DNA of 64,000 nt, taken from positions 186,001 to 250,000 of the forward strand of contig NZ_FTOT01000005.1 of NCBI RefSeq assembly GCF_900156815.1. Reading direction: 5' to 3'. How positions within the stretch are numbered: the first letter of the stretch is position 1; each line of letters opens with the position of its first letter. Made by a program: the position numbers and the translations under genes. Positions 1 through 64,000 of the stretch are shown here, piece by piece. The notes below the pieces were generated by a model that was not told the DNA's origin, did no database searches, and worked only from the letters and a program-made list of their open reading frames with translations. The DNA comes from Gemmobacter megaterium. Lineage in GTDB: Bacteria; Pseudomonadota; Alphaproteobacteria; Rhodobacterales; Rhodobacteraceae.

Positions 1-627
1 GGCGCGGAATGCCGCGATGCGGGGCGGCGTGGTCAGCGCCTTGTGGGTCACATCCAGCGGCACGACCACCAGCGGAACGCCCGCGCCAAAGACCAGCGCC
101 GCCGCTTCGGGATCGACAAAGATGTTGAACTCGGCGGCCGGGGTGATGTTGCCCACCTCAAAATAGGCCCCGCCCATCAACACGACGCGCTTGATGCGCG
201 CCGCAATGTCGGGCGCCCGTTCCAGCGCCGTGCCTATGTTGGTCAGGGGGCCGATGGGCACCAGCGTCACACTGCCGGGCGGTTCGGTGCGCAACGTTTC
301 GATCAGGAAATCCACCGCATGGCCGGGGTGCAGCGGCATGACCGGATCGGGCAGATCGGCGCCATCCAGCCCGGTCTTGCCGTGCACATGCTCTGCCGTC
401 ACCAGCGGGCGGCGCATCGGGCGATCACAGCCTGCAACAACGCGCAGATCCGGCCGCCCCGCCAGTTCGCACACCATCCGCGCATTGCGTGTGGTCAATG
501 CAAGCGGGACGTTTCCCGCCACGCAGGTGATCCCGAGAACCTCGATTTCCGGGCTGGCCAGGGCCAGCAGGATCGCAACGGCATCATCCTGCCCCGGATC
601 CGTGTCTATGATGATGCGCTCACGCAA
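1..627 (-). CDS. Nucleoside hydrolase (inosine/uridine-preferring family), 3' end outside window
   Basis: Hydrolyses the N-glycosidic bond of ribonucleosides for base and ribose salvage. The reading frame opens at a TTG codon at 627, preceded by AAAGGAGG, and stays open to base 1, giving the first 209 residues of a family that is usually about 310 long. The signature DTDPGQDDA lies at residues 8-16; these Asp residues bind the catalytic calcium. Typical nucleoside-hydrolase segments follow (a GN then P stretch near residue 40, and a TxxPxGPLTN-type stretch in the middle). It is divergent from the CAP/RTX gene across 136 bases. Exact nucleoside preference cannot be read. The TTG start is chosen because the Shine-Dalgarno site fits and the signature lies immediately behind it. 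Confidence 0.9.
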   Translation of the reverse strand, partial: MRERIIIDTDPGQDDAVAILLALASPEIEVLGITCVAGNVPLALTTRNARMVCELAGRPDLRVVAGCDRPMRRPLVTAEHVHGKTGLDGADLPDPVMPLHPGHAVDFLIETLRTEPPGSVTLVPIGPLTNIGTALERAPDIAARIKRVVLMGGAYFEVGNITPAAEFNIFVDPEAAALVFGAGVPLVVVPLDVTHKALTTPPRIAAFRA

Positions 628-763
628 TGTTGGCCTCCTTTGGGTCACGAAGCCGCGACCTAATCACGCTTTCCGCACTACTGCCACATTCTGCCCTTGT
701 CATCGCCACGTGATCGTTGCACCCGCAGAAAGAGTTGCAAATCCCTCTATCCCCAAGAGTCCC

Positions 764-2602
764 ATGGCCCTGAACGCATACGAACAGCTTTTCCTGGAAC
801 TGGTGAACCGTGCGCGGCTGGATCCGCAGGCAGAGGCGACGCGGCAAGGCGTCGATCTGAACGCGGGCCTCGCGGCAGGAACCATCAACACCTCCGCGAA
901 ACAGGCGCTTGCCCCGAATGCGCTTCTGAACAACGCCGCCACCGGCCATTCGCAATGGATGCTGGAGGCCAATCGCTTCAGCCACACCGGCGAGGGCGGC
1001 AGCAGCAGTCAGGACCGGATCAAGGATGCAGGCTACAACCTGACCGGCCTATGGCGCACCGGAGAGAATCTCGCGCTCGACGGCAACACCGCTGCGATCG
1101 ACCCTGCGGCGACCATCCTGGCGCTGCACGAGCAGTTGTTCGCCAGCGCCGACCACCGCCCCAACCTGATGGACGGGCGCTTTCGCGAAACCGGCGTCGG
1201 CAACGAGTTGGGCATCTTCACCCAGGACGGCGTGGATTTCAACGCATCGGTCATCACGCAGTTGTTCGCCACCTCTGGCAGCCAGGCCTTCATCACCGGC
1301 GTGATCTATGACGATCTGGACGGCGATCTGTTCTATGACATAGGCGAAGGGCGCGGGGGCGCCACCATTTCCGCAGGCGGCAATACCGCCACGGCCTCGG
1401 ATGCTGGCGGCTATGCCCTCGGTGTCGATCCCGGCAAGGCCGTTGCAGTCAGCTTTCGCTGGAACGGCATTCTGCGCAGTCTGACCGCAGATGCCACCGA
1501 CGGCAATGTCAAGCTGGACCTGCTGGCCAGCGGCCTGCTGATGACATCCGGCAGCGTGGTTCTGGGCAACGGCTTTACCGATGCCATGGTTCTGGGGGTC
1601 AAGGGGCTGGCGCTGACCGGCAATGGCAGTGGCAACCGGCTTACCGGCAACATCGGCAACGACACGCTGGACGGCGGCGGCGGCAGGTCTACCCTGGTCG
1701 GTGGCCTCGGGGATGACACGTATATCCTGCGCAGCGCCCAGGATGTTCTGGTCGAAACCGCCAATGGCGGAACCGACACCGTGCGCAGCCATATCGACTG
1801 GACGCTCGCCGACCACTTCGAGAATCTCGAACTGCTTGGCTCTGCCACAACCGGCACCGGCAATGCGGCAAACAACATCCTCACCGGCAACGCGCTGAAC
1901 AACACCTTGTCCGGTGGTGGCGGCAACGACACGCTGCATGGCGAAGACGGCGATGACCTGCTGGTGGGCGGGGCCGGGAATGACCGGCTGTACGGCGGTG
2001 ATGGCAATGACACGCTGCGCGGCCATGCCGACAAGGACCGCCTGTATGGCGGCGACGGCGACGACAAGCTTTATGGTGGCGTCGGCAAGGACCGGCTGTA
2101 TGGCGATGCAGGAAACGATACCCTGTATGGCGAAAAGGGCTTTGACCGGCTGTTTGGTGGCAACGGGGCGGATCTGCTGTATGGCCATGCCGGAAACGAC
2201 ACGCTGAACGGCGGCAACGGCGACGACGTGCTGTATGGCGGCAAGGGCGACGATGTTCTGTTCGGTGGCGCGCGCGACGACAAGCTGTTTGGTGGTGCCG
2301 GCAATGACACGCTGGAAGGCGGCGCCGGTTCCGACACGCTGAAAGGCGGCGACGGCGCGGATGTGTTCGTCTTTGGCCTTGGGGCAGAGCGGGACCGCAT
2401 CACCGATTTCAGCCTGGCCGAAGGGGATCGCCTTCAGATCGACCGGGCGCTCTGGGACGGGGATCTGAACGTGCGGCAGGTGCTGAACCTGTATTCCGAG
2501 GTCAAGGGCGGCAACCTGCTGCTGACCTTCGGAACGGATGTTCTGCGCATTGACGGACTTACCGACCCCCATGCGCTGATCGGCAACATCGACCTGTTCT
2601 GA
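764..2602 (+). CDS. Secreted CAP-domain protein with RTX calcium-binding repeats
   Basis: A 612-residue protein with no N-terminal signal peptide, as expected for a type I (ABC/TolC) secretion substrate. Residues about 5-170 form a CAP/SCP-like domain (family hallmarks: His in GHSQWM, the GENLA stretch, then NxxHRxNLMD and a VGxG motif). Residues about 180-260 look like a small carboxypeptidase-regulatory or SdrB-type beta sandwich (YDDLDGDLFYD). From about residue 290, and densely from 366 to 535, glycine-Asp nonapeptides of the GGxGxDxLxG type repeat many times; these form a Ca2+-loaded beta roll. The C-terminus (DVFVFG, DRITDF) is a typical RTX cap carrying the secretion signal. The ATG at 764 is chosen because the CAP domain starts right after it; the frame is open further upstream, overlapping the divergent nucleoside hydrolase gene. 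No type I secretion genes are adjacent. Substrate or target unknown. Confidence 0.88.
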   Translation: MALNAYEQLFLELVNRARLDPQAEATRQGVDLNAGLAAGTINTSAKQALAPNALLNNAATGHSQWMLEANRFSHTGEGGSSSQDRIKDAGYNLTGLWRTGENLALDGNTAAIDPAATILALHEQLFASADHRPNLMDGRFRETGVGNELGIFTQDGVDFNASVITQLFATSGSQAFITGVIYDDLDGDLFYDIGEGRGGATISAGGNTATASDAGGYALGVDPGKAVAVSFRWNGILRSLTADATDGNVKLDLLASGLLMTSGSVVLGNGFTDAMVLGVKGLALTGNGSGNRLTGNIGNDTLDGGGGRSTLVGGLGDDTYILRSAQDVLVETANGGTDTVRSHIDWTLADHFENLELLGSATTGTGNAANNILTGNALNNTLSGGGGNDTLHGEDGDDLLVGGAGNDRLYGGDGNDTLRGHADKDRLYGGDGDDKLYGGVGKDRLYGDAGNDTLYGEKGFDRLFGGNGADLLYGHAGNDTLNGGNGDDVLYGGKGDDVLFGGARDDKLFGGAGNDTLEGGAGSDTLKGGDGADVFVFGLGAERDRITDFSLAEGDRLQIDRALWDGDLNVRQVLNLYSEVKGGNLLLTFGTDVLRIDGLTDPHALIGNIDLF

Positions 2603-2618
2603 GCCGTTGCCCAGGCAG

Positions 2619-3491
2619 CTACGCGGCGGCGAACTCCTCGACCGCGTAGCCTTGCAGGAACAGCAGCGCCGTCAGATCGCCGTGGTTCACGCGAATCTCG
2701 CATTGCGCCGCGACACTGGGTTTGGCGTGCAGCGCCACGCCCAGCCCGGCCCGGTGCAACATACCCAGATCGTTCGCCCCGTCGCCAACCGCCAGCACAT
2801 CCGTCGCGGCAAGCCCCAGCCGGGCCGAGATCTCCTCCAGCGCATCGACCTTGGCCTGGCGCCCCAGAATCGGTTCCGCGACCGCGCCAGTCAGATGACC
2901 ATCGCTGGCCAGCAGGGTATTGGCGCGGTGTTCGTCAAAGCCCAGATGCGCCGAGACCGCCTGTGTAAAGGCCGTGAACCCGCCCGAAACAAGGGCCGCA
3001 TGGCCCCCGTTGACATGCATCGTCGCAATGAGCTCGCGCCCGCCCTGCGTATAGGTGATCCGCTCTTGCAGCACGCGGCCGATGACCGCCTCGGGCAACC
3101 CGCGCAACAGCGCGACACGCTCTTTCAACGCCGCCTCGAAATCCAGCTCGCCATTCATGGCTCGGGCAGTGATGGCCGCAACATGCGCGCCAACCCCGGC
3201 CAGATCGGCAAGTTCGTCGATACACTCCTGCCCGATCATGGTGCTGTCCATATCCGCAAGCAGCATCCGCTTGCGCCGGTTCTCCGCAGGCACCAGGTTC
3301 AGATCGACGCCCATGCCTTGCAGATCTTGCCACACCTGGCGGAAGTTCTCTGGCGCCGCGATCACCGGGAATTCCAGCGCCTGCCCCAGCGCCAGCCAGC
3401 GCGGCGCCCCGCCACCCCAGGCTGTGCGCAGCGATTCGGCCAGAACCGGATCCAGCCTATCGGGTTTCGAGATCAGGACGGCATACAGCAT
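2619..3491 (-). CDS. serB: Phosphoserine phosphatase
   Basis: Final step of serine biosynthesis: O-phospho-L-serine to L-serine. A 290-residue HAD-superfamily enzyme. Motif I is DMDST at residues 80-84 (nucleophile Asp80, general acid Asp82), motif II is the SGGFT stretch, and motif IV is GDGAND near 236-241, binding Mg2+. An N-terminal ACT-like region of about 75 residues precedes the catalytic domain, as in alphaproteobacterial SerB. The start ATG at 3491 is chosen to match the family length; the open frame runs further upstream without similarity. It is divergent from serC across 181 bases, so all three phosphorylated-pathway genes (serA, serB, serC) sit together. Its stop is 17 bases past the stop of the convergent CAP/RTX gene. 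Confidence 0.95.
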
Positions 3492-3588
3492 GGCAAGGCT
3501 CCGGGCGGCGATCAGACGCCATATTCCACGACCTGCCCCAAAGGCCAAGCCATCGCGGCGCTTCGCGCAGGCAGAGCCACGAAATATC

Positions 3589-3617
3589 TTGCGCGACATC
3601 AGAACCGGGCGTAAGCA
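3589..3617 (+). promoter_or_regulatory. Candidate sigma-70-type promoter of serC
   Basis: TTGCGC at 3589-3594 and TAAGCA at 3612-3617 are separated by 17 bases. This would start transcription near 3624, just ahead of the two leader hairpins. Both boxes are imperfect, so this is a reading by eye. Confidence 0.35.
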
Positions 3618-3672
3618 CGGCAGCGGGACACCCTTCCCCAACGAAGGGCATATATCTGGAAGGATACCAGAC
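3618..3672 (+). promoter_or_regulatory. Structured 5' leader of serC (possible serC RNA motif)
   Basis: Two small hairpins sit immediately ahead of the serC start. The first pairs CCCTTC (3631-3636) with GAAGGG (3643-3648) around CCCAAC. The second pairs CTGG (3656-3659) with CCAG (3667-3670) and holds the Shine-Dalgarno AAGGA in its loop, so folding could gate translation. A conserved RNA called the serC motif is known upstream of serC in Rhodobacterales; position and architecture fit it, but I could not compare the consensus. Confidence 0.5.
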
Positions 3673-4827
3673 ATGGAACTGACCGCCCCGGCCGCGCGCC
3701 CGGCAAATCCGCGCTTTTCTTCGGGCCCCTGCACGAAGATCCCCGGCTTCTCCCTTGACATGTTGGCCGATGCCCCCTTGGGACGTTCGCACCGGGCGGC
3801 TGTTGGCAAGGCCAAGCTGAAAGAGGCGATCGACCTTACCCGTGAAATTCTTGGCGTGCCTGCGGACTATCGCATCGGCATCGTGCCTGCCTCGGACACT
3901 GGCGCCGTCGAAATGGCGCTGTGGTCGCTGTTGGGCGCCCGGCCCGTCGAAATGCTGGCCTGGGAATCCTTTGGCGAAGGCTGGGTCACAGACGTGGTGA
4001 AACAGCTCAAGCTGGATGCGACCGTGAAAAAGGCCCCCTATGGCGAGATCGTCGATCTGGCCACCGTCGATTTTGACAAGGACGTGGTCTTTACCTGGAA
4101 CGGCACCACCTCGGGCGTGCGCCTTCCGAATGGCGATGCGATCCCGGCCACCCGCGCGGGCCTGACCATCTGTGACGCCACCTCGGCGGCTTTCGCAATG
4201 GACCTGCCCTGGGACAAGCTGGATGTGACCACCTTCTCCTGGCAAAAGGTGCTGGGCGGCGAAGGCGGCCATGGCGTGCTGATCCTGAGCCCTCGCGCCG
4301 TCGAACGGCTGGAAAGCTACACCCCCGCCTGGCCGCTGCCCAAGATTTTCCGCCTGACGTCCAAGGGCAAAATCTCCGAAGGCATCTTCGTCGGCGAGAC
4401 GATCAACACCCCCTCGATGCTGTGCGTCGAGGATTACCTGGTCGCACTGAAATGGGCCCAGTCCATCGGCGGCCTGTCGGGCCTGATCGCGCGCAGCGAG
4501 GCGAATGCCAAGGCCATCGCCGACTTCATCGCCGACAAGGACTGGATCGCCAATCTGGCCGTGGATCCCGCGACGGCCTCCTGCACCTCGGTCTGTCTGA
4601 AATTCACTGATCCGCGCATCTCGGATGGCGCAACCTTTGCCAAAAATGTTGCAAAACGTCTGGAGAAGGAAGGCGTGGCCCTGGATGCAGGCGCTTACCG
4701 CGACGCCCCTCCCGGCCTGCGGATCTGGTGCGGTGCCACGGTGGAGACCACGGATATCCGGGCGCTGATGCCCTGGATCGCCTATGCCTTCAACGCCGAG
4801 ATCGCGGCGCAGGCGAACGCCGCCTGA
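3673..4827 (+). CDS. serC: Phosphoserine aminotransferase
   Basis: Converts 3-phosphohydroxypyruvate and glutamate to phosphoserine and 2-oxoglutarate using PLP. The 384-residue length and sequence match the longer class V aminotransferase subgroup (Methanosarcina type) that many alphaproteobacteria carry rather than the approximately 360-residue E. coli type. The PLP lysine is Lys192 in the [13 protein letters not shown] segment. The start at 3673 follows a GGAAGGA ribosome site held in a leader hairpin. It lies 99 bases ahead of serA on the same strand and is divergent from serB, forming the complete phosphorylated serine pathway. Confidence 0.95.
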
Positions 4828-4835
4828 CACCCCGC

Positions 4836-4856
4836 GCCCCGGAGCTGATCCGGGGC
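4836..4856 (+). terminator. Hairpin between serC and serA
   Basis: GCCCCGGA-type stem (4836-4843 with 4849-4856) around a 5-base loop, without a T run. A second stem, GATGCGC (4876-4882) with GCGCATC (4889-4895), follows and is trailed by TTCCT. They could attenuate or process the serC-serA transcript. Confidence 0.4.
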
Positions 4857-4926
4857 CCCTGCCCTGCTGACAGCGGATGCGCGGCGTTGCGCATCTTCCT
4901 CTCACATCCGTTTCAAGGAGCCCGCC

Positions 4927-6522
4927 ATGGCCCCCCGCGTTCTCGTTTCCGACGAACTTTCCGAAACCGCCGTCCAGATCTTCCGCGACCGTGGGGTCGA
5001 GGTCGACTACATGCCGAAACTTGGCAAGGACAAGGAAAAGCTGGCCGAGATCATCGGCAACTACGATGGCCTTGCCATCCGCTCGGCCACCAAGGTCACG
5101 GAAAAGCTGCTGGCCAATGCGACCAACCTCAAGGTGGTCGGCCGCGCCGGGATCGGCGTCGATAACGTTGATATCCCGGCTGCGTCGAAAAAAGGCGTGA
5201 TCGTGATGAACACGCCTTTCGGCAACTCGGTCACGACGGCCGAACATGCCATCGCCATGATGTTCGCTATTGCTCGTCAATTGCCCGAAGCCTCGGCCTC
5301 GACCCATGCCGGCAAGTGGGAAAAGTCCAAGTTCATGGGGGTGGAGCTGTTCAACAAGACCCTCGGCGTGATCGGTGCAGGCAACATTGGCGGCATCGTC
5401 TGCGACCGCGCGGTCGGCCTGCGGATGAAGGTCATCGCCTATGATCCCTTCCTGTCGGAAGAGCGCGCCAAGCAACTGGGCGTCACCAAGGTTGAACTGG
5501 ATGACCTGCTGGCAAAGGCCGACTTCATCACCCTGCATGTCCCGCTGACCGACAAGACCCGCAACATCCTGTCGGGTGAGAACCTTGCCAAAACCAAGAA
5601 GGGCGTGCGCATCATCAACTGCGCCCGCGGCGGCCTGATCGACGAAGCGGCGCTGAAGGATGCGCTGGACAGCGGCCATGTCGCAGGCGCCGCGCTGGAT
5701 GTGTTCGAGGTGGAACCGGCCACGGAAAACCCGCTGTTCAACCATCCGAATGTCGTCGTCACCCCGCACCTCGGCGCCTCGACCACCGAAGCGCAGGAAA
5801 ACGTCGCCCTGCAGGTGGCCGAGCAGATGTCGGACTACCTGCTGACCGGCGCCGTGCAGAACGCGCTGAACATGCCCAATGTCACCGCCGAACAGGCCGC
5901 CATCATGGGCCCCTGGATCAAGCTGGCGGGTCATCTGGGCAGCTTCATCGGCCAGATGACCGACGAGCCGATCAAGGCCATCAACATCCTGTATGATGGC
6001 CGCGTGGCGGACATGAACATCGCCGCCCTGAACCAATCGGTCATCGCCGGCGTGCTGAAGGCCGCCAACCCGGATGTGAACCTCGTCTCGGCCCCCATCG
6101 TCGCCAAGGACAAGGGGATCCAGATCTCGACCACGCGGCAGGACAAGTCGGGCGCCTTCGATGCCTATGTCAAGGTCACGATGGTGACGGACAAGCGCGA
6201 ACGCTCGGTTGCCGGCACCTGCTTCTCGGATGGCAAGCCGCGCTTCATCCAGATCAAGGGCATCAACATCGACGCAGAGGTGGGCGAACATATGCTCTAT
6301 ACCACCAATGACGATGTGCCGGGCATCATCGGCCTGCTGGGGATCACGCTGGGCGACAATGGCGTCAACATCGCCAACTTTACGCTGGGCCGGTCGTCTG
6401 TCGGGCATGACGCCATCGCCCTGTTGTACCTGGATCAGCAGATCGACCCCAAGGTGGTGGACAAGCTGACCTCGACCGGCAAGTTCAACCAGGTTCGCCC
6501 CCTGCATTTCGAAGGCGCCTGA
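4927..6522 (+). CDS. serA: D-3-phosphoglycerate dehydrogenase
   Basis: First committed step of serine synthesis: NAD-dependent oxidation of 3-phosphoglycerate to 3-phosphohydroxypyruvate. At 531 residues it is the long form with substrate domain, nucleotide domain, an intervening ASB domain and a C-terminal ACT domain (about residues 455-531). The NAD-binding loop GAGNIG is at 150-155. The catalytic triad is in place: Arg234 in CARGG, Glu263 in EVEP and His281 in PHLGAS. AAGGAG sits ahead of the ATG. The ACT domain is the usual site for serine feedback, although inhibition cannot be inferred from sequence alone. Confidence 0.97.
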   Translation: MAPRVLVSDELSETAVQIFRDRGVEVDYMPKLGKDKEKLAEIIGNYDGLAIRSATKVTEKLLANATNLKVVGRAGIGVDNVDIPAASKKGVIVMNTPFGNSVTTAEHAIAMMFAIARQLPEASASTHAGKWEKSKFMGVELFNKTLGVIGAGNIGGIVCDRAVGLRMKVIAYDPFLSEERAKQLGVTKVELDDLLAKADFITLHVPLTDKTRNILSGENLAKTKKGVRIINCARGGLIDEAALKDALDSGHVAGAALDVFEVEPATENPLFNHPNVVVTPHLGASTTEAQENVALQVAEQMSDYLLTGAVQNALNMPNVTAEQAAIMGPWIKLAGHLGSFIGQMTDEPIKAINILYDGRVADMNIAALNQSVIAGVLKAANPDVNLVSAPIVAKDKGIQISTTRQDKSGAFDAYVKVTMVTDKRERSVAGTCFSDGKPRFIQIKGINIDAEVGEHMLYTTNDDVPGIIGLLGITLGDNGVNIANFTLGRSSVGHDAIALLYLDQQIDPKVVDKLTSTGKFNQVRPLHFEGA

Positions 6523-6525
6523 GCT

Positions 6526-6544
6526 GCGGGCGGGCAGCGCCCGC
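6526..6544 (+). terminator. Hairpin after serA
   Basis: Perfect 7-base stem GCGGGCG/CGCCCGC around GGCAG, four bases past the serA stop, followed by TTGATCTG. Strong stem with a weak T tract. Confidence 0.55.
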
Positions 6545-6625
6545 TTGATCTGATCACGACATCCTGCGGGGGTCCGGGGGCGCAAGGCCCTTGGTCCCCC
6601 GGTTCCGCAAGAAAGGTCTGTTCCC

Positions 6626-7360
6626 ATGCGCGCCTATGCGATCGGCGACATTCACGGCCACCTCGACCTCTTGCAGATTGCACATGACCGCATCGCGGCG
6701 GATCGTGTGGCAACCGGCGACACGACGGCCCCGGTGATCCATATCGGCGATCTGGTGGATCGTGGCCCCGCCAGCCCCGGCGTGATCGACCACCTGATGC
6801 ATGGCATTGCGCAAGGCGCGCCCTGGGTCGTGCTCAAGGGCAACCACGACCGCATGTTCAGCCTGTGGATGCAAAGCCCGCCCGCCAGGGATCATCGGCT
6901 GCGCCCGGAATACGGCTGGCTTCATCCGCGCATCGGCGGGGCGGACACGCTGATCGCCTATGGCGTGCGCGCCGCGCTCGACCGGCCCGAGGCGCCGGTA
7001 CATGCCGAGGCCCAGGACCGGATTCCCCCGGCGCATCTGGATTTTCTGGCAAATCTGCCCGCACTGCACCGACATGGCGATCTGCTGTTTGCCCATGCCG
7101 GCATCCGGCCCGGCGTGGCCCTGGCGGACCAGACAGAGGATGACCTGGTCTGGATCCGTCACGATTTTCTGGACGATCCGCGCGATCATGGGCCATTGGT
7201 GGTCCATGGCCATACGGCTGTGGAGCGCGCCACCCATTACGGCAACCGGGTCAACATCGATTCCAGCGCCGCCTATGGCGGGCCGGTGACAGCCGTGGTG
7301 TTCGAGGGGCGCGATGCCTGGGTTCTGGGCCCCTATGGGCGCGAGCCGCTGCTGCCCTGA
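6626..7360 (+). CDS. Metallophosphoesterase (calcineurin-like, PrpA/ApaH-like)
   Basis: A 244-residue calcineurin-like phosphoesterase of the small serine/threonine protein phosphatase type. The dimetal motifs are all present: GDIHG at residues 7-11, GDLVDRG at 41-47, GNHD at 72-75, and a late HGH (VVHGHT) before the C-terminus. Such proteins act as protein phosphatases or dinucleoside polyphosphate hydrolases; the sequence does not decide between them. It follows serA by 103 bases with the serA hairpin in between, so it is probably separately transcribed or read through. The substrate is unknown. Confidence 0.88.
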   Translation: MRAYAIGDIHGHLDLLQIAHDRIAADRVATGDTTAPVIHIGDLVDRGPASPGVIDHLMHGIAQGAPWVVLKGNHDRMFSLWMQSPPARDHRLRPEYGWLHPRIGGADTLIAYGVRAALDRPEAPVHAEAQDRIPPAHLDFLANLPALHRHGDLLFAHAGIRPGVALADQTEDDLVWIRHDFLDDPRDHGPLVVHGHTAVERATHYGNRVNIDSSAAYGGPVTAVVFEGRDAWVLGPYGREPLLP

Positions 7361-7368
7361 GGAGTGGC

Positions 7369-7393
7369 GGGGGACACAGCCCCCCCCCCCCCC
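7369..7393 (+). terminator. G-run/C-run hairpin with a 14-base C tract
   Basis: GGGGG at 7369-7373 can pair with part of an uninterrupted run of 14 C at 7380-7393. It sits between convergent genes (metallophosphoesterase and Fe-alcohol dehydrogenase) and is likely a shared terminator. The homopolymer is prone to length errors in sequencing and to slippage. Confidence 0.55.
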
Positions 7394-7404
7394 GCACCAC
7401 CGTT

Positions 7405-7430
7405 CCCAGGATATTCGGGTCAGGGCGAAA
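7405..7430 (+). repeat. Dispersed 3'-end motif, copy A
   Basis: AGGATATTCGGGTCAGGGCG, 45 bases past the metallophosphoesterase stop and in its orientation. One of seven similar copies in this window. Confidence 0.6.
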
Positions 7431-7454
7431 CACCGCGGCCTGACCCACCGGCTG

Positions 7455-8615
7455 TCACATGCAGGCGCCGAACAGGGCGCGGGTATTGTCGCGCGTCATC
7501 TCGACCGGGTTGCCACCGCAGGACGGATCCTCCAGCGCCATGTCGGTCAGCATGTCCAGATCCTCTGCCCTTACACCAAGCGCGGTCAAGGTTTCCGGAA
7601 TGCCCAGCCTTGCGCGCAGATCCATCACAGCCGCGCGGAAACCATCGAATCCGCCTGCGATGCCCAGATAGGCAGCCGCCGCCTTGATCCGGTCTTCGAT
7701 GGCGGCACGGTTGAAATCCAGCACCATGGGCATGACGACCGCATTGGTCGTCCCATGGTGGGTATTGTAGACCGCGCCAATCGGATGCGACAGCGAATGG
7801 ATCGCGCCCAGCCCCTTCTGGAACGCCACCGCGCCCATGGCCGCCGCGCTCATCATATGCCCCCGCGCCATCAGGTCGTTGGGGTCGTCATAGACCTTGG
7901 GCAGGTTCTCGAACACCAGCCGCATCCCCTCCAGCGCGATGCCCTGGCTCATCGGGTGGTAATGCGGCGAGCAATAGGCTTCGAGGCAATGGGCCAACGC
8001 ATCCATGCCCGTGCCTGCGGTGATGAAGCGCGGCATCCCCACCGTCAGGGCCGGGTCGCACAGGGTGACTGCGGGCATCAGCCTGGGGTGGAAGATGATC
8101 TTTTTCTTGTGCGTGGCCGAATTGGTCAGCACGCCCGCACGCCCCACCTCGGATCCGGTGCCGGCCGTGGTGGGCACGGCGATGATCGGGGCAATGACTT
8201 CGGCATCGGCGCGGGTGTACCAGTCGTCGACATCCTCCAGATCCCAGACCGAAAGATCGGCGCGCTGGCCTGCCATCAACGCGATCATCTTGCCCAGATC
8301 CAGCGCCGAGCCACCGCCAAAGCAGATGACGCCATCATGGCCACCTGCATTGTAGACGGCGACGCCCGCCTGCATGTTCGCCTCGGTCGGGTTGGCATCG
8401 ACCTCGGAAAACACCGCGCGGCCAAGTCCGGCCGCCGCCAGAACGTCCAGCGCCTGAGCGGTGATCGGCAGGCTGGCCAGCGCCTTGTCGGTGACCAGCA
8501 GCGGCTTGCTCAGCCCTGCCGATTTCGCGTGATCCGCCAGTTCCGCGATGCGGCCGACGCCGAATTTGATGGCGGTCGGATAAGACCAGTTGCGGTTTGG
8601 AACGCCGTGCGACAT
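7455..8615 (-). CDS. Iron-containing alcohol dehydrogenase
   Basis: A 386-residue group III (Fe-ADH) NAD-dependent alcohol dehydrogenase. The NAD-binding GGGSALDLGK stretch lies near residue 98, and the metal ligands are supplied by the His-rich segments HCLEAYCSPHYH and HSLSHPIGAVYNTHHG. Its ATG is separated by one base from the stop of the upstream aldehyde dehydrogenase, so the two are translated from one message and probably act consecutively (alcohol to aldehyde to acid). It is the last gene of the island that starts near 15.2 kb. Substrate unknown; a hydroxylated amine or its gamma-glutamyl derivative is inferred from the neighbours. Confidence 0.92.
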   Translation of the reverse strand: MSHGVPNRNWSYPTAIKFGVGRIAELADHAKSAGLSKPLLVTDKALASLPITAQALDVLAAAGLGRAVFSEVDANPTEANMQAGVAVYNAGGHDGVICFGGGSALDLGKMIALMAGQRADLSVWDLEDVDDWYTRADAEVIAPIIAVPTTAGTGSEVGRAGVLTNSATHKKKIIFHPRLMPAVTLCDPALTVGMPRFITAGTGMDALAHCLEAYCSPHYHPMSQGIALEGMRLVFENLPKVYDDPNDLMARGHMMSAAAMGAVAFQKGLGAIHSLSHPIGAVYNTHHGTTNAVVMPMVLDFNRAAIEDRIKAAAAYLGIAGGFDGFRAAVMDLRARLGIPETLTALGVRAEDLDMLTDMALEDPSCGGNPVEMTRDNTRALFGACM

Positions 8616-8616
8616 G

Positions 8617-9999
8617 TCACACCTTCTTGAGATGGTAGGATTTCGGCCGGGTCACCGCATGGAAACCCAGATAGGACAACGAGGCGCCGCGCCCGGTGTC
8701 TTTGCACCCGGTCCAGCACAGCGCAGGGTCGAGGTAATCGGCCCGGTTCATGAAGATGGTCCCGGTCTCGATCTGCGCCCCGATCTCGGCGGCGGTGTCG
8801 TAGTCGTTGGTCCAGATGCTGGCAGTCAGGCCATAGGGGCTGTCGTTCATCAGGGCAATCGCCTCGGCATCGTCCTTGACGGGCATGATGCCGACGACGG
8901 GGCCAAAGGATTCGTCCCGCATCACTGCCATGGAATGATCGACATTCACCAGGATCTGCGGGGCCAGATAGGCGCCGCCATCATCGGCCGGAAAATTCGC
9001 CGGGTCGATCAGCGGTTTCGCCCCGGCCGCCACAGCCGCCGCGATCTGGTCGCGCACCACGCGGGCGAAGCGGACATTGGCCATCGGGCCAAGTGTGGTG
9101 TCCGGATCCAGCGGGCTGCCGAGTTTCAGCGTATTGACCCATTTGACCGCCTTTGCGACGAAGTCGTCGAACAGGCTTTCGTGGACATAAATCCGCTCGA
9201 TCCCGCAGCAGCACTGGCCCGAGTTGAACATCGCCCCGTCCATCAACGTATCGACCGCCGCATCGACATTGGCATCGGCGCGCACATAGCCCGGATCCTT
9301 GCCGCCCAGCTCCAGCCCCAAGGGGGTAAAGGTGCCCGCCGCCGCGCGTTCAATCGCCTGGCCACCGCCGACGGATCCGGTGAAATTCACGAAATCGAAC
9401 GCCCGCGCGCCGATCAGCCGCTCGGTCGTCGCATGATCCAGCACGACATTCTGGAACACATCCGACGGAATGCCCGCCGCATGGAACCCTTCGGCCAGAC
9501 GTTCACCGACCAGCAGGGTCTGGCTGGCATGTTTCAGCACGACGGTATTTCCGGCGATCAGGGCCGGAACGATGGTGTTGATCGCAGTCAGGAACGGGTA
9601 GTTCCAGGGGGCGATCACGAACACCACCCCCAGCGCCTCGCGCGCAATGTAGCGGCGGAACGAGTCGCTGTCCTCGATCACCCTGGGCGCCAGAGTTTCG
9701 GCCGCGATCCCGGCCATATAGTCGGTGCGCGCGTTCACCCCGCCGAATTCCCCCCCGCCAAAGCGGATCGGGCGGCCCATCTGCTGGGCCAGCTCGCGGG
9801 CGATGTCATCCTTTTGCGCGGTCATATGGGCGACTGCCGCCTTGACCAGCGCGATACGGTCGTCCAGCGGCCGCGCGGCCCAGCCTTTTTGCGCGGCGCG
9901 GGCCGCGGCCGCGGCCGCATCCGCGGCTTCGGGCGCCAGCGGCATCCGCTCGGCATAGACCCGGCCATCGACCGGGGAAATCAGTTGTATCGGTTTCAT
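8617..9999 (-). CDS. Aldehyde dehydrogenase (NAD(P)+)
   Basis: A 460-residue ALDH-superfamily enzyme oxidising an aldehyde to the acid. The family hallmarks are the PWNYP segment, the catalytic Glu in LELGGKDPG, and the nucleophile Cys within the unusual run SGQCCCG (three consecutive Cys; the first or second aligns with the usual position). The start at 9999 (MKPIQL) is chosen over an ATG 15 bases upstream because AGGTG sits at proper spacing. It lies between the GS-like ligase and the Fe-ADH in one direction, with 61 bases to the ligase. Confidence 0.9.
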   Translation of the reverse strand: MKPIQLISPVDGRVYAERMPLAPEAADAAAAAARAAQKGWAARPLDDRIALVKAAVAHMTAQKDDIARELAQQMGRPIRFGGGEFGGVNARTDYMAGIAAETLAPRVIEDSDSFRRYIAREALGVVFVIAPWNYPFLTAINTIVPALIAGNTVVLKHASQTLLVGERLAEGFHAAGIPSDVFQNVVLDHATTERLIGARAFDFVNFTGSVGGGQAIERAAAGTFTPLGLELGGKDPGYVRADANVDAAVDTLMDGAMFNSGQCCCGIERIYVHESLFDDFVAKAVKWVNTLKLGSPLDPDTTLGPMANVRFARVVRDQIAAAVAAGAKPLIDPANFPADDGGAYLAPQILVNVDHSMAVMRDESFGPVVGIMPVKDDAEAIALMNDSPYGLTASIWTNDYDTAAEIGAQIETGTIFMNRADYLDPALCWTGCKDTGRGASLSYLGFHAVTRPKSYHLKKV

Positions 10000-10060
10000 C
10001 GTGTCACCTGTCATGCGGGGCTGTCCCCCCCGCAGTTCCCCACCCAGGGCCCTGTTGGCC

Positions 10061-11428
10061 CTACGCGCGTTCCAAAAGCCGTTGCAGCTCGAAATCCGTC
10101 ACCACCCGGTCGGTTTCCTCGATCTCCCATTCCGCGTTGCGCACGTAATGGTCAACCACATCGTCGCCCAGCGCGGCACGCAGCATGGCCGACCCCCTGA
10201 GTGCCACCGCCGCATCGCGCAGGGTTTTCGGGATCTCGCGGATCCCGCCCTTGGTATAGGCATCGCCGGTCATTTCCGGCTCCAGCTCCATCTTGCCCTC
10301 GATCCCCGCCAGACCGGCGGCCAACAGCGCCGCACAGGCCAGATAGGGGTTCACATCGGAACCGGGAATGCGGCATTCCACCCGCACGCCCTTGGAATGC
10401 ACGCCGCAGATGCGGAACCCGGCGGTGCGGTTGTCAGCGGACCAGACCGCCTTGGTCGGCGCGAACATGCCCACGCAAAACCGCTTGTAGCTGTTGACAT
10501 AGGGGGCAAGGAACACCGTCAGTTCCTGCGCATGGGCCAGTTGCCCGGCAAGGTAGTGTTTCATCAGCGCCGACATGCCATGCGCGTCGTCATGGTCATG
10601 GAACGCGGGCTTGCCATCGGTCGTCCACAGGCTCTGATGTACATGGCTGGACGACCCGGCCTTGCGGTGGTCGTATTTGGCCATGAAGGTGACGGACTTG
10701 CCCTTGCTCCACGCGATCTCTTTCACGCCCTGCTTGACGATGACATGGTTGTCTGCGGTATCCAGCGCATCGGAATAGCGATAGTTCACCTCGGCCTGGC
10801 CCGCATCGGCCTCGCCCTTGGTGTTCTCCACCGGGATCCCTGCGGCATAAAGACCGTTGCGCACGGCGCGCATGACATCTTCCTCCTTGGAGGTCTGGAA
10901 GATGTGGTAATCCTCGTTATAGGCGCTGATCGGTTTCAGATCACGCAATCCGCCGTCGCGCAGGTTGTCGTAGCTGTTTTCGAACAGGTAGAATTCCAGC
11001 TCGGTCGCCATCATCGGCTCCAGCCCCATGGCGCGGGCGCGGGCAACCTGACGTTTCAGGATCGCACGGGGCGACACGGCCACTTCTGCATGCGTGTCAT
11101 GCTCCAGCAGATCGGCCAGACACAGCACTGAGCCCGGAAGCCAGGGCAACGGGCGCAAGGTGGCCAGATCGGGCTTCATGACGTAATCGCCATATCCCTT
11201 TTCCCAACTGCTGGTCTTGTAGCCGGGAACGGTCGTCATTTCCATGTCCACGGCCAGCAGATAGTTGCAGCAATGCGTTTCCTCGAAACCGCCATCCAGA
11301 AAGAACTGGGCGTGGAACCGCTTGCCCATCAGGCGGCCTTGCATATCGGGGGCGGCCACCAGAACGGTATCCACCTCCCCCCGCGCCACCGCCTCTTTCA
11401 GCGCCTCGAAACTCATGTTGCCTGGCAT
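10061..11428 (-). CDS. Glutamine-synthetase-family ligase (gamma-glutamylamine synthetase type)
   Basis: A 455-residue GS-superfamily enzyme of the PuuA/IpuC kind, which couples glutamate to an amine with ATP rather than serving ammonium assimilation. GS hallmarks are present: the ATELEFYLFE metal-binding strand, the GEADAGQAE segment, KYDHRKAGSSSH, and NRTAGFRICG near the C-terminus. The absence of nitrogen-regulation neighbours and the placement with an aldehyde dehydrogenase, an alcohol dehydrogenase and a TRAP transporter point to catabolism. The ATG at 11428 follows GGGAGAGGG; a GTG at 11446 and an ATG at 11416 are alternatives. The amine accepted cannot be told. Confidence 0.85.
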   Translation of the reverse strand: MPGNMSFEALKEAVARGEVDTVLVAAPDMQGRLMGKRFHAQFFLDGGFEETHCCNYLLAVDMEMTTVPGYKTSSWEKGYGDYVMKPDLATLRPLPWLPGSVLCLADLLEHDTHAEVAVSPRAILKRQVARARAMGLEPMMATELEFYLFENSYDNLRDGGLRDLKPISAYNEDYHIFQTSKEEDVMRAVRNGLYAAGIPVENTKGEADAGQAEVNYRYSDALDTADNHVIVKQGVKEIAWSKGKSVTFMAKYDHRKAGSSSHVHQSLWTTDGKPAFHDHDDAHGMSALMKHYLAGQLAHAQELTVFLAPYVNSYKRFCVGMFAPTKAVWSADNRTAGFRICGVHSKGVRVECRIPGSDVNPYLACAALLAAGLAGIEGKMELEPEMTGDAYTKGGIREIPKTLRDAAVALRGSAMLRAALGDDVVDHYVRNAEWEIEETDRVVTDFELQRLLERA

Positions 11429-11517
11429 GTCCGCCCTCTCCCGCACCCTGTGGGTGTGCCGTCACGATCTGTTCGATACCCTTTGGAACCGGGGGGCCGC
11501 GCCCCCCGGCGCCCGCG

Positions 11518-12558
11518 TCAGCCGTAGCGGTAGGGCCGCCCGGCCTTGTCCATCACGGCGTTGTAAGTCTTGAAGATCTCCACAACCTTCGCCTTGGTCT
11601 CCGACTCGGCGGCGATCTCGTCCCAGAACAGGCGGGCTTTTTCCTCGACCGTGGCCCATTCCGCATCGGGAATCGACGTCAGTTCCAGTTTCGGCCCGTT
11701 CACGCGCAGATCGGCCTCGCCGCCCCAGTACCACCACTGGCGGTAATAATGCGACTGTTCGAAACAGACCTTCATCAAGGTCTTCAGCCGCTCGGGCACT
11801 GCGTCCCATTTGGCCTGATTGGCGAAGAAATGCCCGATCCACGCGCCCGAGATGTTGTTGGTCAGGAAGTACTTGGTCACATCGGCCCAGCCGACGGTGT
11901 AATCCTCGGTGATGCCCGACCAGGCGATGCCGTCCAACTCGCCGGTCTGAAGCGCGACCTGGATATCCTCCCACGGCAGTTGCACCGGAACCACGCCGAA
12001 CTGCGCCAGGAACCGGCCTGCGGTCGGGAAGGTGAATACGCGCTTGCCTTCCAGATCCTTGAGGCTGCGGATCGGATCCTTGGTGGCGAAATGGCACGGA
12101 TCCCAGGCGCCGGCCGAAATGTGCTGGACACCGACCTTGGCGTATTCCTCTTCCCAGATCTGTTTCAAGCCATATTGGTTGAACAGCACCGGCACATCCA
12201 GGCTATAGCGGCTGGCAAAGGGGAAATAGCCGCCAAACACCGTCACTTCGGTGGGCGAGGCCATCGAATCGTCGTCCGACTGCACGGCGTCGATGGTGCC
12301 GGACTGCATGGCCCGGAACAGCTCGGACGTGGGCACGATCTGATCGGCGTAATACAGCTCGATCTGCATCTGGCCATCGGCAATCTCGTTGAACATGTCG
12401 ATGGCGGGTTTCACCACATGTTCGCCCAAGGCGGCCCCCGCATAGGTCTGCATCCGCCAGCGGATCGGCGCGCCTTGCGCATGTACGGCCGGCGCGGCCA
12501 GTGCCGCAGCGCCGCCAAGTGCGCCGGTGGTCAGAAACTTGCGTCTCGTCGTCGTCAT
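11518..12558 (-). CDS. TRAP transporter substrate-binding protein (DctP type), Tat-exported
   Basis: Periplasmic solute-binding subunit of a TRAP transporter, 346 residues. The N-terminus holds a twin-arginine signal (TTTRRKFLTTG, then an Ala-rich core ending AVHAQ), so it is exported folded. The DctP fold is recognisable, including the conserved DLEGKRVFTF strand. It begins after a near-perfect GGAGGTGA. The two membrane subunits lie directly upstream on the same strand (50 bases). Co-location with the GS-like ligase and dehydrogenases suggests it binds the compound they degrade. Confidence 0.93.
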   Translation of the reverse strand: MTTTRRKFLTTGALGGAAALAAPAVHAQGAPIRWRMQTYAGAALGEHVVKPAIDMFNEIADGQMQIELYYADQIVPTSELFRAMQSGTIDAVQSDDDSMASPTEVTVFGGYFPFASRYSLDVPVLFNQYGLKQIWEEEYAKVGVQHISAGAWDPCHFATKDPIRSLKDLEGKRVFTFPTAGRFLAQFGVVPVQLPWEDIQVALQTGELDGIAWSGITEDYTVGWADVTKYFLTNNISGAWIGHFFANQAKWDAVPERLKTLMKVCFEQSHYYRQWWYWGGEADLRVNGPKLELTSIPDAEWATVEEKARLFWDEIAAESETKAKVVEIFKTYNAVMDKAGRPYRYG

Positions 12559-12608
12559 GTCGTCACCTCCTGGGTTGGGATTCGGGTGGTTGATCCACCC
12601 TGTTCGGG

Positions 12609-13949
12609 TCATCTTGCATATACCAGATGCGGCAGCCAAAGCGCGATCTGCGGGAACATCATCACGATCACCAGCGTCAGCAGCATCAGCAGCACGATCG
12701 GCGTGATAGAGCGGTAGATGTCGGCCAGGGTCACATGGTCGGGCGCCATGGCGCGCATCAGGAACAGGTTATAGCCGAACGGCGGCGTGATATAGGCGAT
12801 CTGGCAGGTGATCGTGTACAGGATGCCATACCATATCAGCGCATCGCCCGGCGCCATGCCCAGATCCAGCTTGGCCACCAGCGGCACATACAGCGGCGCG
12901 ACGATGACCAGCATGGCGGTATCGTCCAGAAACATCCCCATGATCAGGAACGAAAGCTGCATCAGGATCAGAATGGTCCATGGCGACAGGCCCATGTCGC
13001 GCAGGAACAGCCCCTCGATGGCCCGCACCGCCCCCAGCCCGTCGAACACCGCGCCAAAGGCCAGCGCCGCAAGGATGATCCACATGAACATGCACGAGAC
13101 GGCAAGGGTCTGAACCATGCAGGTGTCGAACACCTTGCGCGTCAGTCGTCCCCGGACCAGCGCCGCCAGCGTGGCCACCACCGCCCCGACGACCGACGCC
13201 TCCACCAGGCTGGTCCAGCCATAGACGAACGGCCCCATCATCGCGGCAAAGATGCCTACGGGCAGCAGTCCGGCGCTCAGCAGGCGCAGCTTTTCGGCAG
13301 CGGGGACCGTCCGGTCTTCGGCAGGCAACGCAGGACCAAGCGCCGGATTGATGCGGCAGCGAACCACGACATACAGGATGAACAGCCCCGCCATCATCAG
13401 GCCCGGCACCACGCCGGCCAGCCACAGATGCCCAACCGGCTGCCGCGCGATCATGGAATACAGCACCAGCACCACCGAGGGCGGCACCAGAATCCCCAGG
13501 CTCGACCCACCCTGGATGATGCCCGTCACCATCCGCTTGTCATACCCACGCTTCAGCAGTTCGGGCAAGGCGATGGTTGCCCCGATGGCCAGACCCGCGA
13601 CCGAAAGCCCGTTCATCGCGGAAATCAGCACCATCAACAGGATCGTGCCGATGGCCAGCCCGCCCGGCACAGGGCCGAACCAGACATGAAACATGCGGTA
13701 CAGGTCATCGGCCATGCGGCTTTCCGACATGACATATCCCATCCAGACGAACATCGGCAGGGTCAGCATGGGATACCAGTTCATCAGCTTGATGGCGCTG
13801 GTGAACGGCAGGGCAGATCCGCCACCGCCCCACAAGGCCAGCGCCGCCACCGAGGCGACAAAGCCGATCACCGCGAACACCCGCTGCCCGGTCAGCAGCA
13901 GGATCATCATCCCGCCGAACATCAGAAGCGCGATCATCTCGTAGGGCAT
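12609..13949 (-). CDS. TRAP transporter large permease (DctM type)
   Basis: A 446-residue membrane protein with about a dozen hydrophobic segments, the sodium-coupled transport subunit of a TRAP system. The SLGILVPPSVV and FLDDTAMLVIVAPLY segments are typical of DctM. Its ATG shares one base with the DctQ stop (TGATG), showing translational coupling. It works with the DctP and DctQ subunits on either side. Confidence 0.94.
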   Translation of the reverse strand: MPYEMIALLMFGGMMILLLTGQRVFAVIGFVASVAALALWGGGGSALPFTSAIKLMNWYPMLTLPMFVWMGYVMSESRMADDLYRMFHVWFGPVPGGLAIGTILLMVLISAMNGLSVAGLAIGATIALPELLKRGYDKRMVTGIIQGGSSLGILVPPSVVLVLYSMIARQPVGHLWLAGVVPGLMMAGLFILYVVVRCRINPALGPALPAEDRTVPAAEKLRLLSAGLLPVGIFAAMMGPFVYGWTSLVEASVVGAVVATLAALVRGRLTRKVFDTCMVQTLAVSCMFMWIILAALAFGAVFDGLGAVRAIEGLFLRDMGLSPWTILILMQLSFLIMGMFLDDTAMLVIVAPLYVPLVAKLDLGMAPGDALIWYGILYTITCQIAYITPPFGYNLFLMRAMAPDHVTLADIYRSITPIVLLMLLTLVIVMMFPQIALWLPHLVYAR

Positions 13950-14455
13950 CAGATCTTTTCCCCACGCAGAAGCGCAATGTCACGGATCAGGAACGCCACC
14001 GATTGCAGGATCATCAGAAAGACGCCGGTGCAGATGATGATCTTGATCGGGGCCATGTAGGGCCGCCACACCGTGCGCGACCGCTCGCCGATCTCCAGCG
14101 CATAGAGCGTGCTGTCGATCCCGCCATACAGCACCACCGACAGAAAGAAGATCATCGCCAGCACCGTCACCGCATCCACCATGGCACGGCGGCGCAGGCT
14201 CCAGCGGGAATACAGCAGGTCCATCCGCACATTGGCGCCCAGTTGCAGCGCATAGGCCCCGCCCAGCACGAAATAGCCCACCATGGTGAACTGCGCCATT
14301 TCCTGCGTCCACAACGAGGGGCGAAAGAACGCCTTGGCGATGATGGACCACAGCAGCACACCACCCAGCACGAACAACAGATACATCGCAAGCCGCCCGA
14401 TGCGGTAGTTCAACGCCTCGACCCAGCGGACATACAGGATCAGCACCCGCGGCAT
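13949..14455 (-). CDS. TRAP transporter small permease (DctQ type)
   Basis: A 168-residue protein with four hydrophobic segments and the family's central SLWTQEMAQF stretch, partner of the DctM permease. Both ends overlap neighbours by a single base (TGATG), so amidohydrolase, DctQ and DctM form one tightly coupled message. Confidence 0.93.
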   Translation of the reverse strand: MPRVLILYVRWVEALNYRIGRLAMYLLFVLGGVLLWSIIAKAFFRPSLWTQEMAQFTMVGYFVLGGAYALQLGANVRMDLLYSRWSLRRRAMVDAVTVLAMIFFLSVVLYGGIDSTLYALEIGERSRTVWRPYMAPIKIIICTGVFLMILQSVAFLIRDIALLRGEKI

Positions 14456-15228
14456 CAGGCCCCTCCCTCTGTCGCCGCCAGCGCGCGCGCCAGCACCGGG
14501 GCAAGCAGATCGGCCATCGCGGCCTCGGCCTCGGGCGTGGCGATCAGATCATTGCGGATTTCCAGCATCACATGCGGCAAGCCATATGGCACCGCGTGCA
14601 ATCGCAGCAGATGTGTCACCCCGTCGGCGGCGGAATAAGGAGCGTTCAGTTCCGACTGCAACGAGGTCATGGCCCAGGCTGCCGCCAGAACCTCGCGCGC
14701 AAGGCGGTCATCGCCGGGGCGGGTATCATCGTGGATCACGCCCAGTTCGACGGCACGTGGCTGGCCATGCCAGACCGGCGTGAACGAATGCACCGTCACC
14801 AGCACCGGCTGCAATCCCAGGGCGATACGCCGGGCGATCAGCGCGGCCAGACCGGCGTGAAACGGCGTATACACCGCATCCGCCCGTGCTGCGCGGTCTT
14901 CGGGTGTGATCGCGGCATTGCCGGGAATATCGTAGCTTTCGGACCGCGCAGGCATGGCACCGGGACGATCCGGCGCGCGGTTCAGGTCGTGAACCAAACG
15001 GCTGACCGGCGCGTGGACCAGCGCCGCCCCCAACCGCGCGGCCAATCCGCGGGCCAGCCCCAGCGCACCGGGATCCCAGGCGATATGTGCGACCTGCGCT
15101 GCGGCATCCAGCCCCAAATTGCCCCAACGCGCAGGAAGGGTATGCGAGGCGTGTTCGCATACCAGAACATACCGCGAAGGCGCATCGGCACCTTCGATCC
15201 GGGCAGCAAATGCCTGTTGGTCTGTCAT
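14455..15228 (-). CDS. N-formylglutamate amidohydrolase family protein
   Basis: A 257-residue member of the N-formylglutamate amidohydrolase (HutG-like) family. Hallmarks: CEHASHTLP near residue 24, HIAWDPGA, and SRLVHDLNR, which supply the Zn ligands and glutamate-side binding of this family. No histidine-degradation genes are nearby, so I infer a role in releasing glutamate from a gamma-glutamyl or N-acyl-glutamate intermediate made by the GS-like ligase in the same operon. First gene of the leftward operon. Start 15228 is preferred; an ATG at 15240 is possible but sits too close to its AGGG. Confidence 0.85.
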   Translation of the reverse strand: MTDQQAFAARIEGADAPSRYVLVCEHASHTLPARWGNLGLDAAAQVAHIAWDPGALGLARGLAARLGAALVHAPVSRLVHDLNRAPDRPGAMPARSESYDIPGNAAITPEDRAARADAVYTPFHAGLAALIARRIALGLQPVLVTVHSFTPVWHGQPRAVELGVIHDDTRPGDDRLAREVLAAAWAMTSLQSELNAPYSAADGVTHLLRLHAVPYGLPHVMLEIRNDLIATPEAEAAMADLLAPVLARALAATEGGA

Positions 15229-15345
15229 GGGCCGAGTCATCCCTGTCTTTGCCCCAAGGCTGGCCAGTGCCCGGCGCTCTGTCAAGAATCTTTCTTTGTC
15301 GGAAATCTCTGTTACAAACCTTCCAAAGCCAGTTCGAGGCATGTG

Positions 15346-16230
15346 ATGCGATTTTCGGCAGACGAGCCCCCACCCCCCATCGAAGACCAACTGCGCCGCG
15401 CGATGGACGGGTTCACCCCCACCGAACGCAAGCTGGCCCGGCATGTGCTGGACCATTACCCGGTGGCCGCCCTGGGCTCGATCACCGCGCTGGCCAAGGC
15501 GGCCGACGTCTCGACCCCCACCGTGGTGCGGCTGGTGCAGAAGCTGGGGTTCAAGGGCTATCCCGATTTCCAGAACTGCCTGCGCACCGAAGTCGAGGGG
15601 ATGCTCGCCTCGCCGCTCGTCAAGCACGACAAATGGGCCGGCAATGCGCCCGATGCGCATATCCTGAACCGATTTGCCGATCAGGTGGTGGCCAACCTTC
15701 AGGCTACGCTCGCCGGGCTGGACCCGGCCGAATTCGACGCCATTGCCGCCCTGCTGGCGGATCCGGAGCGGCGGATCTATGCCTTGGGCGGGCGCATCAC
15801 CCATGCCATGGCAGAATATTTTGTCACGCTGATGCGGGTCGTGCGCCCGGATGTCACCCTGTTGTCGGCCATGGCGAACACCTGGCCCCCGGCACTGCTG
15901 GACATGGCGCCGGGGGATGTGCTGCTGATCTTCGACATACGGCGCTATGAAAACTCTGTCCTGCAAGTGGCCGAGCTTGCGGTGGAACAGGGGGCAGAGG
16001 TCGTGCTGATCACGGATCGCTGGCTGTCCCCCGCAGCCCGCCTTGCGCGCCACCGTCTGGTGTGCCACGTCGAGGCGCCCAGCGCATGGGACAGCACCGT
16101 GCCCCTTCTGGTGCTGGTCGAAACGCTTTTGGCAGCGGTGCAGGATTTGCGCTGGCAGGATACCGAAAGCCGGCTGAAGCGCATGGAAGACCTGTATGAA
16201 AAGGTGCGATTCTTTCGCAAGTTCCGCTGA
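15346..16230 (+). CDS. RpiR/MurR-family transcriptional regulator
   Basis: A 294-residue regulator. Residues about 15-85 form the RpiR helix-turn-helix (FTPTERKLARHVLDH, then ADVSTPTVVRLVQKLG), and about 115-260 form an SIS-like effector domain. It is transcribed away from the amidohydrolase-TRAP-ligase-dehydrogenase operon across 117 bases and is the obvious candidate for its local regulator. The SIS domain suggests a phosphorylated or carboxylated metabolite as ligand, which is inference. The ATG at 15346 is used; no strong Shine-Dalgarno is visible. Confidence 0.9.
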   Translation: MRFSADEPPPPIEDQLRRAMDGFTPTERKLARHVLDHYPVAALGSITALAKAADVSTPTVVRLVQKLGFKGYPDFQNCLRTEVEGMLASPLVKHDKWAGNAPDAHILNRFADQVVANLQATLAGLDPAEFDAIAALLADPERRIYALGGRITHAMAEYFVTLMRVVRPDVTLLSAMANTWPPALLDMAPGDVLLIFDIRRYENSVLQVAELAVEQGAEVVLITDRWLSPAARLARHRLVCHVEAPSAWDSTVPLLVLVETLLAAVQDLRWQDTESRLKRMEDLYEKVRFFRKFR

Positions 16231-16378
16231 GGGCGCGCGCCCACGCGGCCCCCGGTGCCACAGTGCGACCGGATGATGCCTTGCGCATTCCTGCCCGACC
16301 GGATGCGCGAGGATACCACCTTGCGGCTGACGCGCAGGCGTGAAACCCTGCCCCGGACCATAGGCGCGCAACGGACCG

Positions 16379-17308
16379 ATGCTGGATATCCTTCTGAAAA
16401 CCCTGCCCTTCTTTGCCTTGATCGGCGTGGGGTTCGCTGCCGGGCAGATGCGGGTCTTTACGGCCGAGGGCACGGCCTGGCTGACAAAGTTTGTGTTCTA
16501 TTTTGCGCTCTCGGCCATGCTGGTCAAACTGTGCGCCAACCTGTCGCTGGCCGATCTGTTCGACCTGCAATTCGCCAGCGCCTATCTGCTGGGATGTGCG
16601 GTGGTCTATGGGCTGGCGCTGGCGGTAGCCTTTGCGCGCCGCGTGCCGCTGGCCGAAGCCGCCGTCGAGGCGCAATGCGCCGTCATCGGCAATACCGGGT
16701 TTCTGGGCGTGCCCATGCTGGTCATGTTGCTGGGACCGCAGGCCACCGGGCCGGTCCTGCTGGTGCTGTGCCTGGACATGATCGTGTTCAACACGCTGAT
16801 CACGCTGATCATCACCGGCGCACGCGAAGGGCGGATGCAGGCATCAACCTTCAAGGCGCTGGGGCTGGGGCTGGCAAAGAACCCGATCATCGTCTCGATG
16901 GCGCTGGGATTGGCATGGGGCGCCACCGAATGGCCCGTGCCGGGGCCGGTGAACGATTTCGTGGCGCTGCTGGGGGCCGCCGCCACCCCCGGTGCATTGT
17001 TCGCCATCGGCGCCTCGCTGGCGGGTCGGCGGGCCGAGCGGCTGGGCGTTGCGGCCTGGCTGTCCTTTGCCAAGCTGGTGCTGCATCCGCTGGCTGTGGC
17101 GATCTGCGCCTTCTGGATTTTCGATGTCGATCCGGTCGCCGCAGGGGTGATGGTTGCCGCCGCCGCCTTGCCCGTGGCGGGGAACACCTACATTCTGGCC
17201 GCACATTACGGAGTGGCGCCGCAGCGCGTGTCCGCCTCGATCCTGATTTCGACGGCGGTCAGCATCCTGACCGTCACTGCGGTGATCGCCTGGGTGACAG
17301 GCGGATAG
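16379..17308 (+). CDS. AEC-family transporter (auxin-efflux-carrier-like permease)
   Basis: A 309-residue protein with about ten hydrophobic segments arranged as in the AEC (auxin efflux carrier) family; bacterial members move malonate, malate or amino-acid-like solutes. Conserved features include the IGNTGFLGVPM stretch in the middle and PVAGNTYILAAHYG near the end. It starts 148 bases after the RpiR gene, past a perfect GGGCGCGCGCCC palindrome at 16231-16242, and ends 15 bases before fghA. Substrate unknown. Confidence 0.88.
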   Translation: MLDILLKTLPFFALIGVGFAAGQMRVFTAEGTAWLTKFVFYFALSAMLVKLCANLSLADLFDLQFASAYLLGCAVVYGLALAVAFARRVPLAEAAVEAQCAVIGNTGFLGVPMLVMLLGPQATGPVLLVLCLDMIVFNTLITLIITGAREGRMQASTFKALGLGLAKNPIIVSMALGLAWGATEWPVPGPVNDFVALLGAAATPGALFAIGASLAGRRAERLGVAAWLSFAKLVLHPLAVAICAFWIFDVDPVAAGVMVAAAALPVAGNTYILAAHYGVAPQRVSASILISTAVSILTVTAVIAWVTGG

Positions 17309-17323
17309 AGCAAGGGGAAAGCC

Positions 17324-18154
17324 ATGCGGACAATCAGCGAAAACCGGTGCTTTGGCGGGGTGCAGGGCGTCTATGCCCACAAGTCCGATGCAACGGATTG
17401 CGAAATGACCTTTGGCCTGTTCCTGCCGGCCGAGGCGGAGGAAGAACAGGTTCCGGTGCTGTGGTATCTGTCGGGCCTGACCTGCACCCATGAAAATGCC
17501 ATGACCAAGGCCGGGGCGCAGAAATGGGCCGCCGAGGCCGGGATTGCCCTTGTCTTTCCCGACACCTCGCCGCGTGGCGACGGCGTGGCCGACGATCCGG
17601 CCTATGATCTGGGCAAGGGCGCGGGTTTCTACGTCAATGCGACCGAGGCCCCCTGGGCACCGCATTACCGCATGTGGGACTACATCACCGACGATCTGCC
17701 GCGCGTGCTGTTTTCCGCCTTTCCGCTGGCCGAAGACGCCCAAAGCATCACCGGCCATTCGATGGGCGGCCATGGCGCGCTGACCATTGCGATGAGTTTT
17801 CCGGGCCGGTTCCGCTCTGTCTCGGCCTTTGCGCCGATCGCGCATCCGACCGCCAGCGACTGGGGCCGCAAGCAACTGGGCGCCTATCTGGGGCCGGATG
17901 CGGCGAAATGGGCGCCCCATGATGCAACACTGCTGATGCGCAAGCGCGGGTTCGACGGGCCGGTTCTGGTGGATCAGGGCGGATCGGACCAGTTTCTTGA
18001 CCTGCTCAAGCCCGAGGCACTGGCCGAGGCCATGGCCGCCAGCCGGCAGAACGGCACGTTCCGGATCCAGAAGGGCTATGACCACAGCTATTTCTTTGTT
18101 TCGACCTTCATGGAAAGCCATGTCGCATTCCATGCCGACGCGCTTTTGGCCTGA
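17324..18154 (+). CDS. fghA: S-formylglutathione hydrolase
   Basis: Hydrolyses S-formylglutathione to formate and glutathione in glutathione-dependent formaldehyde oxidation. A 276-residue esterase-D-type alpha/beta hydrolase. The nucleophile elbow GHSMGG puts Ser146 in place; Asp222 (GGSDQF) and His254 (DHSYFF) complete the triad. The LSGLTCTHENAM stretch with its Cys is a family signature. AGGGGAAA precedes the ATG, 15 bases after the AEC gene. The formaldehyde dehydrogenase partner is not in the window. Confidence 0.95.
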   Translation: MRTISENRCFGGVQGVYAHKSDATDCEMTFGLFLPAEAEEEQVPVLWYLSGLTCTHENAMTKAGAQKWAAEAGIALVFPDTSPRGDGVADDPAYDLGKGAGFYVNATEAPWAPHYRMWDYITDDLPRVLFSAFPLAEDAQSITGHSMGGHGALTIAMSFPGRFRSVSAFAPIAHPTASDWGRKQLGAYLGPDAAKWAPHDATLLMRKRGFDGPVLVDQGGSDQFLDLLKPEALAEAMAASRQNGTFRIQKGYDHSYFFVSTFMESHVAFHADALLA

Positions 18155-18163
18155 GCCGGGCAA

Positions 18164-18185
18164 GGGGGAGGCTGCCTGCCCCCCC
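18164..18185 (+). terminator. Hairpin after fghA
   Basis: GGGGG (18164-18168) pairs with the C run 18179-18185, with inner GGC/GCC pairing possible. It is followed at once by copy B of the dispersed 3'-end motif. Confidence 0.5.
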
Positions 18186-18188
18186 GTC

Positions 18189-18214
18189 GCAGGATGTTTT
18201 GATCAGAGCAAAAG
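18189..18214 (+). repeat. Dispersed 3'-end motif, copy B
   Basis: AGGATGTTTTGATCAGAGCA, 35 bases past the fghA stop and in its orientation. Its AAAAGG tail doubles as the ribosome site of the next gene. Confidence 0.6.
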
Positions 18215-18223
18215 GACAAGCGC

Positions 18224-18670
18224 GTGGCAAGGATGACAATCTGGGTCGATGCCGATGCCTGCCCGGTGAAGGCCGAGGTAGAGCGGGTGGCCACCCGGTA
18301 CCGGCGCCGTGTCGTCATGGTCTCGAACGGCGGGATCCGGCCAAGCGCCAATCCGCTGGTCGAGATGGTCTATGTCGCCGCCGGGCCGGACGAGGCCGAC
18401 AAGCGTATTGCCGATGGCGTGGTACCCGGTGATGTCGTCGTGACCACCGACATGCCGCTTGCGGCCAAGGTGGTGGCGGCAGGCGCGCGGGCGATCCGGC
18501 CGGATGGCAGCCTGCTGACAGAGCGCAACATCGGCGAGGCACTGGCGATGCGCGACCTGATGAGCGACCTGCGCGCCGCCGACCCGTTCCGGCAAGGCGG
18601 CGGGCGGGCGTTTTCCGCCGCCGACCGTTCGCGGTTTCTGGACGTGCTGGACAGGCTGGCGCGCGACTGA
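18224..18670 (+). CDS. YaiI/YqxD-family protein (DUF188)
   Basis: A 148-residue member of the UPF0178 (YaiI/YqxD, DUF188) family, whose fold resembles PIN-type nucleases but whose function is unproven. The conserved [10 protein letters not shown] opening and the TTDMPLAA stretch (acidic residues that would bind metal) are present. GTG at 18224 is chosen because AAAGGA sits at the right distance; the ATG nine bases later would be too close to it. It is the first gene of a run that continues into the DMT transporter 37 bases later. Confidence 0.9.
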
Positions 18671-18707
18671 GGGACGTGACACTGTGGGCCGTGCGCGGAG
18701 GGGTGGC

Positions 18708-19649
18708 ATGAGCGTCGTGACTGTTGGGCCTGTGCCACTGGTGGGCATATTGCTGGCACTGGGCGGCAGCCTGGTGTTTTCAATCAATGATATGGCGATC
18801 AAGTTCCTGTCGGGCGGCTACCCGCTGCATCAGGTCGTGCTGGTGCGGGCAATCATCGGGCTGGTATTCCTGACGGTGCTGATCAGCCTGACCGGACGCA
18901 ACTGGCGCCAGTTGCGAACACGGCGCCCGCGAACGCATCTGCTGCGCGTGATGGTGGTGGTGACCTCGAACGCGACCTATTTCCTGGGGCTGGCGGCGCT
19001 GCCGCTGGCCGATGCGGTGGCCATGGCCTTTGTCGCGCCGGTGTTCATCACGCTGCTGTCCATCGTCATGCTGCGCGAAAAGGTGGGACCGCACCGCTGG
19101 GCGGCCGTGGCCGCCGGGCTGATCGGCACCTTCATCATGATGCGTCCCGGACAGGACGGGATTCAGCCTGCCGCGATCCTGATCCTGATCTCGGCGCTGT
19201 GCTATGCGCTGGGTCAGTTGATGGCGCGCGGTATGCGCGAGACGGAAAGCGCCATCGCGCTGAGCTTTTACATCCAGGTTGGGTTTCTGGTGACATCCGC
19301 CGGGATGGGCCTTTGGGCCGGTGACGGGCACATGGCCGGATCGGCCGACCCGTCGCTGACCTTCCTGCTGCGGGCATGGGTGATGCCGCCGGTATCGGAC
19401 TGGCCGATCTTTCTGGCCACAGGTCTGGCCGTTGCCGTGGGCAGCCTGATGATTGCCCAGGCCTATCGCACGCTGGAGGCGGCGGTTGTGGCCCCCTTTG
19501 AATATGCGGCCGTCCCGATGGCCCTGCTTTGGGGCGTGCTTGTGTTCGGCACCTTCCCCGATACGCAGGGCCTGATCGGCATGGCGCTGATCGTCGGGGC
19601 CGGTCTATACACATTGTGGCGCGAAACGATCAGGAGACAGGCGGCGTGA
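18708..19649 (+). CDS. DMT-superfamily (EamA) transporter
   Basis: A 313-residue membrane protein with ten hydrophobic segments in two EamA repeats (about 10-145 and 155-300). It belongs to the drug/metabolite transporter superfamily, which includes exporters of amino acids and metabolites. GGAGG precedes the ATG at 18708. Its TGA overlaps the GTG of the HAD gene (GTGA), so the two are coupled. Substrate unknown. Confidence 0.9.
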   Translation: MSVVTVGPVPLVGILLALGGSLVFSINDMAIKFLSGGYPLHQVVLVRAIIGLVFLTVLISLTGRNWRQLRTRRPRTHLLRVMVVVTSNATYFLGLAALPLADAVAMAFVAPVFITLLSIVMLREKVGPHRWAAVAAGLIGTFIMMRPGQDGIQPAAILILISALCYALGQLMARGMRETESAIALSFYIQVGFLVTSAGMGLWAGDGHMAGSADPSLTFLLRAWVMPPVSDWPIFLATGLAVAVGSLMIAQAYRTLEAAVVAPFEYAAVPMALLWGVLVFGTFPDTQGLIGMALIVGAGLYTLWRETIRRQAA

Positions 19650-20266
19650 AACCAGACGTGATGGTGTTCGACATCGGCCGGGTGCTGATCGGCTGGGATC
19701 CGGAAGGGTTCTTTGACTGTCAGATCGGCCGCACCGCGCGGGAACGCCTGTTCGCCGAGGTCGATCTGCATGGCATGAACCTGCGGATTGACGAAGGCCA
19801 CGGCTTTGCGACCCCGGTGGCAGAGCTTGCCGCCCGTCACCCGGAATGGGCCGCCGAGATCCGGCTGTGGCATGACCGCTGGTCCGACATGGTGCCGGGC
19901 GCGATCCCCCGCTCTGTCGCGTTGATGCGCGCGTTGAAGCGGCGCGGCGTTCCGGTGCTGGCGCTGACCAATTTCGGGCGGGAAACGCTGGTGATCGCAC
20001 AGGCGCGGTTCGCGTTTCTCAACGAATTCGACCGGATGTTCGTTTCGGCCGAGCTGGGGCTGCTCAAGCCCGACCCTGCGATCTATGCCGCGCTGGAAAC
20101 CGGCAGCGGCTATGCGCCGGAACGGTTGTTCTTTACCGATGACCGACCCGAAAATTGTGCCGCCGCCGCCGCCCGTGGCTGGCACACCCATCTGTTCGAA
20201 GAGCCCGAAGGGTTGGAAGCCGCGCTTCTGGCCCATGGGCTGCTGACCGAGGAGAGCTTGCCATGA
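19646..20266 (+). CDS. HAD-superfamily hydrolase (YihX-like phosphatase)
   Basis: A 206-residue HAD-IA hydrolase. Motif I reads FDIGRVLIGWD: the nucleophile Asp is present, but the usual second Asp of DxD is Gly, as in the YihX subgroup (where phosphatase activity is retained). TNF (motif II Thr), the GLLKPDP Lys (motif III) and FTDDRPEN (motif IV acids) are intact. The GTG start overlaps the DMT gene by four bases and follows AGGAG at nine bases. Its stop overlaps the ornithine-cyclodeaminase-family start by four. Probably a sugar- or small-metabolite phosphatase. Confidence 0.87.
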   Translation: MKPDVMVFDIGRVLIGWDPEGFFDCQIGRTARERLFAEVDLHGMNLRIDEGHGFATPVAELAARHPEWAAEIRLWHDRWSDMVPGAIPRSVALMRALKRRGVPVLALTNFGRETLVIAQARFAFLNEFDRMFVSAELGLLKPDPAIYAALETGSGYAPERLFFTDDRPENCAAAAARGWHTHLFEEPEGLEAALLAHGLLTEESLP

Positions 20267-21186
20267 CCCCGACCATCGTCCCGCGCGAGGCCGAAGCCCA
20301 TATGGACTGGATCGGCCTGACAGAGGCGTTCAAGGCTGGCCACCGGCTGGCACGGGCCGAAATCGCCGACCTGTTCCTGTACCGTGCCAAGGATACGCTG
20401 CTGGATCGCGCGGCCTGGATCGACGGGCTGGGATCTGCAGTCAAGGTGGCGACCGTCACCCCCGGCAATCCGGCCCGTGGGCTGCCCATGGTGAACGGTG
20501 TGGTCAACCTGTTCGACGACGTCACCGGGCTGTTGGAGGCGCTGGTCGATTTTCACCTTGTCACCAAGTGGAAAACCGCTGGCGACAGCCTGCTCGCGGC
20601 GCGACTGCTGGCGCGGCCCGATGCGCGCAACTTTCTGATCGTGGGGGCGGGCACCGTCGGGCGTTCAATGATCGAGGCCTATTCCGCCGCCTTTCCCGAT
20701 GCGCGTTTCACCGTCTGGAACCGTTCGGCCGAGGGGGCCGGACGCATGGCCGCCGAAGTCGCCGGGCTGGCCGTGGCGCACGATCTGGAGGCGGCAGTCG
20801 GCGCCGCAGATGTGATCGTGACCTGCACCATGAGCAGCCAGCCTCTGATCAAGGGCGACTGGCTGCGCCCCGGCCAGCACCTGGATCTGATCGGGGCCTA
20901 CCGCCCCGACATGCGCGAGGTGGATGACGCGGCCATGGCGCGGGCCCGTGTCTATGTCGACAGCCGGGCCACGACAGTTCACCATATTGGCGAGATCATG
21001 GCGCCGCTGGCCTCTGGCGCGCTGACCGAAGATGCCATTCAGGGCGATTACTACGACATCGCCGCAGGCGCCTGGGAACGCCGCTCGGAAGGCGACATCA
21101 CCATCTGCAAGAACGGTGGGGGCGCGCATCTCGATCTGATGACAAGCCGCTTCGCGCTGGATCGCTGGCGCGCAGCCCAGGGCTGA
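20263..21186 (+). CDS. Ornithine cyclodeaminase / mu-crystallin family protein
   Basis: A 307-residue NAD(P)-binding protein of the ornithine cyclodeaminase family, which also contains alanine and lysine-type imine reductases/dehydrogenases. The Rossmann loop VGAGTVG is near residue 128, and the substrate-side Lys/Asp pattern (KVATVTPGN, GAYRPDMREVDD) is conserved. The ATG overlaps the HAD stop by four bases. It is the last gene of the YaiI-DMT-HAD-OCD run. The exact amino acid or imine substrate cannot be assigned. Confidence 0.9.
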   Translation: MTPTIVPREAEAHMDWIGLTEAFKAGHRLARAEIADLFLYRAKDTLLDRAAWIDGLGSAVKVATVTPGNPARGLPMVNGVVNLFDDVTGLLEALVDFHLVTKWKTAGDSLLAARLLARPDARNFLIVGAGTVGRSMIEAYSAAFPDARFTVWNRSAEGAGRMAAEVAGLAVAHDLEAAVGAADVIVTCTMSSQPLIKGDWLRPGQHLDLIGAYRPDMREVDDAAMARARVYVDSRATTVHHIGEIMAPLASGALTEDAIQGDYYDIAAGAWERRSEGDITICKNGGGAHLDLMTSRFALDRWRAAQG

Positions 21187-21302
21187 ACGGGCGCGCGACT
21201 TTGCGCCGATAGCGGATCACCACGACAGGCCACACGCAAGCGTGCCTGCACATGGCCGTGGCACCGTGATAGGCTGCCGGAACGTCACTGCCGGAGACTG
21301 CC

Positions 21303-22661
21303 ATGGCCACCCCCAAAGCGATCATCGCGCACCGTTTCGGCTTTGGCCCCAGGGACGGCAAGCTGCCGCTCTACCCCCCGGCCAGCCGGCTGGACAAACC
21401 CGACCGGATGCTGAAGACCTTTGCCGCGCAAGGGTCGGCCGATGCGTTTGCCTGGCTGGTAGAGATCCGCAAGATCTCTGACGCCGCTGCGGGGGGCGAT
21501 AACGCGGCCCGCAAGCAGCGCCAGGCCGCGCTTGCCGAAGCCAGCAGGCGCGCACTGGTGAACGCCCGGCTGGAACTGGCCCGCGCCGTCCAGTCCGACG
21601 ACAGCTACCGCGAACGGCTGGTACGGTTCTGGGCAGATCACTTCACCGTTGTCGCACGGCGCACCTTGCAGCGCCCGTTGATGACACCCTTTGCCGATGA
21701 TGTGGCCCGCGGTCATCTGGCGGGTTCCTTTGCCGGAATGCTGCGCGCCGCGACCACCCATCCGGTGATGCTGGGATATCTGGACCAGACAGGATCGGTC
21801 GGCCCGCAATCGCAGTTCGGCCAGCGCCGCAAGCGGGGCCTGAACGAGAATCTGGCACGCGAATTGCTGGAACTGCACACCTTGGGCATCGAGGGCGGCT
21901 ACACCCAAACCGATGTGCGTCAGGCGGCCCTGTTGCTGACCGGGCTGAGCGCGAATGACACGGACGGCACCGTCTATCTGCCAAACCGCGCCGAACCGGG
22001 GGCCGAGACGATCCTGGGCAAAAGCTATGGCGGCAACCGCAAGGCCAGGATCGACGACATTTACCAGTTTCTGGACGATCTGGCGGTGCATCCTGCAACG
22101 GCCCGGCACATGGCGTGGAAACTGGCGGTGCATTTTGTCTCTGACACCCCGGATCCGGCGCTGGTTGCAGATCTGGCCGCGATCTGGCGGCGGACGGATG
22201 GAAACCTGCTGGCGGTCTCGACGGCACTTACCGAACATCCCGCCGCCCAGAAACCGGATCAGGAAAAGGCCCGCCAGCCCTTTGACTACATCGTGGCGGC
22301 GCTCCGGGCTCTGGGCACAAGCGGGGCGCAGATCATGGACTGGAAAGACCCGGTCCTGCGGCGCACCGCCCTGCGGCCCATGACCGCCATGGGCCAGACC
22401 TGGCAACAGCCCAATGGCCCCGATGGCTGGGAAGAGGCGTTTGACCGCTGGATCACGCCACAGGCGCTTGCCACCCGGATCGACTGGGCCATGCAGATGC
22501 CAAGGCGTCTCAGGGACAAGCTGCCCGACGCGCGGAAGTTCGTCGATCTGGCCTTGGGCGATCTGGCGGATGACCAGTTGATCCGGCTGGTCGGCCGCGC
22601 GGAAACCAATGTCGAAGGTGTGGGGCTGGTGTTGGCCTCGCCGCAGTTCAACCGCCGCTGA
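21303..22661 (+). CDS. DUF1800-family protein
   Basis: A 452-residue member of the DUF1800 family, a widespread bacterial family without a proven activity. Family hallmarks are the HRFGFGP opening, the FWADHFTV segment and the NENLARELLELHTLG stretch. No signal peptide is visible. GGAG lies eight bases ahead of the ATG. The next gene, ten bases on, encodes the DUF1501 partner that almost always accompanies it, so the two are likely functionally linked. Confidence 0.9.
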   Translation: MATPKAIIAHRFGFGPRDGKLPLYPPASRLDKPDRMLKTFAAQGSADAFAWLVEIRKISDAAAGGDNAARKQRQAALAEASRRALVNARLELARAVQSDDSYRERLVRFWADHFTVVARRTLQRPLMTPFADDVARGHLAGSFAGMLRAATTHPVMLGYLDQTGSVGPQSQFGQRRKRGLNENLARELLELHTLGIEGGYTQTDVRQAALLLTGLSANDTDGTVYLPNRAEPGAETILGKSYGGNRKARIDDIYQFLDDLAVHPATARHMAWKLAVHFVSDTPDPALVADLAAIWRRTDGNLLAVSTALTEHPAAQKPDQEKARQPFDYIVAALRALGTSGAQIMDWKDPVLRRTALRPMTAMGQTWQQPNGPDGWEEAFDRWITPQALATRIDWAMQMPRRLRDKLPDARKFVDLALGDLADDQLIRLVGRAETNVEGVGLVLASPQFNRR

Positions 22662-22671
22662 GGAGTGCACG

Positions 22672-23907
22672 ATGACACAACATCTGAATCGACGCGGCTT
22701 TCTGCGTGGCGGGCTGGCACTGGGATGTTCGGCGGCCGCCTTTCCGCTGATCAGCCATGCCACTTTTGCTGCGGCGCCCTTCGATCATCGGCTGATCGTG
22801 GTGATCCTGCGCGGCGCGATGGACGGGCTGGATGTGATCCGCCCGGTGGGTGACCGCAACTTTCGCCAACTGCGACCGGAACTTGGCCAGGGCGAAGGCC
22901 CGGCACTGGACAATTTCTGGCAGTTGCATCCCGGCCTGTCCGGGCTGATGCCCTTGTGGCAGGCGGGCGAACTGGGGTTCGTTCAGGCCGTGTCGACCCC
23001 CTACCGCGACCAGCGCAGTCATTTCGATGGGCAGGACATGCTCGAGGCAGGCACGGCCATGGATTCGCCCCCCGAATTCCGCCGGGATGGATGGATGAAC
23101 CGCCTGCTGGCTGGATTGCCCGGCGCACGCAGTGAAACCGCCTTTGCCGTCGGGCGCGAAGCGTTGCCGATCCTGTCCGGACCCGCCCCGGCCCAACGCT
23201 GGGCCCCGGAAACCGAGATGCGCGTCAGCCCGCAGGCCCGGCGCCTGCTGGAACAGTTGTACGAGGCCGACCCGCCGTTTCACTCGGCCGCCGGAACGGC
23301 GTTGGAACTGACCGAGATGTTGAACGATCTGGAGCCCATGGACCCCGCCGGCGAGAGCGAGGCGATGATGGCACCGCCGCCGATGATGGGCCTGCCGGAA
23401 CCGGAAAAAGCCAATGCCGAGGTCAGCGCCTTTGCCGCATTTGCCGCCGCGCGGTTGCGCGAAGATACCAGGATCGTCGCCTTGTCCCTGGCGGGATGGG
23501 ACACCCATGCCGGACAGGACAATGCGATACGCCGCCCGCTCGCCCGGCTGGAACAGTTGATTCTGGAGCTGAAGGCAGGTCTGGGCCCGGTCTGGAACAA
23601 GACCGCATTCATCGCCATGACCGAATTTGGCCGCACCGTGCGCCAGAATGGCACCAAAGGCACCGACCACGGCACCGGCGGCGCCATGATCACCGCCGGG
23701 GGGGCAATCCGGGGCGGGCGGGTGCTGGGCCAGTGGCCGGGGCTTGGCGATTCCGATCTTTATGCCGGGCGCGACCTGACCCCGACGGGCGATGTTCGGG
23801 CGGTCGCGGCCTGGGTGATCCACGGACTGATGGGGATCGACAAGGGCGCCTTGCAGAACGGGGTGTTTCCCGGCCTGGACATGGGGACCAATCCCGGCAT
23901 CGTCTGA
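22672..23907 (+). CDS. DUF1501-family protein with Tat signal
   Basis: A 411-residue DUF1501 protein with an alkaline-phosphatase-like fold in family models. The N-terminus carries a twin-arginine signal (NRRGFLRGG followed by an Ala/Leu core and ATFAAA), so it is exported folded to the periplasm. Internal signatures include the SLAGWDTHAGQD stretch and the TEFGRT and GTDHGTGGAM segments. A Met/Pro-rich linker (near residues 225-245) interrupts the fold. AGGAG precedes the ATG, ten bases after DUF1800. Function unproven. Confidence 0.9.
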   Translation: MTQHLNRRGFLRGGLALGCSAAAFPLISHATFAAAPFDHRLIVVILRGAMDGLDVIRPVGDRNFRQLRPELGQGEGPALDNFWQLHPGLSGLMPLWQAGELGFVQAVSTPYRDQRSHFDGQDMLEAGTAMDSPPEFRRDGWMNRLLAGLPGARSETAFAVGREALPILSGPAPAQRWAPETEMRVSPQARRLLEQLYEADPPFHSAAGTALELTEMLNDLEPMDPAGESEAMMAPPPMMGLPEPEKANAEVSAFAAFAAARLREDTRIVALSLAGWDTHAGQDNAIRRPLARLEQLILELKAGLGPVWNKTAFIAMTEFGRTVRQNGTKGTDHGTGGAMITAGGAIRGGRVLGQWPGLGDSDLYAGRDLTPTGDVRAVAAWVIHGLMGIDKGALQNGVFPGLDMGTNPGIV

Positions 23908-23929
23908 TGCCGCACGCCGCGGCCTTGCC

Positions 23930-23955
23930 CCCAGGATGTCCGGATCAGAACGCGG
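23930..23955 (+). repeat. Dispersed 3'-end motif, copy C
   Basis: CCAGGATGTCCGGATCAGAA, 23 bases past the DUF1501 stop and in its orientation. Confidence 0.55.
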
Positions 23956-23969
23956 CACAGACGGCAGCA

Positions 23970-23996
23970 AAAAGGGGGGCAACATGCCCCCCTTTT
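23970..23996. terminator. Bidirectional terminator between DUF1501 and leuB
   Basis: AAAAGGGGGGC and GCCCCCCTTTT form a perfect 11-base stem around AACAT. The A run on one side and T run on the other let it end transcription in both directions. Confidence 0.9.
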
Positions 23997-24036
23997 GTCA
24001 GCGGCGGGGCGAGTGGCACCCCTTGCACGCCGTATC

Positions 24037-25143
24037 TCAGAGGCTGGCGTCCAGCGCGGCGACAATCGCATCGCCCATCTGGCTGGTCGAGACCGGCGTC
24101 CCGCCCGCAGGGCCCATCAGATCTGCGGTACGCACGCCATCCGCCAGCACCTTTTCCACCGCCGATTCAACGCGGGTCGCCTCGTCGCCCATGTCGAAGC
24201 TGTAGCGCAGCGCCATGGCAAAGGACAGGATGCAGGCGATCGGATTGGCCTTGCCTTGCCCCGCGATATCCGGGGCCGAGCCATGCACAGGCTCGTACAG
24301 CGCCTTGGGCCGGCCGTTGGCCATCGGCGCCCCCAGCGAAGCCGATGGCAGCATCCCCAGCGAGCCGGTCAGCATCGCCGCAAGATCCGACAGCAGGTCG
24401 CCGAACAGGTTGTCGGTCACGATCACGTCGAACTGCTTGGGCCAGCGGGTCAGCTGCATGGCGCCTGCATCGGCATACATGTGCGACAGCTCGACATCGG
24501 CATATTCCTTGTCGTGGATTTCCTGCACGACCTGGCGCCACAGGATGCCGGATTCCATGACATTGGCCTTTTCCATCGAACAGACCTTGTTGCCCCGCTT
24601 GCGGGCCAGTTCAAAGGCCGAACGCGCGACGCGGGCAATTTCCGATTCGGTATACCGCTGGGTGTTGATGCCCACACGCTCGTTGCCTTCGGTGAAAATG
24701 CCGCGCGGCTCGCCGAAATAGACCCCCGAGGTCAGTTCGCGCACGATCATGATGTCCAGACCGGCGATCACATCCTGTTTCAGCGAGGAGAAATCGGCCA
24801 GGGCATCAAAGCACTGCGCGGGGCGCAGGTTGGAGTAAAGGTCCATTTCCTTGCGCAGGCGCAAAAGGCCACGTTCGGGCTTTACGCTGAAATCGAGAGT
24901 GTCGTATTTCGGGCCGCCGACGGCGCCCAGCAGCACGGCATCAACCGCCTGGGCCTTGGCCATCGTATCGTCGTGCAACGGCGTTCCATGCGCGTCATAG
25001 GCGCAGCCGCCCACCAGATCCTCGGACACGTCGAACGTGACGCCCCGCTTGTCGCCCATCCAGGCGATGATCTTCTTCACTTCGGCCATCACTTCGGGGC
25101 CGATGCCGTCACCGGCAAGGATGAGGAGCGAAGGGTTTGCCAC
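24037..25143 (-). CDS. leuB: 3-isopropylmalate dehydrogenase
   Basis: Third step of leucine synthesis: oxidative decarboxylation of 3-isopropylmalate with NAD. 368 residues, family-typical length. The [10 protein letters not shown] opening, the substrate-binding [14 protein letters not shown] and the [14 protein letters not shown] metal-site stretch are intact. The start is a GTG at 25143 with AGGAG seven bases upstream. Unlike in many bacteria it is separated from leuCD by two unrelated genes on the same strand, with 55 bases to the nearer one. Confidence 0.97.
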
Positions 25144-25198
25144 GGCGGTTCTCCTGCAAAGGCGGTCGCAGCGGGCGTAACGAATGGGGTGCGGCGGG

Positions 25199-26152
25199 TC
25201 AAGGTGGCGCAGGGTCAACCGTGACCGTCATCCAGACCATCCGATGCCGGGCCGCCTCGGGATGCAGGCCACTGGCGGTGACATGCAGATCGGCCGAGGG
25301 CTGGATCAGGCTCAGCGGCGCGGGCCCCGATGCCAGCATGGCCGAGGCGCCCGGCGCCGGTGGATGCAGCGCGGGATGCACGGCCAGGGCGCGCAACGCC
25401 GACGGGTCACCCTGCCCCGGCGCCAGATTGGGCAGGCCGATCAGGACGAACGGGGCCGAAGGCGGGGCCATCGGCAGACGACCCTCCAGCAGATGCAGCC
25501 AGAATGCGGTTTCGTCATGGTTGCGATCCGGATTGCGGGCGCCGAACAGCGGCGGCGTTGCAGCCCAGGCCAGAAGGTGCAGCGCACCGCCGTCGGGCAA
25601 AAGAACCGGCACAATCCAATGCGCCGAGGACGACAGCCGGTGCGAGGCCCGCGCGGCCACCGGCACCGTGCCCAGCCGGGCATCCGGCATATCGGCCCAA
25701 AGGAAATGGGAAAAATCCCGCACCTCGCCCAGCGGCCACCGCGACAGCACCGCCATGGCCCCATCGCCCGAAAACCGGCCATAGCCATGCGCGTCATCCG
25801 GATCGCCGCGGCGCCCGTTGCCGTCCAGATCGAGGCCCGAGGGCAGCCCGCGATTCTGCGCCGGGGCAAGGCGATAAGGGTATTCCAGCCCATCCTGCGC
25901 CAGTCTGCTGGCCAGCGCATTCAGCGCAATGCCATTCAGATCGTGATCAACGCGGGTCAGCAACACAACGTCGGGGCGGATGTTGAGCAGCCCCTGTACG
26001 ACAGCCTCGACCTCTGGATCCTTGCCCGACAGGATGTCACGCAGCAAAAGACCGGGGCCGTCGCGTGAAAGATCGGCATTCCAGGTGGCAAATCGCAGAT
26101 CCGCCGCCCCGGCAACCGCCGCCCAAAAAACGAGCCCCAGCCAGATGGTCAG
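25199..26152 (-). CDS. Endonuclease/exonuclease/phosphatase-fold protein, exported, unusual CTG start
   Basis: A 317-residue protein of the EEP (endonuclease/exonuclease/phosphatase) superfamily. After a short hydrophobic signal-like stretch (about residues 3-18, ending AAVAGA) comes the [13 protein letters not shown] strand and later a [11 protein letters not shown] segment typical of EEP enzymes. The second catalytic acid, normally Glu in a QE pair, is replaced (LTRVDHD), so activity is uncertain. No ATG, GTG or TTG opens the frame near the signal peptide. The best start is CTG at 26152, overlapping the upstream stop as CTGA in the way ATGA overlaps do; an upstream in-frame start at 26281 would overlap the neighbour by 133 bases and bury the signal. 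Confidence 0.65.
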
Positions 26153-27105
26153 GCATGGGCCAGCACGGCGCCCTTTTCCTCGGCCTCGACGGCGGCCGCG
26201 CGGCGTTGCACTCGGATCATGTCGGCCAGACGCCCCATGGCAATGCCGCGCATGAACAGGCTGGCAGGAAGAAAGGACCATGCGGCCATTGTCCAGATCA
26301 ACACTTGCGGATTCGACAGCGTGACCGGCGCGATCCCGCTGGTGGCGGCCTTGACCACCGCCGGAACCAAGAATGGCAGCAAAAACCCTAATGCGATGTT
26401 AACGCGGGCATCCCGTTCAAGCCGATAGATCACGTCGCCGCCTGCCGTCGGATCGAAGGTCGGCAGGTTGACCCAGACATTGAAGCTGGAGCCACGCGCG
26501 GGCCAGTTGCCCGAGCGCAGGCACAGCACGAATATGGTCAGCATCGCCAGCGACACCAGATAGCTCAGCCCGGCGGCGGTCCGCACCAGCACAAGCTGTG
26601 CGGTGCCAACATCTTCGGACACCGCCAGCAGCACAAGGCGCACGGGGCTGAAGGGAAAATCGATGGCGCGGCCGATCATTCCGCCAAGAATCTCCAGGAT
26701 CAGCGACACCTTCGTCGGCTCTGTCTGCCCTTTCGCGATCAGCGACAGGACCAGAACCGTCAGAAAGATTGCAAGAAACCGGATCCGGTTGAAGGGAGGG
26801 GCATCCCGGAATTCGATCAGGCTGGGATAGGTTGCGGCATATTCCACCAGGGTCAGCACGCCAAGGAACAGGGCAACAAGCGCCACCATCTGTTTGGTGT
26901 CCGCCGCCACCTCGGGCAACAGAAGTGACGGGATCGCCACCATCAGCATGACAAGTACCGCGCGCACAACCGCGCCGGTCAGCCGGAAAACCGTGCTCAA
27001 GCCGCCCTCACTGCGGCGGGCGTTCAAGAAACCCGCTCTTTGTCTCGTTGCCTGTGTCCGCACTTTGTGGCGGATTGCCTCAATCTTGCCCAAGTTTTGC
27101 CTCAT
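26149..27105 (-). CDS. Conserved multi-pass membrane protein of unknown function
   Basis: A 318-residue protein not assignable to a named family. It has a short Arg/Lys-rich N-terminus, about six hydrophobic segments, and an Ala/Glu-rich basic C-terminal tail. It lies between leuD and the EEP-family gene on the same strand and overlaps the latter's CTG start by four bases, so the two probably work together. The leuD terminator-like hairpin lies upstream, so it may have its own promoter. The ATG at 27105 (GGAG nine bases upstream) is preferred to one at 27126. Nothing in the sequence suggests a role in leucine synthesis. Confidence 0.7.
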   Translation of the reverse strand: MRQNLGKIEAIRHKVRTQATRQRAGFLNARRSEGGLSTVFRLTGAVVRAVLVMLMVAIPSLLLPEVAADTKQMVALVALFLGVLTLVEYAATYPSLIEFRDAPPFNRIRFLAIFLTVLVLSLIAKGQTEPTKVSLILEILGGMIGRAIDFPFSPVRLVLLAVSEDVGTAQLVLVRTAAGLSYLVSLAMLTIFVLCLRSGNWPARGSSFNVWVNLPTFDPTAGGDVIYRLERDARVNIALGFLLPFLVPAVVKAATSGIAPVTLSNPQVLIWTMAAWSFLPASLFMRGIAMGRLADMIRVQRRAAAVEAEEKGAVLAHA

Positions 27106-27200
27106 TTGATCTGGCTCCGCAACCATGGAGCCACCAAAGCAGGCCAATGCGGCGAAAATCAGAAAATTTGTCGCCAAACTGCATCAATCTGCAAATGAAA

Positions 27201-27225
27201 CGGGCCGCCCGGCATGGGCGGCCCG
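27201..27225 (-). terminator. Terminator downstream of leuD
   Basis: Perfect 10-base stem CGGGCCGCCC/GGGCGGCCCG with loop GGCAT. In the leuD direction it is followed by GTTTCATTT, a fair T tract. Confidence 0.75.
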
Positions 27226-27247
27226 AGACTGCGACAGGGCGATGTGC

Positions 27248-27853
27248 TCAGACCCAGGGCCGGGCCTTGGACATCTTGTCTTCGAACGTATCAATGGACG
27301 CCACCTTTTCCAGGCTCAGCCCGATGTCATCCAGACCGTTCAGCAGACAATGCTTCTTGAAGGGATCGACGTCGAAAGCAAAGGACTGGCCGTCGGACGA
27401 GGTCACGGTCTGTGCTTCCAGATCGACGGTCATCCGGGCATTGGCGCCCTTCTTCGCATCCTCCATCAGCACATCCACAGCCTCTTGCGGCAGGACAATG
27501 GGCAGGATGCCGTTCTTGAAGCAGTTGTTGTAGAAGATATCGGCAAAGCTGGTGGAAATGACGGCACGGATGCCAAAGTCCAGCAACGCCCAAGGCGCAT
27601 GTTCGCGCGACGAGCCGCAGCCGAAATTGTCACCGGCCACGATGATCTGCGACTCGCGATAGGCCGGCTGGTTCAGCACGAAATCGGGAATTTCCTTGCC
27701 GTCCAGGGTATAGCGCATCTCGTCGAACAGATTGACGCCAAGTCCGGTCCTCTTGATCGTCTTGAGGAACTGCTTGGGAATGATCATGTCGGTGTCGATG
27801 TTGACCAGCGGCATGGGCGCCGCAATGCCGGTCACGGTGGTGAACTTGTCCAT
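27248..27853 (-). CDS. leuD: 3-isopropylmalate dehydratase small subunit
   Basis: Swivel-domain subunit of isopropylmalate isomerase, pairing with LeuC to convert 2- to 3-isopropylmalate. 201 residues, normal length. The conserved [13 protein letters not shown] opening and the [15 protein letters not shown] substrate-binding loop are intact. It follows leuC by 48 bases and starts after AGGAG. Confidence 0.97.
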
Positions 27854-27901
27854 CTCGGGACTCCTGTTGAGGTCCGGGGGGCGCCTGGGGCGCCCGCGCC
27901 G

Positions 27902-29320
27902 TCAGACCGTTTCCGCCATCAGCTCGCGCACATCCGTCAGCCGCCCGGTGACGGCCGCCGCCGCCGCCATGACCGGCGACATCAGATGCGTGCGCCCACC
28001 CCGGCCCATACGGCCTTCGAAGTTGCGGTTGCTGGTCGCCGCACAGCGTTCGCCCGGCGCCAGTTGGTCCGGGTTCATGCCCAGACACATCGAGCAGCCT
28101 GCCAGACGCCATTCAAAGCCGGCATCCATGAAGATCTGCGCCAGACCTTCCTGTTCCGCCTGCGCCCGCACAAGGCCCGAACCCGGCACCACCATGCCTC
28201 GCACGCCCGGCGCCAGTTTCCTGCCCTTGAGCACCGCAGCCGCCGCGCGCAGATCCTCGATCCGGCCATTGGTGCACGACCCGATGAACACGGCGTCAAT
28301 AGCAACATCCGTCAGCTTCTCGCCCGGCGTCAGGCCCATGTACTCCAGGCTGCGCTGTGCGGCCCCAACCTTGCCGCCGGTGAAATCAGCGGCCGCCGGA
28401 ACCCTCGCCGTGATCGGAAGCACATCCTCCGGGCTGGTGCCCCAGGTGACAACGGGCGCGATATCTTCGGCCCGGATCGTGATCACCTTGTCGTAATGCG
28501 CGCCTTCATCGGTGAACAGCGTCTTCCAATAGGCCAGCGCCGCATCCCAGGCCTCGCCCTTGGGCGCATGGGGGCGCCCTTTGACATAGGCAAAGGTCTT
28601 TTCATCCGGCGCGATCAGGCCCGCACGCGCACCGCCTTCGATGGCCATGTTGCAAACGGTCATGCGGCCTTCCATCGACAGGTCGCGGATCGCCTCGCCG
28701 CAATATTCGATGACATAGCCGGTACCGCCCGCAGTGCCGGTGGCACCGATGACCGACAGGGTGATGTCCTTGGCCGTGACATAGGGCGGCAGCTTGCCCG
28801 TGATCTCGACCTTCATGTTCTTGGATTTCTTCTGGATCAGCGTCTGGGTGGCCAGAACATGCTCGACCTCGGAGGTGCCGATGCCATGCGCCAGCGAACC
28901 AAAGGCACCATGCGTCGCGGTATGCGAATCGCCGCAGACCACGGTCATGCCCGGCAAGGTCCAGCCCTGTTCCGGCCCGACGATATGCACGATCCCCTGA
29001 CGCACATCCGACACCGGATAATAGTGGATGCCGAAATCGCGGGCGTTCTTGTCCAGCGCATCAACCTGGATGCGGGATTCCTCGTTGTCGATATGCGTGT
29101 CGCGGCCCTCGGTGGTGGGCACGTTGTGATCCGGCACCGCAATGGTCTTTTCCGGCGCCCGCACCTTGCGGCCCGCCATGCGCAGCCCCTCAAATGCCTG
29201 CGGGCTGGTCACTTCGTGAACCAGATGCCGGTCGATATACAGCAGGCAGGTGCCGTCTTCGGCGGTATCGACGACGTGGTCGTCCCAGATCTTGTCATAA
29301 AGCGTACGCGGAGCGGTCAT
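27902..29320 (-). CDS. leuC: 3-isopropylmalate dehydratase large subunit
   Basis: Catalytic Fe-S subunit of isopropylmalate isomerase, 472 residues. The three [4Fe-4S] cysteines are visible: one in [12 protein letters not shown] and two in the CSMCLGMN segment. The opening ([12 protein letters not shown]) and the [14 protein letters not shown] stretch are classic aconitase-family features. First gene of the leuC-leuD message. A long upstream region (about 170 bases from a candidate promoter) could hold regulation. Confidence 0.97.
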
Positions 29321-29373
29321 GGCTCATCTCTCGATATGGCTGTGGTAGGGGGCGCAGCAGGGCGCGCGCGAAA

Positions 29374-29389
29374 GTTGACGGCTGTCAAC
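29374..29389 (-). other. Perfect small hairpin in the leuC leader
   Basis: GTTGAC and GTCAAC pair around a 4-base loop, four bases past the stop of the candidate leader ORF and about 54 bases ahead of leuC. No T run follows, so it is not a classical terminator; it could be an operator or an anti-terminator element. Confidence 0.35.
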
Positions 29390-29392
29390 CGA

Positions 29393-29488
29393 TCAGCGAA
29401 GTCGGGCCAGAACGGACCGGTTCTCGCGGCAGAAACGCTGCGGCAGGCGCGCGTGATCCGTGATGTCGAAATAGACGAACCCTTGCAT
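29393..29488 (-). CDS. Possible 31-residue leader peptide upstream of leuC
   Basis: ATG at 29488 opens a 31-codon frame (starts MQGFVYFDITD, ends VLARLR). It has only three leucine codons, so it is not a classical leucine attenuation peptide. If the promoter at 29496-29524 is right, the message would begin at or next to this ATG, which would make it leaderless. No Shine-Dalgarno is present. Speculative. Confidence 0.25.
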   Translation of the reverse strand: MQGFVYFDITDHARLPQRFCRENRSVLARLR

Positions 29489-29495
29489 AGCCCAT

Positions 29496-29524
29496 CAGAT
29501 ACGCCGCATTCGGGTGAATTGCAA
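29496..29524 (-). promoter_or_regulatory. Candidate leuC promoter
   Basis: Read on the minus strand: TTGCAA (29524-29519), 17-base spacer, TATCTG (29501-29496). Good spacing and -10 box; transcription would start near 29489. Confidence 0.4.
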
Positions 29525-29613
29525 TTGCCTCGCGCGGCTCATCGACGCACACAGGTTGCCTGTCCGGGGCCAATCCTGTAAGCGCCAGCCTTCGCCCCGG
29601 TCGGGTCAAATTG

Positions 29614-29642
29614 TTGAGTCGCCCGGAACGCGATGCTAGTGT
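29614..29642 (+). promoter_or_regulatory. Candidate rsfS promoter
   Basis: TTGAGT (29614-29619), 17 bases, TAGTGT (29637-29642). Transcription would start near 29649. Confidence 0.35.
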
Positions 29643-29722
29643 AATCTGATGCCCGGTGCCGGGGCCATGCGGCACGCTGCTGGGAGGGTGAACCCCTGTC
29701 TCATTCCGATCCTGCCACCGGC

Positions 29723-30112
29723 TTGCCGGTCGGCCCCCGATCCGGGCGCACAACGCCCGCCGATTTCACATCCGAAGACGTTCTGGACGCGGTCCTCGCC
29801 TCTGTCGATGACGACAAGGCCGAAGACATCGTGCAGATCGATCTGCGCGGACGCTCCGACGTGGCGGATTACATGGTGATCTGCTCGGGCCGCTCCAGCC
29901 GTCAGGTCGCGGCCATCGCCGAAAAACTGTCAGAGCGGCTGAAAACCCAGCTTGGCATCGTGGCCAAGATGGAAGGCAAGGAAACCGCCGACTGGGTGCT
30001 GATCGATTCGGGCGATGTCATCGTCCACGTCTTCCGCCCCGAAGTGCGCGAATTCTACCAGCTGGAAAAGATGTGGCTGCCATCCGGGGTGGCGCGCGGC
30101 CCCGAGGCATAA
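29723..30112 (+). CDS. rsfS: Ribosome silencing factor RsfS
   Basis: RsfS binds ribosomal protein uL14 and blocks subunit joining when nutrients are low. About 129 residues; the conserved core (DIVQIDLRGRSDVADYMVI, then the ICSGRSSRQVAAIAE and WVLIDSGDVIVHVF segments) is complete. The start is uncertain. The frame has no ATG or GTG after the preceding stop; TTG at 29723 is annotated, but GGGAGGG stands seven bases before an in-frame CTG at 29696, which would add nine residues. The TAA stop overlaps the rlmH ATG by one base (TAATG), a coupling seen in many bacteria for these two ribosome-related genes. Confidence 0.92.
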   Translation: MPVGPRSGRTTPADFTSEDVLDAVLASVDDDKAEDIVQIDLRGRSDVADYMVICSGRSSRQVAAIAEKLSERLKTQLGIVAKMEGKETADWVLIDSGDVIVHVFRPEVREFYQLEKMWLPSGVARGPEA

Positions 30113-30582
30113 TGCGCATCCATATCTGCGCGGTGGGCCGGATGCGCTCCGGCCCCGAGCGCGATCTGATGACCGATTACCTCGACCGCTTCACCCGGAC
30201 AGGGCGCCCGCTGGCACTGGGCCCGGCACATGTGCAAGAGGTCGAGGACAAGCGCGGCGGCGGCATGGCCGCCGAGGCGCCGTTGCTGGCGCGCGCCATA
30301 CCCCATGGTGCGCTGATGGTCGCCATGGACGAACGCGGGGCCGACCACAGCAGCCCGGAATTTGCGGCCCTGCTGGCACGCTGGCGCGATGCCGGGCATC
30401 AGGATCTGGCCTTTGTCATCGGTGGCGCCGATGGCATCGACCGCAGCCTGCGCGCCCAGGCAGGCCATGCGATCAGCCTGGGCCGCATGGTCTGGCCGCA
30501 TATGCTGGTGCGGGTGATGCTGGCCGAACAACTCTACCGTGCCAGCACCATCCTGTCGGGCGGCCCCTACCACCGCAGTTGA
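30112..30582 (+). CDS. rlmH: 23S rRNA (pseudouridine1915-N3)-methyltransferase
   Basis: SPOUT-class methyltransferase that modifies pseudouridine 1915 of 23S rRNA in the assembled ribosome. 156 residues, the expected size. The knot signatures are present: the FVIGGADGID loop and the SLGRMVWPHMLVRVMLAEQLYRA C-terminal segment, read here as two shorter blocks around the SAM pocket. It is translated directly from the rsfS stop. Confidence 0.96.
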   Translation: MRIHICAVGRMRSGPERDLMTDYLDRFTRTGRPLALGPAHVQEVEDKRGGGMAAEAPLLARAIPHGALMVAMDERGADHSSPEFAALLARWRDAGHQDLAFVIGGADGIDRSLRAQAGHAISLGRMVWPHMLVRVMLAEQLYRASTILSGGPYHRS

Positions 30583-30592
30583 GGCGCGCCTT

Positions 30593-30613
30593 TTCATCTT
30601 GCCCCAAATACCC
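30593..30613 (-). repeat. Dispersed 3'-end motif, copy E
   Basis: On the minus strand GGTATTTGGGGCAAGATGAA, 40 bases past the stop of the aldehyde dehydrogenase at 30653 and in its orientation. A G-rich stem region lies between stop and motif. Confidence 0.6.
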
Positions 30614-30652
30614 CCCCGCCGGAGGCGTCCGCCCCCGGCCAGAGGCGCAGGG

Positions 30653-32092
30653 TCAGCCGTGATGGGCGGCCACGGTTTTCAGAACCGAAAATCCGTACAG
30701 CGCCTCAAAGCCCTTTTCGCGGCCATGCCCCGATTTTCCGACACCGCCAAAGGGCAGTTCCACCCCGCCCGCCGCGCCATAATTGTTCAGGAACACCTGC
30801 CCTGCCCGCAGCCGCTTGGCCATCCGCATCTGGCGACCGCCATTCTCGGTCCAGACCCCGGCGACCAGCCCATATTGCGTGCCATTGGCAATCGCCACCG
30901 CGTGATCGTCGTCGTCAAAGGAAATCACCACCTGCGCGGGGCCAAAGATCTCGTCCTGCGCCAGCCTGTGGTGCGCCGCCACATCCGCCATCAGCGTTGG
31001 CGCCACATAGAATCCGCCCTTGGGTGCATCTTCCACCACCTGCCCGCGCGCAGCGATCGTCAGATCGCCCGACAAGGCCAGCATTCCTTCGATGATTTCC
31101 TTTTGCCGGGCGGAAATCACCGGCCCCACATCCAGATCGGCCAGCGCCGGGCCGACCTTCAATCCGGCATAGCGCGCGGCCATGCGTTCCACCACCTCGG
31201 CATATTTCGAGCGGTGCACGAGGATACGGGACGAGGCCGAACAGGTCTGACCGGCATTCTGGATCCCGGCATTCACCAGAAAGGGCAGCGCCTTGTCCAG
31301 ATCGGCATCCTCGAACACCAGCTGCGGCGACTTGCCGCCCAGTTCCAGCGTCACGGGCACCACATTGCGCGCCGCCGCCGACTGGATCAGCTGCCCAACC
31401 CCGACGGATCCGGTAAAGCTGATATGATGGATCCCCGAATGCGCGGACAGGGCCGCCCCGGCCTCTTCCCCCAGACCGGGCACGATGTTCAGCGCGCCTT
31501 CCGGCATCCCGGCCTCTTGCGCGATGCGGCCAAAGGCCAGCGCGGTCAGACAGGCCTCTTCCGCCGGTTTCAGCACGCAGGCATTGCCCATGGCCAAGGC
31601 CGCCCCCACCGAGCGGCCAAGGATCTGCATCGGGTAGTTCCACGGGATGATATGCCCCGTCACCCCATGCGGTTCGCGCAGGGTGTAAACGGTGTAACCG
31701 TCGAGGAACGGAATCGTCTCGCCGTGGAACTTGTCGCAGGCGCCGGCATAGAATTCCATGTAGCGCGCCATGGCGATGGCATCGGCCTTGGCCTGCTTGA
31801 GCGGCTTGCCCACATCGCGAGCCTCGATCTGGGCCAGTTCGTCGGCACGGGCCAGGATCATCTGGCCGATCCGCGCCAGCAGGCGGCCGCGTTCAAAGGC
31901 GGGCATCCGGCCCCATGCGCCGTGCAGGGCGGCCTCGGCGGCGGCCACCGCCTCGTCGATGTCGCTGGTTAACCCGCGCGGAATTTCGCCCCAGGTCTCG
32001 CCGGTCGAGGGATCTTCAAGGCCCAGCGTATCGGCCGTGCGGCGCCATTGGCCGTTGATCAGGATTTCGCGGCTGTCAAACCAGAGTGTCAT
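30653..32092 (-). CDS. Aldehyde dehydrogenase
   Basis: A 479-residue NAD(P)-dependent ALDH. Key residues are in place: PWNYP oxyanion-side Asn, Glu in LELGGKSPQ, and the nucleophile Cys in NAGQTCSASS. The start overlaps the 3' end of the ABC ATPase gene by 17 bases, so it is the last gene of the permease-permease-ATPase-ALDH operon. This suggests that the imported compound is, or becomes, an aldehyde (for example through an amine or gamma-glutamyl amine). The specific substrate is not readable. Confidence 0.92.
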   Translation of the reverse strand: MTLWFDSREILINGQWRRTADTLGLEDPSTGETWGEIPRGLTSDIDEAVAAAEAALHGAWGRMPAFERGRLLARIGQMILARADELAQIEARDVGKPLKQAKADAIAMARYMEFYAGACDKFHGETIPFLDGYTVYTLREPHGVTGHIIPWNYPMQILGRSVGAALAMGNACVLKPAEEACLTALAFGRIAQEAGMPEGALNIVPGLGEEAGAALSAHSGIHHISFTGSVGVGQLIQSAAARNVVPVTLELGGKSPQLVFEDADLDKALPFLVNAGIQNAGQTCSASSRILVHRSKYAEVVERMAARYAGLKVGPALADLDVGPVISARQKEIIEGMLALSGDLTIAARGQVVEDAPKGGFYVAPTLMADVAAHHRLAQDEIFGPAQVVISFDDDDHAVAIANGTQYGLVAGVWTENGGRQMRMAKRLRAGQVFLNNYGAAGGVELPFGGVGKSGHGREKGFEALYGFSVLKTVAAHHG

Positions 32093-33677
32093 TTTCTGTC
32101 ATCCATTCGGACGGGATCACGGGCGTCGCCGCGATCAGTTGGCGGGTATAGGCGTGCTGGGGGGCCGAGAACACGGTTTCGGTCTGGCCCTGTTCCACGA
32201 TCTGCCCCGATTGCATCACCATCACCCGGTCGGTGATAGCGCGCACCACATGCAGATCGTGGCTGATGAACAGATAGGACAGGCCATGGCTGGCCTGCAA
32301 TGCGGCCAGCAGATCCAGGATCTGCGCCCGCACCCGCACATCCAGCGCCGACACCGCCTCGTCCAGCACGATCAGCCGGGGCCGCACGATCAGCGCGCGG
32401 GCAATGGCAATGCGTTGGCGCTGGCCGCCGGAAAATTCGTGGATGTATTTCTGCGCGTCTTCGGGTTTCAGGCCCACTTCGGTCAGCGCGCGGGCCACGC
32501 GGTCACGTTGTTCCGCCGACGGGGTCGGCACCAGATGGAAGGGTTCGGCGACAAGCCGCCCCACCGTCCAGCGCGGGTTGAAGCTGCCATAGGGATCCTG
32601 GAACACCACCTGCATACGCGCCCGCAGCGATGGCGTCATGGCCCCGGCGCGAATCTCGTCGCCATCCAGCCGGATGGTGCCGCCTTGGGTATCCTCCAGC
32701 CCCAGAATGGCGCGGGTCAGGGTGGATTTCCCGCAGCCGGATTCGCCCACCAAGCCAAGCGATTCCCCTTGCCGCAGGGTAAAGGATACCCCCTTTACCG
32801 CCTCCAGCCGCGGGGCCGGGCCGGTCAGGGACTTGCGCGGCAGGGCATAGCTGCGGCGCACATCCTGCACTTGCAGCAGCGGGGTTTCCGTCACCTCGGC
32901 CGTACGCGCGGGGTGATGGGCGGATGCAGCGAACAGGCGGCGCGTATAGTCGTGGCTGCGGGCGCGGAACAGTGCCTCTGTCGGACCTTGCTCGACGATG
33001 CGACCGCTTTGCATGACGGCGACATGATCGGCGATTCCGGCGACCACCGCCAGATCATGGGTGATCAGCATCAGCCCCATGCCTTCCTCGGCCACCAGCC
33101 CCTTGAGCAGATCCAGGATCTGCGCCTGGGTCGTCACATCCAGCGCGGTGGTCGGCTCGTCCGCCACCAAGAGCTTGGGGCGCAGGGCAATGGCCATGGC
33201 GATGCACACGCGCTGACGCTGGCCGCCCGACAGTTCGTGCGGGAACCGGGTCAGCGGAAAGCGGTCGCCGGCCAGCCCCACGCGGTCCAGCTTTTCGCGC
33301 GCGACCTTCAGCGCCTCGGCCCGGCTGGCAGCACCGTGGATCACCAAGGCCTCGGCGACCTGATCGCCAATGGTCTGCACCGGGTTGAGGGCGGTCATCG
33401 GCTCCTGAAAGATCATGCCGATATCACGGCCCCGGATCGCGCACATCTGCGCCTCGGTCTGCGCCAGCAGATCCGTGCCGCCCAGCAGGATACGCCCCGT
33501 GGGCCGCGCGCCATCGGGCAACAGGCGCATGGCGGAAAAGGCAGTCAACGACTTGCCCGAGCCACTTTCGCCCACCAACCCGAACACCTGCCCCGGCTGC
33601 ATGTCAAACGACACGCCATGCAGGATTTCCGTGCCGTGAATGGCCAGCTTCAGATCTTGGACGGACAGCAGGGTCAT
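32076..33677 (-). CDS. Peptide/nickel-type ABC transporter ATPase, two fused NBDs
   Basis: A 533-residue protein with two complete ATPase domains, equivalent to fused DppD and DppF (GsiA/YejF-like). Walker A motifs GESGSGKS (about residue 36) and GESGCGKS (about residue 320), ABC signatures LSGGQRQR and FSGGQRQR, and Walker B segments are all intact. Its ATG overlaps the inner-membrane permease stop by four bases. It powers import by the two adjacent permeases. No periplasmic binding protein gene is adjacent. Confidence 0.95.
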
Positions 33678-34495
33678 CTTGCGCGCCTCAGCCGGGGGTC
33701 AAGCAGGTCGCGCAACCCGTCGCCCATAAGGTTCAGGCCCAGCACGGTCAGCACGATGGCAAGGCCCGGCAGAATGGCCATATGCGGGGCCATGGTGATC
33801 ATCGTCTGCGCCTCTGCCAGCATCCGGCCCCAGGACGGAATGGGCGGCTGCGCCCCCAGGCCGACATAGGACAGGCCCGCCTCGGCCAGAATGCCAAGGC
33901 TGAACTGGATGGTGCCTTGCACGATCAGCAGATTGGCGATGTTGGGCAGGATGTGTTCCAGGCTGATCCGCGCCCGCCCCTTGCCCGCCACTTCCGCCGC
34001 GCGGATGTAATCCAGCGTCCACAGGCTCAGCGCGCCGCCACGGGTGACACGGGCAAAGACCGGGATGTTGAAGATGCCGATGGCGATGATGGCATTGGTG
34101 GCCGACGGGCCGAACACCGCCGTGATCAGGATGGCAATGACCAACGAGGGAAAGGCGAATACAAGGTCATTGCCGCGCATCACCACCTCGTCCACCAGCG
34201 ACCCGCGCCGCGCGGCTGCCAGCAGGCCCAAGGGCACGCCGAACCCCATGCCGATGCCCACGGCCAAAATCGCCACCGCGATCGAGGTGCGCGCCCCGAC
34301 CATCAGCATCGACAGCATATCCCGGCCGAAATGGTCCGTGCCAAGCGCAAAGCCCGGCGTGCCGATGGGTTTCAGCTTGGACGCCACCGCCAGTTGTTCC
34401 ACCGGCACCGGCACCCAGACCAGCGACACCAGCGCGGCCAGCGCAAAGACGCCTGCCAGCACGGCGCCAAGGATCAGCATCAGGCGGCCCTTCAT
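33674..34495 (-). CDS. ABC transporter permease (DppC/OppC type)
   Basis: A 273-residue permease with about six hydrophobic segments. It carries the DppC-type N-terminal GTDHFGRDMLS motif and the EAA-type cytoplasmic loop (RAAEVAGKGRARIS, ILPNI). It overlaps the upstream permease and the downstream ATPase by four bases each. Partner of the DppB-type permease. Confidence 0.95.
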   Translation of the reverse strand: MKGRLMLILGAVLAGVFALAALVSLVWVPVPVEQLAVASKLKPIGTPGFALGTDHFGRDMLSMLMVGARTSIAVAILAVGIGMGFGVPLGLLAAARRGSLVDEVVMRGNDLVFAFPSLVIAILITAVFGPSATNAIIAIGIFNIPVFARVTRGGALSLWTLDYIRAAEVAGKGRARISLEHILPNIANLLIVQGTIQFSLGILAEAGLSYVGLGAQPPIPSWGRMLAEAQTMITMAPHMAILPGLAIVLTVLGLNLMGDGLRDLLDPRLRRAR

Positions 34496-35439
34496 GCGCG
34501 GCTCCGCAGACGAGGATCGACCAGCGCATAGGCCAGATCGACAAGGAAATTCACCAGGATCACCGCCCCCACCAGCAGCATGACCACCGATTCCACCACG
34601 ATCAGATCCCGCTGGGTGATGCCCTGAAAGATCAGCCGCCCCAGACCCGGCAGGAAGAACACGTTCTCGATGATGATCGCACCTGCCAGCAAAAAGCTGA
34701 ATTGCAGCCCCAGGATGGTCAGCACAGGGATCAGCGCATTGCGAAAGGCATGGCGCAGCACCGCCTGCGCGCGATTCAGCCCCTTGGCCCGCGCGGTTCG
34801 GATGTAATCCTGGCTCAGCGTTTCCAGCACCGAAGACCGCATGACCCGCGCAAGGATCGACGCCTGCGGCAGCGCCAGCGCGACGGCAGGCAGCGTCAGG
34901 GCGCGGATATTCACCCATATCCCCTTGTCCCAGCCCGGAAACCCGCCAGAGGGGAACCAGCGCAGCTTGACGGCAAAGATCAGCACCAGGATCATTGCGA
35001 ACCAGAAGTTCGGCACGGCCACGCCAAGCTGGGTGGTGGCCATCACCCCCAGATCGGTGGGTTTGCCCTGCCGCGCGGCGGCGATCAGGCCCACGGGAAT
35101 CGCGATCACCGTGGACAGGACCAGCGCATAGAGCGTCAGGGGCAGCGACACCTGCACCCGCGCCGCAACCAGTTCCGCAACGGGCACGCGATAGGTATAG
35201 GAGGTGCCGAAATCCCCCCGCAGCATTCCGCCAAGCCAGGAGACATAGCGCTCGATCACCGTGCCGTTCAGGCCCAGTTGCTCGCGCAGCGCCGCCACCG
35301 TGTCGGGTGCGACATTCATGCCCAGCATATAGCTTGCCGGATCGCCGGGAATCACCTCGATCACCGCAAAGATGGCCACGCTTGCCACAAGCAGGCTCAG
35401 CACCAGCGACACAAGGCGTGAGAGTGTATAGCGCAGCAT
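34492..35439 (-). CDS. ABC transporter permease (DppB/OppB type)
   Basis: A 315-residue permease, first gene of the leftward operon. The RLVSLVLSLLVAS first segment, the PGDPA periplasmic motif and the DYIRTARAKGL cytoplasmic EAA loop are typical of DppB. About six hydrophobic segments. GAAAGG stands upstream of the ATG. The gene is divergent from the lytic transglycosylase across about 160 bases. Oligopeptide, dipeptide, glutathione or nickel-type substrates are all possible. Confidence 0.94.
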   Translation of the reverse strand: MLRYTLSRLVSLVLSLLVASVAIFAVIEVIPGDPASYMLGMNVAPDTVAALREQLGLNGTVIERYVSWLGGMLRGDFGTSYTYRVPVAELVAARVQVSLPLTLYALVLSTVIAIPVGLIAAARQGKPTDLGVMATTQLGVAVPNFWFAMILVLIFAVKLRWFPSGGFPGWDKGIWVNIRALTLPAVALALPQASILARVMRSSVLETLSQDYIRTARAKGLNRAQAVLRHAFRNALIPVLTILGLQFSFLLAGAIIIENVFFLPGLGRLIFQGITQRDLIVVESVVMLLVGAVILVNFLVDLAYALVDPRLRSRA

Positions 35440-35602
35440 CCGGGCATCCTTTCGCGGCGCAAGCTACCGGCGGGGCGCGGCGGGGTCCAGATCTGATCGG
35501 CGAAAGTGCGCCGGGGCGACCGACGCGACCGCAGCGGGGGCTTGTCGGATGCAAAAGTCACGCTATGCGTTGACATGGCAGCAGATTCCGCAGGAGGCGG
35601 GC

Positions 35603-36094
35603 ATGGCGCGTTGGTCGGGACGAACATTTGTGGCAGCCGCGCTTGTGCTGTCGCTCCTGGCCGCCTGTAGCCCTGCGCAGCGGCGCGATGGCGCCCCGAC
35701 CACGATAGGCATGTCAAGCTCGGGGCTGAATGCAGGCGAGACGCCAGAACTGCGCCGCTTGATCGAGAAATACGCCCGCGAGCACAAGGTGCCGGTCTCG
35801 CTCGTGCACCGCGTGGTCCATCGGGAAAGCCGTTATAACCCCGGCGCGCGGAACGGCCCCTATTTCGGGCTGATGCAAATGCTGCCGCAAACCGCGCGAA
35901 CCATGGGCTATCGCGGCGAACCGGCGGGGCTGCTGGATGCCGAAACAAACCTGAAATACGGGGTCAAATATCTGCGCGGCGCCTGGATGGTCGCGGATGG
36001 CAGCGCCGACCGCGCCGTCATGTGGTACGCCAAGGGATATTACTACGAAGCCAAGCGCCGCGGATTGCTGTACGAGACCGGGCTGCGCAACTGA
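35603..36094 (+). CDS. Lytic transglycosylase (SLT-type) lipoprotein
   Basis: A 163-residue lipoprotein. The signal ends in the lipobox LLAAC (Cys near residue 20), so it is likely anchored in the outer membrane. The rest is a compact SLT domain: the catalytic Glu is in the HRESRYNP segment, followed by GLMQMLPQTARTMGY and the NLKYGVKYLRGA helix. It would cleave peptidoglycan glycan strands to 1,6-anhydro ends. AGGAGG precedes the ATG at 35603. A hairpin CGCCC/GGGCG (36109-36125) follows the stop. Confidence 0.92.
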   Translation: MARWSGRTFVAAALVLSLLAACSPAQRRDGAPTTIGMSSSGLNAGETPELRRLIEKYAREHKVPVSLVHRVVHRESRYNPGARNGPYFGLMQMLPQTARTMGYRGEPAGLLDAETNLKYGVKYLRGAWMVADGSADRAVMWYAKGYYYEAKRRGLLYETGLRN

Positions 36095-36213
36095 ACGTTG
36101 CCGTCTGACGCCCGTTCGTTGGGCGCTGCGCCTGCGAGAATGGCAAGGCGCCTGCGATCCCTGCCCTGTGATCGCCCCATTCCCATCACGGGATTGCCTG
36201 GATCGGGTGCTTC

Positions 36214-37878
36214 ATGGCATTCGATATGGGGGACGGCGGCATGACGGATACCGGGTTGGACAGCAAGCGGGCAAGACCAGAGATGCCCAAGCGCACCCAC
36301 CGCGCATTGCTGCTGATCGCGCTGTTCGTGGCAGAACTTGTGCTTCTCGCACTGGCCTACCAGTTTCTGGCAACCATCGACTGTTCCGCAACCGATGCGG
36401 AAACGACATGCCGTGGCCTGCGCAGCCTTGTGGCGCGGGCACTTGCGGTCTTTGCTGTGGCCGTCGTGCTGCTTTGGGCGCGCCCCGGCCTTGCCTCGCG
36501 GTTCGAGCGGCTGGCACGGCGACATCCGGCGCCAGGACAATGGACCGCGCTGCATCTGGGCGGGGTTGCCCTGCTGCTGGTCCCGCTGTTCGTGGCGGCC
36601 GGGGCGGACATGGCCCCGATGTTCGGCAGGCTGCTGCCCTTCTGGCTGGCCGGGTCTGCCGCCGCCGCAGTGGGCGCGATCCTATGGCTGGCCCCCCTGC
36701 CTGTCTGGCGCAAGGCTGCGGGCAAGGATGCGCCGGTGGTCGTCGGCGCATTTGCCGGGGCGCTTGTGCTGCCTGACCTGGCCGATCTGGTCTTGCCGCT
36801 GTGGTGGCACTGGCCACAGTTGACCGCGATGACCTTTCATGCGGTCGCCGGGCTGCTGGAACTCATTGGCGCGCCTGTCTATGAAGACGCCGCCGGTTAC
36901 ATTCTTGGCGCCGGGGATTTCTATGTTCACATCGCGCATCAATGTTCTGGCGTCGAGGGGCTGGCGCTCGTGACCGGATTCACGCTGCTCTATGCCGCGC
37001 TGTTCCGCGACCAGATCCGGGTGCCGCACTATTGGCTGGTGATCCTGCCACTGGGGTTGCTGCTCAGTTGGGCATTGAACGTGCTGCGGATCGCGGTGCT
37101 GATCGTGATCGGCGATCTGGTTTCGCCGGATCTGGCGGTGAACGGGTTCCATTCCTATGCGGGCTGGCTGTTCTTTATCCTGCTGGCACTGGGGCTGATG
37201 TGGTTTGTCCATTCCACGCCATGGCTGCACCGCACCCCGGCAGAGCGACCGGCCCCGCCCCCGTTGCGGCAGGACTGGGATGCCGCGCGTATCCTGCCCT
37301 TTGTGGCATTCATGCTGGTATCCACCGTCGCCGCGGCATTCTTTTTCCATCCAGAGTTGGGCTATCCACTCAAGGCTGCGGTGATGGCCGGGGCACTGGC
37401 ATGGTTTCTGCCTGCCTATCGCGGCCGGGACTGGCGCCCGACCGCACCCGCGCTGATGGTGGGGGTGGCTGTCGGGGCGTTCTGGATCGTCGCCGCGCCC
37501 GAAGACAACATGGATGCCTTTGTGGTGTCACAGCTTCTGACCGGGCTGAGCGAAACCGCCCTGATCCTCTGGATCGTCTGCCGCGTCGTGGGCACTATCG
37601 CCTTTGTCCCGCTGATCGAGGAGCTGTTCTTCCGCGGCTACATCCTTGCGCGGCTGGACCGGGGCGGGATGGGCTGGCGCATCGTGGCACTGGCGGTGTC
37701 CAGCGCGCTGTTCGGCCTGATGCATGGCAGGTGGTGGGAAGCGGCGCTGGCGGGGCTGGTCTTTGGCATTCTGGCCCTGTGGCGAGGGCGCCTGGCCGAT
37801 GCGGTCTGGGCCCATGTCGCCGCGAATGCCGTGGTCGCGGCCCTTGCGCTGTGGCGCGGGGACTGGGCACTGATCTGA
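36214..37878 (+). CDS. xrtE: Exosortase E fused to a CPBP-family intramembrane protease (VPEID-CTERM system)
   Basis: A 554-residue membrane protein with about 14-16 hydrophobic segments. The first part is an exosortase: Cys244 in HIAHQCSGVEG, Arg292 in NVLRIAV and His313 in GFHSYAGW form the transpeptidase-like triad. The last 200 residues are a CPBP (Abi/CAAX-protease-like) domain: Glu469-Glu470 and Arg474 in EELFFRG, His504 in GLMHG, and His534/Asn538 in HVAAN. This fusion is the known exosortase E/protease of VPEID-CTERM systems. The convergent gene after it encodes a protein with exactly such a C-terminus, so sorting enzyme and substrate are a pair. The ATG at 36214 is used; ATGs at 36226 and 36241 are also possible. 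Confidence 0.95.
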   Translation: MAFDMGDGGMTDTGLDSKRARPEMPKRTHRALLLIALFVAELVLLALAYQFLATIDCSATDAETTCRGLRSLVARALAVFAVAVVLLWARPGLASRFERLARRHPAPGQWTALHLGGVALLLVPLFVAAGADMAPMFGRLLPFWLAGSAAAAVGAILWLAPLPVWRKAAGKDAPVVVGAFAGALVLPDLADLVLPLWWHWPQLTAMTFHAVAGLLELIGAPVYEDAAGYILGAGDFYVHIAHQCSGVEGLALVTGFTLLYAALFRDQIRVPHYWLVILPLGLLLSWALNVLRIAVLIVIGDLVSPDLAVNGFHSYAGWLFFILLALGLMWFVHSTPWLHRTPAERPAPPPLRQDWDAARILPFVAFMLVSTVAAAFFFHPELGYPLKAAVMAGALAWFLPAYRGRDWRPTAPALMVGVAVGAFWIVAAPEDNMDAFVVSQLLTGLSETALILWIVCRVVGTIAFVPLIEELFFRGYILARLDRGGMGWRIVALAVSSALFGLMHGRWWEAALAGLVFGILALWRGRLADAVWAHVAANAVVAALALWRGDWALI

Positions 37879-37884
37879 TCAGAC

Positions 37885-37919
37885 GACAACGCCGCAGACC
37901 CATGGCCCGCGGCGTTGTC
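37885..37919. terminator. Shared terminator of xrtE and the VPEID-CTERM gene
   Basis: Perfect 11-base stem GACAACGCCGC (37885-37895) with GCGGCGTTGTC (37909-37919) around a 13-base loop, located between the two convergent genes. Confidence 0.75.
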
Positions 37920-37936
37920 TGTCATGGTTGCAACGC

Positions 37937-38173
37937 TCAGGCGCGGCGGCGATTGCGTTCCCAGGCAAAGGCCAGCGCCGCAGCGATGGCCGCCACGGCC
38001 AGCAATGCAGTCGATCCATCAATCTCGGGGACGGCCGCCGGGTTCGTCGGCGTCGTGGTCGAGCCACCGCGGCCACCACCCCACAGCCAAGTCAGCCAAG
38101 ACTGTGCCATGGCCGGGGCTGCGGACAGCGCCAGAACTGCGGCGGCAGCGATTGCAGAGTTAAGAGACTTCAT
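37937..38173 (-). CDS. VPEID-CTERM sorting-signal protein (exosortase E substrate)
   Basis: A 78-residue protein. Residues 1-24 are a Sec signal peptide (Ala-rich core ending AMAQ). Residues 25-47 are Trp/Gly/Thr-rich (SWLTWLWGGG, then STTTPTNPAA). VPEID is at 48-52, followed by an Ala-rich transmembrane helix (54-71) and the basic tail ERNRRR. This is the tripartite sorting signal recognised by exosortase E. After both cleavages only about 25-28 residues would remain, so the mature product is a tiny surface or matrix peptide. AGGAG is eight bases from the ATG, which also overlaps the stop of a 23-codon upstream ORF. Confidence 0.95.
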   Translation of the reverse strand: MKSLNSAIAAAAVLALSAAPAMAQSWLTWLWGGGRGGSTTTPTNPAAVPEIDGSTALLAVAAIAAALAFAWERNRRRA

Positions 38174-38241
38174 ACGGCAACTCCTGCGATTTCAATCATC
38201 TTGCCTTTGAAAAGCCAGAATTGCCCCTTGAAAACAAGCAT
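38170..38241 (-). CDS. Candidate 23-residue upstream ORF coupled to the VPEID-CTERM gene
   Basis: ATG at 38241 follows GGAAGGA and encodes 23 residues (begins MLVFKGQFWLFKGK). Its TGA overlaps the VPEID-CTERM ATG (ATGA). The coding run contains two similar units (LVFKGQ, LFKGK) built on CTTGTTTTCAAG and CTTTTCAAAG, each a small palindrome. It may serve translational coupling or RNA-level control rather than encode a functional peptide. The rest of the 246-base gap shows nothing else recognisable. Confidence 0.4.
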   Translation of the reverse strand: MLVFKGQFWLFKGKMIEIAGVAV

Positions 38242-38419
38242 AATTTTCCTTCCGCCACAGTACGGCCCCAATTTGGCGCCTGCTTGGCAACCAATCCGCC
38301 GAAGGTTGCAGCATTGTTTCCGGAAACCGCCTGATGCCCGACTTGGCAAGGTTCGTGGGTCGCCCAGGTTTTCAGCACACGGTTTGGTGAACCAGATGTG
38401 ATTCGCCGGGCGCGCCGCC

Positions 38420-39904
38420 TCACAGTGCCATGGCGCGCAGTGCAAGGAACAACCCGGCCGCCAACAAGGCGGTGGCCGGCACGGTCACAACCCAGGCGGC
38501 AGCCACCGTCAACACATGCGAGCGCCGGACCAGTTTGCGCCGGACCCGTTCTTCGGGGGGCAGCAGGCTGCCCCGCAACTGGCCCATCCTGCGGGCGCGA
38601 CGCTCCATATACCATTCCCGATAGAAGCCAACGCCAAAGACCGCCCCGACCGCGATATGCGTTGACGACACCGGCAGCCCCAAGCCGCTGGCGACAATCA
38701 CGGTGATCGCCGCCGACAGGGCGACACAGAACGCCCGCATCGGATTGAGCTTGGTGATCTCGGACCCCACAAGCCGGATCAGGCGCGGGCCGAACAACAG
38801 CAGGCCGAACGAGATCCCTGCGGCGCCGATCATCATCACCCACAAAGGAATGGTAACGGGGCCGCTCACCGTGCCATCGCCCAGGGCATGGACAATGGCG
38901 GCCAGCGGGCCGACCGCATTGGCTACATCATTCGCCCCATGGGCAAAGGACAGCAAGGCGGCCGACACGACCAACGGCAGGCCGAACAGCTTTTTCAAAG
39001 ATTTCTTGCGGTTGTCCAACCCCTCGGACTGGCGCCGGATCAGCGGCACCGCCAGTGCCCAGCCGATCAACCCGACAACCAGCCCAAGCAGCATCGCCCC
39101 TTCAAGGCTGATCTTGACGATGCGGGACAACCCCTTGAGCGCGAGATAGGCGCTGAACGCCCCCGCCATCAGCCCGACCAACACCGGCACCCAGACGCGG
39201 GCGGCCGCGATCTTGTCTTCGGCATAGATCACGCGGGGCTTGATAAGGGCCAGAAGCATCGCCGCCACGATGCCCCCCAGCACCGGCGAAATCACCCAGC
39301 TTGCGGCGATCCGGCCCATCATGGGCCAGTTCACCGCGGCAAGCCCTGCGGCGACGATGCCCGCCCCCATGACACCGCCAACGATGGAATGGGTCGTCGA
39401 AACCGGCGCCCCGATCCAGGTCGCCAGATTCAGCCACAGCGCCGACGCCAGTAACGCCGACATCATGGCCCAGACAAAGGCTTGCCCATCGCCCAGCGCC
39501 TCGGGCGCGACAATCCCGCCAGAGACGGTCGACACCACATCGCCCCCGGCAATCAGGGCACCGGCGGTCTCGAACACCGCTGCGATCAGCAGGGCGCCGC
39601 CCATTGTCAGCGCATTGGCGCCCACCGCCGGACCCATGTTGTTCGCCACATCGTTCGCCCCGATGTTCAGCGCCATATAGGCCCCGAACACCGCTGCCGC
39701 GATCACCAGCAGCCGGTCGGGCGATCCGCCGGTGAACACTGCCGCCGCAATGGCCACGACCACCACAAAGGCCAGCGCGACACCGGGGGCGACCAGGGGG
39801 CGGGCCACATATTGCGTGCCCAGTTCCAGCCGGCCGATACGCCCCAGATCCTTGTCGAGTGTCTTCCACCGATTGATCGGAGCATCGGGAGGTAGGTCCG
39901 CCAT
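38420..39904 (-). CDS. PiT-family inorganic phosphate transporter
   Basis: A 494-residue membrane protein of the PiT (PHO4) family, proton- or cation-coupled phosphate symport. The duplicated signature is clear: NIGANDVANNMGPAVGA in the first half and FAHGANDVANAVGPLAA in the second, plus GAPVSTTHSIVGG and GLPVSSTHIAVGA. An N-terminal cytoplasmic extension of about 45 residues precedes the first membrane segment. The ATG at 39904 (AGGCGG upstream) is preferred to one at 39919. It is 84 bases after the NUDIX gene on the same strand. Confidence 0.95.
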   Translation of the reverse strand: MADLPPDAPINRWKTLDKDLGRIGRLELGTQYVARPLVAPGVALAFVVVVAIAAAVFTGGSPDRLLVIAAAVFGAYMALNIGANDVANNMGPAVGANALTMGGALLIAAVFETAGALIAGGDVVSTVSGGIVAPEALGDGQAFVWAMMSALLASALWLNLATWIGAPVSTTHSIVGGVMGAGIVAAGLAAVNWPMMGRIAASWVISPVLGGIVAAMLLALIKPRVIYAEDKIAAARVWVPVLVGLMAGAFSAYLALKGLSRIVKISLEGAMLLGLVVGLIGWALAVPLIRRQSEGLDNRKKSLKKLFGLPLVVSAALLSFAHGANDVANAVGPLAAIVHALGDGTVSGPVTIPLWVMMIGAAGISFGLLLFGPRLIRLVGSEITKLNPMRAFCVALSAAITVIVASGLGLPVSSTHIAVGAVFGVGFYREWYMERRARRMGQLRGSLLPPEERVRRKLVRRSHVLTVAAAWVVTVPATALLAAGLFLALRAMAL

Positions 39905-39988
39905 GTTGCCGCCTGTCATGAAACCGTTACATTCGCGCCGGTGCCCTAGCCGGTTTGGCCCTGCGCAGCAATGAAAAAGGGCGTTGTC

Positions 39989-40435
39989 TCAGCCAAGGGC
40001 ACGCCGGATGAGATCGCCGATTTCATCGACATCGGCACGGGCCGCGGCCTTGGCAACGGGCAACATCTTGCGCTTGCGCTTGCCCGCCTCGGGGTAGTCT
40101 TCGGCCAGGGTGGTATCGTCCATGCGGAAAACCACCAGATCACAGGGCAGATCCAGCCCCGTTTTCAACCGCTTGTTCGCCGGGATCCGCGCGATTTCAT
40201 CGGGAAGGACAGTGCCGCGCGCGCCCGCCTCTTCCCACGCTTCCTGCGCAGCAGCGTCCACAAGGGTCCGCCCCGGCATCGGCCAGCCCTTGGGCAGGAT
40301 CCAGCGCCCGGAGTCCAGGCTTTTGACCAGCACAACCTCTGTCCCCTCTGGTCCCTGACGGGTGCATAGCATGGCCACCTGCAAGGCGGCGCTGGGGCGC
40401 AGGAACATGGACTTGAGCGCGTCGATCAGCGCCAC
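39989..40435 (-). CDS. NUDIX hydrolase
   Basis: A 148-residue NUDIX protein resembling diphosphoinositol-polyphosphate or dinucleoside-polyphosphate hydrolases. The Nudix box lies at about residues 48-72 (GWPMPGRTL, then QEAWEEAGA). Relative to the consensus the first Glu is Arg and the box Arg is Gln, while the metal-binding EE pair is intact; this variation is common in the alphaproteobacterial subgroup. It overlaps the kinase gene by ten bases. Confidence 0.9.
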   Translation of the reverse strand: MALIDALKSMFLRPSAALQVAMLCTRQGPEGTEVVLVKSLDSGRWILPKGWPMPGRTLVDAAAQEAWEEAGARGTVLPDEIARIPANKRLKTGLDLPCDLVVFRMDDTTLAEDYPEAGKRKRKMLPVAKAAARADVDEIGDLIRRALG

Positions 40436-41382
40436 CAGTCCGGCCCCCCGTCGATCACGGAACGCGCAAGTGTGACGGCGCGGGCAATATGGCGGCGGTG
40501 GACCGGGTGATCGGGCGGCAGGCGCGGGGCAGCCCAGCCGACGCTTGCGCAGCAGCGTGCAAGCGTGGCGACCGGAATCAGGTCGCGGTCCAGCGGGCGG
40601 CGGGCGGCATAGCCATCGACCAATGCGGCGGCCAGATCGGGCAGGTGCGGTTCGGACAGGGTTTGCGACAACATGGTCCCCAGATCGTAGACCCTGAATC
40701 CCCAGCCTGCATCGTCAAAGTCGATCAACTCCGGCCCATCTGGCGCCATCAACACGTTTTCGCGCAACACATCGGCGTGAACGAGGCCAAAGTCCCCGCC
40801 GCGTGCCTGATGGTGGCCCAAGGCGCTGCGCACATGGGCGCGGGCGGCCAGCAGGACATCGCGTTCAACAGGCTCAAGCGCAGGATGTTCCCAGAACCGG
40901 CCCCAGAACGGATCCGGGCCGGTCAAACCGTCGATGTCCCAGCGGGGGCGTTCGAACCAGTCGGGCAAGGTCAGCGCATCGGTCGCATCGTGGAACCGCG
41001 CGACCAGATCCCCGACAGCGCGAAAGCGGTCTGCCTGTTCGGTGCGGCTGCCGGTCAGGGGCACGGTCGCCTTGCCGAACTCCGGCCCGTCAACCCAGGC
41101 GATGACAGAGGCCATGCGCCCGCTCGACACCGCCTTGAGCATGTCGCCATCCTGTGCGGCAAGGGCACGGGGCACCGGGGCGCCTGCCTCGGCCATGGCG
41201 GCGCACCACCACAGCTCTGACCGGATGGCGGCTTCGGTCTGATACCCGACGCGGTGCAGGCGCAGGGCGGCGCGGCCAAAGGGGAACTGCGCCTCGTAGA
41301 CCGCATTTTCGCGGTCGTTGATCAGGCGCAGATGACTGGCCCCGCCCCAATGGGCGGCCGCCTCGATGGCCTCGGCGCTCAT
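40426..41382 (-). CDS. APH-family small-molecule kinase (candidate hydroxylysine/ethanolamine-type kinase)
   Basis: A 318-residue aminoglycoside-phosphotransferase-fold kinase. The Brenner motif HADVLRENVL supplies the catalytic Asp and the metal-binding Asn, and IDFDDAGW holds the DFD-type metal Asp. No resistance context exists. Its start overlaps by four bases the stop of a class III enzyme that closely resembles the phospho-lyases ETNPPL and PHYKPL. In animals such lyases work behind an APH-fold hydroxylysine kinase. I infer that this kinase phosphorylates a hydroxylated amine that the neighbour then cleaves by beta-elimination. Confidence 0.85.
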   Translation of the reverse strand: MSAEAIEAAAHWGGASHLRLINDRENAVYEAQFPFGRAALRLHRVGYQTEAAIRSELWWCAAMAEAGAPVPRALAAQDGDMLKAVSSGRMASVIAWVDGPEFGKATVPLTGSRTEQADRFRAVGDLVARFHDATDALTLPDWFERPRWDIDGLTGPDPFWGRFWEHPALEPVERDVLLAARAHVRSALGHHQARGGDFGLVHADVLRENVLMAPDGPELIDFDDAGWGFRVYDLGTMLSQTLSEPHLPDLAAALVDGYAARRPLDRDLIPVATLARCCASVGWAAPRLPPDHPVHRRHIARAVTLARSVIDGGPDWWR

Positions 41383-42653
41383 CGAAGCACCGGGGTTTCG
41401 GCCAGCACCTGCGCCAATGTGTCCACCAGAAGATCGGCGTTTTCGCGGCTGAACGGCATCGGCGGGCGCATTTTCAGCGTATTGCGGTGTTTGCCGATGT
41501 TGTTCAGCAGCACGCCGCGCGCCACCATCCCCTCGATCAGGTCGGCAACAAAAGTGGTGGCCGGGTCGCCGTCCTCCAGCAGGAATTCGACGCCAAAGAA
41601 CATGCCGATGCCGCGCACCTGGGCGATCAGGGGGTGCGACAGGCCCTTGAGCCGTTCCACCACATAGGCGCCGGTCTGCTGCGCATTGGCCTGCAAACCT
41701 TCCTGCTCGATCACGTCGAGCACGGCCATGGCAGCGGCAGCCGACACCGGATTGCCGCCAAACGTGTTGAAATAGCCAAAGGCATCGCGGAAGGCGGCCA
41801 TGACATCGGCGCGGGCAAAGACGGCGGCAACGGGGTGGCCATTGCCCATTGGCTTGCCCATCGTCACCACATCGGGGGCAAAGCCCAGCCGGTCATGGCC
41901 CCAGAAATGGCTGCCCGAACGGCCAAAGCCGGGCTGCACCTCGTCCGCGATCATCAGCCCCCCGGCGGCGCGGATGGCCGCCATGGTCGGGTCAAGGAAT
42001 CCTGGCGCCAGATCGGGCAGGCCCTCGTTCGCGAACAGCGGACACAGCAGCATGGCGGAAAAGCCGAACCCCTCGGCCTCCAGCTCGGCAATCGCCTTGC
42101 GGACATTGGCGGCAAAAGCCTCGGCCTGGCCTTCCACCGTGCCACCGACGGGGCGTAGGCTGTCGGGCGCAGGCACCAGACGGATGTTGCGGGCATAACC
42201 CCCGATCGGCGGCTTGCGGGTGGACAGTTGCGACACCAGCGCCGTATTGCCGTGATAGGTGTTGTCGGTGGCGATGATCCCGGTCTTGCCCGTCACCGCC
42301 TGCGCCATGCGCAGTGCGATGTCATTCGCCTCGGACCCGGTGCAGGTCATGATCGCCTGCGTGGTGCCATGGTTGAAGGTCGCGCCCAGCCGTTCGATAT
42401 AGTCCAGCACCAGATCGTGCAGATACCGTGTATGGGTGTTCAGCGTGGCGGCCTGACGGCTGATCGCCTCAACCACCTTTGGGTGACAATGCCCAACATG
42501 GGGGACGTTGTTGTAGCAATCCAGATACCGCTTGCCAGCCACATCCCACAGCCAGACGCCTTCGCCCCGCACCAGATGCACCGGCTCGCGGTAGAAGGTG
42601 GGCACGTTCGGCCCCATCAGCCGGGCGCGGCGTTCGATCAGGGTTTCGCTCAT
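41379..42653 (-). CDS. Class III aminotransferase-fold enzyme, phospho-lyase-like (ETNPPL/PHYKPL type)
   Basis: A 424-residue PLP enzyme. The PLP-lysine segment reads VVTMGKPMGNGHPVAAV, followed by YFNTFGGNPVS and later RNTLKMRPPM. From memory this pattern is near-identical to human ethanolamine-phosphate and 5-phosphohydroxylysine phospho-lyases and distinct from ordinary omega-aminotransferases. DEVQPGFGRSG supplies the PLP-pyridine Asp. It overlaps arfB and the kinase by four bases each. The predicted reaction is beta-elimination of phosphate and ammonia to give an aldehyde; alternatively it is an ordinary class III aminotransferase. Confidence 0.85.
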   Translation of the reverse strand: MSETLIERRARLMGPNVPTFYREPVHLVRGEGVWLWDVAGKRYLDCYNNVPHVGHCHPKVVEAISRQAATLNTHTRYLHDLVLDYIERLGATFNHGTTQAIMTCTGSEANDIALRMAQAVTGKTGIIATDNTYHGNTALVSQLSTRKPPIGGYARNIRLVPAPDSLRPVGGTVEGQAEAFAANVRKAIAELEAEGFGFSAMLLCPLFANEGLPDLAPGFLDPTMAAIRAAGGLMIADEVQPGFGRSGSHFWGHDRLGFAPDVVTMGKPMGNGHPVAAVFARADVMAAFRDAFGYFNTFGGNPVSAAAAMAVLDVIEQEGLQANAQQTGAYVVERLKGLSHPLIAQVRGIGMFFGVEFLLEDGDPATTFVADLIEGMVARGVLLNNIGKHRNTLKMRPPMPFSRENADLLVDTLAQVLAETPVLR

Positions 42654-43075
42654 TCGTCCGTATCCTCTACCTTGCTGCGGGTGGCCTTGACTGACCCGCG
42701 CGCCTGTTTCGCCGCCACCCGCCGCCGCTGGCTGGCCAGTGTGGGGCGCGTGGCGATCCGCCGTTTCGGCGCCACCAGCGCCGCGCGGATCAGTTCTGCC
42801 AGCCGCTCGCGCGCCATTTCGCGGTTGCGGGCCTGGCTGCGGGTTTCCTCGGCCCGGATGACGATGGCGCCATCCAATGTCCAGCGCCGCCCCGCCAGCC
42901 GTTTCAGCCGCGCCTTGACCGCAGAGGTCAGATGTGGCGAGCGTTCCGCCTCGAACCGCAGTTCCACGGCCGTCTCGACCTTGTTGACGTTCTGCCCCCC
43001 TGGCCCCTGCGAGCGCGAAAAGGTTTCGACCAGTTCCCAGTCGGCAATCTGGATATGTTCGGTCACACGCAGCAT
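42650..43075 (-). CDS. arfB: Ribosome rescue peptidyl-tRNA hydrolase ArfB
   Basis: A 141-residue release-factor-like protein (YaeJ/ICT1 family) that frees stalled ribosomes lacking a stop codon. The GGQ motif is Gly26-Gly27-Gln28 within SQGPGGQNVNKV. The C-terminal tail is rich in Arg and Lys (about residues 105-135), as needed to enter the empty mRNA channel. The stop overlaps the phospho-lyase gene by four bases, although the functions appear unrelated. Confidence 0.95.
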   Translation of the reverse strand: MLRVTEHIQIADWELVETFSRSQGPGGQNVNKVETAVELRFEAERSPHLTSAVKARLKRLAGRRWTLDGAIVIRAEETRSQARNREMARERLAELIRAALVAPKRRIATRPTLASQRRRVAAKQARGSVKATRSKVEDTDE

Positions 43076-43198
43076 GGCAGATACATAACACGTTCATCTT
43101 TTATGTGAAGCCCGTTTCGCAGGGCCCTGCTGGCCTTGTCCGGTTCGATGGGCCATATGCGGGGCGGACATTCCCGCCGCCAAGAGAGGACGCATCTC

Positions 43199-43720
43199 AT
43201 GCTGATTCCCGCCTGGGTCGATGGCGCCACTGTGGCGATGGACAAGCTGGAGGTCCACCGCCGCGGGGTGCGGCATCCGGCTGTTTCTGTGTTCGTGCTG
43301 GACCACATGGGGCGCGTGCTGATCCAGCGTCGGGCACTGGCCAAGTATCATACGCCGGGCCTGTGGGCCAACACCTGCTGCACACATCCCCATTGGGGCG
43401 AGGCGGCGCAGATCTGCGCGATACGCCGGCTGCACGAAGAACTGGGCATCGGCGGATTGACCCTGCGGCCCGTCGGCACCGTGGAATACCGCGCCGATGT
43501 CGGCAATGGCCTGACCGAACACGAGGTGGTGTCGATCTTTGCCGGACTCGCGCCAGAGTCGCTGCCCGTCGCGCCGGACCCGGCAGAGGTGGCCGAAACC
43601 CGCTGGATCGCGCCCGACGATCTGCTGGACGAGATTGCCGCCGCGCCAGAGCGGTTCACGCCTTGGCTGCGCATCTACATGACCGATCATCGCGCCCTGA
43701 TCTTTGGGCCGCGCCGCTGA
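43199..43720 (+). CDS. idi: Isopentenyl-diphosphate delta-isomerase (type I)
   Basis: Interconverts isopentenyl and dimethylallyl diphosphate for isoprenoids (carotenoid, quinone and bacteriochlorophyll side chains in this family). 173 residues. The NUDIX-like fold shows the active Cys in NTCCTHP, the AIRRLHEELGI box and the EHEVVS acids. The ATG at 43199 (GAGAGGA upstream) is chosen because IPAWVDG is the usual N-terminus; the frame is open upstream. It is divergent from arfB across 123 bases. No photosynthesis genes are visible in this window. Confidence 0.94.
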   Translation: MLIPAWVDGATVAMDKLEVHRRGVRHPAVSVFVLDHMGRVLIQRRALAKYHTPGLWANTCCTHPHWGEAAQICAIRRLHEELGIGGLTLRPVGTVEYRADVGNGLTEHEVVSIFAGLAPESLPVAPDPAEVAETRWIAPDDLLDEIAAAPERFTPWLRIYMTDHRALIFGPRR

Positions 43721-43742
43721 TCACAGGCCACCGCCGCAGGGC

Positions 43743-45227
43743 TCAAAGCTGGATCCAGGCCGTTTTCAGGTCGGAATACTTGTCCAGCGCGTGCAGCGAC
43801 TTGTCATGACCGTTGCCAGATTGCTTGACGCCCCCCAACGGCACCGTGCCATCGGCGCCGCCATAGGTGTTCACATGCACCACCCCGGCGCGCAGGGCCC
43901 GCACCATGCGATGGGCGCGCGACAGGTTCGCCGTCCAGACCCCGGCAGCCAGACCGTATTCGGTGGCATTCGCCAGATGCACGGCCTCGGCTTCGGTATC
44001 GAACGGGGTCACGGCCAGAACGGGGCCAAACACCTCTTGCCGGAACAGGCGGTGGCCGGGGGCGACCTGGGTAACGATGGTGGGCTGCATGTACCAGCCC
44101 CCGGTTTCGCGCAGCGCCTGCCCGCCGCCCAGCACAAGTTCCGCCCCCTCGGCCTGCGCATCGGCAACAAAACCCAGATTGCCCGCCAGTTGGCGTTCCG
44201 AATTCACCGCGCCGATCTGGGTGCCCAGATCCAGAGGGTTGCCCAAGGCCATTTTCTGCGTCGCATCGCACAGCGCCGCGACGAAGGAGTCATGCACGGA
44301 CCGCTCGACCAACAGGCGCGACCCTGCCACACAGACCTGCCCCGCATTGCGGAATATCGCCGTGGCCGCAGCCTTGGCCGCCGCCGCCAGATCGGGCGCA
44401 TCGGCAAAGACGATGTTGGGCGACTTGCCCCCCAGTTCCAGATAACAGCGTTTCAGATTGGACCGCGCGGAATATTCCAGCAGGCGCCGCCCGGTGGACC
44501 CCGAGCCGGTAAAGACCAGAACATCCACATCCATCGACAGCGCCAGCGCCTCGCCGGTGAGATGGCCGGGGCCGGTCACAACGTTGAGCACACCCGGCGG
44601 CACACCCGCTTCCAGCGCCAGTTCAGCCAATCGCAGCAAGCTGAGCGAGGCGGTTTCCGCCGGTTTCAGCACCACCGAATTGCCCATGGCCAGCGCGGGT
44701 GCCAGTTTCCATGCCCCGATCATCAGCGGAAAGTTCCACGGGACTATGGCCCCCACAACGCCCACAGGCTCGCGGTGGATCAGGCCCAGCACATCGCGAG
44801 GCGTCGGGGCGATTTCGCCATACACCTTGTCCAGCGCCTCGGCATAATAGCGGAAGGTGCCCGCGGCACTGCCGGGTTCGGCCTTGAGCGCCATCGAGAT
44901 CTCGGTGCCATTGTCGCGCACACCCAGAACGGCCAGTTCCAACGCATGGCGCTGAATCAGATCGGCCAGCCGGTGCAGCACCGCCTTGCGCGCGGCGGGC
45001 GGTTGACCGGACCAGCGGCCATCCTCGAATGCCGCGCGGGCAGAGGCGGTGGCGCGGGCGACATCCTCGGCCGACGCGCTGGCGAGGGTGGTCAGTTGCG
45101 TGCCGTCGATGGGCGAGAGCACTGGCAACGGCTCGGCAGCGCCTGACACCCATGCCCCGTCGATCAACAGGCGCATGGCCGGCACCGGGGCAGTGGCAAG
45201 GCGATCAATCTCGGACTGGCTGGGCAC
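43743..45227 (-). CDS. Aldehyde dehydrogenase, PuuC-like
   Basis: A 494-residue ALDH similar to gamma-glutamyl-gamma-aminobutyraldehyde (PuuC) and aminoaldehyde dehydrogenases, including the C-terminal DKYSDLKTAWIQL ending. The catalytic Cys is in NAGQVCVAGS and Glu in LELGGKSPN. The start is GTG at 45227 after AAGGA. It lies 63 bases after the APC permease on the same strand, opposite an IclR regulator and an omega-aminotransferase. Together these fit uptake, transamination and oxidation of a diamine or amino acid. The substrate is inferred. Confidence 0.9.
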   Translation of the reverse strand: MPSQSEIDRLATAPVPAMRLLIDGAWVSGAAEPLPVLSPIDGTQLTTLASASAEDVARATASARAAFEDGRWSGQPPAARKAVLHRLADLIQRHALELAVLGVRDNGTEISMALKAEPGSAAGTFRYYAEALDKVYGEIAPTPRDVLGLIHREPVGVVGAIVPWNFPLMIGAWKLAPALAMGNSVVLKPAETASLSLLRLAELALEAGVPPGVLNVVTGPGHLTGEALALSMDVDVLVFTGSGSTGRRLLEYSARSNLKRCYLELGGKSPNIVFADAPDLAAAAKAAATAIFRNAGQVCVAGSRLLVERSVHDSFVAALCDATQKMALGNPLDLGTQIGAVNSERQLAGNLGFVADAQAEGAELVLGGGQALRETGGWYMQPTIVTQVAPGHRLFRQEVFGPVLAVTPFDTEAEAVHLANATEYGLAAGVWTANLSRAHRMVRALRAGVVHVNTYGGADGTVPLGGVKQSGNGHDKSLHALDKYSDLKTAWIQL

Positions 45228-45290
45228 GAGGGTGGTCCTTTGAAAATGCAGAACCGGGGCGGTCGCACCGCCCCGGCAGATGGGCAGGTC

Positions 45291-46718
45291 TTAGAACTTG
45301 GCCTTGCCCAGATCGGCAAAGCGCGCGGGATCCCGGCGCGAGAGCTTCAGCGCCAGCAGATATCCGACAAGCCCGAGAACGGGGATCAGGCCGGGAATCG
45401 CCACGGCAAGCACACCCGAGGCGCCGGTCAGGGCGCCAAAATCCATGAAGATCTTGACGAACAACCCGGCCATGACCAACCCCGACAGGATCGGAAGGAT
45501 GGTCGTGGACACCATGCCCTCGCCCATTGCGTCGCGTTTGAAAAAGGCAACGATGGCAAAGGACGACAGGGCCATCAGCCCCAGAATTCCCAGCGTTCCC
45601 ATCTGCGTCAGCCAGACGAACAGCTCTAGCACCGGATCACGTTCCAGAACCACGAACACCGTCACCACGACCAGGGCCAGCACCGTCTGAGCGACAGATC
45701 CCATGTGCGGCGACAGGTGCAGCGCATGGGTGGTGCCCATCCGGTCGGGCAGAATGCCCTCGCGCCCTGCCACGAACTTGTAGCGCGCCACCGCATTGTG
45801 AAACGCAAGCACGGCGGCAAAGATCGACGTGACGAACAGGACCGCCATGATCAGCGTCGGGAACTCGCCAAGATACCGGCCAGACAGATCGAACAGGAAA
45901 CTGTCGGGCCCGTTCGCCTCCAACGTCGGCAAGAGGTTGTCGACCCCGACCCCCATGATCATCAACCAGGATGTGACGATGTAGAAACACCCGATGGCCA
46001 GAACGGAGATATAGGTCGCCTGCGGGACCGTCTTGGCGGGGTTGCGGGCCTCTTCGGAATAGATCGTCGTCGCTTCGAACCCGATGAAGGCGGCAAAACA
46101 GAACAGGATGCCGATGGAGGGCGTGCCCGATGTCAGGTTCTCCCAGCTGAACGGCGCCAGGCTCAGCCCTTCTGCCCCGCCAGACGTCAGGATCGCGGCA
46201 TCCAGCAACAGCACGATGGCAAATTCCGCCAGAACCAGAACCATCAGCACCTTTGCCGACAGATCCACCTGACGATAGCCCATGATGCCAACCAGCACGA
46301 TGGCCGCATAGGCCCAGACCCACCAGGGCAGTTCCAGCCCGAAGCTGGCGCCAGTGCCCGATGCAACGGCCCCGAACAGGCCGATCAGCCCGATCTGCAT
46401 TCCGTTATAGGCCAGAATGGCAATCATCGCGGCCGCGCCCCCCATGCGACCACCAAGGCCCTGCGCGGTAAAGGCATAGAACGCCCCCGCGTTCTTGACG
46501 TGGCGCGACATGGCGACATAGCCGACCGAGAACGCCAGCAGGATCAGCGTGACAACCACAAAACTGGCCGCGATACCGGCACCGTTACCGAACAGCATAG
46601 AGGGCGGGACGCCGCCCCCCGATCCGGTCAGCGGCGCGGCCGCCGAAACGACGAGGAAGGTGACTGCCCCCACGCCAAGCGAATTCTTCTTGAGTTGGTT
46701 GATCGGCGCATCAGCCAT
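45291..46718 (-). CDS. APC-family amino acid/polyamine permease
   Basis: A 475-residue permease with twelve hydrophobic segments of the amino acid-polyamine-organocation superfamily. The unwound first helix motif (APLTGSGGGVP) and the FIGFEATTIYSEEARNP segment are typical. It is divergently transcribed from the IclR gene across a region rich in inverted repeats, and is followed by the aldehyde dehydrogenase. Likely substrate: a polyamine, GABA or a related amino acid. Confidence 0.92.
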   Translation of the reverse strand: MADAPINQLKKNSLGVGAVTFLVVSAAAPLTGSGGGVPPSMLFGNGAGIAASFVVVTLILLAFSVGYVAMSRHVKNAGAFYAFTAQGLGGRMGGAAAMIAILAYNGMQIGLIGLFGAVASGTGASFGLELPWWVWAYAAIVLVGIMGYRQVDLSAKVLMVLVLAEFAIVLLLDAAILTSGGAEGLSLAPFSWENLTSGTPSIGILFCFAAFIGFEATTIYSEEARNPAKTVPQATYISVLAIGCFYIVTSWLMIMGVGVDNLLPTLEANGPDSFLFDLSGRYLGEFPTLIMAVLFVTSIFAAVLAFHNAVARYKFVAGREGILPDRMGTTHALHLSPHMGSVAQTVLALVVVTVFVVLERDPVLELFVWLTQMGTLGILGLMALSSFAIVAFFKRDAMGEGMVSTTILPILSGLVMAGLFVKIFMDFGALTGASGVLAVAIPGLIPVLGLVGYLLALKLSRRDPARFADLGKAKF

Positions 46719-46800
46719 GCCCGACCTCCGATCTGCGGGGATATGCCATCCGATTGTCCTTCCTGTCCGTGGGAACGCAGACGTAGACCGCCTGTCATAT

Positions 46801-46860
46801 GGTTCTATATATGAACCGATGGTTCAAAATAGTTTGACAGGCTCTGCGACAATCTGTCAA
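46801..46860. promoter_or_regulatory. Cluster of inverted repeats, candidate IclR operator
   Basis: GGTTC (46801-46805), GAACC (46813-46817) and GGTTC (46821-46825) form two alternative palindromes sharing the middle arm. TTGACAG (46834-46840) and CTGTCAA (46854-46860) form a second inverted repeat. They lie in the 199-base gap between the divergent permease and iclR genes, where an IclR regulator would bind. Exact promoter boxes are not clear. Confidence 0.6.
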
Positions 46861-46917
46861 CTGAAATGACGCCCTGCCGGGGCGCCTCCTTTTGGTTGCT
46901 GACTTTGTGAGCGTTTG

Positions 46918-47703
46918 ATGAGCACTGTTTCCAAGGCGCTTGACCTTCTTGACCTGTTCGGTCGCACCTGCCCCCAGATCGGCCTGTCCGAGGCCGCCCG
47001 GCTTTCGGGCCTGAACAAGGCCACCTGCCACCGCCTGCTGACGGACCTGGCCAACGCCGGATTGCTGGAGCAGGTCGGCACGTCGCGCGAATACAGGCTC
47101 GGGCCCGCCGTGCTGCACCTGGCCGCACTGCGCGAGGCGAGCGTGCCCGCGCTGACCGCCGCCCGCCCTGTACTGGAACGGCTGGCCGACAGCACGGGCG
47201 AAACCGCGCATGTGTCGCTGATGATCGGGGGGCGGCTGAAATCGGTGGATCATGCCTATTCCTCGCGCCACACGATGCGCGTGATGATGTCGGATACCGA
47301 CGACCTGCCATTCCACGCCACCGCCTCGGGGCTGGCAGTGCTGGCCGCCCTGCCTGCGGATCAGCGCGCCGGGCTTCTGGCAGGGACGCTGGCGCGGCTG
47401 ACCGCACGGACCGAAACCGATCCCGCACGGATCGCGCAACGCGCCTCCGAGGTGCGCAGGCTCGGCTACGCGGAAAGCATCGGGGGGTTTCAGGCCGATG
47501 TGCATTCGCTGGCCGTTCCCCTGTTCGGCCCACAGGAACGTTGCGCGGGCGCGCTGGCCATCGCGGCGCCAGCGGCCCGCATGACGCCCGCCACCGGCCG
47601 ACTGATCCGGGCAGAGCTGATCCGCGCGGGCCAGTCGATCACCACGCAATGGGGCGGCGTGCCGCCCGACGATTTTTCCGCAAGCTGGCGCCGCGCCGCC
47701 TGA
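46918..47703 (+). CDS. IclR-family transcriptional regulator
   Basis: A 261-residue regulator. Residues 1-65 form the winged helix (ALDLLDLFG, LSEAARLSGLNKATCHRLL), and about 80-245 the IclR effector domain (GETAHVSLMIG, FHATASGLAVLA). It precedes the aminotransferase by 14 bases on the same strand and is divergent from the permease and aldehyde dehydrogenase, so it probably controls both arms. The ATG at 46918 has only a weak ribosome site. Confidence 0.93.
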   Translation: MSTVSKALDLLDLFGRTCPQIGLSEAARLSGLNKATCHRLLTDLANAGLLEQVGTSREYRLGPAVLHLAALREASVPALTAARPVLERLADSTGETAHVSLMIGGRLKSVDHAYSSRHTMRVMMSDTDDLPFHATASGLAVLAALPADQRAGLLAGTLARLTARTETDPARIAQRASEVRRLGYAESIGGFQADVHSLAVPLFGPQERCAGALAIAAPAARMTPATGRLIRAELIRAGQSITTQWGGVPPDDFSASWRRAA

Positions 47704-47717
47704 CGAAAGGGACCACC

Positions 47718-49076
47718 ATGAAAGACGCAAATTTTCTCAAGGCCAACAATGCCCGCAGCCTGTGGCACCCGATGACCGCACCTGCGGACAGCCTGGAGAA
47801 CCCGCCGGTCATCGTCACATCGGCCCAGGGCACGCGGATCCGTGATATCGACGGGCACGAGGTTGTCGATGGGGTCGGCGGGCTTTGGAACGTCAACCTG
47901 GGCTATTCCTGCCAACCCGTCAAAGAGGCCATCGCGGCCCAACTGGACCGGCTGCCATATTATTCGATCTTTCGCGGCACATCGAATGACTGCGTGATCG
48001 AACTGGCCGAGGATCTGCGTGCATTCTTTGCGCCGGACGGGCTGACGCGGGCGTTCTTTACATCCGGCGGGTCCGACAGTGTGGAAACCGCGCTGCGGCT
48101 GGCGCGGCAGTACCACAAGATTCGCGGGCAAGCGGGCAGGGTAAAGTACCTTTCGCTGAAAAAGGGCTATCATGGCACGCATTTCGGTGGGGCCAGCGTC
48201 AACGGGAATGCGAATTTCCGTACCGCCTATGAGCCGCTGCTGCCGGGCTGCCATCACATTCCGGCCCCCTACACCTACCGCAACCCGTTCAACGAATCCG
48301 ATCCTGCCCGCCTGTCCCATCTGTGCCTTGCGGCGCTGGAAGACGAGATCGCGTTTCAGGGCGCGGGCACCATTGCGGCCTTCATCATGGAGCCGATCCT
48401 GGGCGCAGGCGGCGTGATACCGCCGCATCCCGACTTCATGCCGGGGGTCGAGGCGATTTGTCGCAAACACGGGATTCTGCTGATCGCGGACGAGGTGATC
48501 ACCGCCTTCGGCCGCACCGGGGCCTGGTCGGGAAGCCGTCTTTGGGGCGTGAAACCCGATTTCATGTGCACGGCCAAGGCAATCACCAATGGCTACTTCC
48601 CCTTTGGCGCGGTGATGATCTCGGAAGGTGTCGCCGACGTGTTCGAAACCGACGCCACAGGCCGCGCCGCCATCGGGCATGGGTATACCTATTCCGGCCA
48701 CCCGGTCGGCGCTGCCGCCGCCCTTGCCTGCCTGCGGGAGACGCAACGGCTGAATGTGGTGGAAAACGCGGCGGCACGTGGCACCCAGTTGTTCGACGGT
48801 CTGAAAGCGCTGCAAACGAGATACGACCTGATCGGCGATGTGCGCGGCGGCCATGGCCTGATGCTGGCGGTCGAACTGGTGGCAGACCGGGCAAGCAGGA
48901 CACCGGCCGACAAATCGGTCATGGCCCGGCTGCAGAGCGTCGCCTATGCCGCTGGTGCCATGGTGCGTGTGTCAGGCGCCAACATCATCCTGTCGCCGCC
49001 GCTGGTGCTGACGGATGCGGATGCGGATGTGATCATCGCGGCCCTGGATGCAGGTCTGGCCAGCCTGTCGGCGTGA
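47718..49076 (+). CDS. Class III omega-aminotransferase
   Basis: A 452-residue PLP enzyme of the beta-alanine/putrescine:pyruvate aminotransferase type. The PLP Lys is in CTAKAITNGYFPFG, the pyridine-binding Asp is in ADEVITAFGRTG, and the SLWHPMTAP opening is typical of amine:pyruvate aminotransferases. GAAAGGG stands before the ATG. With the neighbouring permease and aminoaldehyde-type dehydrogenase it would turn an amine into an aldehyde and then an acid. Substrate not determined. Confidence 0.92.
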   Translation: MKDANFLKANNARSLWHPMTAPADSLENPPVIVTSAQGTRIRDIDGHEVVDGVGGLWNVNLGYSCQPVKEAIAAQLDRLPYYSIFRGTSNDCVIELAEDLRAFFAPDGLTRAFFTSGGSDSVETALRLARQYHKIRGQAGRVKYLSLKKGYHGTHFGGASVNGNANFRTAYEPLLPGCHHIPAPYTYRNPFNESDPARLSHLCLAALEDEIAFQGAGTIAAFIMEPILGAGGVIPPHPDFMPGVEAICRKHGILLIADEVITAFGRTGAWSGSRLWGVKPDFMCTAKAITNGYFPFGAVMISEGVADVFETDATGRAAIGHGYTYSGHPVGAAAALACLRETQRLNVVENAAARGTQLFDGLKALQTRYDLIGDVRGGHGLMLAVELVADRASRTPADKSVMARLQSVAYAAGAMVRVSGANIILSPPLVLTDADADVIIAALDAGLASLSA

Positions 49077-49095
49077 GCTGTGGCACGCGGGGAAA

Positions 49096-49116
49096 GGGGG
49101 GGGCTGTCTGCCCCCC
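49096..49116 (+). terminator. Terminator-like hairpin after the aminotransferase
   Basis: A run of eight G (49096-49103) pairs with six C (49111-49116) around CTGTCTG. Copy F of the dispersed motif follows. Confidence 0.6.
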
Positions 49117-49146
49117 TCTGACCCGTTCCGGGTCATTCACCCCCCG

Positions 49147-49168
49147 AGGGTATTTTTCGCAAGATGAA
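49147..49168 (+). repeat. Dispersed 3'-end motif, copy F
   Basis: GGGTATTTTTCGCAAGATGA, 71 bases past the aminotransferase stop and in its orientation. Confidence 0.6.
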
Positions 49169-49232
49169 TGAGCGCGGATGGGCAGTGCCGCGTATTGGCG
49201 GTAGATCGTTGTCGCTGCCGAAAGGAAATCCG

Positions 49233-50030
49233 ATGCCCGATGTCCCCCCTGCCCGCCGCGCGCCTGTCGCCCTTGTCACAGGGGCCGCCCGCCGCCTTGG
49301 CGCCGAAATGGTCCGGCGCCTTGGCCGCGAAGGATTCCGCGTGGCGCTGCATTGCAACACATCGCGCGCCGAAGCCGAGGCGATTGCCGCCGAGGTGCGC
49401 CGCGACGGCGGAGCCTGCGAGGTGATCGCAGGCGATCTGGCCGAGAAGGCGCAGGTGCACCGGATCTGGGACGAGACATTGGACCGTTTCGGGCCGGTGT
49501 CGCTGCTGGTCAACAATGCCTCGGCATTTCGCAACGACGACATCTTCGGTGTAGAGGACAGCGTCTTCGACACGCATGTCGCCGTGAATCTCAAGGCTCC
49601 GGTCTGGTTGATCGAGCGACTGGCCGCGCAGCGCGATCTGCCCGACGGCGCGCTGGTGGTGAACATGCTCGACAACAAGTGTTTTGCGCCGAACCCGGAT
49701 TTCTTCACCTACACCTTGTCGAAAAGCGCCCTGCACACCGCGACCACCCTGTGCGCGATGCGGTTTTCCGGCAGGCCGAGGGTCTGCGGCATTGCACCGT
49801 CCATCACCCTGATCTCTGGCAAGCAGACCGAGGAGAACTTTCAGAAATCCGCGCGCATCAACCCGTTGCGGCGGCGGGTCGCACCCTCGGACATTTGCGA
49901 CGCGTTGATGGCGCTGTGGCAGTCGCCCGGCCTGAACGGCGAGGTTCTGGTCCTGGACGGCGGTCAGACATTGTGGCGTCTTGATCGGGATGTGGCATTT
50001 CTGGTGAAGGACGGGCAGACCGATGGCTGA
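49233..50030 (+). CDS. SDR-family reductase, FolM/pteridine-reductase-like
   Basis: A 265-residue short-chain dehydrogenase. The NADP(H)-binding glycine motif TGAARRLGAEM (Gly-rich loop followed by two Arg) and NNAS are in place; the catalytic Tyr-x3-Lys is YTLSK. The basic loop after the glycine motif resembles dihydromonapterin/pteridine reductases (FolM, PTR1). Its 3' end overlaps by eight bases a dihydroneopterin-aldolase gene, supporting a role in pterin or folate metabolism. AAAGGA precedes the ATG at 49233. Confidence 0.88.
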   Translation: MPDVPPARRAPVALVTGAARRLGAEMVRRLGREGFRVALHCNTSRAEAEAIAAEVRRDGGACEVIAGDLAEKAQVHRIWDETLDRFGPVSLLVNNASAFRNDDIFGVEDSVFDTHVAVNLKAPVWLIERLAAQRDLPDGALVVNMLDNKCFAPNPDFFTYTLSKSALHTATTLCAMRFSGRPRVCGIAPSITLISGKQTEENFQKSARINPLRRRVAPSDICDALMALWQSPGLNGEVLVLDGGQTLWRLDRDVAFLVKDGQTDG

Positions 50031-50373
50031 GTTTCTGATCGAAGTCCACGAGCAGGAGGTCGACATCATCATCGGCCTGCACGATTTCGAAAAGGCCGCC
50101 CCCCAGCGCGTCGTGATCACGGCGCAGGTCCTCACGACGGATGTGTCCGGCCGGGCCGACAATTATGTCGACTATGACGCCATCGTGCATCACATTCGCG
50201 GCTACCAGGGCGGTCGCGTGGAGACGCAGGAGGATCTGGTTCTGGCCATCCATGGCTTTGTGATGGCCCTGCCCAATGTGCGCGCCGCCCGGATATGTTC
50301 GCGCAAACCCGACATCTTCAGCGATTGCGCCTGGGTTGGCCTTTGCTACCCGGCCCGCCCGCTTGCGGGCTGA
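50023..50373 (+). CDS. folB: Dihydroneopterin aldolase family protein
   Basis: A 116-residue FolB-fold protein; dihydroneopterin aldolase cleaves 7,8-dihydroneopterin to hydroxymethyl-dihydropterin in folate synthesis (some relatives are epimerases acting on monapterin precursors). The VDYDAIVHHI substrate-site segment and the ETQEDLVLAI stretch with its Glu are present, and the order of secondary elements fits. It overlaps the FolM-like reductase. No other folate genes are next to it. Confidence 0.85.
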   Translation: MAEFLIEVHEQEVDIIIGLHDFEKAAPQRVVITAQVLTTDVSGRADNYVDYDAIVHHIRGYQGGRVETQEDLVLAIHGFVMALPNVRAARICSRKPDIFSDCAWVGLCYPARPLAG

Positions 50374-50382
50374 CCTGCATGT

Positions 50383-50405
50383 CGTTCTGACCAGAATACC
50401 TCTGC
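50383..50405 (-). repeat. Dispersed 3'-end motif, copy G
   Basis: On the minus strand AGAGGTATTCTGGTCAGAAC, 37 bases past the ubiB stop and in its orientation. A GC-rich inverted repeat lies between. Confidence 0.6.
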
Positions 50406-50441
50406 CGGGGGCTGCGGCCCGCGCCGCAGCGGCGGCGCGGC

Positions 50442-51977
50442 CTACCCCAGCGCCGCCAGCACCAGGCCAGCCGCACCGCCGGTCAGTGTCAGGGCCGCGC
50501 CAAGCAACACCCACCAGACAGGATGCCAGGGCCGGGCACCGGGCCGGACTGTCTCTGCCTGCCGGATCAACGCCCCTTCGACCATCGCAGGCAGGCGGGG
50601 TCCAAAGCGTGCCAGCACGCGCGCCGTGCGACCCAGATCGCGGATCAGCGCACGCGGCCCAACGTTCCGGGTGATGTAGGATTCCACGACCGGCCGCGCG
50701 ACCTTCCAGATGTTGATATGCGGATCCAGCGTACGGGCCACGCCTTCGACCACGACCATCGTCCGTTGCAGCAGGATCAGCTCGGTCCGGGTTTCCATCC
50801 CGAACCGTTCCGTCACCTCGAACAGATAGGACAGCAGCCGCGCCATCGAGATCCGCGTTGCATCCATGCCGAAGATCGGCTCACCCACCACGCGCAGGGC
50901 GCGGGCGAATTCGTCGATATCGCGGTCGGCCGGCACATAGCCCGCCTCGAAATGCACTTCGGCCACGCGGCGGTAATCGCGGCGGATGAAGCCGATCAGG
51001 ATTTCGGCATAGACGCGGCGGGTGTATTCATCCAGCCGCCCCATGATGCCGAAATCGTAGAACACCAGATCGCCATTGGCCGCCACCTTCAGGTTGCCCT
51101 GATGCATGTCGCCATGGAAGAAGCCGTCGCGCAGCGCATGGGACAGGAACAGCGACATCACCCGGCTGGCCAGTGCCACACGATCATGCCCGGCGCCATC
51201 TATGGAAACAAGATCGGCCAGACCCAGCCCTTCGGCCCAGCCCATGGTCATCACCCGGCGCCCTGACAGGCCCCAGTCGGGCCGGGGCACCGACATGCCC
51301 GCGTCCGCCTCTGTGTTCGCGGCAAATTCGGCAGCCGACGCAGCTTCGAGCCGCAAGTCCAGCTCTCCGTTCACGACGCTTTCGAAATGGGCCACCACAT
51401 CTGACGGGCGCAGGCGCCGCGAGAACGGCACGATGGCCTCTATCAGCCCGGCGGCGAGGTGGAAGGCGTCGATATCCTTGCGGAACGCCTTGTCGATGCC
51501 GGGGCGCAGCACCTTGACCGCGACCTCTTGCCCGGTTTCGGCCAGGCGCGCCCGGTGAACCTGCGCGATGGAGGCGGCGGCGACGGGTTCCGAGAATTCG
51601 GAAAAGGTCGCATCGACATCAACGCCCAGCTCCTCTGCCACCATCCGCTTGGCTACCCTGGTGTCGAAGGGGGGCAGGCGATCTTGCAGCATGGTCAGTT
51701 GCTCGGACAGTTCCGCGCCCACAATATCCGGGCGGGTCGAGAGGATCTGTCCGAACTTGATATAGGCCGGGCCAAGCGCGGTGATGGCCCTTGTGGCTGG
51801 CGGCAGGCTCGCGTCGCCCTTGAGCCCCAGCCATTTGAACGGCCAGCCCAGCACGCGGGCGGCCACCCGCAATCGGGGCGGGGCGTCCATCGCCTCGAGC
51901 ACCACGCCGATGGCGCCTGTACGCTCCATGGTGGCCAGGGTGCGGATCAGCCGCCAGATGTTGTGGGGGCCGCGCAT
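50442..51977 (-). CDS. ubiB: Ubiquinone biosynthesis regulatory ATPase/kinase UbiB
   Basis: A 511-residue atypical (ABC1/ADCK) kinase-like protein needed for ubiquinone synthesis. The family KxGQ motif is in AYIKFGQILSTRPD, the Ala-rich loop is AAASIAQVHRA, and the catalytic-loop HGDMHQGNL and YDFGIMG motifs follow. Two C-terminal hydrophobic segments (about residues 475-510) anchor it in the membrane. Its ATG shares one base with the ubiE stop. Confidence 0.96.
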   Translation of the reverse strand: MRGPHNIWRLIRTLATMERTGAIGVVLEAMDAPPRLRVAARVLGWPFKWLGLKGDASLPPATRAITALGPAYIKFGQILSTRPDIVGAELSEQLTMLQDRLPPFDTRVAKRMVAEELGVDVDATFSEFSEPVAAASIAQVHRARLAETGQEVAVKVLRPGIDKAFRKDIDAFHLAAGLIEAIVPFSRRLRPSDVVAHFESVVNGELDLRLEAASAAEFAANTEADAGMSVPRPDWGLSGRRVMTMGWAEGLGLADLVSIDGAGHDRVALASRVMSLFLSHALRDGFFHGDMHQGNLKVAANGDLVFYDFGIMGRLDEYTRRVYAEILIGFIRRDYRRVAEVHFEAGYVPADRDIDEFARALRVVGEPIFGMDATRISMARLLSYLFEVTERFGMETRTELILLQRTMVVVEGVARTLDPHINIWKVARPVVESYITRNVGPRALIRDLGRTARVLARFGPRLPAMVEGALIRQAETVRPGARPWHPVWWVLLGAALTLTGGAAGLVLAALG

Positions 51978-52729
51978 CAGATCTTCCAGCCAGAGTGCAG
52001 GGCGGCAATGCCCATCGTCAGGTTGCGGTACTTCACCTGATCGAATCCGGCGTCGCGGATCATGCTGGCAAAGCTCTCCTGGTCGGGGAACTGGCGGATC
52101 GATTCAACCAGATACTGATAGCTGTCACGGTCCCCTGTCACGGCCTGCCCCATCGCCGGAATGACGTTGAAGGAGTAGCGGTCATAGGCCCATTGCATCA
52201 ACTCGTTCGGAATCTGACTGAATTCCAGAACCATGAGCCGACCGCCGGGGCGCAGGACGCGAAACGCCTCGCGCAAGGCTTCGGTGATGCGCACGACATT
52301 CCGGATGCCGAAGCTGATCGTATAGGTGTCAAAGCTGTTGTCGGCAAAAGGCAGCGCCATGGCATCGCCAACCACCCAGTCCAGCCGGTCGGCCATTGCG
52401 CCGGCCTCGGCCCGGTGGCGGCCTTCGACCAGCATGGATTCGGTCATGTCGCAGACCACGGCCGTTGCTGCCGGGGCGCGCTCCAGAAACCGGAAGGCCA
52501 CATCGCCGGTCCCGCCTGCCACATCCAGCAGGCGCTGACCGGGCCGCGGGGCCAGCCAGTCCATCATCGCATCTTTCCAGATGCGATGGATGCCCATCGA
52601 CATCAGATCGTTCATCACGTCGTATTTCGAGGCGACCGAGGTGAAGACCTCATGCACCATCCCGGCCTTTTCCGATTCCGGCACATCGCGGAAGCCGAAA
52701 TGCGTTGTCGCGTCGTTCTCGCCGGTCAT
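51977..52729 (-). CDS. ubiE: Demethylmenaquinone/ubiquinone C-methyltransferase
   Basis: A 250-residue class I SAM methyltransferase, C-methylating the benzoquinol ring. The SAM motif [12 protein letters not shown] is near residue 68, and the family motifs [14 protein letters not shown] and ISFGIRNV are intact. The ATG at 52729 is used because GAGGG precedes it and the length matches the family; an in-frame ATG at 52756 has no ribosome site. It is coupled to ubiB. Confidence 0.96.
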
Positions 52730-52816
52730 GCCGCGCCCTCGCCCGAAAATTGCCATGACCGGGATATAGCGTTCGAGGGTCAAAGGGGAAACCGGCAAAT
52801 GGCCACAGGAGCCGCC

Positions 52817-53386
52817 ATGGCGTTCAACGACCCGCTTGTGATCGCGTTGCTGTTGCTCGGTGCCCCGGCGGTGATGGTCAATCTGGCTGTGTGGCTGTTC
52901 GGCGGCTTTGAGGCGGCTGACGACATGCCGTCGGAGGGCGGCCTGCCCCCGCCAAGACGACGGCACGGGGCGGCGGAAACGCGCTTGCGTACCGCTGGCG
53001 GGTTGCGGGCAGTGCTGGCGGTGATGATCGCGGGGGTCACGCTGGCCATGCTGCGCCTGAACGGCAACGGCCTGCCAGGCTGGCCGGAACTGGCGCTGCT
53101 GGCCGTTCTGGGCTGGAATGCGGCGGCCCTTTGGCTTTGGGAGGTCCGCTTCGATTCCGTGGGGCTTTCGGTTCCGGTCCTGATCTTCTGGCGGCGAGCG
53201 CGGCTGTGGCGGCAACTGGTCGCGGTGACGGAGGACAACCTTTTTGCGCGGCGCTTTCACTTTGCCGATGGCACGGTGATCCGGGTGCCGAAACATGTTG
53301 TGGGTAGCCACGAACTCCGGCACATGGCAGATCACTGGATCACCCCTGATCAGGCCATTCCCCATGCCCGAACTTCCCGAGGTTGA
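52817..53386 (+). CDS. Membrane protein of unknown function overlapping mutM
   Basis: A 189-residue protein I cannot assign. Three hydrophobic segments (about residues 7-30, 66-86 and 95-115) are followed by a soluble C-terminal domain of about 75 residues rich in aromatic and basic residues. A charged proline-rich stretch (about 38-60) lies between the first two segments. AGGAG stands before the ATG. The last 23 bases overlap mutM, so translation is probably linked. The long frame extending upstream over ubiE is a shadow. Confidence 0.65.
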
Positions 53387-54230
53387 AACAGTCCGGCGCG
53401 GCCTGCTGCCCGTGATGGAAGGGGCGACCATCGCCTCTGCCGACATCCGCCGCCCCGATCTGCGCTGGCCGCTGCCCGAACGCATGGCTGAACGCCTGAC
53501 CGGGCAGCGGGTGAACACATTGCGCCGTCGGTCCAAGTACATCCTGGCCGATCTTTCGGGCGGCGAAACCCTGCTGATCCATCTGGGCATGTCCGGGCGG
53601 ATGCTGATCTCTCGGCCCGGACAACAGGCCCAGGGGCTGGGTGAGTTTGTCCATGACCATGGCGCGATCGGCAAACATGACCATATCGTCATGGACATGG
53701 ACAGCGGGGCCCGCATCACCTTCAACGATGCGCGGCGCTTTGGCATGATGGATCTGCTGGTCACAGCGACGGCCGAGGCACACCCGCTGCTTGCCGGGCT
53801 TGGCCCGGAGCCCTTTGGCAACAGCTTTTCCGAAAGCTGGCTCGCGGCACGTCTGGCCGGACGCCGCACCCCGATCAAGGCCGCGTTGCTGGATCAGTCG
53901 AACATCGCGGGTCTGGGCAATATCTATGTCTGTGAGGTGTTGTTCCGCGCCCGCATTCACCCAGCCACGCTGGCCCGCGATCTGGGAACCGCGCAGGTGG
54001 CGGCATTGGTGCCCCTGATCCGCGATGTGCTGGCCGAGGCGATCGAGGCCGGCGGATCCTCGTTGCGCGATTACCGGCAGGCGGATGGCGAGCTTGGATA
54101 TTTCCAGCATACGTTCCGGGTCTATGGTCGCGAAGGGCAACCCTGTGTCGCGGCGGGCTGTTCCGGCACCATTTCCAGGCTGGTTCAGTTGGGTCGTTCC
54201 TCGTTCTTCTGCCCTGTCTGCCAGAGATGA
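53364..54230 (+). CDS. mutM: Formamidopyrimidine-DNA glycosylase
   Basis: Base-excision repair enzyme that removes 8-oxoguanine and formamidopyrimidines and nicks the strand. 288 residues. The N-terminus is MPELPEVE, whose Pro2 and Glu3 are catalytic; the LIHLGMSG Lys-side segment and the [14 protein letters not shown] helix-two-turn-helix are intact. The C-terminal zinc finger has the first Cys pair spaced by four residues (CVAAGC) and the second as CPVC. It overlaps the upstream membrane gene by 23 bases. Confidence 0.96.
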
Positions 54231-54291
54231 CTTGATCCCCGGCCCGGTCCTGCTAGGACTCGCGGCCAAGAAAATGACTGGGGAACATGCC

Positions 54292-55068
54292 ATGGCCTAC
54301 GAGACGATCATCGTCGAAATCGAGGATTACGTCGCCGTTGTGCGGCTGAACCGGCCCGACGCGCTGAACGCGCTGAACGCCAAGCTGTTGGGGGAACTTG
54401 CCGACGCATTGGGCACGCTGGATGCCAATGACAAGGTGCGCTGCATCGTGCTGACCGGGTCGGAAAAGGCCTTTGCCGCCGGCGCCGACATCAAGGAAAT
54501 GTCCGAGAAATCCTTTGTCGAAATGTACATGCAGGATTTCTTCACGCCCGAGACCGAGGCGCTGCTGCGCGTGCGCAAACCTGTCGTTGCGGCAGTGGCA
54601 GGCTATGCCTTGGGCGGCGGATGCGAACTGGCCATGATGTGCGATTTCATCATCTGTGCCGAGAATGCAAAATTCGGCCAGCCCGAAATCAACCTTGGCG
54701 TCGTGGCGGGGATCGGCGGCACGCAGCGTCTGACCCGGTTTGTCGGCAAGTCCAAGGCGATGGACATGCACCTGACCGGCCGGTTCATGGACGCCGCAGA
54801 GGCGGAACGCTCCGGCCTTGTCAGCCGTGTGGTGCCGCTGAAGGATCTGATGAAGGAAACTATGGCCGCCGCCCGCAAGATCGCCGAGAAATCGCAGATC
54901 GCGGTCATGGTCGTGAAGGAATCGGTCAACCGCAGCTATGAAACCACGCTGCGCGAAGGCATCCTGTTCGAACGCCGGGTGTTCCATTCGCTGTTCGCCA
55001 CCGAGGATCAGAAAGAGGGCATGGCCGCCTTCATGGAAAAGCGCACCGCGCAGTTCCGCGACAAGTAG
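54292..55068 (+). CDS. Enoyl-CoA hydratase
   Basis: A 258-residue crotonase that hydrates trans-2-enoyl-CoA in beta-oxidation. Both catalytic acids are present: Glu112 in GGGCELA and Glu132 in GQPEINLG. The AAGADIKEM segment forms the oxyanion hole. GGGGAA precedes the ATG. The gene sits between mutM and rpsT, a gene order often seen near dnaA in this family, and is followed by a strong terminator. Confidence 0.94.
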
Positions 55069-55077
55069 GCTTTGCAC

Positions 55078-55098
55078 GGGGGCACCAGCGGTGCCCCC
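55078..55098 (+). terminator. Terminator after enoyl-CoA hydratase
   Basis: GGGGGCACC (55078-55086) pairs perfectly with GGTGCCCCC (55090-55098) around AGC, followed by TTTCC. Confidence 0.85.
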
Positions 55099-55194
55099 TT
55101 TCCATTGCCGCCGCGATGGTGTATGCGCCGACCTTACATGCGCGTGGGCCCGCTTAGGCAAGAATCGATCCGGTCATCTGTGGACCGGGCCTCG

Positions 55195-55225
55195 GGTCTT
55201 TTGCGCAACCGTAACGCAACAGACC
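55195..55225 (+). promoter_or_regulatory. Leader hairpin upstream of rpsT
   Basis: GGTCT (55195-55199) with AGACC (55221-55225), continued by TTGCG with CGCAA, forms an interrupted stem 18 bases before rpsT. An additional stem CCGGTC/GACCGG (55170-55188) precedes it. S20 is known to autoregulate in E. coli, so a leader control element is plausible; this is an inference. Confidence 0.4.
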
Positions 55226-55243
55226 TGAAAGATCGAAAAGCCC

Positions 55244-55519
55244 ATGGCCAATACGCCCCAGTCCGAAAAACGCGCTCGTCAGTCCGAAGCCCGCTATGCC
55301 GTCAACAAGGCACGCCGTTCGCGCATCCGCACCTACCTGCGCAAGGTTGAAGAAGCGATCGCCTCGGGCAATGCCGACGCGGCAAAGGCTGCCCTGCTGG
55401 CCGTGCAACCGGAACTGGCCCGTGGCGTGACCAAAGGCGTCCTGCACAAGAACACCGCTTCGCGCAAAATGTCGCGCCTGGCATCGCGCGTGAAGGCGCT
55501 GGGAACGGCTTCGGCCTGA
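55244..55519 (+). CDS. rpsT: 30S ribosomal protein S20
   Basis: A 91-residue, strongly basic, alanine-rich helical protein of the small subunit that binds 16S rRNA early in assembly. The opening [14 protein letters not shown] and the [14 protein letters not shown] segment are typical. It lies between enoyl-CoA hydratase and dnaA, a conserved location in alphaproteobacteria. Confidence 0.97.
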
Positions 55520-55942
55520 TTTCGGCAAGATTGCAATGACTTGCGGCGGGCGCCCCCAGCGGGCGCCCGTTCGCATTTGTCACAGCACTGTGGCAGTCCT
55601 GCAAAGGCTGCGGGATTCGGATCCGGCAAAGCGAGAGTCAACAGCGAAGTTCGGTTGCAGCCGCTGCCCCCTGATTGATAGCTTGTCCAAGCGATTCACA
55701 TCGTCTCCTGGGGGGGGACATGACAGTCGCAAGGGGACATGGCGTTGTGCCAACCCTTTGCCCTTGTTTGAAAATGCGCAATTTCGGCGCGCCGCGTTGC
55801 GCCTGCATTGGCAGGCGTGCCGTGGCGCATGTCGTATGTTGCTGCGTTTTACCCCCAGTCGTGGCATGTGACCGTCTTTTCTGGTGCCGGGCGCGGTTGC
55901 CCTGATGCGACAACGACAACGACAATGTTCGGAACGGGACAG
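55520..55942. other. Intergenic region between rpsT and dnaA
   Basis: About 420 bases. It contains the rpsT terminator, a run of eight G (55710-55717), several TTG-rich stretches that could be dnaA promoters, and three tandem CGACAA units (55908-55925) just before dnaA. I found no clear DnaA box (TTATCCACA) and no AT-rich unwinding region, so an origin is not supported here. Confidence 0.5.
55548..55568 (+). terminator. Terminator after rpsT
   Basis: GGGCGCCC (55548-55555) and GGGCGCCC (55561-55568), each self-complementary, can pair around CCAGC, 28 bases past the stop. Confidence 0.6.
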
Positions 55943-57352
55943 ATGACCGAAGAAACTTGGGGGCAGGTGCGTGAAGAACTTATCAAACGGGTGGGTCGCA
56001 ACAACTATCTGACCTGGATCGAGCCTCTGCGCTTTGCGGCCCTGTCCGAAGGGGTTGCCCGGTTTACCGTTCCGACGAATTTTCATGGCGACTGGGTGGC
56101 CCGCAACTTTGGCGAGCATATCCGGCGCGAACTGATGAACTCCGGCACACAGGTCGCGCGGGTGGAATTCGCCGTGGCACGTCACCCTGCCCGACCGGCC
56201 CAGGTTGCCGCTGACCCGGTCCCTGCCGCTGTCAGCGAAACGCCTGCCGCCAGCCCCACGACCTCCCGCCCCGCCGCAGTTGCCACGCCGCGCCCGGCGG
56301 ACGATGCCGAACTGGCCAGCGCCCCGCTGGACGCCCGATTCACATTTGATACCTTCGTGGTCGGCAAGCCCAACCAACTCGCCCATGCCGCCGCACGGCG
56401 TGTGGCCGAGGGCGGGCCGGTCAGCTTCAACCCGCTGTTCCTTTATGGCGGCGTCGGCCTTGGCAAGACCCACCTCATGCACGCCATCGCGCATGAAATC
56501 AGCGCGCGCACCCCTGACGCGCGTGTGCTGTACCTGTCGGCCGAGCAGTTCATGTACCGCTTTGTCCAGGCCCTGCGGGACAAGCAGATCATGTCGTTCA
56601 AGGAGCTGTTCCGCTCGGTCGATGTGCTGATGGTCGATGACGTGCAGTTTATCGCAGGCAAGGAATCGACCCAGGAGGAGTTCTTTCACACCTTCAACGC
56701 ATTGGTAGACCAGAACCGGCAGATCGTCATTTCCGCCGACCGCGCACCCGGCGAGATCAAGGGGCTGGAGGAACGAATCGCCAGCCGCCTGCAATGCGGC
56801 CTGATCGTGGACCTGCACCCTACCGACTATGAATTGCGGCTGGGAATCCTGCAACAGAAGGCCGAATTCTATCGGGGCCAGTATCCGGGGCTGAAGATCG
56901 CGACCGGGGTGCTGGAATTCCTCGCGCACCGCATCACCTCGAACGTCCGGGTGCTGGAAGGCGCGCTGACGCGGCTGTTCGCCTTTGCCTCGCTTGTCGG
57001 TCGGGAAATCACGCTGGAACTGGCGCAGGATTGCCTCGCAGACATATTGCGCGCCTCGGACCGGAAGGTCTCGATCGAGGAGATCCAGCGCAAGGTTGCA
57101 GAACACTATAACATCCGCCTGTCGGACATGATCGGGCCCAAACGTCTGCGGGCTGTCGCGCGGCCGCGTCAGGTTGCGATGTATCTGTCCAAGCAGCTTA
57201 CCTCGCGCAGTCTGCCGGAAATCGGGCGCCGCTTTGGCGGGCGCGACCATACGACCATCATGCATGGCGTAAAAAAGATCGAAGAACTCATGGCCATCGA
57301 CAGCCAGTTGTCGGACGATCTGGTCATGCTGCGCCGGCTGCTGGAGGGCTGA
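55943..57352 (+). CDS. dnaA: Chromosomal replication initiator DnaA
   Basis: Binds origin DnaA boxes and opens DNA to start replication. 469 residues. Domain I is about 1-80 (TWIEPLRF), an Ala/Pro-rich linker is about 85-130, the AAA+ domain has Walker A GGVGLGKTHL with Lys175 and Walker B VDDVQFI, and the C-terminal DNA-binding helix-turn-helix ends with the RDHTTIMHGVKK signature. The ATG at 55943 (TEETWGQV) is preferred to one at 55925. dnaN and recF do not follow; an inorganic pyrophosphatase gene does. Confidence 0.97.
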   Translation: MTEETWGQVREELIKRVGRNNYLTWIEPLRFAALSEGVARFTVPTNFHGDWVARNFGEHIRRELMNSGTQVARVEFAVARHPARPAQVAADPVPAAVSETPAASPTTSRPAAVATPRPADDAELASAPLDARFTFDTFVVGKPNQLAHAAARRVAEGGPVSFNPLFLYGGVGLGKTHLMHAIAHEISARTPDARVLYLSAEQFMYRFVQALRDKQIMSFKELFRSVDVLMVDDVQFIAGKESTQEEFFHTFNALVDQNRQIVISADRAPGEIKGLEERIASRLQCGLIVDLHPTDYELRLGILQQKAEFYRGQYPGLKIATGVLEFLAHRITSNVRVLEGALTRLFAFASLVGREITLELAQDCLADILRASDRKVSIEEIQRKVAEHYNIRLSDMIGPKRLRAVARPRQVAMYLSKQLTSRSLPEIGRRFGGRDHTTIMHGVKKIEELMAIDSQLSDDLVMLRRLLEG

Positions 57353-57462
57353 TCCAGCCGCTGCGGCGCAGAAAAACGCCGTTACCCTGTCGCGGAAGGT
57401 GACATTGGCGGCGCCCGCGCCTATAACGCGCCCGAAATTGCAACCTTTGCGAAGGCGCTTCC

Positions 57463-58383
57463 ATGACAACGCTCGTTCTCGGCCACAAATCCCCTGACAC
57501 CGATTCCACCGGCTCGCCCATCATCTGGGCCTGGTACCTTTCGGAGGTGGCGGGCACCCCGGCAAAGCCGGTCTTGCTGGGCGAGCCGAATACCGAGGCG
57601 GCCTTTGTGCTCAAGCACTGGGATCTGTCGAAGCCCGAAATCATCTCGGATGTAGGCGCCGGCGACAAGGTGGTGATCGTCGATACGAACAACCCGGCCG
57701 AGCTTCCGCCCTCGATCAACGAGGCTGCGATCCAGGGCATCATCGACCACCATATGCTGGTGGGCGGGCTGAAGACGAAAAGCCCCATCGACATCACCAT
57801 CCGCCCGCTGGCCTGCACGGCAACGATCATGCACGACCTGATCGGCGACAAGCTGGCGTCGGCCCCGCGCGGGATCAAGGGGGCGATGCTGTCGTGCATC
57901 CTGTCCGACACGCTGGAATTCCGCAGCCCCACCACCACGCCCCATGACCGCGCCGTGGCCGAAAAGCTGGCCGCCGATCTGGGCGTGAACCTGGGCGACC
58001 TGGCCACCGCGATGTTCGAGGCGAAATCCGATGTCTCGGCCTTCTCGGATGCCGAACTGCTGCGGATGGACAGCAAGGAATACAACGTCGCCGGCAAGGA
58101 ACTGCGCGTTTCGGTGCTGGAAACCACCGCGCCCAAACTCGTGCTCGACCGCAAGGACAGCCTGATGGCCAGCATGGTGGATGTGGCCAAGGAAGACGGC
58201 GCCGATCAGGTGCTGCTGTTCGTCGTGGACATCCTGAAGGAAGAGGCCACGCTGCTGGTGCCGAACGATCTGGTCAAACAGATGGCCGAAGCCTCGTTCG
58301 GTTGCGCGGTGAGTGGTGATACCGTGGTGTTGCCCGGCATCATGAGCCGCAAGAAACAGATCATCCCGGCGCTCAAGCTGTGA
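57463..58383 (+). CDS. ppaC: Manganese-dependent (family II) inorganic pyrophosphatase
   Basis: Hydrolyses pyrophosphate to phosphate, driving biosynthesis. 306 residues of the DHH phosphoesterase family. Metal ligands: HKSPDTDST (His8, Asp12, Asp14), Asp in VDTNN, and DHH at 95-97. The C-terminal SRKKQIIP motif binds substrate. No regulatory CBS domains are inserted. A strong terminator follows. Confidence 0.95.
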   Translation: MTTLVLGHKSPDTDSTGSPIIWAWYLSEVAGTPAKPVLLGEPNTEAAFVLKHWDLSKPEIISDVGAGDKVVIVDTNNPAELPPSINEAAIQGIIDHHMLVGGLKTKSPIDITIRPLACTATIMHDLIGDKLASAPRGIKGAMLSCILSDTLEFRSPTTTPHDRAVAEKLAADLGVNLGDLATAMFEAKSDVSAFSDAELLRMDSKEYNVAGKELRVSVLETTAPKLVLDRKDSLMASMVDVAKEDGADQVLLFVVDILKEEATLLVPNDLVKQMAEASFGCAVSGDTVVLPGIMSRKKQIIPALKL

Positions 58384-58390
58384 TCGGCGC

Positions 58391-58411
58391 GGGGGGGCTT
58401 TGTGCCCCCCC
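58391..58411. terminator. Terminator after ppaC
   Basis: Seven G (58391-58397) and seven C (58405-58411) around CTTTGTG, between convergent ppaC and sdaA. It has the same G-run/C-run design as several terminators in the window. Confidence 0.7.
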
Positions 58412-58445
58412 ATCGTTTCCGGTCACGACCGGCGGCACCCCTGTT

Positions 58446-58467
58446 GCAGGATCGTTGATCAGAGCGG
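58446..58467 (+). repeat. Dispersed 3'-end motif, copy D
   Basis: GCAGGATCGTTGATCAGAGC, 63 bases past the ppaC stop and in its orientation; one base shorter than the other copies. Confidence 0.5.
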
Positions 58468-58473
58468 CGGGGA

Positions 58474-59847
58474 TCAGCAATTCGGGACGTTGACAGCCAG
58501 CCCGCCCAGCGACGTTTCCTTGTACTTTTCGTGCATGTCCTGGCCAGTCTGGCGCATCGTCTCGATGCAGGCATCAAGGCTGACCAGATGCTCGCCATCG
58601 CCGCGCAGCGCCAACGAGGCGGCAGAGACGGCCTTGATCGCGCCCAGCCCATTCCGCTCGATGCAGGGCACCTGCACCAATCCCTTGACCGGATCGCAGG
58701 TCATGCCAAGGTGGTGCTCCAATGCAATTTCGGCAGCATTCTCCACCTGTTCCGGTGTGCCGCCCAGCACGGCGCACAATCCGGCGGCGGCCATGGCGGC
58801 GGCACTGCCCACCTCGGCCTGACAGCCGCATTCGGCGCCGCTGATCGAGGCATTGTGCTTGCACAGCCCGCCGATGGCGGCGGCGGTCAGCAGAAACTCC
58901 CCCACCCGGTCGCGCGAGGCGCCCGGAACGTGATCCAGCCAATAGCGGATGACAGCCGGCACCACGCCCGCCGCCCCGTTCGTCGGCGCGGTGACGACCT
59001 GCCCGCCAGCGGCGTTTTCCTCGTTCACCGCCATGGCATAGACGCCCATCCAGTCGTTGATGACATGCGGCGCCGTCAGGTTGCGGCCACGTTCCGCCAG
59101 CAGGGCCTGATGGATGCCTCGGGCGCGGCGGCGCACCTTGAGACCGCCGGGCAGGATACCTTCGCCTTGCAGGCCGCGATCTATGCAGGCGTCCATCACA
59201 TGCCACAGATGGGCAAGGCCAGCATCCAGTTCACGGGCCGGGCGGGTGGCGCATTCATTGGCCCGTTTCATCGCCGCAATCGACAACCCTGACTTGCGGG
59301 CCATCGCCAGCATCCCGGCCCCGGTGTCGAATGGCCAGGGCACCGAAGCAAGGGGGCGGGCCTGCGGGGACTTAGCCATCTCCGCCGCGCTGAGGACAAA
59401 GCCGCCGCCAATCGAATAGTAGGTTTCCTCAAAGATCACATCGCCCTGGGCATCCACCGCCCGCAGGATCATGCCGTTGGCATGTCCGGGCAATGCAGGG
59501 CCATAGTCGAAGACCAGATCCGTTGCGGGATCAAAGGCCAGATCGCCAAGCCCGGCCACCGACACTGTGCGCGTGGCACGGATTGCGGCCAGCGCCGCTT
59601 CGGCCAGGTCGTGATCATAGCTATCCGGGCGGAACCCGGCCAAGCCGAGGATTGTGGCACGGTCGGTCGCATGGCCCACGCCGGTAAACGCCAGCGAGCC
59701 ATGCAGCGAGGCCCGCAGCCCATGGGCACGGAACGGCAAGCCGCGCAGCCGGTCGAGAAACCGGGCGCCCGCCACCATCGGGCCCATGGTATGCGAGGAG
59801 GACGGCCCGATGCCGACCTTGAAAATATCGAATACGGACAGGAACAT
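58474..59847 (-). CDS. sdaA: L-serine dehydratase (iron-sulfur)
   Basis: Deaminates serine to pyruvate and ammonia with an oxygen-labile [4Fe-4S] cluster. 457 residues, fused alpha/beta type. The [10 protein letters not shown] motif is at 14-23. Cluster cysteines lie in the AECGCQ and MTCDPVKG segments, and the protein ends in VPNC; a terminal Cys reaching back into the active site is known for this family. AGGAGGG precedes the ATG. With serA, serB and serC elsewhere in the window, both synthesis and breakdown of serine are represented. Confidence 0.96.
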
Positions 59848-60004
59848 CGCGCCCTCCTGCTGTCGCGGGCCACTCTGGCCCGGAACCGCGTCGATGCCTA
59901 GAGCCAAAGCGCCCTGATGGCATCCGCCTGCATCCGCGTTGCACTGCCTTGGCCCCCGACGCAGACGACGCAGAGACCGGCCCCCCGCCCTGCCCCACGG
60001 GCAG

Positions 60005-62188
60005 CTACCAGCGCCCGCCCAGGAAGGTGCCCAGAACCTCGTTGATGATCCGCTCTGCCAGATCGGGTTCGCGGCCCTGGGGCGGGGCCGGTTCACCCGG
60101 CGGCACCGCCCCCCCGGACGAGGCTGGTGCGCCCCCTGCCTGGGGTGGCAAACGGGCCTCGGGCACCTTTTTCGGCAGCGGGCGGGCGGGCAGCCCATCG
60201 TGCACACGTACCATGACCTCTTTCCAGATTTCCGCAGGAAGCCCGCCCCCGGTCACGCCGGTCAGCGGTGTGTTGTCATCATATCCCATCCAGACACCGG
60301 CCACATAATCGGCGGTGTATCCCACGAACCAGGCGTCGCGCGCGGCCTGGGTGGTGCCGGTTTTGCCCGCGGCTTCGCGGCCGGGCAGTCTGGCGCGGGT
60401 TCCGGTGCCCGAGTCGATCACCTGCATCATCATCCAGGTCAGATAACGAGCCGCATCCTCGCGTATCACCCGCTCTTCGATGCCGCCCGTCTGGGTGATC
60501 AGCGGCGCCTTGTCGCCTCTCAGCCGCAGGTCAATCAGCCCATAGGGCTTCACGGCGGACCCGCCGTTGAGGATGCCGGCATAGGCACCCGTCATCTCGA
60601 CCAGAGTGGCCTCTGACACACCAAGCGCAAGCGCGGGCCCCTTGGCCAGATCCGAGACGATGCCGAAATGTTCGGCCACCTGGCGCACGGCATCACGCCC
60701 GACCGCCTCGGAAACGCGCACGGCGGGAATATTGCGCGAATCTTTCAGGGCGTCGGCCAGGGTCATTATCCCCTTGAAATCGCGCGTGTAGTTTTGCGGT
60801 GTCCAGGCGCCGGATCCCGGAATACGCAAGGTCAGAGGGCTGTCCTCGACATAATCGGCCGGAGACCATCCCATATCCAGCGCCGCCGCGTAGACAAAGG
60901 GCTTGAAGGCCGAGCCGGTCTGTCGGCGTGCCTGGGATGCGCGATTGAACGACCCCGGTGCACCGATATCGCGCCCGCCCACCATGGCACGCACCGCGCC
61001 ATCGGACGACATGACAACGACCGCCGCCTGCGCCTTGGAACCCGCCTTGAGCCGGGCATCGAACACGGCCGCAACCGCACTCTCCGCCGCCTTTTGCAGA
61101 TGCTGGTCCAGCGTGGTGTGGATGACGACATCTTCGGTCGTATCGCGCGCCAGAAAACTGGGCGCGCTGTCCACCACCCAATCGGCGAAATAGCCACCTG
61201 CGCGCTGTGTGGCCTCGGGGGACAGGGTGGCCGGGTTGCGCAGCGCCTCGTCGGCCTCGGCCTTGGTCAGATAGCCCTGATCCTGCATCAGGCCGATGAT
61301 CACGCCTGCCCGGTCCTGGGCGCGTTTGAGATTGTTGGTTGGCGCGTAATAGGACGGGGCCACCAGCAACCCGGCCAGCATCGCGGCTTCGGCCGGTACA
61401 AGCTGGCGCGAGGACTTGCCGAAATAGCGCTGTGCCGCAGCCTCGAACCCACGGGCACCCGCCCCAAGATAGGCGCGGTTCAGATAGATCGTCAGGATAT
61501 CCTGCTTGGAATACGTCCATTCCAGCGCAAAGGCGTAGGGCACTTCCTTGAGCTTGCGCACCAACGAGCCCTTGCGGCAGTCGGCTTCGTACTCCGCTTC
61601 GGTTTTCCACCGCTGGGGGTCATATTCCACGCCAAGGCACAGCAGCTTTGCCACCTGTTGGGTGATGGTCGATCCGCCATTGCCCTGAAATGCGCCGCGT
61701 CCTTCGGACAGGTTGATGCGGATCGCACCGGCAATGCCACGCGGGGACAAACCGAAATGCCCGTAAAACCGCTTGTCTTCGGTTGCCACCACCGCGTTGC
61801 GCAGATGTTTCGACACATCCGCCGCCGAGGTCTGGCCGCCAAAGGTCTCGCCGCGCCAGGCGAATACGTTGCCCTCGTGGTCAAGCAGCGTGACCGATCC
61901 ACGCTGGCGGCCGTCCAGCAACGCCGACAATTCCGGCATCTGGGCATGAAAGAACCAGGTCGCGCCAAACAGCACCACGGCGACCACCGCCGTGACACGC
62001 CAGACAGCCCCCCAGAGCATCCGCCCGATGAACCGGAATATCCCAAGGATAAAGCCCGAAATACCACCACGCCGCGGCGGACGCGGGGCCCTTTTTCGGG
62101 GTGTCGCCGGTCGCGCAGACGGTTTGCGCGCAGTTCCGCCCCGCCGCACTGCCACCAATGGTGACTTGCCTGAACCTTTTGTCGCCAT
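60005..62188 (-). CDS. Class A penicillin-binding protein (transglycosylase/transpeptidase, PBP1A type)
   Basis: Bifunctional peptidoglycan synthase, 727 residues. A basic Pro/Arg-rich cytoplasmic tail (about 1-40) and one membrane segment (about 50-72) are followed by the GT51 domain with catalytic Glu in ATEDKRFYGH and the GGSTITQQVAK motif. The transpeptidase domain has SAFK (nucleophile Ser), SRN and KTGTT. The C-terminus is Pro-rich. ATG 62188 is chosen over an upstream in-frame start because the basic tail begins here. It is divergent from glnK. Confidence 0.95.
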   Translation of the reverse strand: MATKGSGKSPLVAVRRGGTARKPSARPATPRKRAPRPPRRGGISGFILGIFRFIGRMLWGAVWRVTAVVAVVLFGATWFFHAQMPELSALLDGRQRGSVTLLDHEGNVFAWRGETFGGQTSAADVSKHLRNAVVATEDKRFYGHFGLSPRGIAGAIRINLSEGRGAFQGNGGSTITQQVAKLLCLGVEYDPQRWKTEAEYEADCRKGSLVRKLKEVPYAFALEWTYSKQDILTIYLNRAYLGAGARGFEAAAQRYFGKSSRQLVPAEAAMLAGLLVAPSYYAPTNNLKRAQDRAGVIIGLMQDQGYLTKAEADEALRNPATLSPEATQRAGGYFADWVVDSAPSFLARDTTEDVVIHTTLDQHLQKAAESAVAAVFDARLKAGSKAQAAVVVMSSDGAVRAMVGGRDIGAPGSFNRASQARRQTGSAFKPFVYAAALDMGWSPADYVEDSPLTLRIPGSGAWTPQNYTRDFKGIMTLADALKDSRNIPAVRVSEAVGRDAVRQVAEHFGIVSDLAKGPALALGVSEATLVEMTGAYAGILNGGSAVKPYGLIDLRLRGDKAPLITQTGGIEERVIREDAARYLTWMMMQVIDSGTGTRARLPGREAAGKTGTTQAARDAWFVGYTADYVAGVWMGYDDNTPLTGVTGGGLPAEIWKEVMVRVHDGLPARPLPKKVPEARLPPQAGGAPASSGGAVPPGEPAPPQGREPDLAERIINEVLGTFLGGRW

Positions 62189-62294
62189 AGGTGCCTGTCC
62201 GCCCTTTTCCGGGCCATTGCCATGTTGGGTCCACATTAAACCGGATTGCCGCACATGCGAAGGGGGAAGGCCCACCGATTCGCGTCAGCTTTCG

Positions 62295-62339
62295 GATTAA
62301 AAATTAATCACTGCCCGTCATTTGTGCAAAACTTGTGCA
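62295..62339. promoter_or_regulatory. Palindrome and helical-turn direct repeat upstream of glnK
   Basis: GATTAA-AAA-TTAATC (62295-62309) is a perfect palindrome. TTGTGCA occurs at 62322-62328 and again at 62333-62339, 11 bases apart, one helical turn. In the 269-base gap between the penicillin-binding protein and glnK genes these are plausible regulator sites, for example NtrC for glnK-amtB. No sigma-54 box was seen. Confidence 0.45.
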
Positions 62340-62457
62340 TTTTGATCCGTTTTGCGCGGGGCTCCGCCTGCGCTCTGCGTTGTGCCGCACCCGATCCCTG
62401 GCGTGTTGTAGCGCGGTAGGCCCCCTGCGGGCCGCCTGCCAGAGGAAGGGTGACGAC

Positions 62458-62796
62458 GTGAAACTCATCATAGCAGCGATCAAGCCGTTCAAGCTCGAGG
62501 AGGTGCGCGAGGCGCTCACCGCCATCGGCGTGCGCGGCATGATGGTGACCGAGATCAAGGGCTTCGGCACGCAGTCGGGCCACACCGAAATCTACCGCGG
62601 CGCGGAATACGCGGTGAACTTTGTCCCCAAGGTCAAGCTGGAACTGGTCGTCAGCGATGCCATGGCGGATCAGGTGGTGGACACGATCCGCACCACGGCA
62701 ACCACCGGCAAGATCGGCGACGGCAAGATCTTCGTCCTCGACGTCGAGGGCGCGGTGCGCGTGCGCACCGGCGAAACCGATGACAACGCGCTCTGA
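62458..62796 (+). CDS. glnK: Nitrogen regulatory PII protein GlnK
   Basis: A 112-residue PII signal protein that senses 2-oxoglutarate, ATP and ADP and gates AmtB. The uridylylation site Tyr51 sits in the T loop (RGAEYAVNF), and the B and C loop motifs TGKIGDGKIFV and VRVRTGE are intact. GTG start at 62458 behind AGGAAGG. Linked to amtB 30 bases on, which favours GlnK over GlnB. Confidence 0.95.
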   Translation: MKLIIAAIKPFKLEEVREALTAIGVRGMMVTEIKGFGTQSGHTEIYRGAEYAVNFVPKVKLELVVSDAMADQVVDTIRTTATTGKIGDGKIFVLDVEGAVRVRTGETDDNAL

Positions 62797-62826
62797 CCTG
62801 CGACTTGTGAAGGGAAAGCAGAACCA

Positions 62827-64000
62827 ATGTTCAACCGTCTGAAGTTCGCTGGCATCTCGGCCCTTGGGGTGTCGATGATGGCCGGCCTGCCCGCCTGGGC
62901 GCAGGAGGCGGCCGAAACCGCCGCCGCCGCTGTCCCGACCGATATGGTCTTCATCATGAACTCGCTGATCATGATCATCGGCGGGATCCTGGTGTTCTGG
63001 ATGGCTGCCGGATTTGCCATGCTGGAAGCTGGCCTGGTGCGGTCCAAGAACGCCACCATGCAGCTGATGAAGAACATCACCGTCTTTTCGGTCGCCTGCA
63101 TCATGTATTACGTGATCGGCTATTCGGTCATGTATCCGGGCGATGGCTGGATGATCCAGGGCATCCTGGGCGCGCTTGGCACCGCCCAACTGGAGGCCGT
63201 GGGCGTCGAAGTTGCGGGGCTGGATGACTACAGCTATGCCTCGACCTCGTCGGATTTCTTCTTCCAGGTCATGTTCTGCGCCACCACCGCCTCGATCGTG
63301 TCGGGCGCGCTGGCCGAACGCATCAAGCTGATCCCCTTCCTCGTCTTCACGCTGGTCCTGACCGCGTTGATCTATCCGATCCAGGCGTCCTGGAAATGGG
63401 GCGGCGGCTTTCTGGACGAGATGGGCTTTCTTGATTTCGCGGGCTCGACCGTGGTGCACTCGGTCGGCGGCTGGGCCGCTCTGGTCGGTGCGCTCATCCT
63501 CGGGCCGCGTCTGGGCAAGTACAAGGACGGTCGCACGATCGCAATGCCGGGCAACAACCTGGCGCTGGCCACGCTGGGCACGTTCATCCTGTGGATGGGC
63601 TGGTTCGGCTTCAACGGCGCCTCGCAACTGGCCTTCTCGTCGGTCGGAGACGCTTCGGACGTCGGCCGCGTGATGGCGAATACCAACGCCGCTGCCGCAG
63701 GTGGCGCCGTGGTAGCCCTGATCCTGACGATGGTGCTTTACAAGAAGGCCGATCTGACCATGGTGCTGAACGGCGCGCTGGCGGGCCTTGTGTCGATCAC
63801 TGCCGAACCACTGACCCCCGGACTGGGCGCCGCCACGCTGATCGGCGCTGTGGGCGGGGCAATCGTGGTCTTTGCGGTGCCGTTCCTTGACAAGCTCAAG
63901 ATCGACGATGTCGTCGGCGCGGTTCCGGTCCACCTGTTCGCCGGCATCTGGGGCACCATCGCCGTGGTGTTCACCAATGCCGATGCCTCGCTCTGGGTGC
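62827..64000 (+). CDS. amtB: Ammonium transporter AmtB, 3' end outside window
   Basis: Ammonium channel gated by GlnK. The first 391 residues are present. A cleavable signal peptide (about 1-25, ending AWAQ) is followed by a short acidic/Ala segment and the usual membrane helices. The GFAMLEAGLVRSKN stretch and both pore histidines (VVHSVGGW and PVHLFAGIWG) are in place. Co-transcribed with glnK. Confidence 0.96.
   Translation, partial: MFNRLKFAGISALGVSMMAGLPAWAQEAAETAAAAVPTDMVFIMNSLIMIIGGILVFWMAAGFAMLEAGLVRSKNATMQLMKNITVFSVACIMYYVIGYSVMYPGDGWMIQGILGALGTAQLEAVGVEVAGLDDYSYASTSSDFFFQVMFCATTASIVSGALAERIKLIPFLVFTLVLTALIYPIQASWKWGGGFLDEMGFLDFAGSTVVHSVGGWAALVGALILGPRLGKYKDGRTIAMPGNNLALATLGTFILWMGWFGFNGASQLAFSSVGDASDVGRVMANTNAAAAGGAVVALILTMVLYKKADLTMVLNGALAGLVSITAEPLTPGLGAATLIGAVGGAIVVFAVPFLDKLKIDDVVGAVPVHLFAGIWGTIAVVFTNADASLWV

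Follow-up and report, generated by a model that had tools for sequence, protein, structure and literature searches.

The DNA analyzed here, a 64,000-nt stretch of the Gemmobacter megaterium genome (hereafter, the window), carries a convergent pair of genes that is a typical member of a system known in NCBIfam as exosortase E/protease, VPEID-CTERM (TIGR04162 and TIGR04161). One gene, xrtE, encodes a fusion of exosortase E with a glutamic-type intramembrane protease of the CPBP family, and the other encodes a 78-aa VPEID-CTERM protein, its predicted substrate. The best explanation, to which we give about an even chance, is that the pair forms a self-contained sorting module whose role is to put a short, tethered peptide on display. 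Beyond the family names, comparison with relatives adds a one-to-one rule for enzyme and substrate, a split into two types, an aromatic head-and-linker design of the substrate, forms of the substrate that lack a signal peptide, and an adhesin as neighbor of one type.

Both genes were found where the earlier note had placed them, and they converge as it had described, with stop codons 58 bp apart. xrtE occupies positions 36214..37878 of the forward strand (554 aa; alternative starts at 36241 or 36283), and the substrate gene occupies 37937..38173 of the reverse strand. An inverted repeat separating the two stop codons (37882..37923; fold of −26.3 kcal/mol) is a probable shared terminator, and the sequence upstream of the substrate gene includes an AGGAG ribosome-binding site (38181..38185, reverse strand).

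XrtE matched TIGR04162 at 525.7 bits against a cut-off of 150, covering model positions 2–516 of 516, and it also matched TIGR03008 (89 bits), PF09721 (55.8 bits), and, at residues 453–540, PF02517 (60.6 bits). Its catalytic-type residues, for which the numbering given earlier was correct (Cys244, Arg292, His313, Glu469, Glu470, His504, and His534), were invariant together with Asn538 in 57/57 aligned sequences, an alignment that excludes G304, a genome whose xrtE has an in-frame stop. In that genome, the match (G304:C76:48928-50469, locus L140) contains one in-frame TAA. His534 and Asn538 were nearly invariant in a separate set of 28 rows, one of which stops short of both. Judged by its sequence, XrtE carries the features of exosortase E, namely a full-length model match, catalytic-type residues, and a CPBP domain. 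Near the N-terminus, Cys57 and Cys66 were invariant in 17/17 rows, with Cys66 alone at ≥95% in the 57 rows; the two are possibly a disulfide pair. A structure model of XrtE (pLDDT 87) gave no usable structural match.

The substrate matched TIGR04161 at 45.1 bits (cut-off 33) over residues 48–78 of 78; both window proteins are over the curated cut-offs, and the pair shows no difference from the NCBIfam system. The protein reads in three parts, all on the reverse strand. A predicted signal peptide (residues 1–23, 38105..38173, cleavage between MA and QS), clear by rule and by eye here and lacking in some relatives, is followed by a 24-residue core (38033..38104), QSWLTWLWGGGRGGSTTTPTNPAA, in which an aromatic head, QSWLTWLW, precedes a Gly/Thr/Pro-rich linker. 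The sorting tail (37940..38032), which aligns with TIGR04161 positions 1–31 of 31, comprises the VPEID motif, a single hydrophobic helix, and a basic end. With cleavage at the predicted points, the product would have 24 residues without VPEID or 29 with it (2.5–3.1 kDa), in agreement with the tiny product of about 25–28 residues that had been proposed. The [VAI]PEI[DSN] motif occurs once in the six frames of the window. The search for other VPEID C-termini that the earlier note had suggested was run on the 4.17-Mb genome and found none: the single TIGR04161 match was the window's 78-aa protein, and a profile built from ten full-length relatives returned the same place at E 8e-32, with the next best at E 0.037. 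The earlier claim that the exosortase E/VPEID unit is complete and that its one tiny substrate is dedicated to it was borne out, with both models over cut-off.

We then compared enzyme and signal across relatives. Among 390 genomes of the order, the signal was found in 43, always once, and the enzyme in 44; 41 had both, 344 had neither, two had the signal only (G353 and G516), and three had the enzyme only (G011, G441, and G540). This co-occurrence gave a Fisher p of 2e-49, a value that ignores relatedness and linkage. A partly overlapping sample of 195 relatives had the signal in 20 genomes (19 once; G031 four times), the enzyme over cut-off in 22, and both in 19, with the signal alone in G052 and the enzyme alone in G011, G021, and G170. 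Next to xrtE in G011, G441, G021, and G170 lie tiny candidate partners that TIGR04161 missed. A single, tiny substrate, which the earlier note had singled out, is therefore true of this genome and is not particular to it, being the family norm (once in 43/43 positive genomes of the order sample). One clear large cargo was seen in a distant relative, G540 (L172 10290-10901), in which a protein of ~200 aa with a VPEVT tail lies beside a distant xrtE; this enzyme lineage therefore does not demand tiny substrates. The two genes are unlinked yet both kept in G038, G477, and G432. In G038, xrtE is a neighbor of rpoC, and ~2.5 Mb away on the contig the substrate gene neighbors rpsL (rpoC and rpsL recognized by eye), an arrangement that reads as retention of both halves following a rearrangement. 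Among viral contigs, 12 pattern matches yielded 0 confirmed cases. Of 72,556 plasmid records, 13 matched xrtE, none covering >80% of the query in one place, and 12 of these 13 carry the gene name xrtE; of the five neighborhoods inspected, four include polysaccharide genes and the fifth does not, and the gene order marks one or more of the four as type II.

Two arrangements of the pair could be distinguished, and a quick tree separated type I (32) from type II (20) across a branch (SH-aLRT 91 and 85). Type I is convergent in 33 places, including the window and three of G031, with G051 alone divergent. The gap between the matched parts is 7–801 bp, and ≤159 bp outside G031, whose fourth substrate is located elsewhere. 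At least four genomic contexts were seen for type I: an oligopeptide ABC transporter with an SLT-type lipoprotein (own genus); rpoC-rpsL; a gene for MipZ; and a setting with an MsbA-like ABC transporter on the upstream side and, on the downstream side, an efflux-type pump, recognized by eye as were rpoC and rpsL. No third gene family was common to these contexts, barring a cluster of unlike ABC ATPases. That candidate partner was rejected, as single-link clustering had merged the oligo_HPY ATPases of the own genus with the MsbA-like transporters of the Roseovarius branch, which we read as an ABC-fold artifact. In the window, the neighbors scanned (~28.1–46.0 kb, within about 8 kb of the pair) encode oligopeptide ABC, SLT, PHO4, aldehyde dehydrogenase, NUDIX, APH, aminotransferase, and RsfS proteins; no polysaccharide gene was recognized among them, and two had no Pfam match. 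The adjacent SLT-type lipoprotein, suggested earlier to open peptidoglycan for export of the peptide, was dropped as a partner of the module. Its homologues lie near xrtE (E 1e-10) in 5/67 relatives' stretches, all from the own genus, and in 4/80 named loci from the same organisms, and the pair occurs elsewhere without it; it is a neighbor in the own genus only.

From the 186 named loci found, the best 80 were used; being the ones closest to the window, they are mostly type I. In 15/77 of them (L194, L200, L206, L211, L217, L218, L224–L226, L233, L242, L243, L247, L251, and L253), xrtE has an MsbA-like ABC transporter a short way upstream; the transporter is also seen at L055 9588-11402, and one of the 15 was typed via its relative G048. 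G011 encodes an OlsE-like hydroxylase that scores below its cut-off, and G170 has a homologue of it. The transporter and the hydroxylase are a possible hint at a lipid acceptor. A substrate was found by pattern in 74/80 named loci and not in L179, L182, L183, L221, L241, or L248.

The substrate cores, whose boundaries and lists were set by rule and by eye, share an order. Where a signal peptide is present (51 distinct cores), W/F/Y made up 26.3% of the N-terminal half and 5.4% of the C-terminal half; in 17 cores without a signal peptide, the values were 38.1% and 1.0%, and 0/5000 within-core shuffles were as extreme in either set. At least two aromatics stood in the first half of 36/51 and 16/17 cores, respectively, and 9/51 cores with a signal peptide had no aromatic residue at all. 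Trp reached 10.6% in cores with a signal peptide and 9.0% in those without, versus 1.45% in neighboring proteins, and Gln came first in 38/51 of the distinct signal-peptide-bearing cores. Relatives conserve the design of the core, an aromatic head followed by Gly/Ser/Thr/Pro, and not its exact residues. Some relatives keep the head and lack the signal peptide. The first in-frame start lies ≤32 codons before the motif in 14/74 named loci, or 13 without L244, which has an additional signal-peptide form, and the aromatic heads remain. VPEMD/VPEID proteins of ~55 aa, apparently without a signal peptide, were seen in L204, L214, L216, L227, L228, L234, and L246, and by look likewise in L196, L209, and L236. 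Most of these begin with M and then W or F, and the Roseovarius form L234 starts MFDWFW immediately after a stop codon. Without a signal peptide, translocation of the N-terminal tail would be needed, and survival of the head in these forms speaks for the head as the working part.

In type II, the substrate gene precedes xrtE, both being on one strand (18 genomes), and a large SdrD-B-like adhesin adjoins the substrate in 22/22 loci: the 18 and those of G477, G432, G353, and G516 (L067, L069–L072, L074, and 16 further stretches; also L235). The last four genomes have VPEIS tails, with xrtE elsewhere (G477 and G432) or not found (G353 and G516), and the adhesin is still adjacent. No adhesin was found beside the substrate in the remaining searched substrate stretches of relatives, and among the 80 named loci, only L235, where the gene order is also type II, had one. 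By tail, the adhesin accompanies 20 of 21 VPEIS/IPEIS loci, the exception being G170, as well as two VPEID loci (G087 and G529). On the plasmid of Alloyangia pacifica, an SdrD B-like protein, a 69-aa hypothetical protein, and xrtE follow in order among polysaccharide genes. Type II cores have 7–26 residues by rule (median, 12.5) and lack Trp in 22/22. Outside this set, in G170, the locus without the adhesin, the core is down to ~5 residues. In the 195-genome sample, adhesin matches >100 bits came from the six type II genomes and from two genomes without a listed xrtE match, G067 and G005; the genome of the window has none >100 bits.

In a scan of 10, these adhesins combined SdrD_B and Ig-like domains, often together with cadherin-like ones, and they have no evident signal peptide. 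Their C-terminal region is conserved, with a Cys in 23/24, a Gln in 24/24, and a final C-x-C in 23/24, a set that includes G067 and G005. We take the Cys/Gln motif to be linked to a thioester domain; the Pfam TED domain was over cut-off in 1/10 adhesins scanned (G071, 27.6 bits versus 22), and a thioester domain in the type II adhesin is only a lead. Disulfide tethering of the adhesin through Cys pairs was considered and rejected: C-x-C is present in 23/24 adhesins, but two Cys occur in only 8/22 type II cores.

Taking these observations together with what is known of exosortases, we can postulate how the module works. The 78-aa precursor would insert in the inner membrane and lose its signal peptide, after which the exosortase half (Cys244/Arg292/His313) would cut at or near VPEID. 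Exosortases are thought to transfer cleaved substrates to an envelope acceptor, and XrtE would probably pass the short N-terminal part to an acceptor of this kind, while the CPBP half would probably make a second cut, for example to remove or shorten the stub left in the membrane. On display would be a tether of 24–29 residues, an aromatic head on a flexible linker with an anchored C-terminus, and the head could cling to surfaces, to polysaccharide, or to a further layer of the envelope. In type II, a few residues replace the head, and the tiny peptide would probably help to display the neighboring giant adhesin. Perhaps, then, the peptide serves adhesion or polysaccharide retention, as the aromatic head, the polysaccharide neighbors on 4/5 plasmids, the type II adhesin, and published roles of PEP-CTERM proteins suggest; the available parts of two reports describe PEP-CTERM proteins that hold polysaccharide at the cell (PMC12188702, PMC9850573). 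Against this explanation stand the 9/51 cores without aromatics, the large cargo of G540, the absence of a recognized polysaccharide neighbor at the window, and sub-cut-off matches to PrsK and PrsR, regulators of the PEP-CTERM/XrtA system (best in the own genome, 86.1 bits against 300 for PrsK and 348.6 bits against 502.6 for PrsR).

Other readings of the pair were weighed against the same evidence. In one, which we rate as rather unlikely, XrtE sorts no proteins and instead installs in the envelope a short peptide anchor that holds a further partner in trans. In type II, this partner would be the giant SdrD-B adhesin, which apparently lacks a signal peptide and has its conserved Cys-x-Cys end behind a thioester-domain-like region; in type I, it would be polysaccharide or a surface, bound via the Trp-rich head. 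If this is true, Gram-negative bacteria would have here a two-piece system of surface display, whose enzyme, anchor peptide, and passenger each come from a separate gene.

It is likewise doubtful that the tiny protein, instead of being sorted as cargo, works together with XrtE or with some other protein of the envelope, acting as a membrane-resident adaptor or as a pseudo-substrate that gates the enzyme. Such a role would fit a tail that is the most conserved part, a core that can shrink as far as in G170, and a type II protein that stays with the adhesin where xrtE is elsewhere or not found. However, the tail has the complete form of a sorting signal, and the conserved composition of the core, an aromatic head and a Gly/Ser/Thr linker, would be needless for a mere tail carrier.

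We think it still less probable that the product is a secreted signal or antimicrobial peptide, with other cells as the target of a Trp-rich 24–29-mer freed by XrtE, and with the CPBP half providing maturation or self-protection. Short membrane-active peptides are similar in size and in Trp-richness, and the CPBP family is named for bacteriocin processing. Across five species of the genus, heads differ strongly while tails stay 71–100% identical to that of the window, which speaks for this reading. The MsbA-like transporter close upstream of xrtE in 15/77 named loci could be an exporter, but it is limited to a single genomic context, and the contexts compared showed no immunity-like gene traveling with the pair. 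The single copy per genome (43/43) and the Trp-free type II cores located with an adhesin (22/22) also argue against secretion. Finally, decay from a larger PEP-CTERM-like system, in which the substrate lost its cargo and the pair now drifts, would account for the great variation of the cores, the large cargo in one relative (G540), and the in-frame stop in the xrtE of G304, but it is very improbable given catalytic-type residues that are invariant in 57/57 sequences (G304 excluded), both genes being kept in 41 genomes, also after splitting, and an ordered head and linker across many genera.

A lead on regulation came from the DNA upstream of the substrate gene. The element TGGCTTTTCAAAGGCA (38202..38217, reverse strand), its first base 44 nt before the substrate start, has a GG-N10-GC form and is sigma-54 promoter-like, and this GG/GC spacing equals that of the −24/−12 form of PEP-CTERM genes as given in the accessible portion of PMC1569441. 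In the same source portion, the average distance between that sigma-54 form and the start of the PEP-CTERM gene downstream of it is 71 nt (PMC1569441), and a sigma-54-type promoter was shown for pepA of Aquincola in the text available of PMC9850573. The pattern TGGC-N7-WGGC, picked post hoc after inspection of upstream regions, occurs upstream of 15/91 non-type-II substrates versus 1.3 expected, in rows that are related and with three occurrences on the other strand. In the 64-kb window, it occurs 27 times over the two strands, one of these being the site at −44 of the substrate, and the genome has PrsK and PrsR matches only below cut-off. On a sigma-54 scale, sites scoring ≥16 were present for 18/91 type I substrates versus 4.3 in shuffles and for 0/22 type II substrates versus 1.0; the strict TGGCN8TGC form gave only 5 versus 2.7 expected.

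We also compared the pair with known sorting systems. It resembles PEP-CTERM/EpsH (XrtA), as that system appears in the parts of the sources at hand, in its exosortase core, its tripartite C-terminal signal, and a possible sigma-54-type promoter (PMC1569441, PMC9850573, PMC12188702). The same parts link PEP-CTERM/EpsH to exopolysaccharide (PMC1569441, PMC9850573, PMC12188702), whereas the window has one substrate, a 24-residue core, no recognized polysaccharide neighbor, and PrsK and PrsR below cut-off. Four fusions of EpsH-like and CAAX protease-like domains had already been reported in 2006, according to the portion available (PMC1569441). Like the MrtJ/JDVT-CTERM two-gene system, in which the accessible text describes one sorting enzyme adjoining one target with sporadic spread, XrtE is paired one to one, and as a type the two are alike in this pairing only; MrtJ is a CPBP protease, whereas XrtE has an exosortase fused in front of its CPBP domain (PMC11980579). 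The genome of the window also has a second exosortase, XrtD (TIGR04152, 672.7 bits; L260, G000:C11:20415-21179), of the XrtD/VPLPA-CTERM system, and XrtE is therefore not its only sorting enzyme. XrtD belongs to the exosortase family too and is followed by a protein reading PIPLPA near the end of the fetched stretch (by eye). Unlike XrtE, it has an EpsI-type domain and no CPBP match listed, and the protein that follows it has at least about 190 residues. A literature search, with most subscription papers outside its reach, found no paper naming VPEID-CTERM or xrtE in this sense, no experiments on the VPEID-CTERM/XrtE system, and none on PEP-CTERM with exosortase in Rhodobacterales.

The acceptor of exosortase substrates is a standing question, and the available part of a 2025 paper says only that exosortases may act as transpeptidases (PMC11980579). 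The pair in the window makes a direct answer possible: with one enzyme, one substrate, and a product of ~3 kDa, the product and its C-terminal attachment could be weighed intact by mass spectrometry. Two further ideas can be tested, that an aromatic head on a flexible linker is the working part and that the adhesin is the partner in the sister type. Since a single, tiny substrate is usual for this enzyme family, the pair would be a simple place to learn what such enzymes do.
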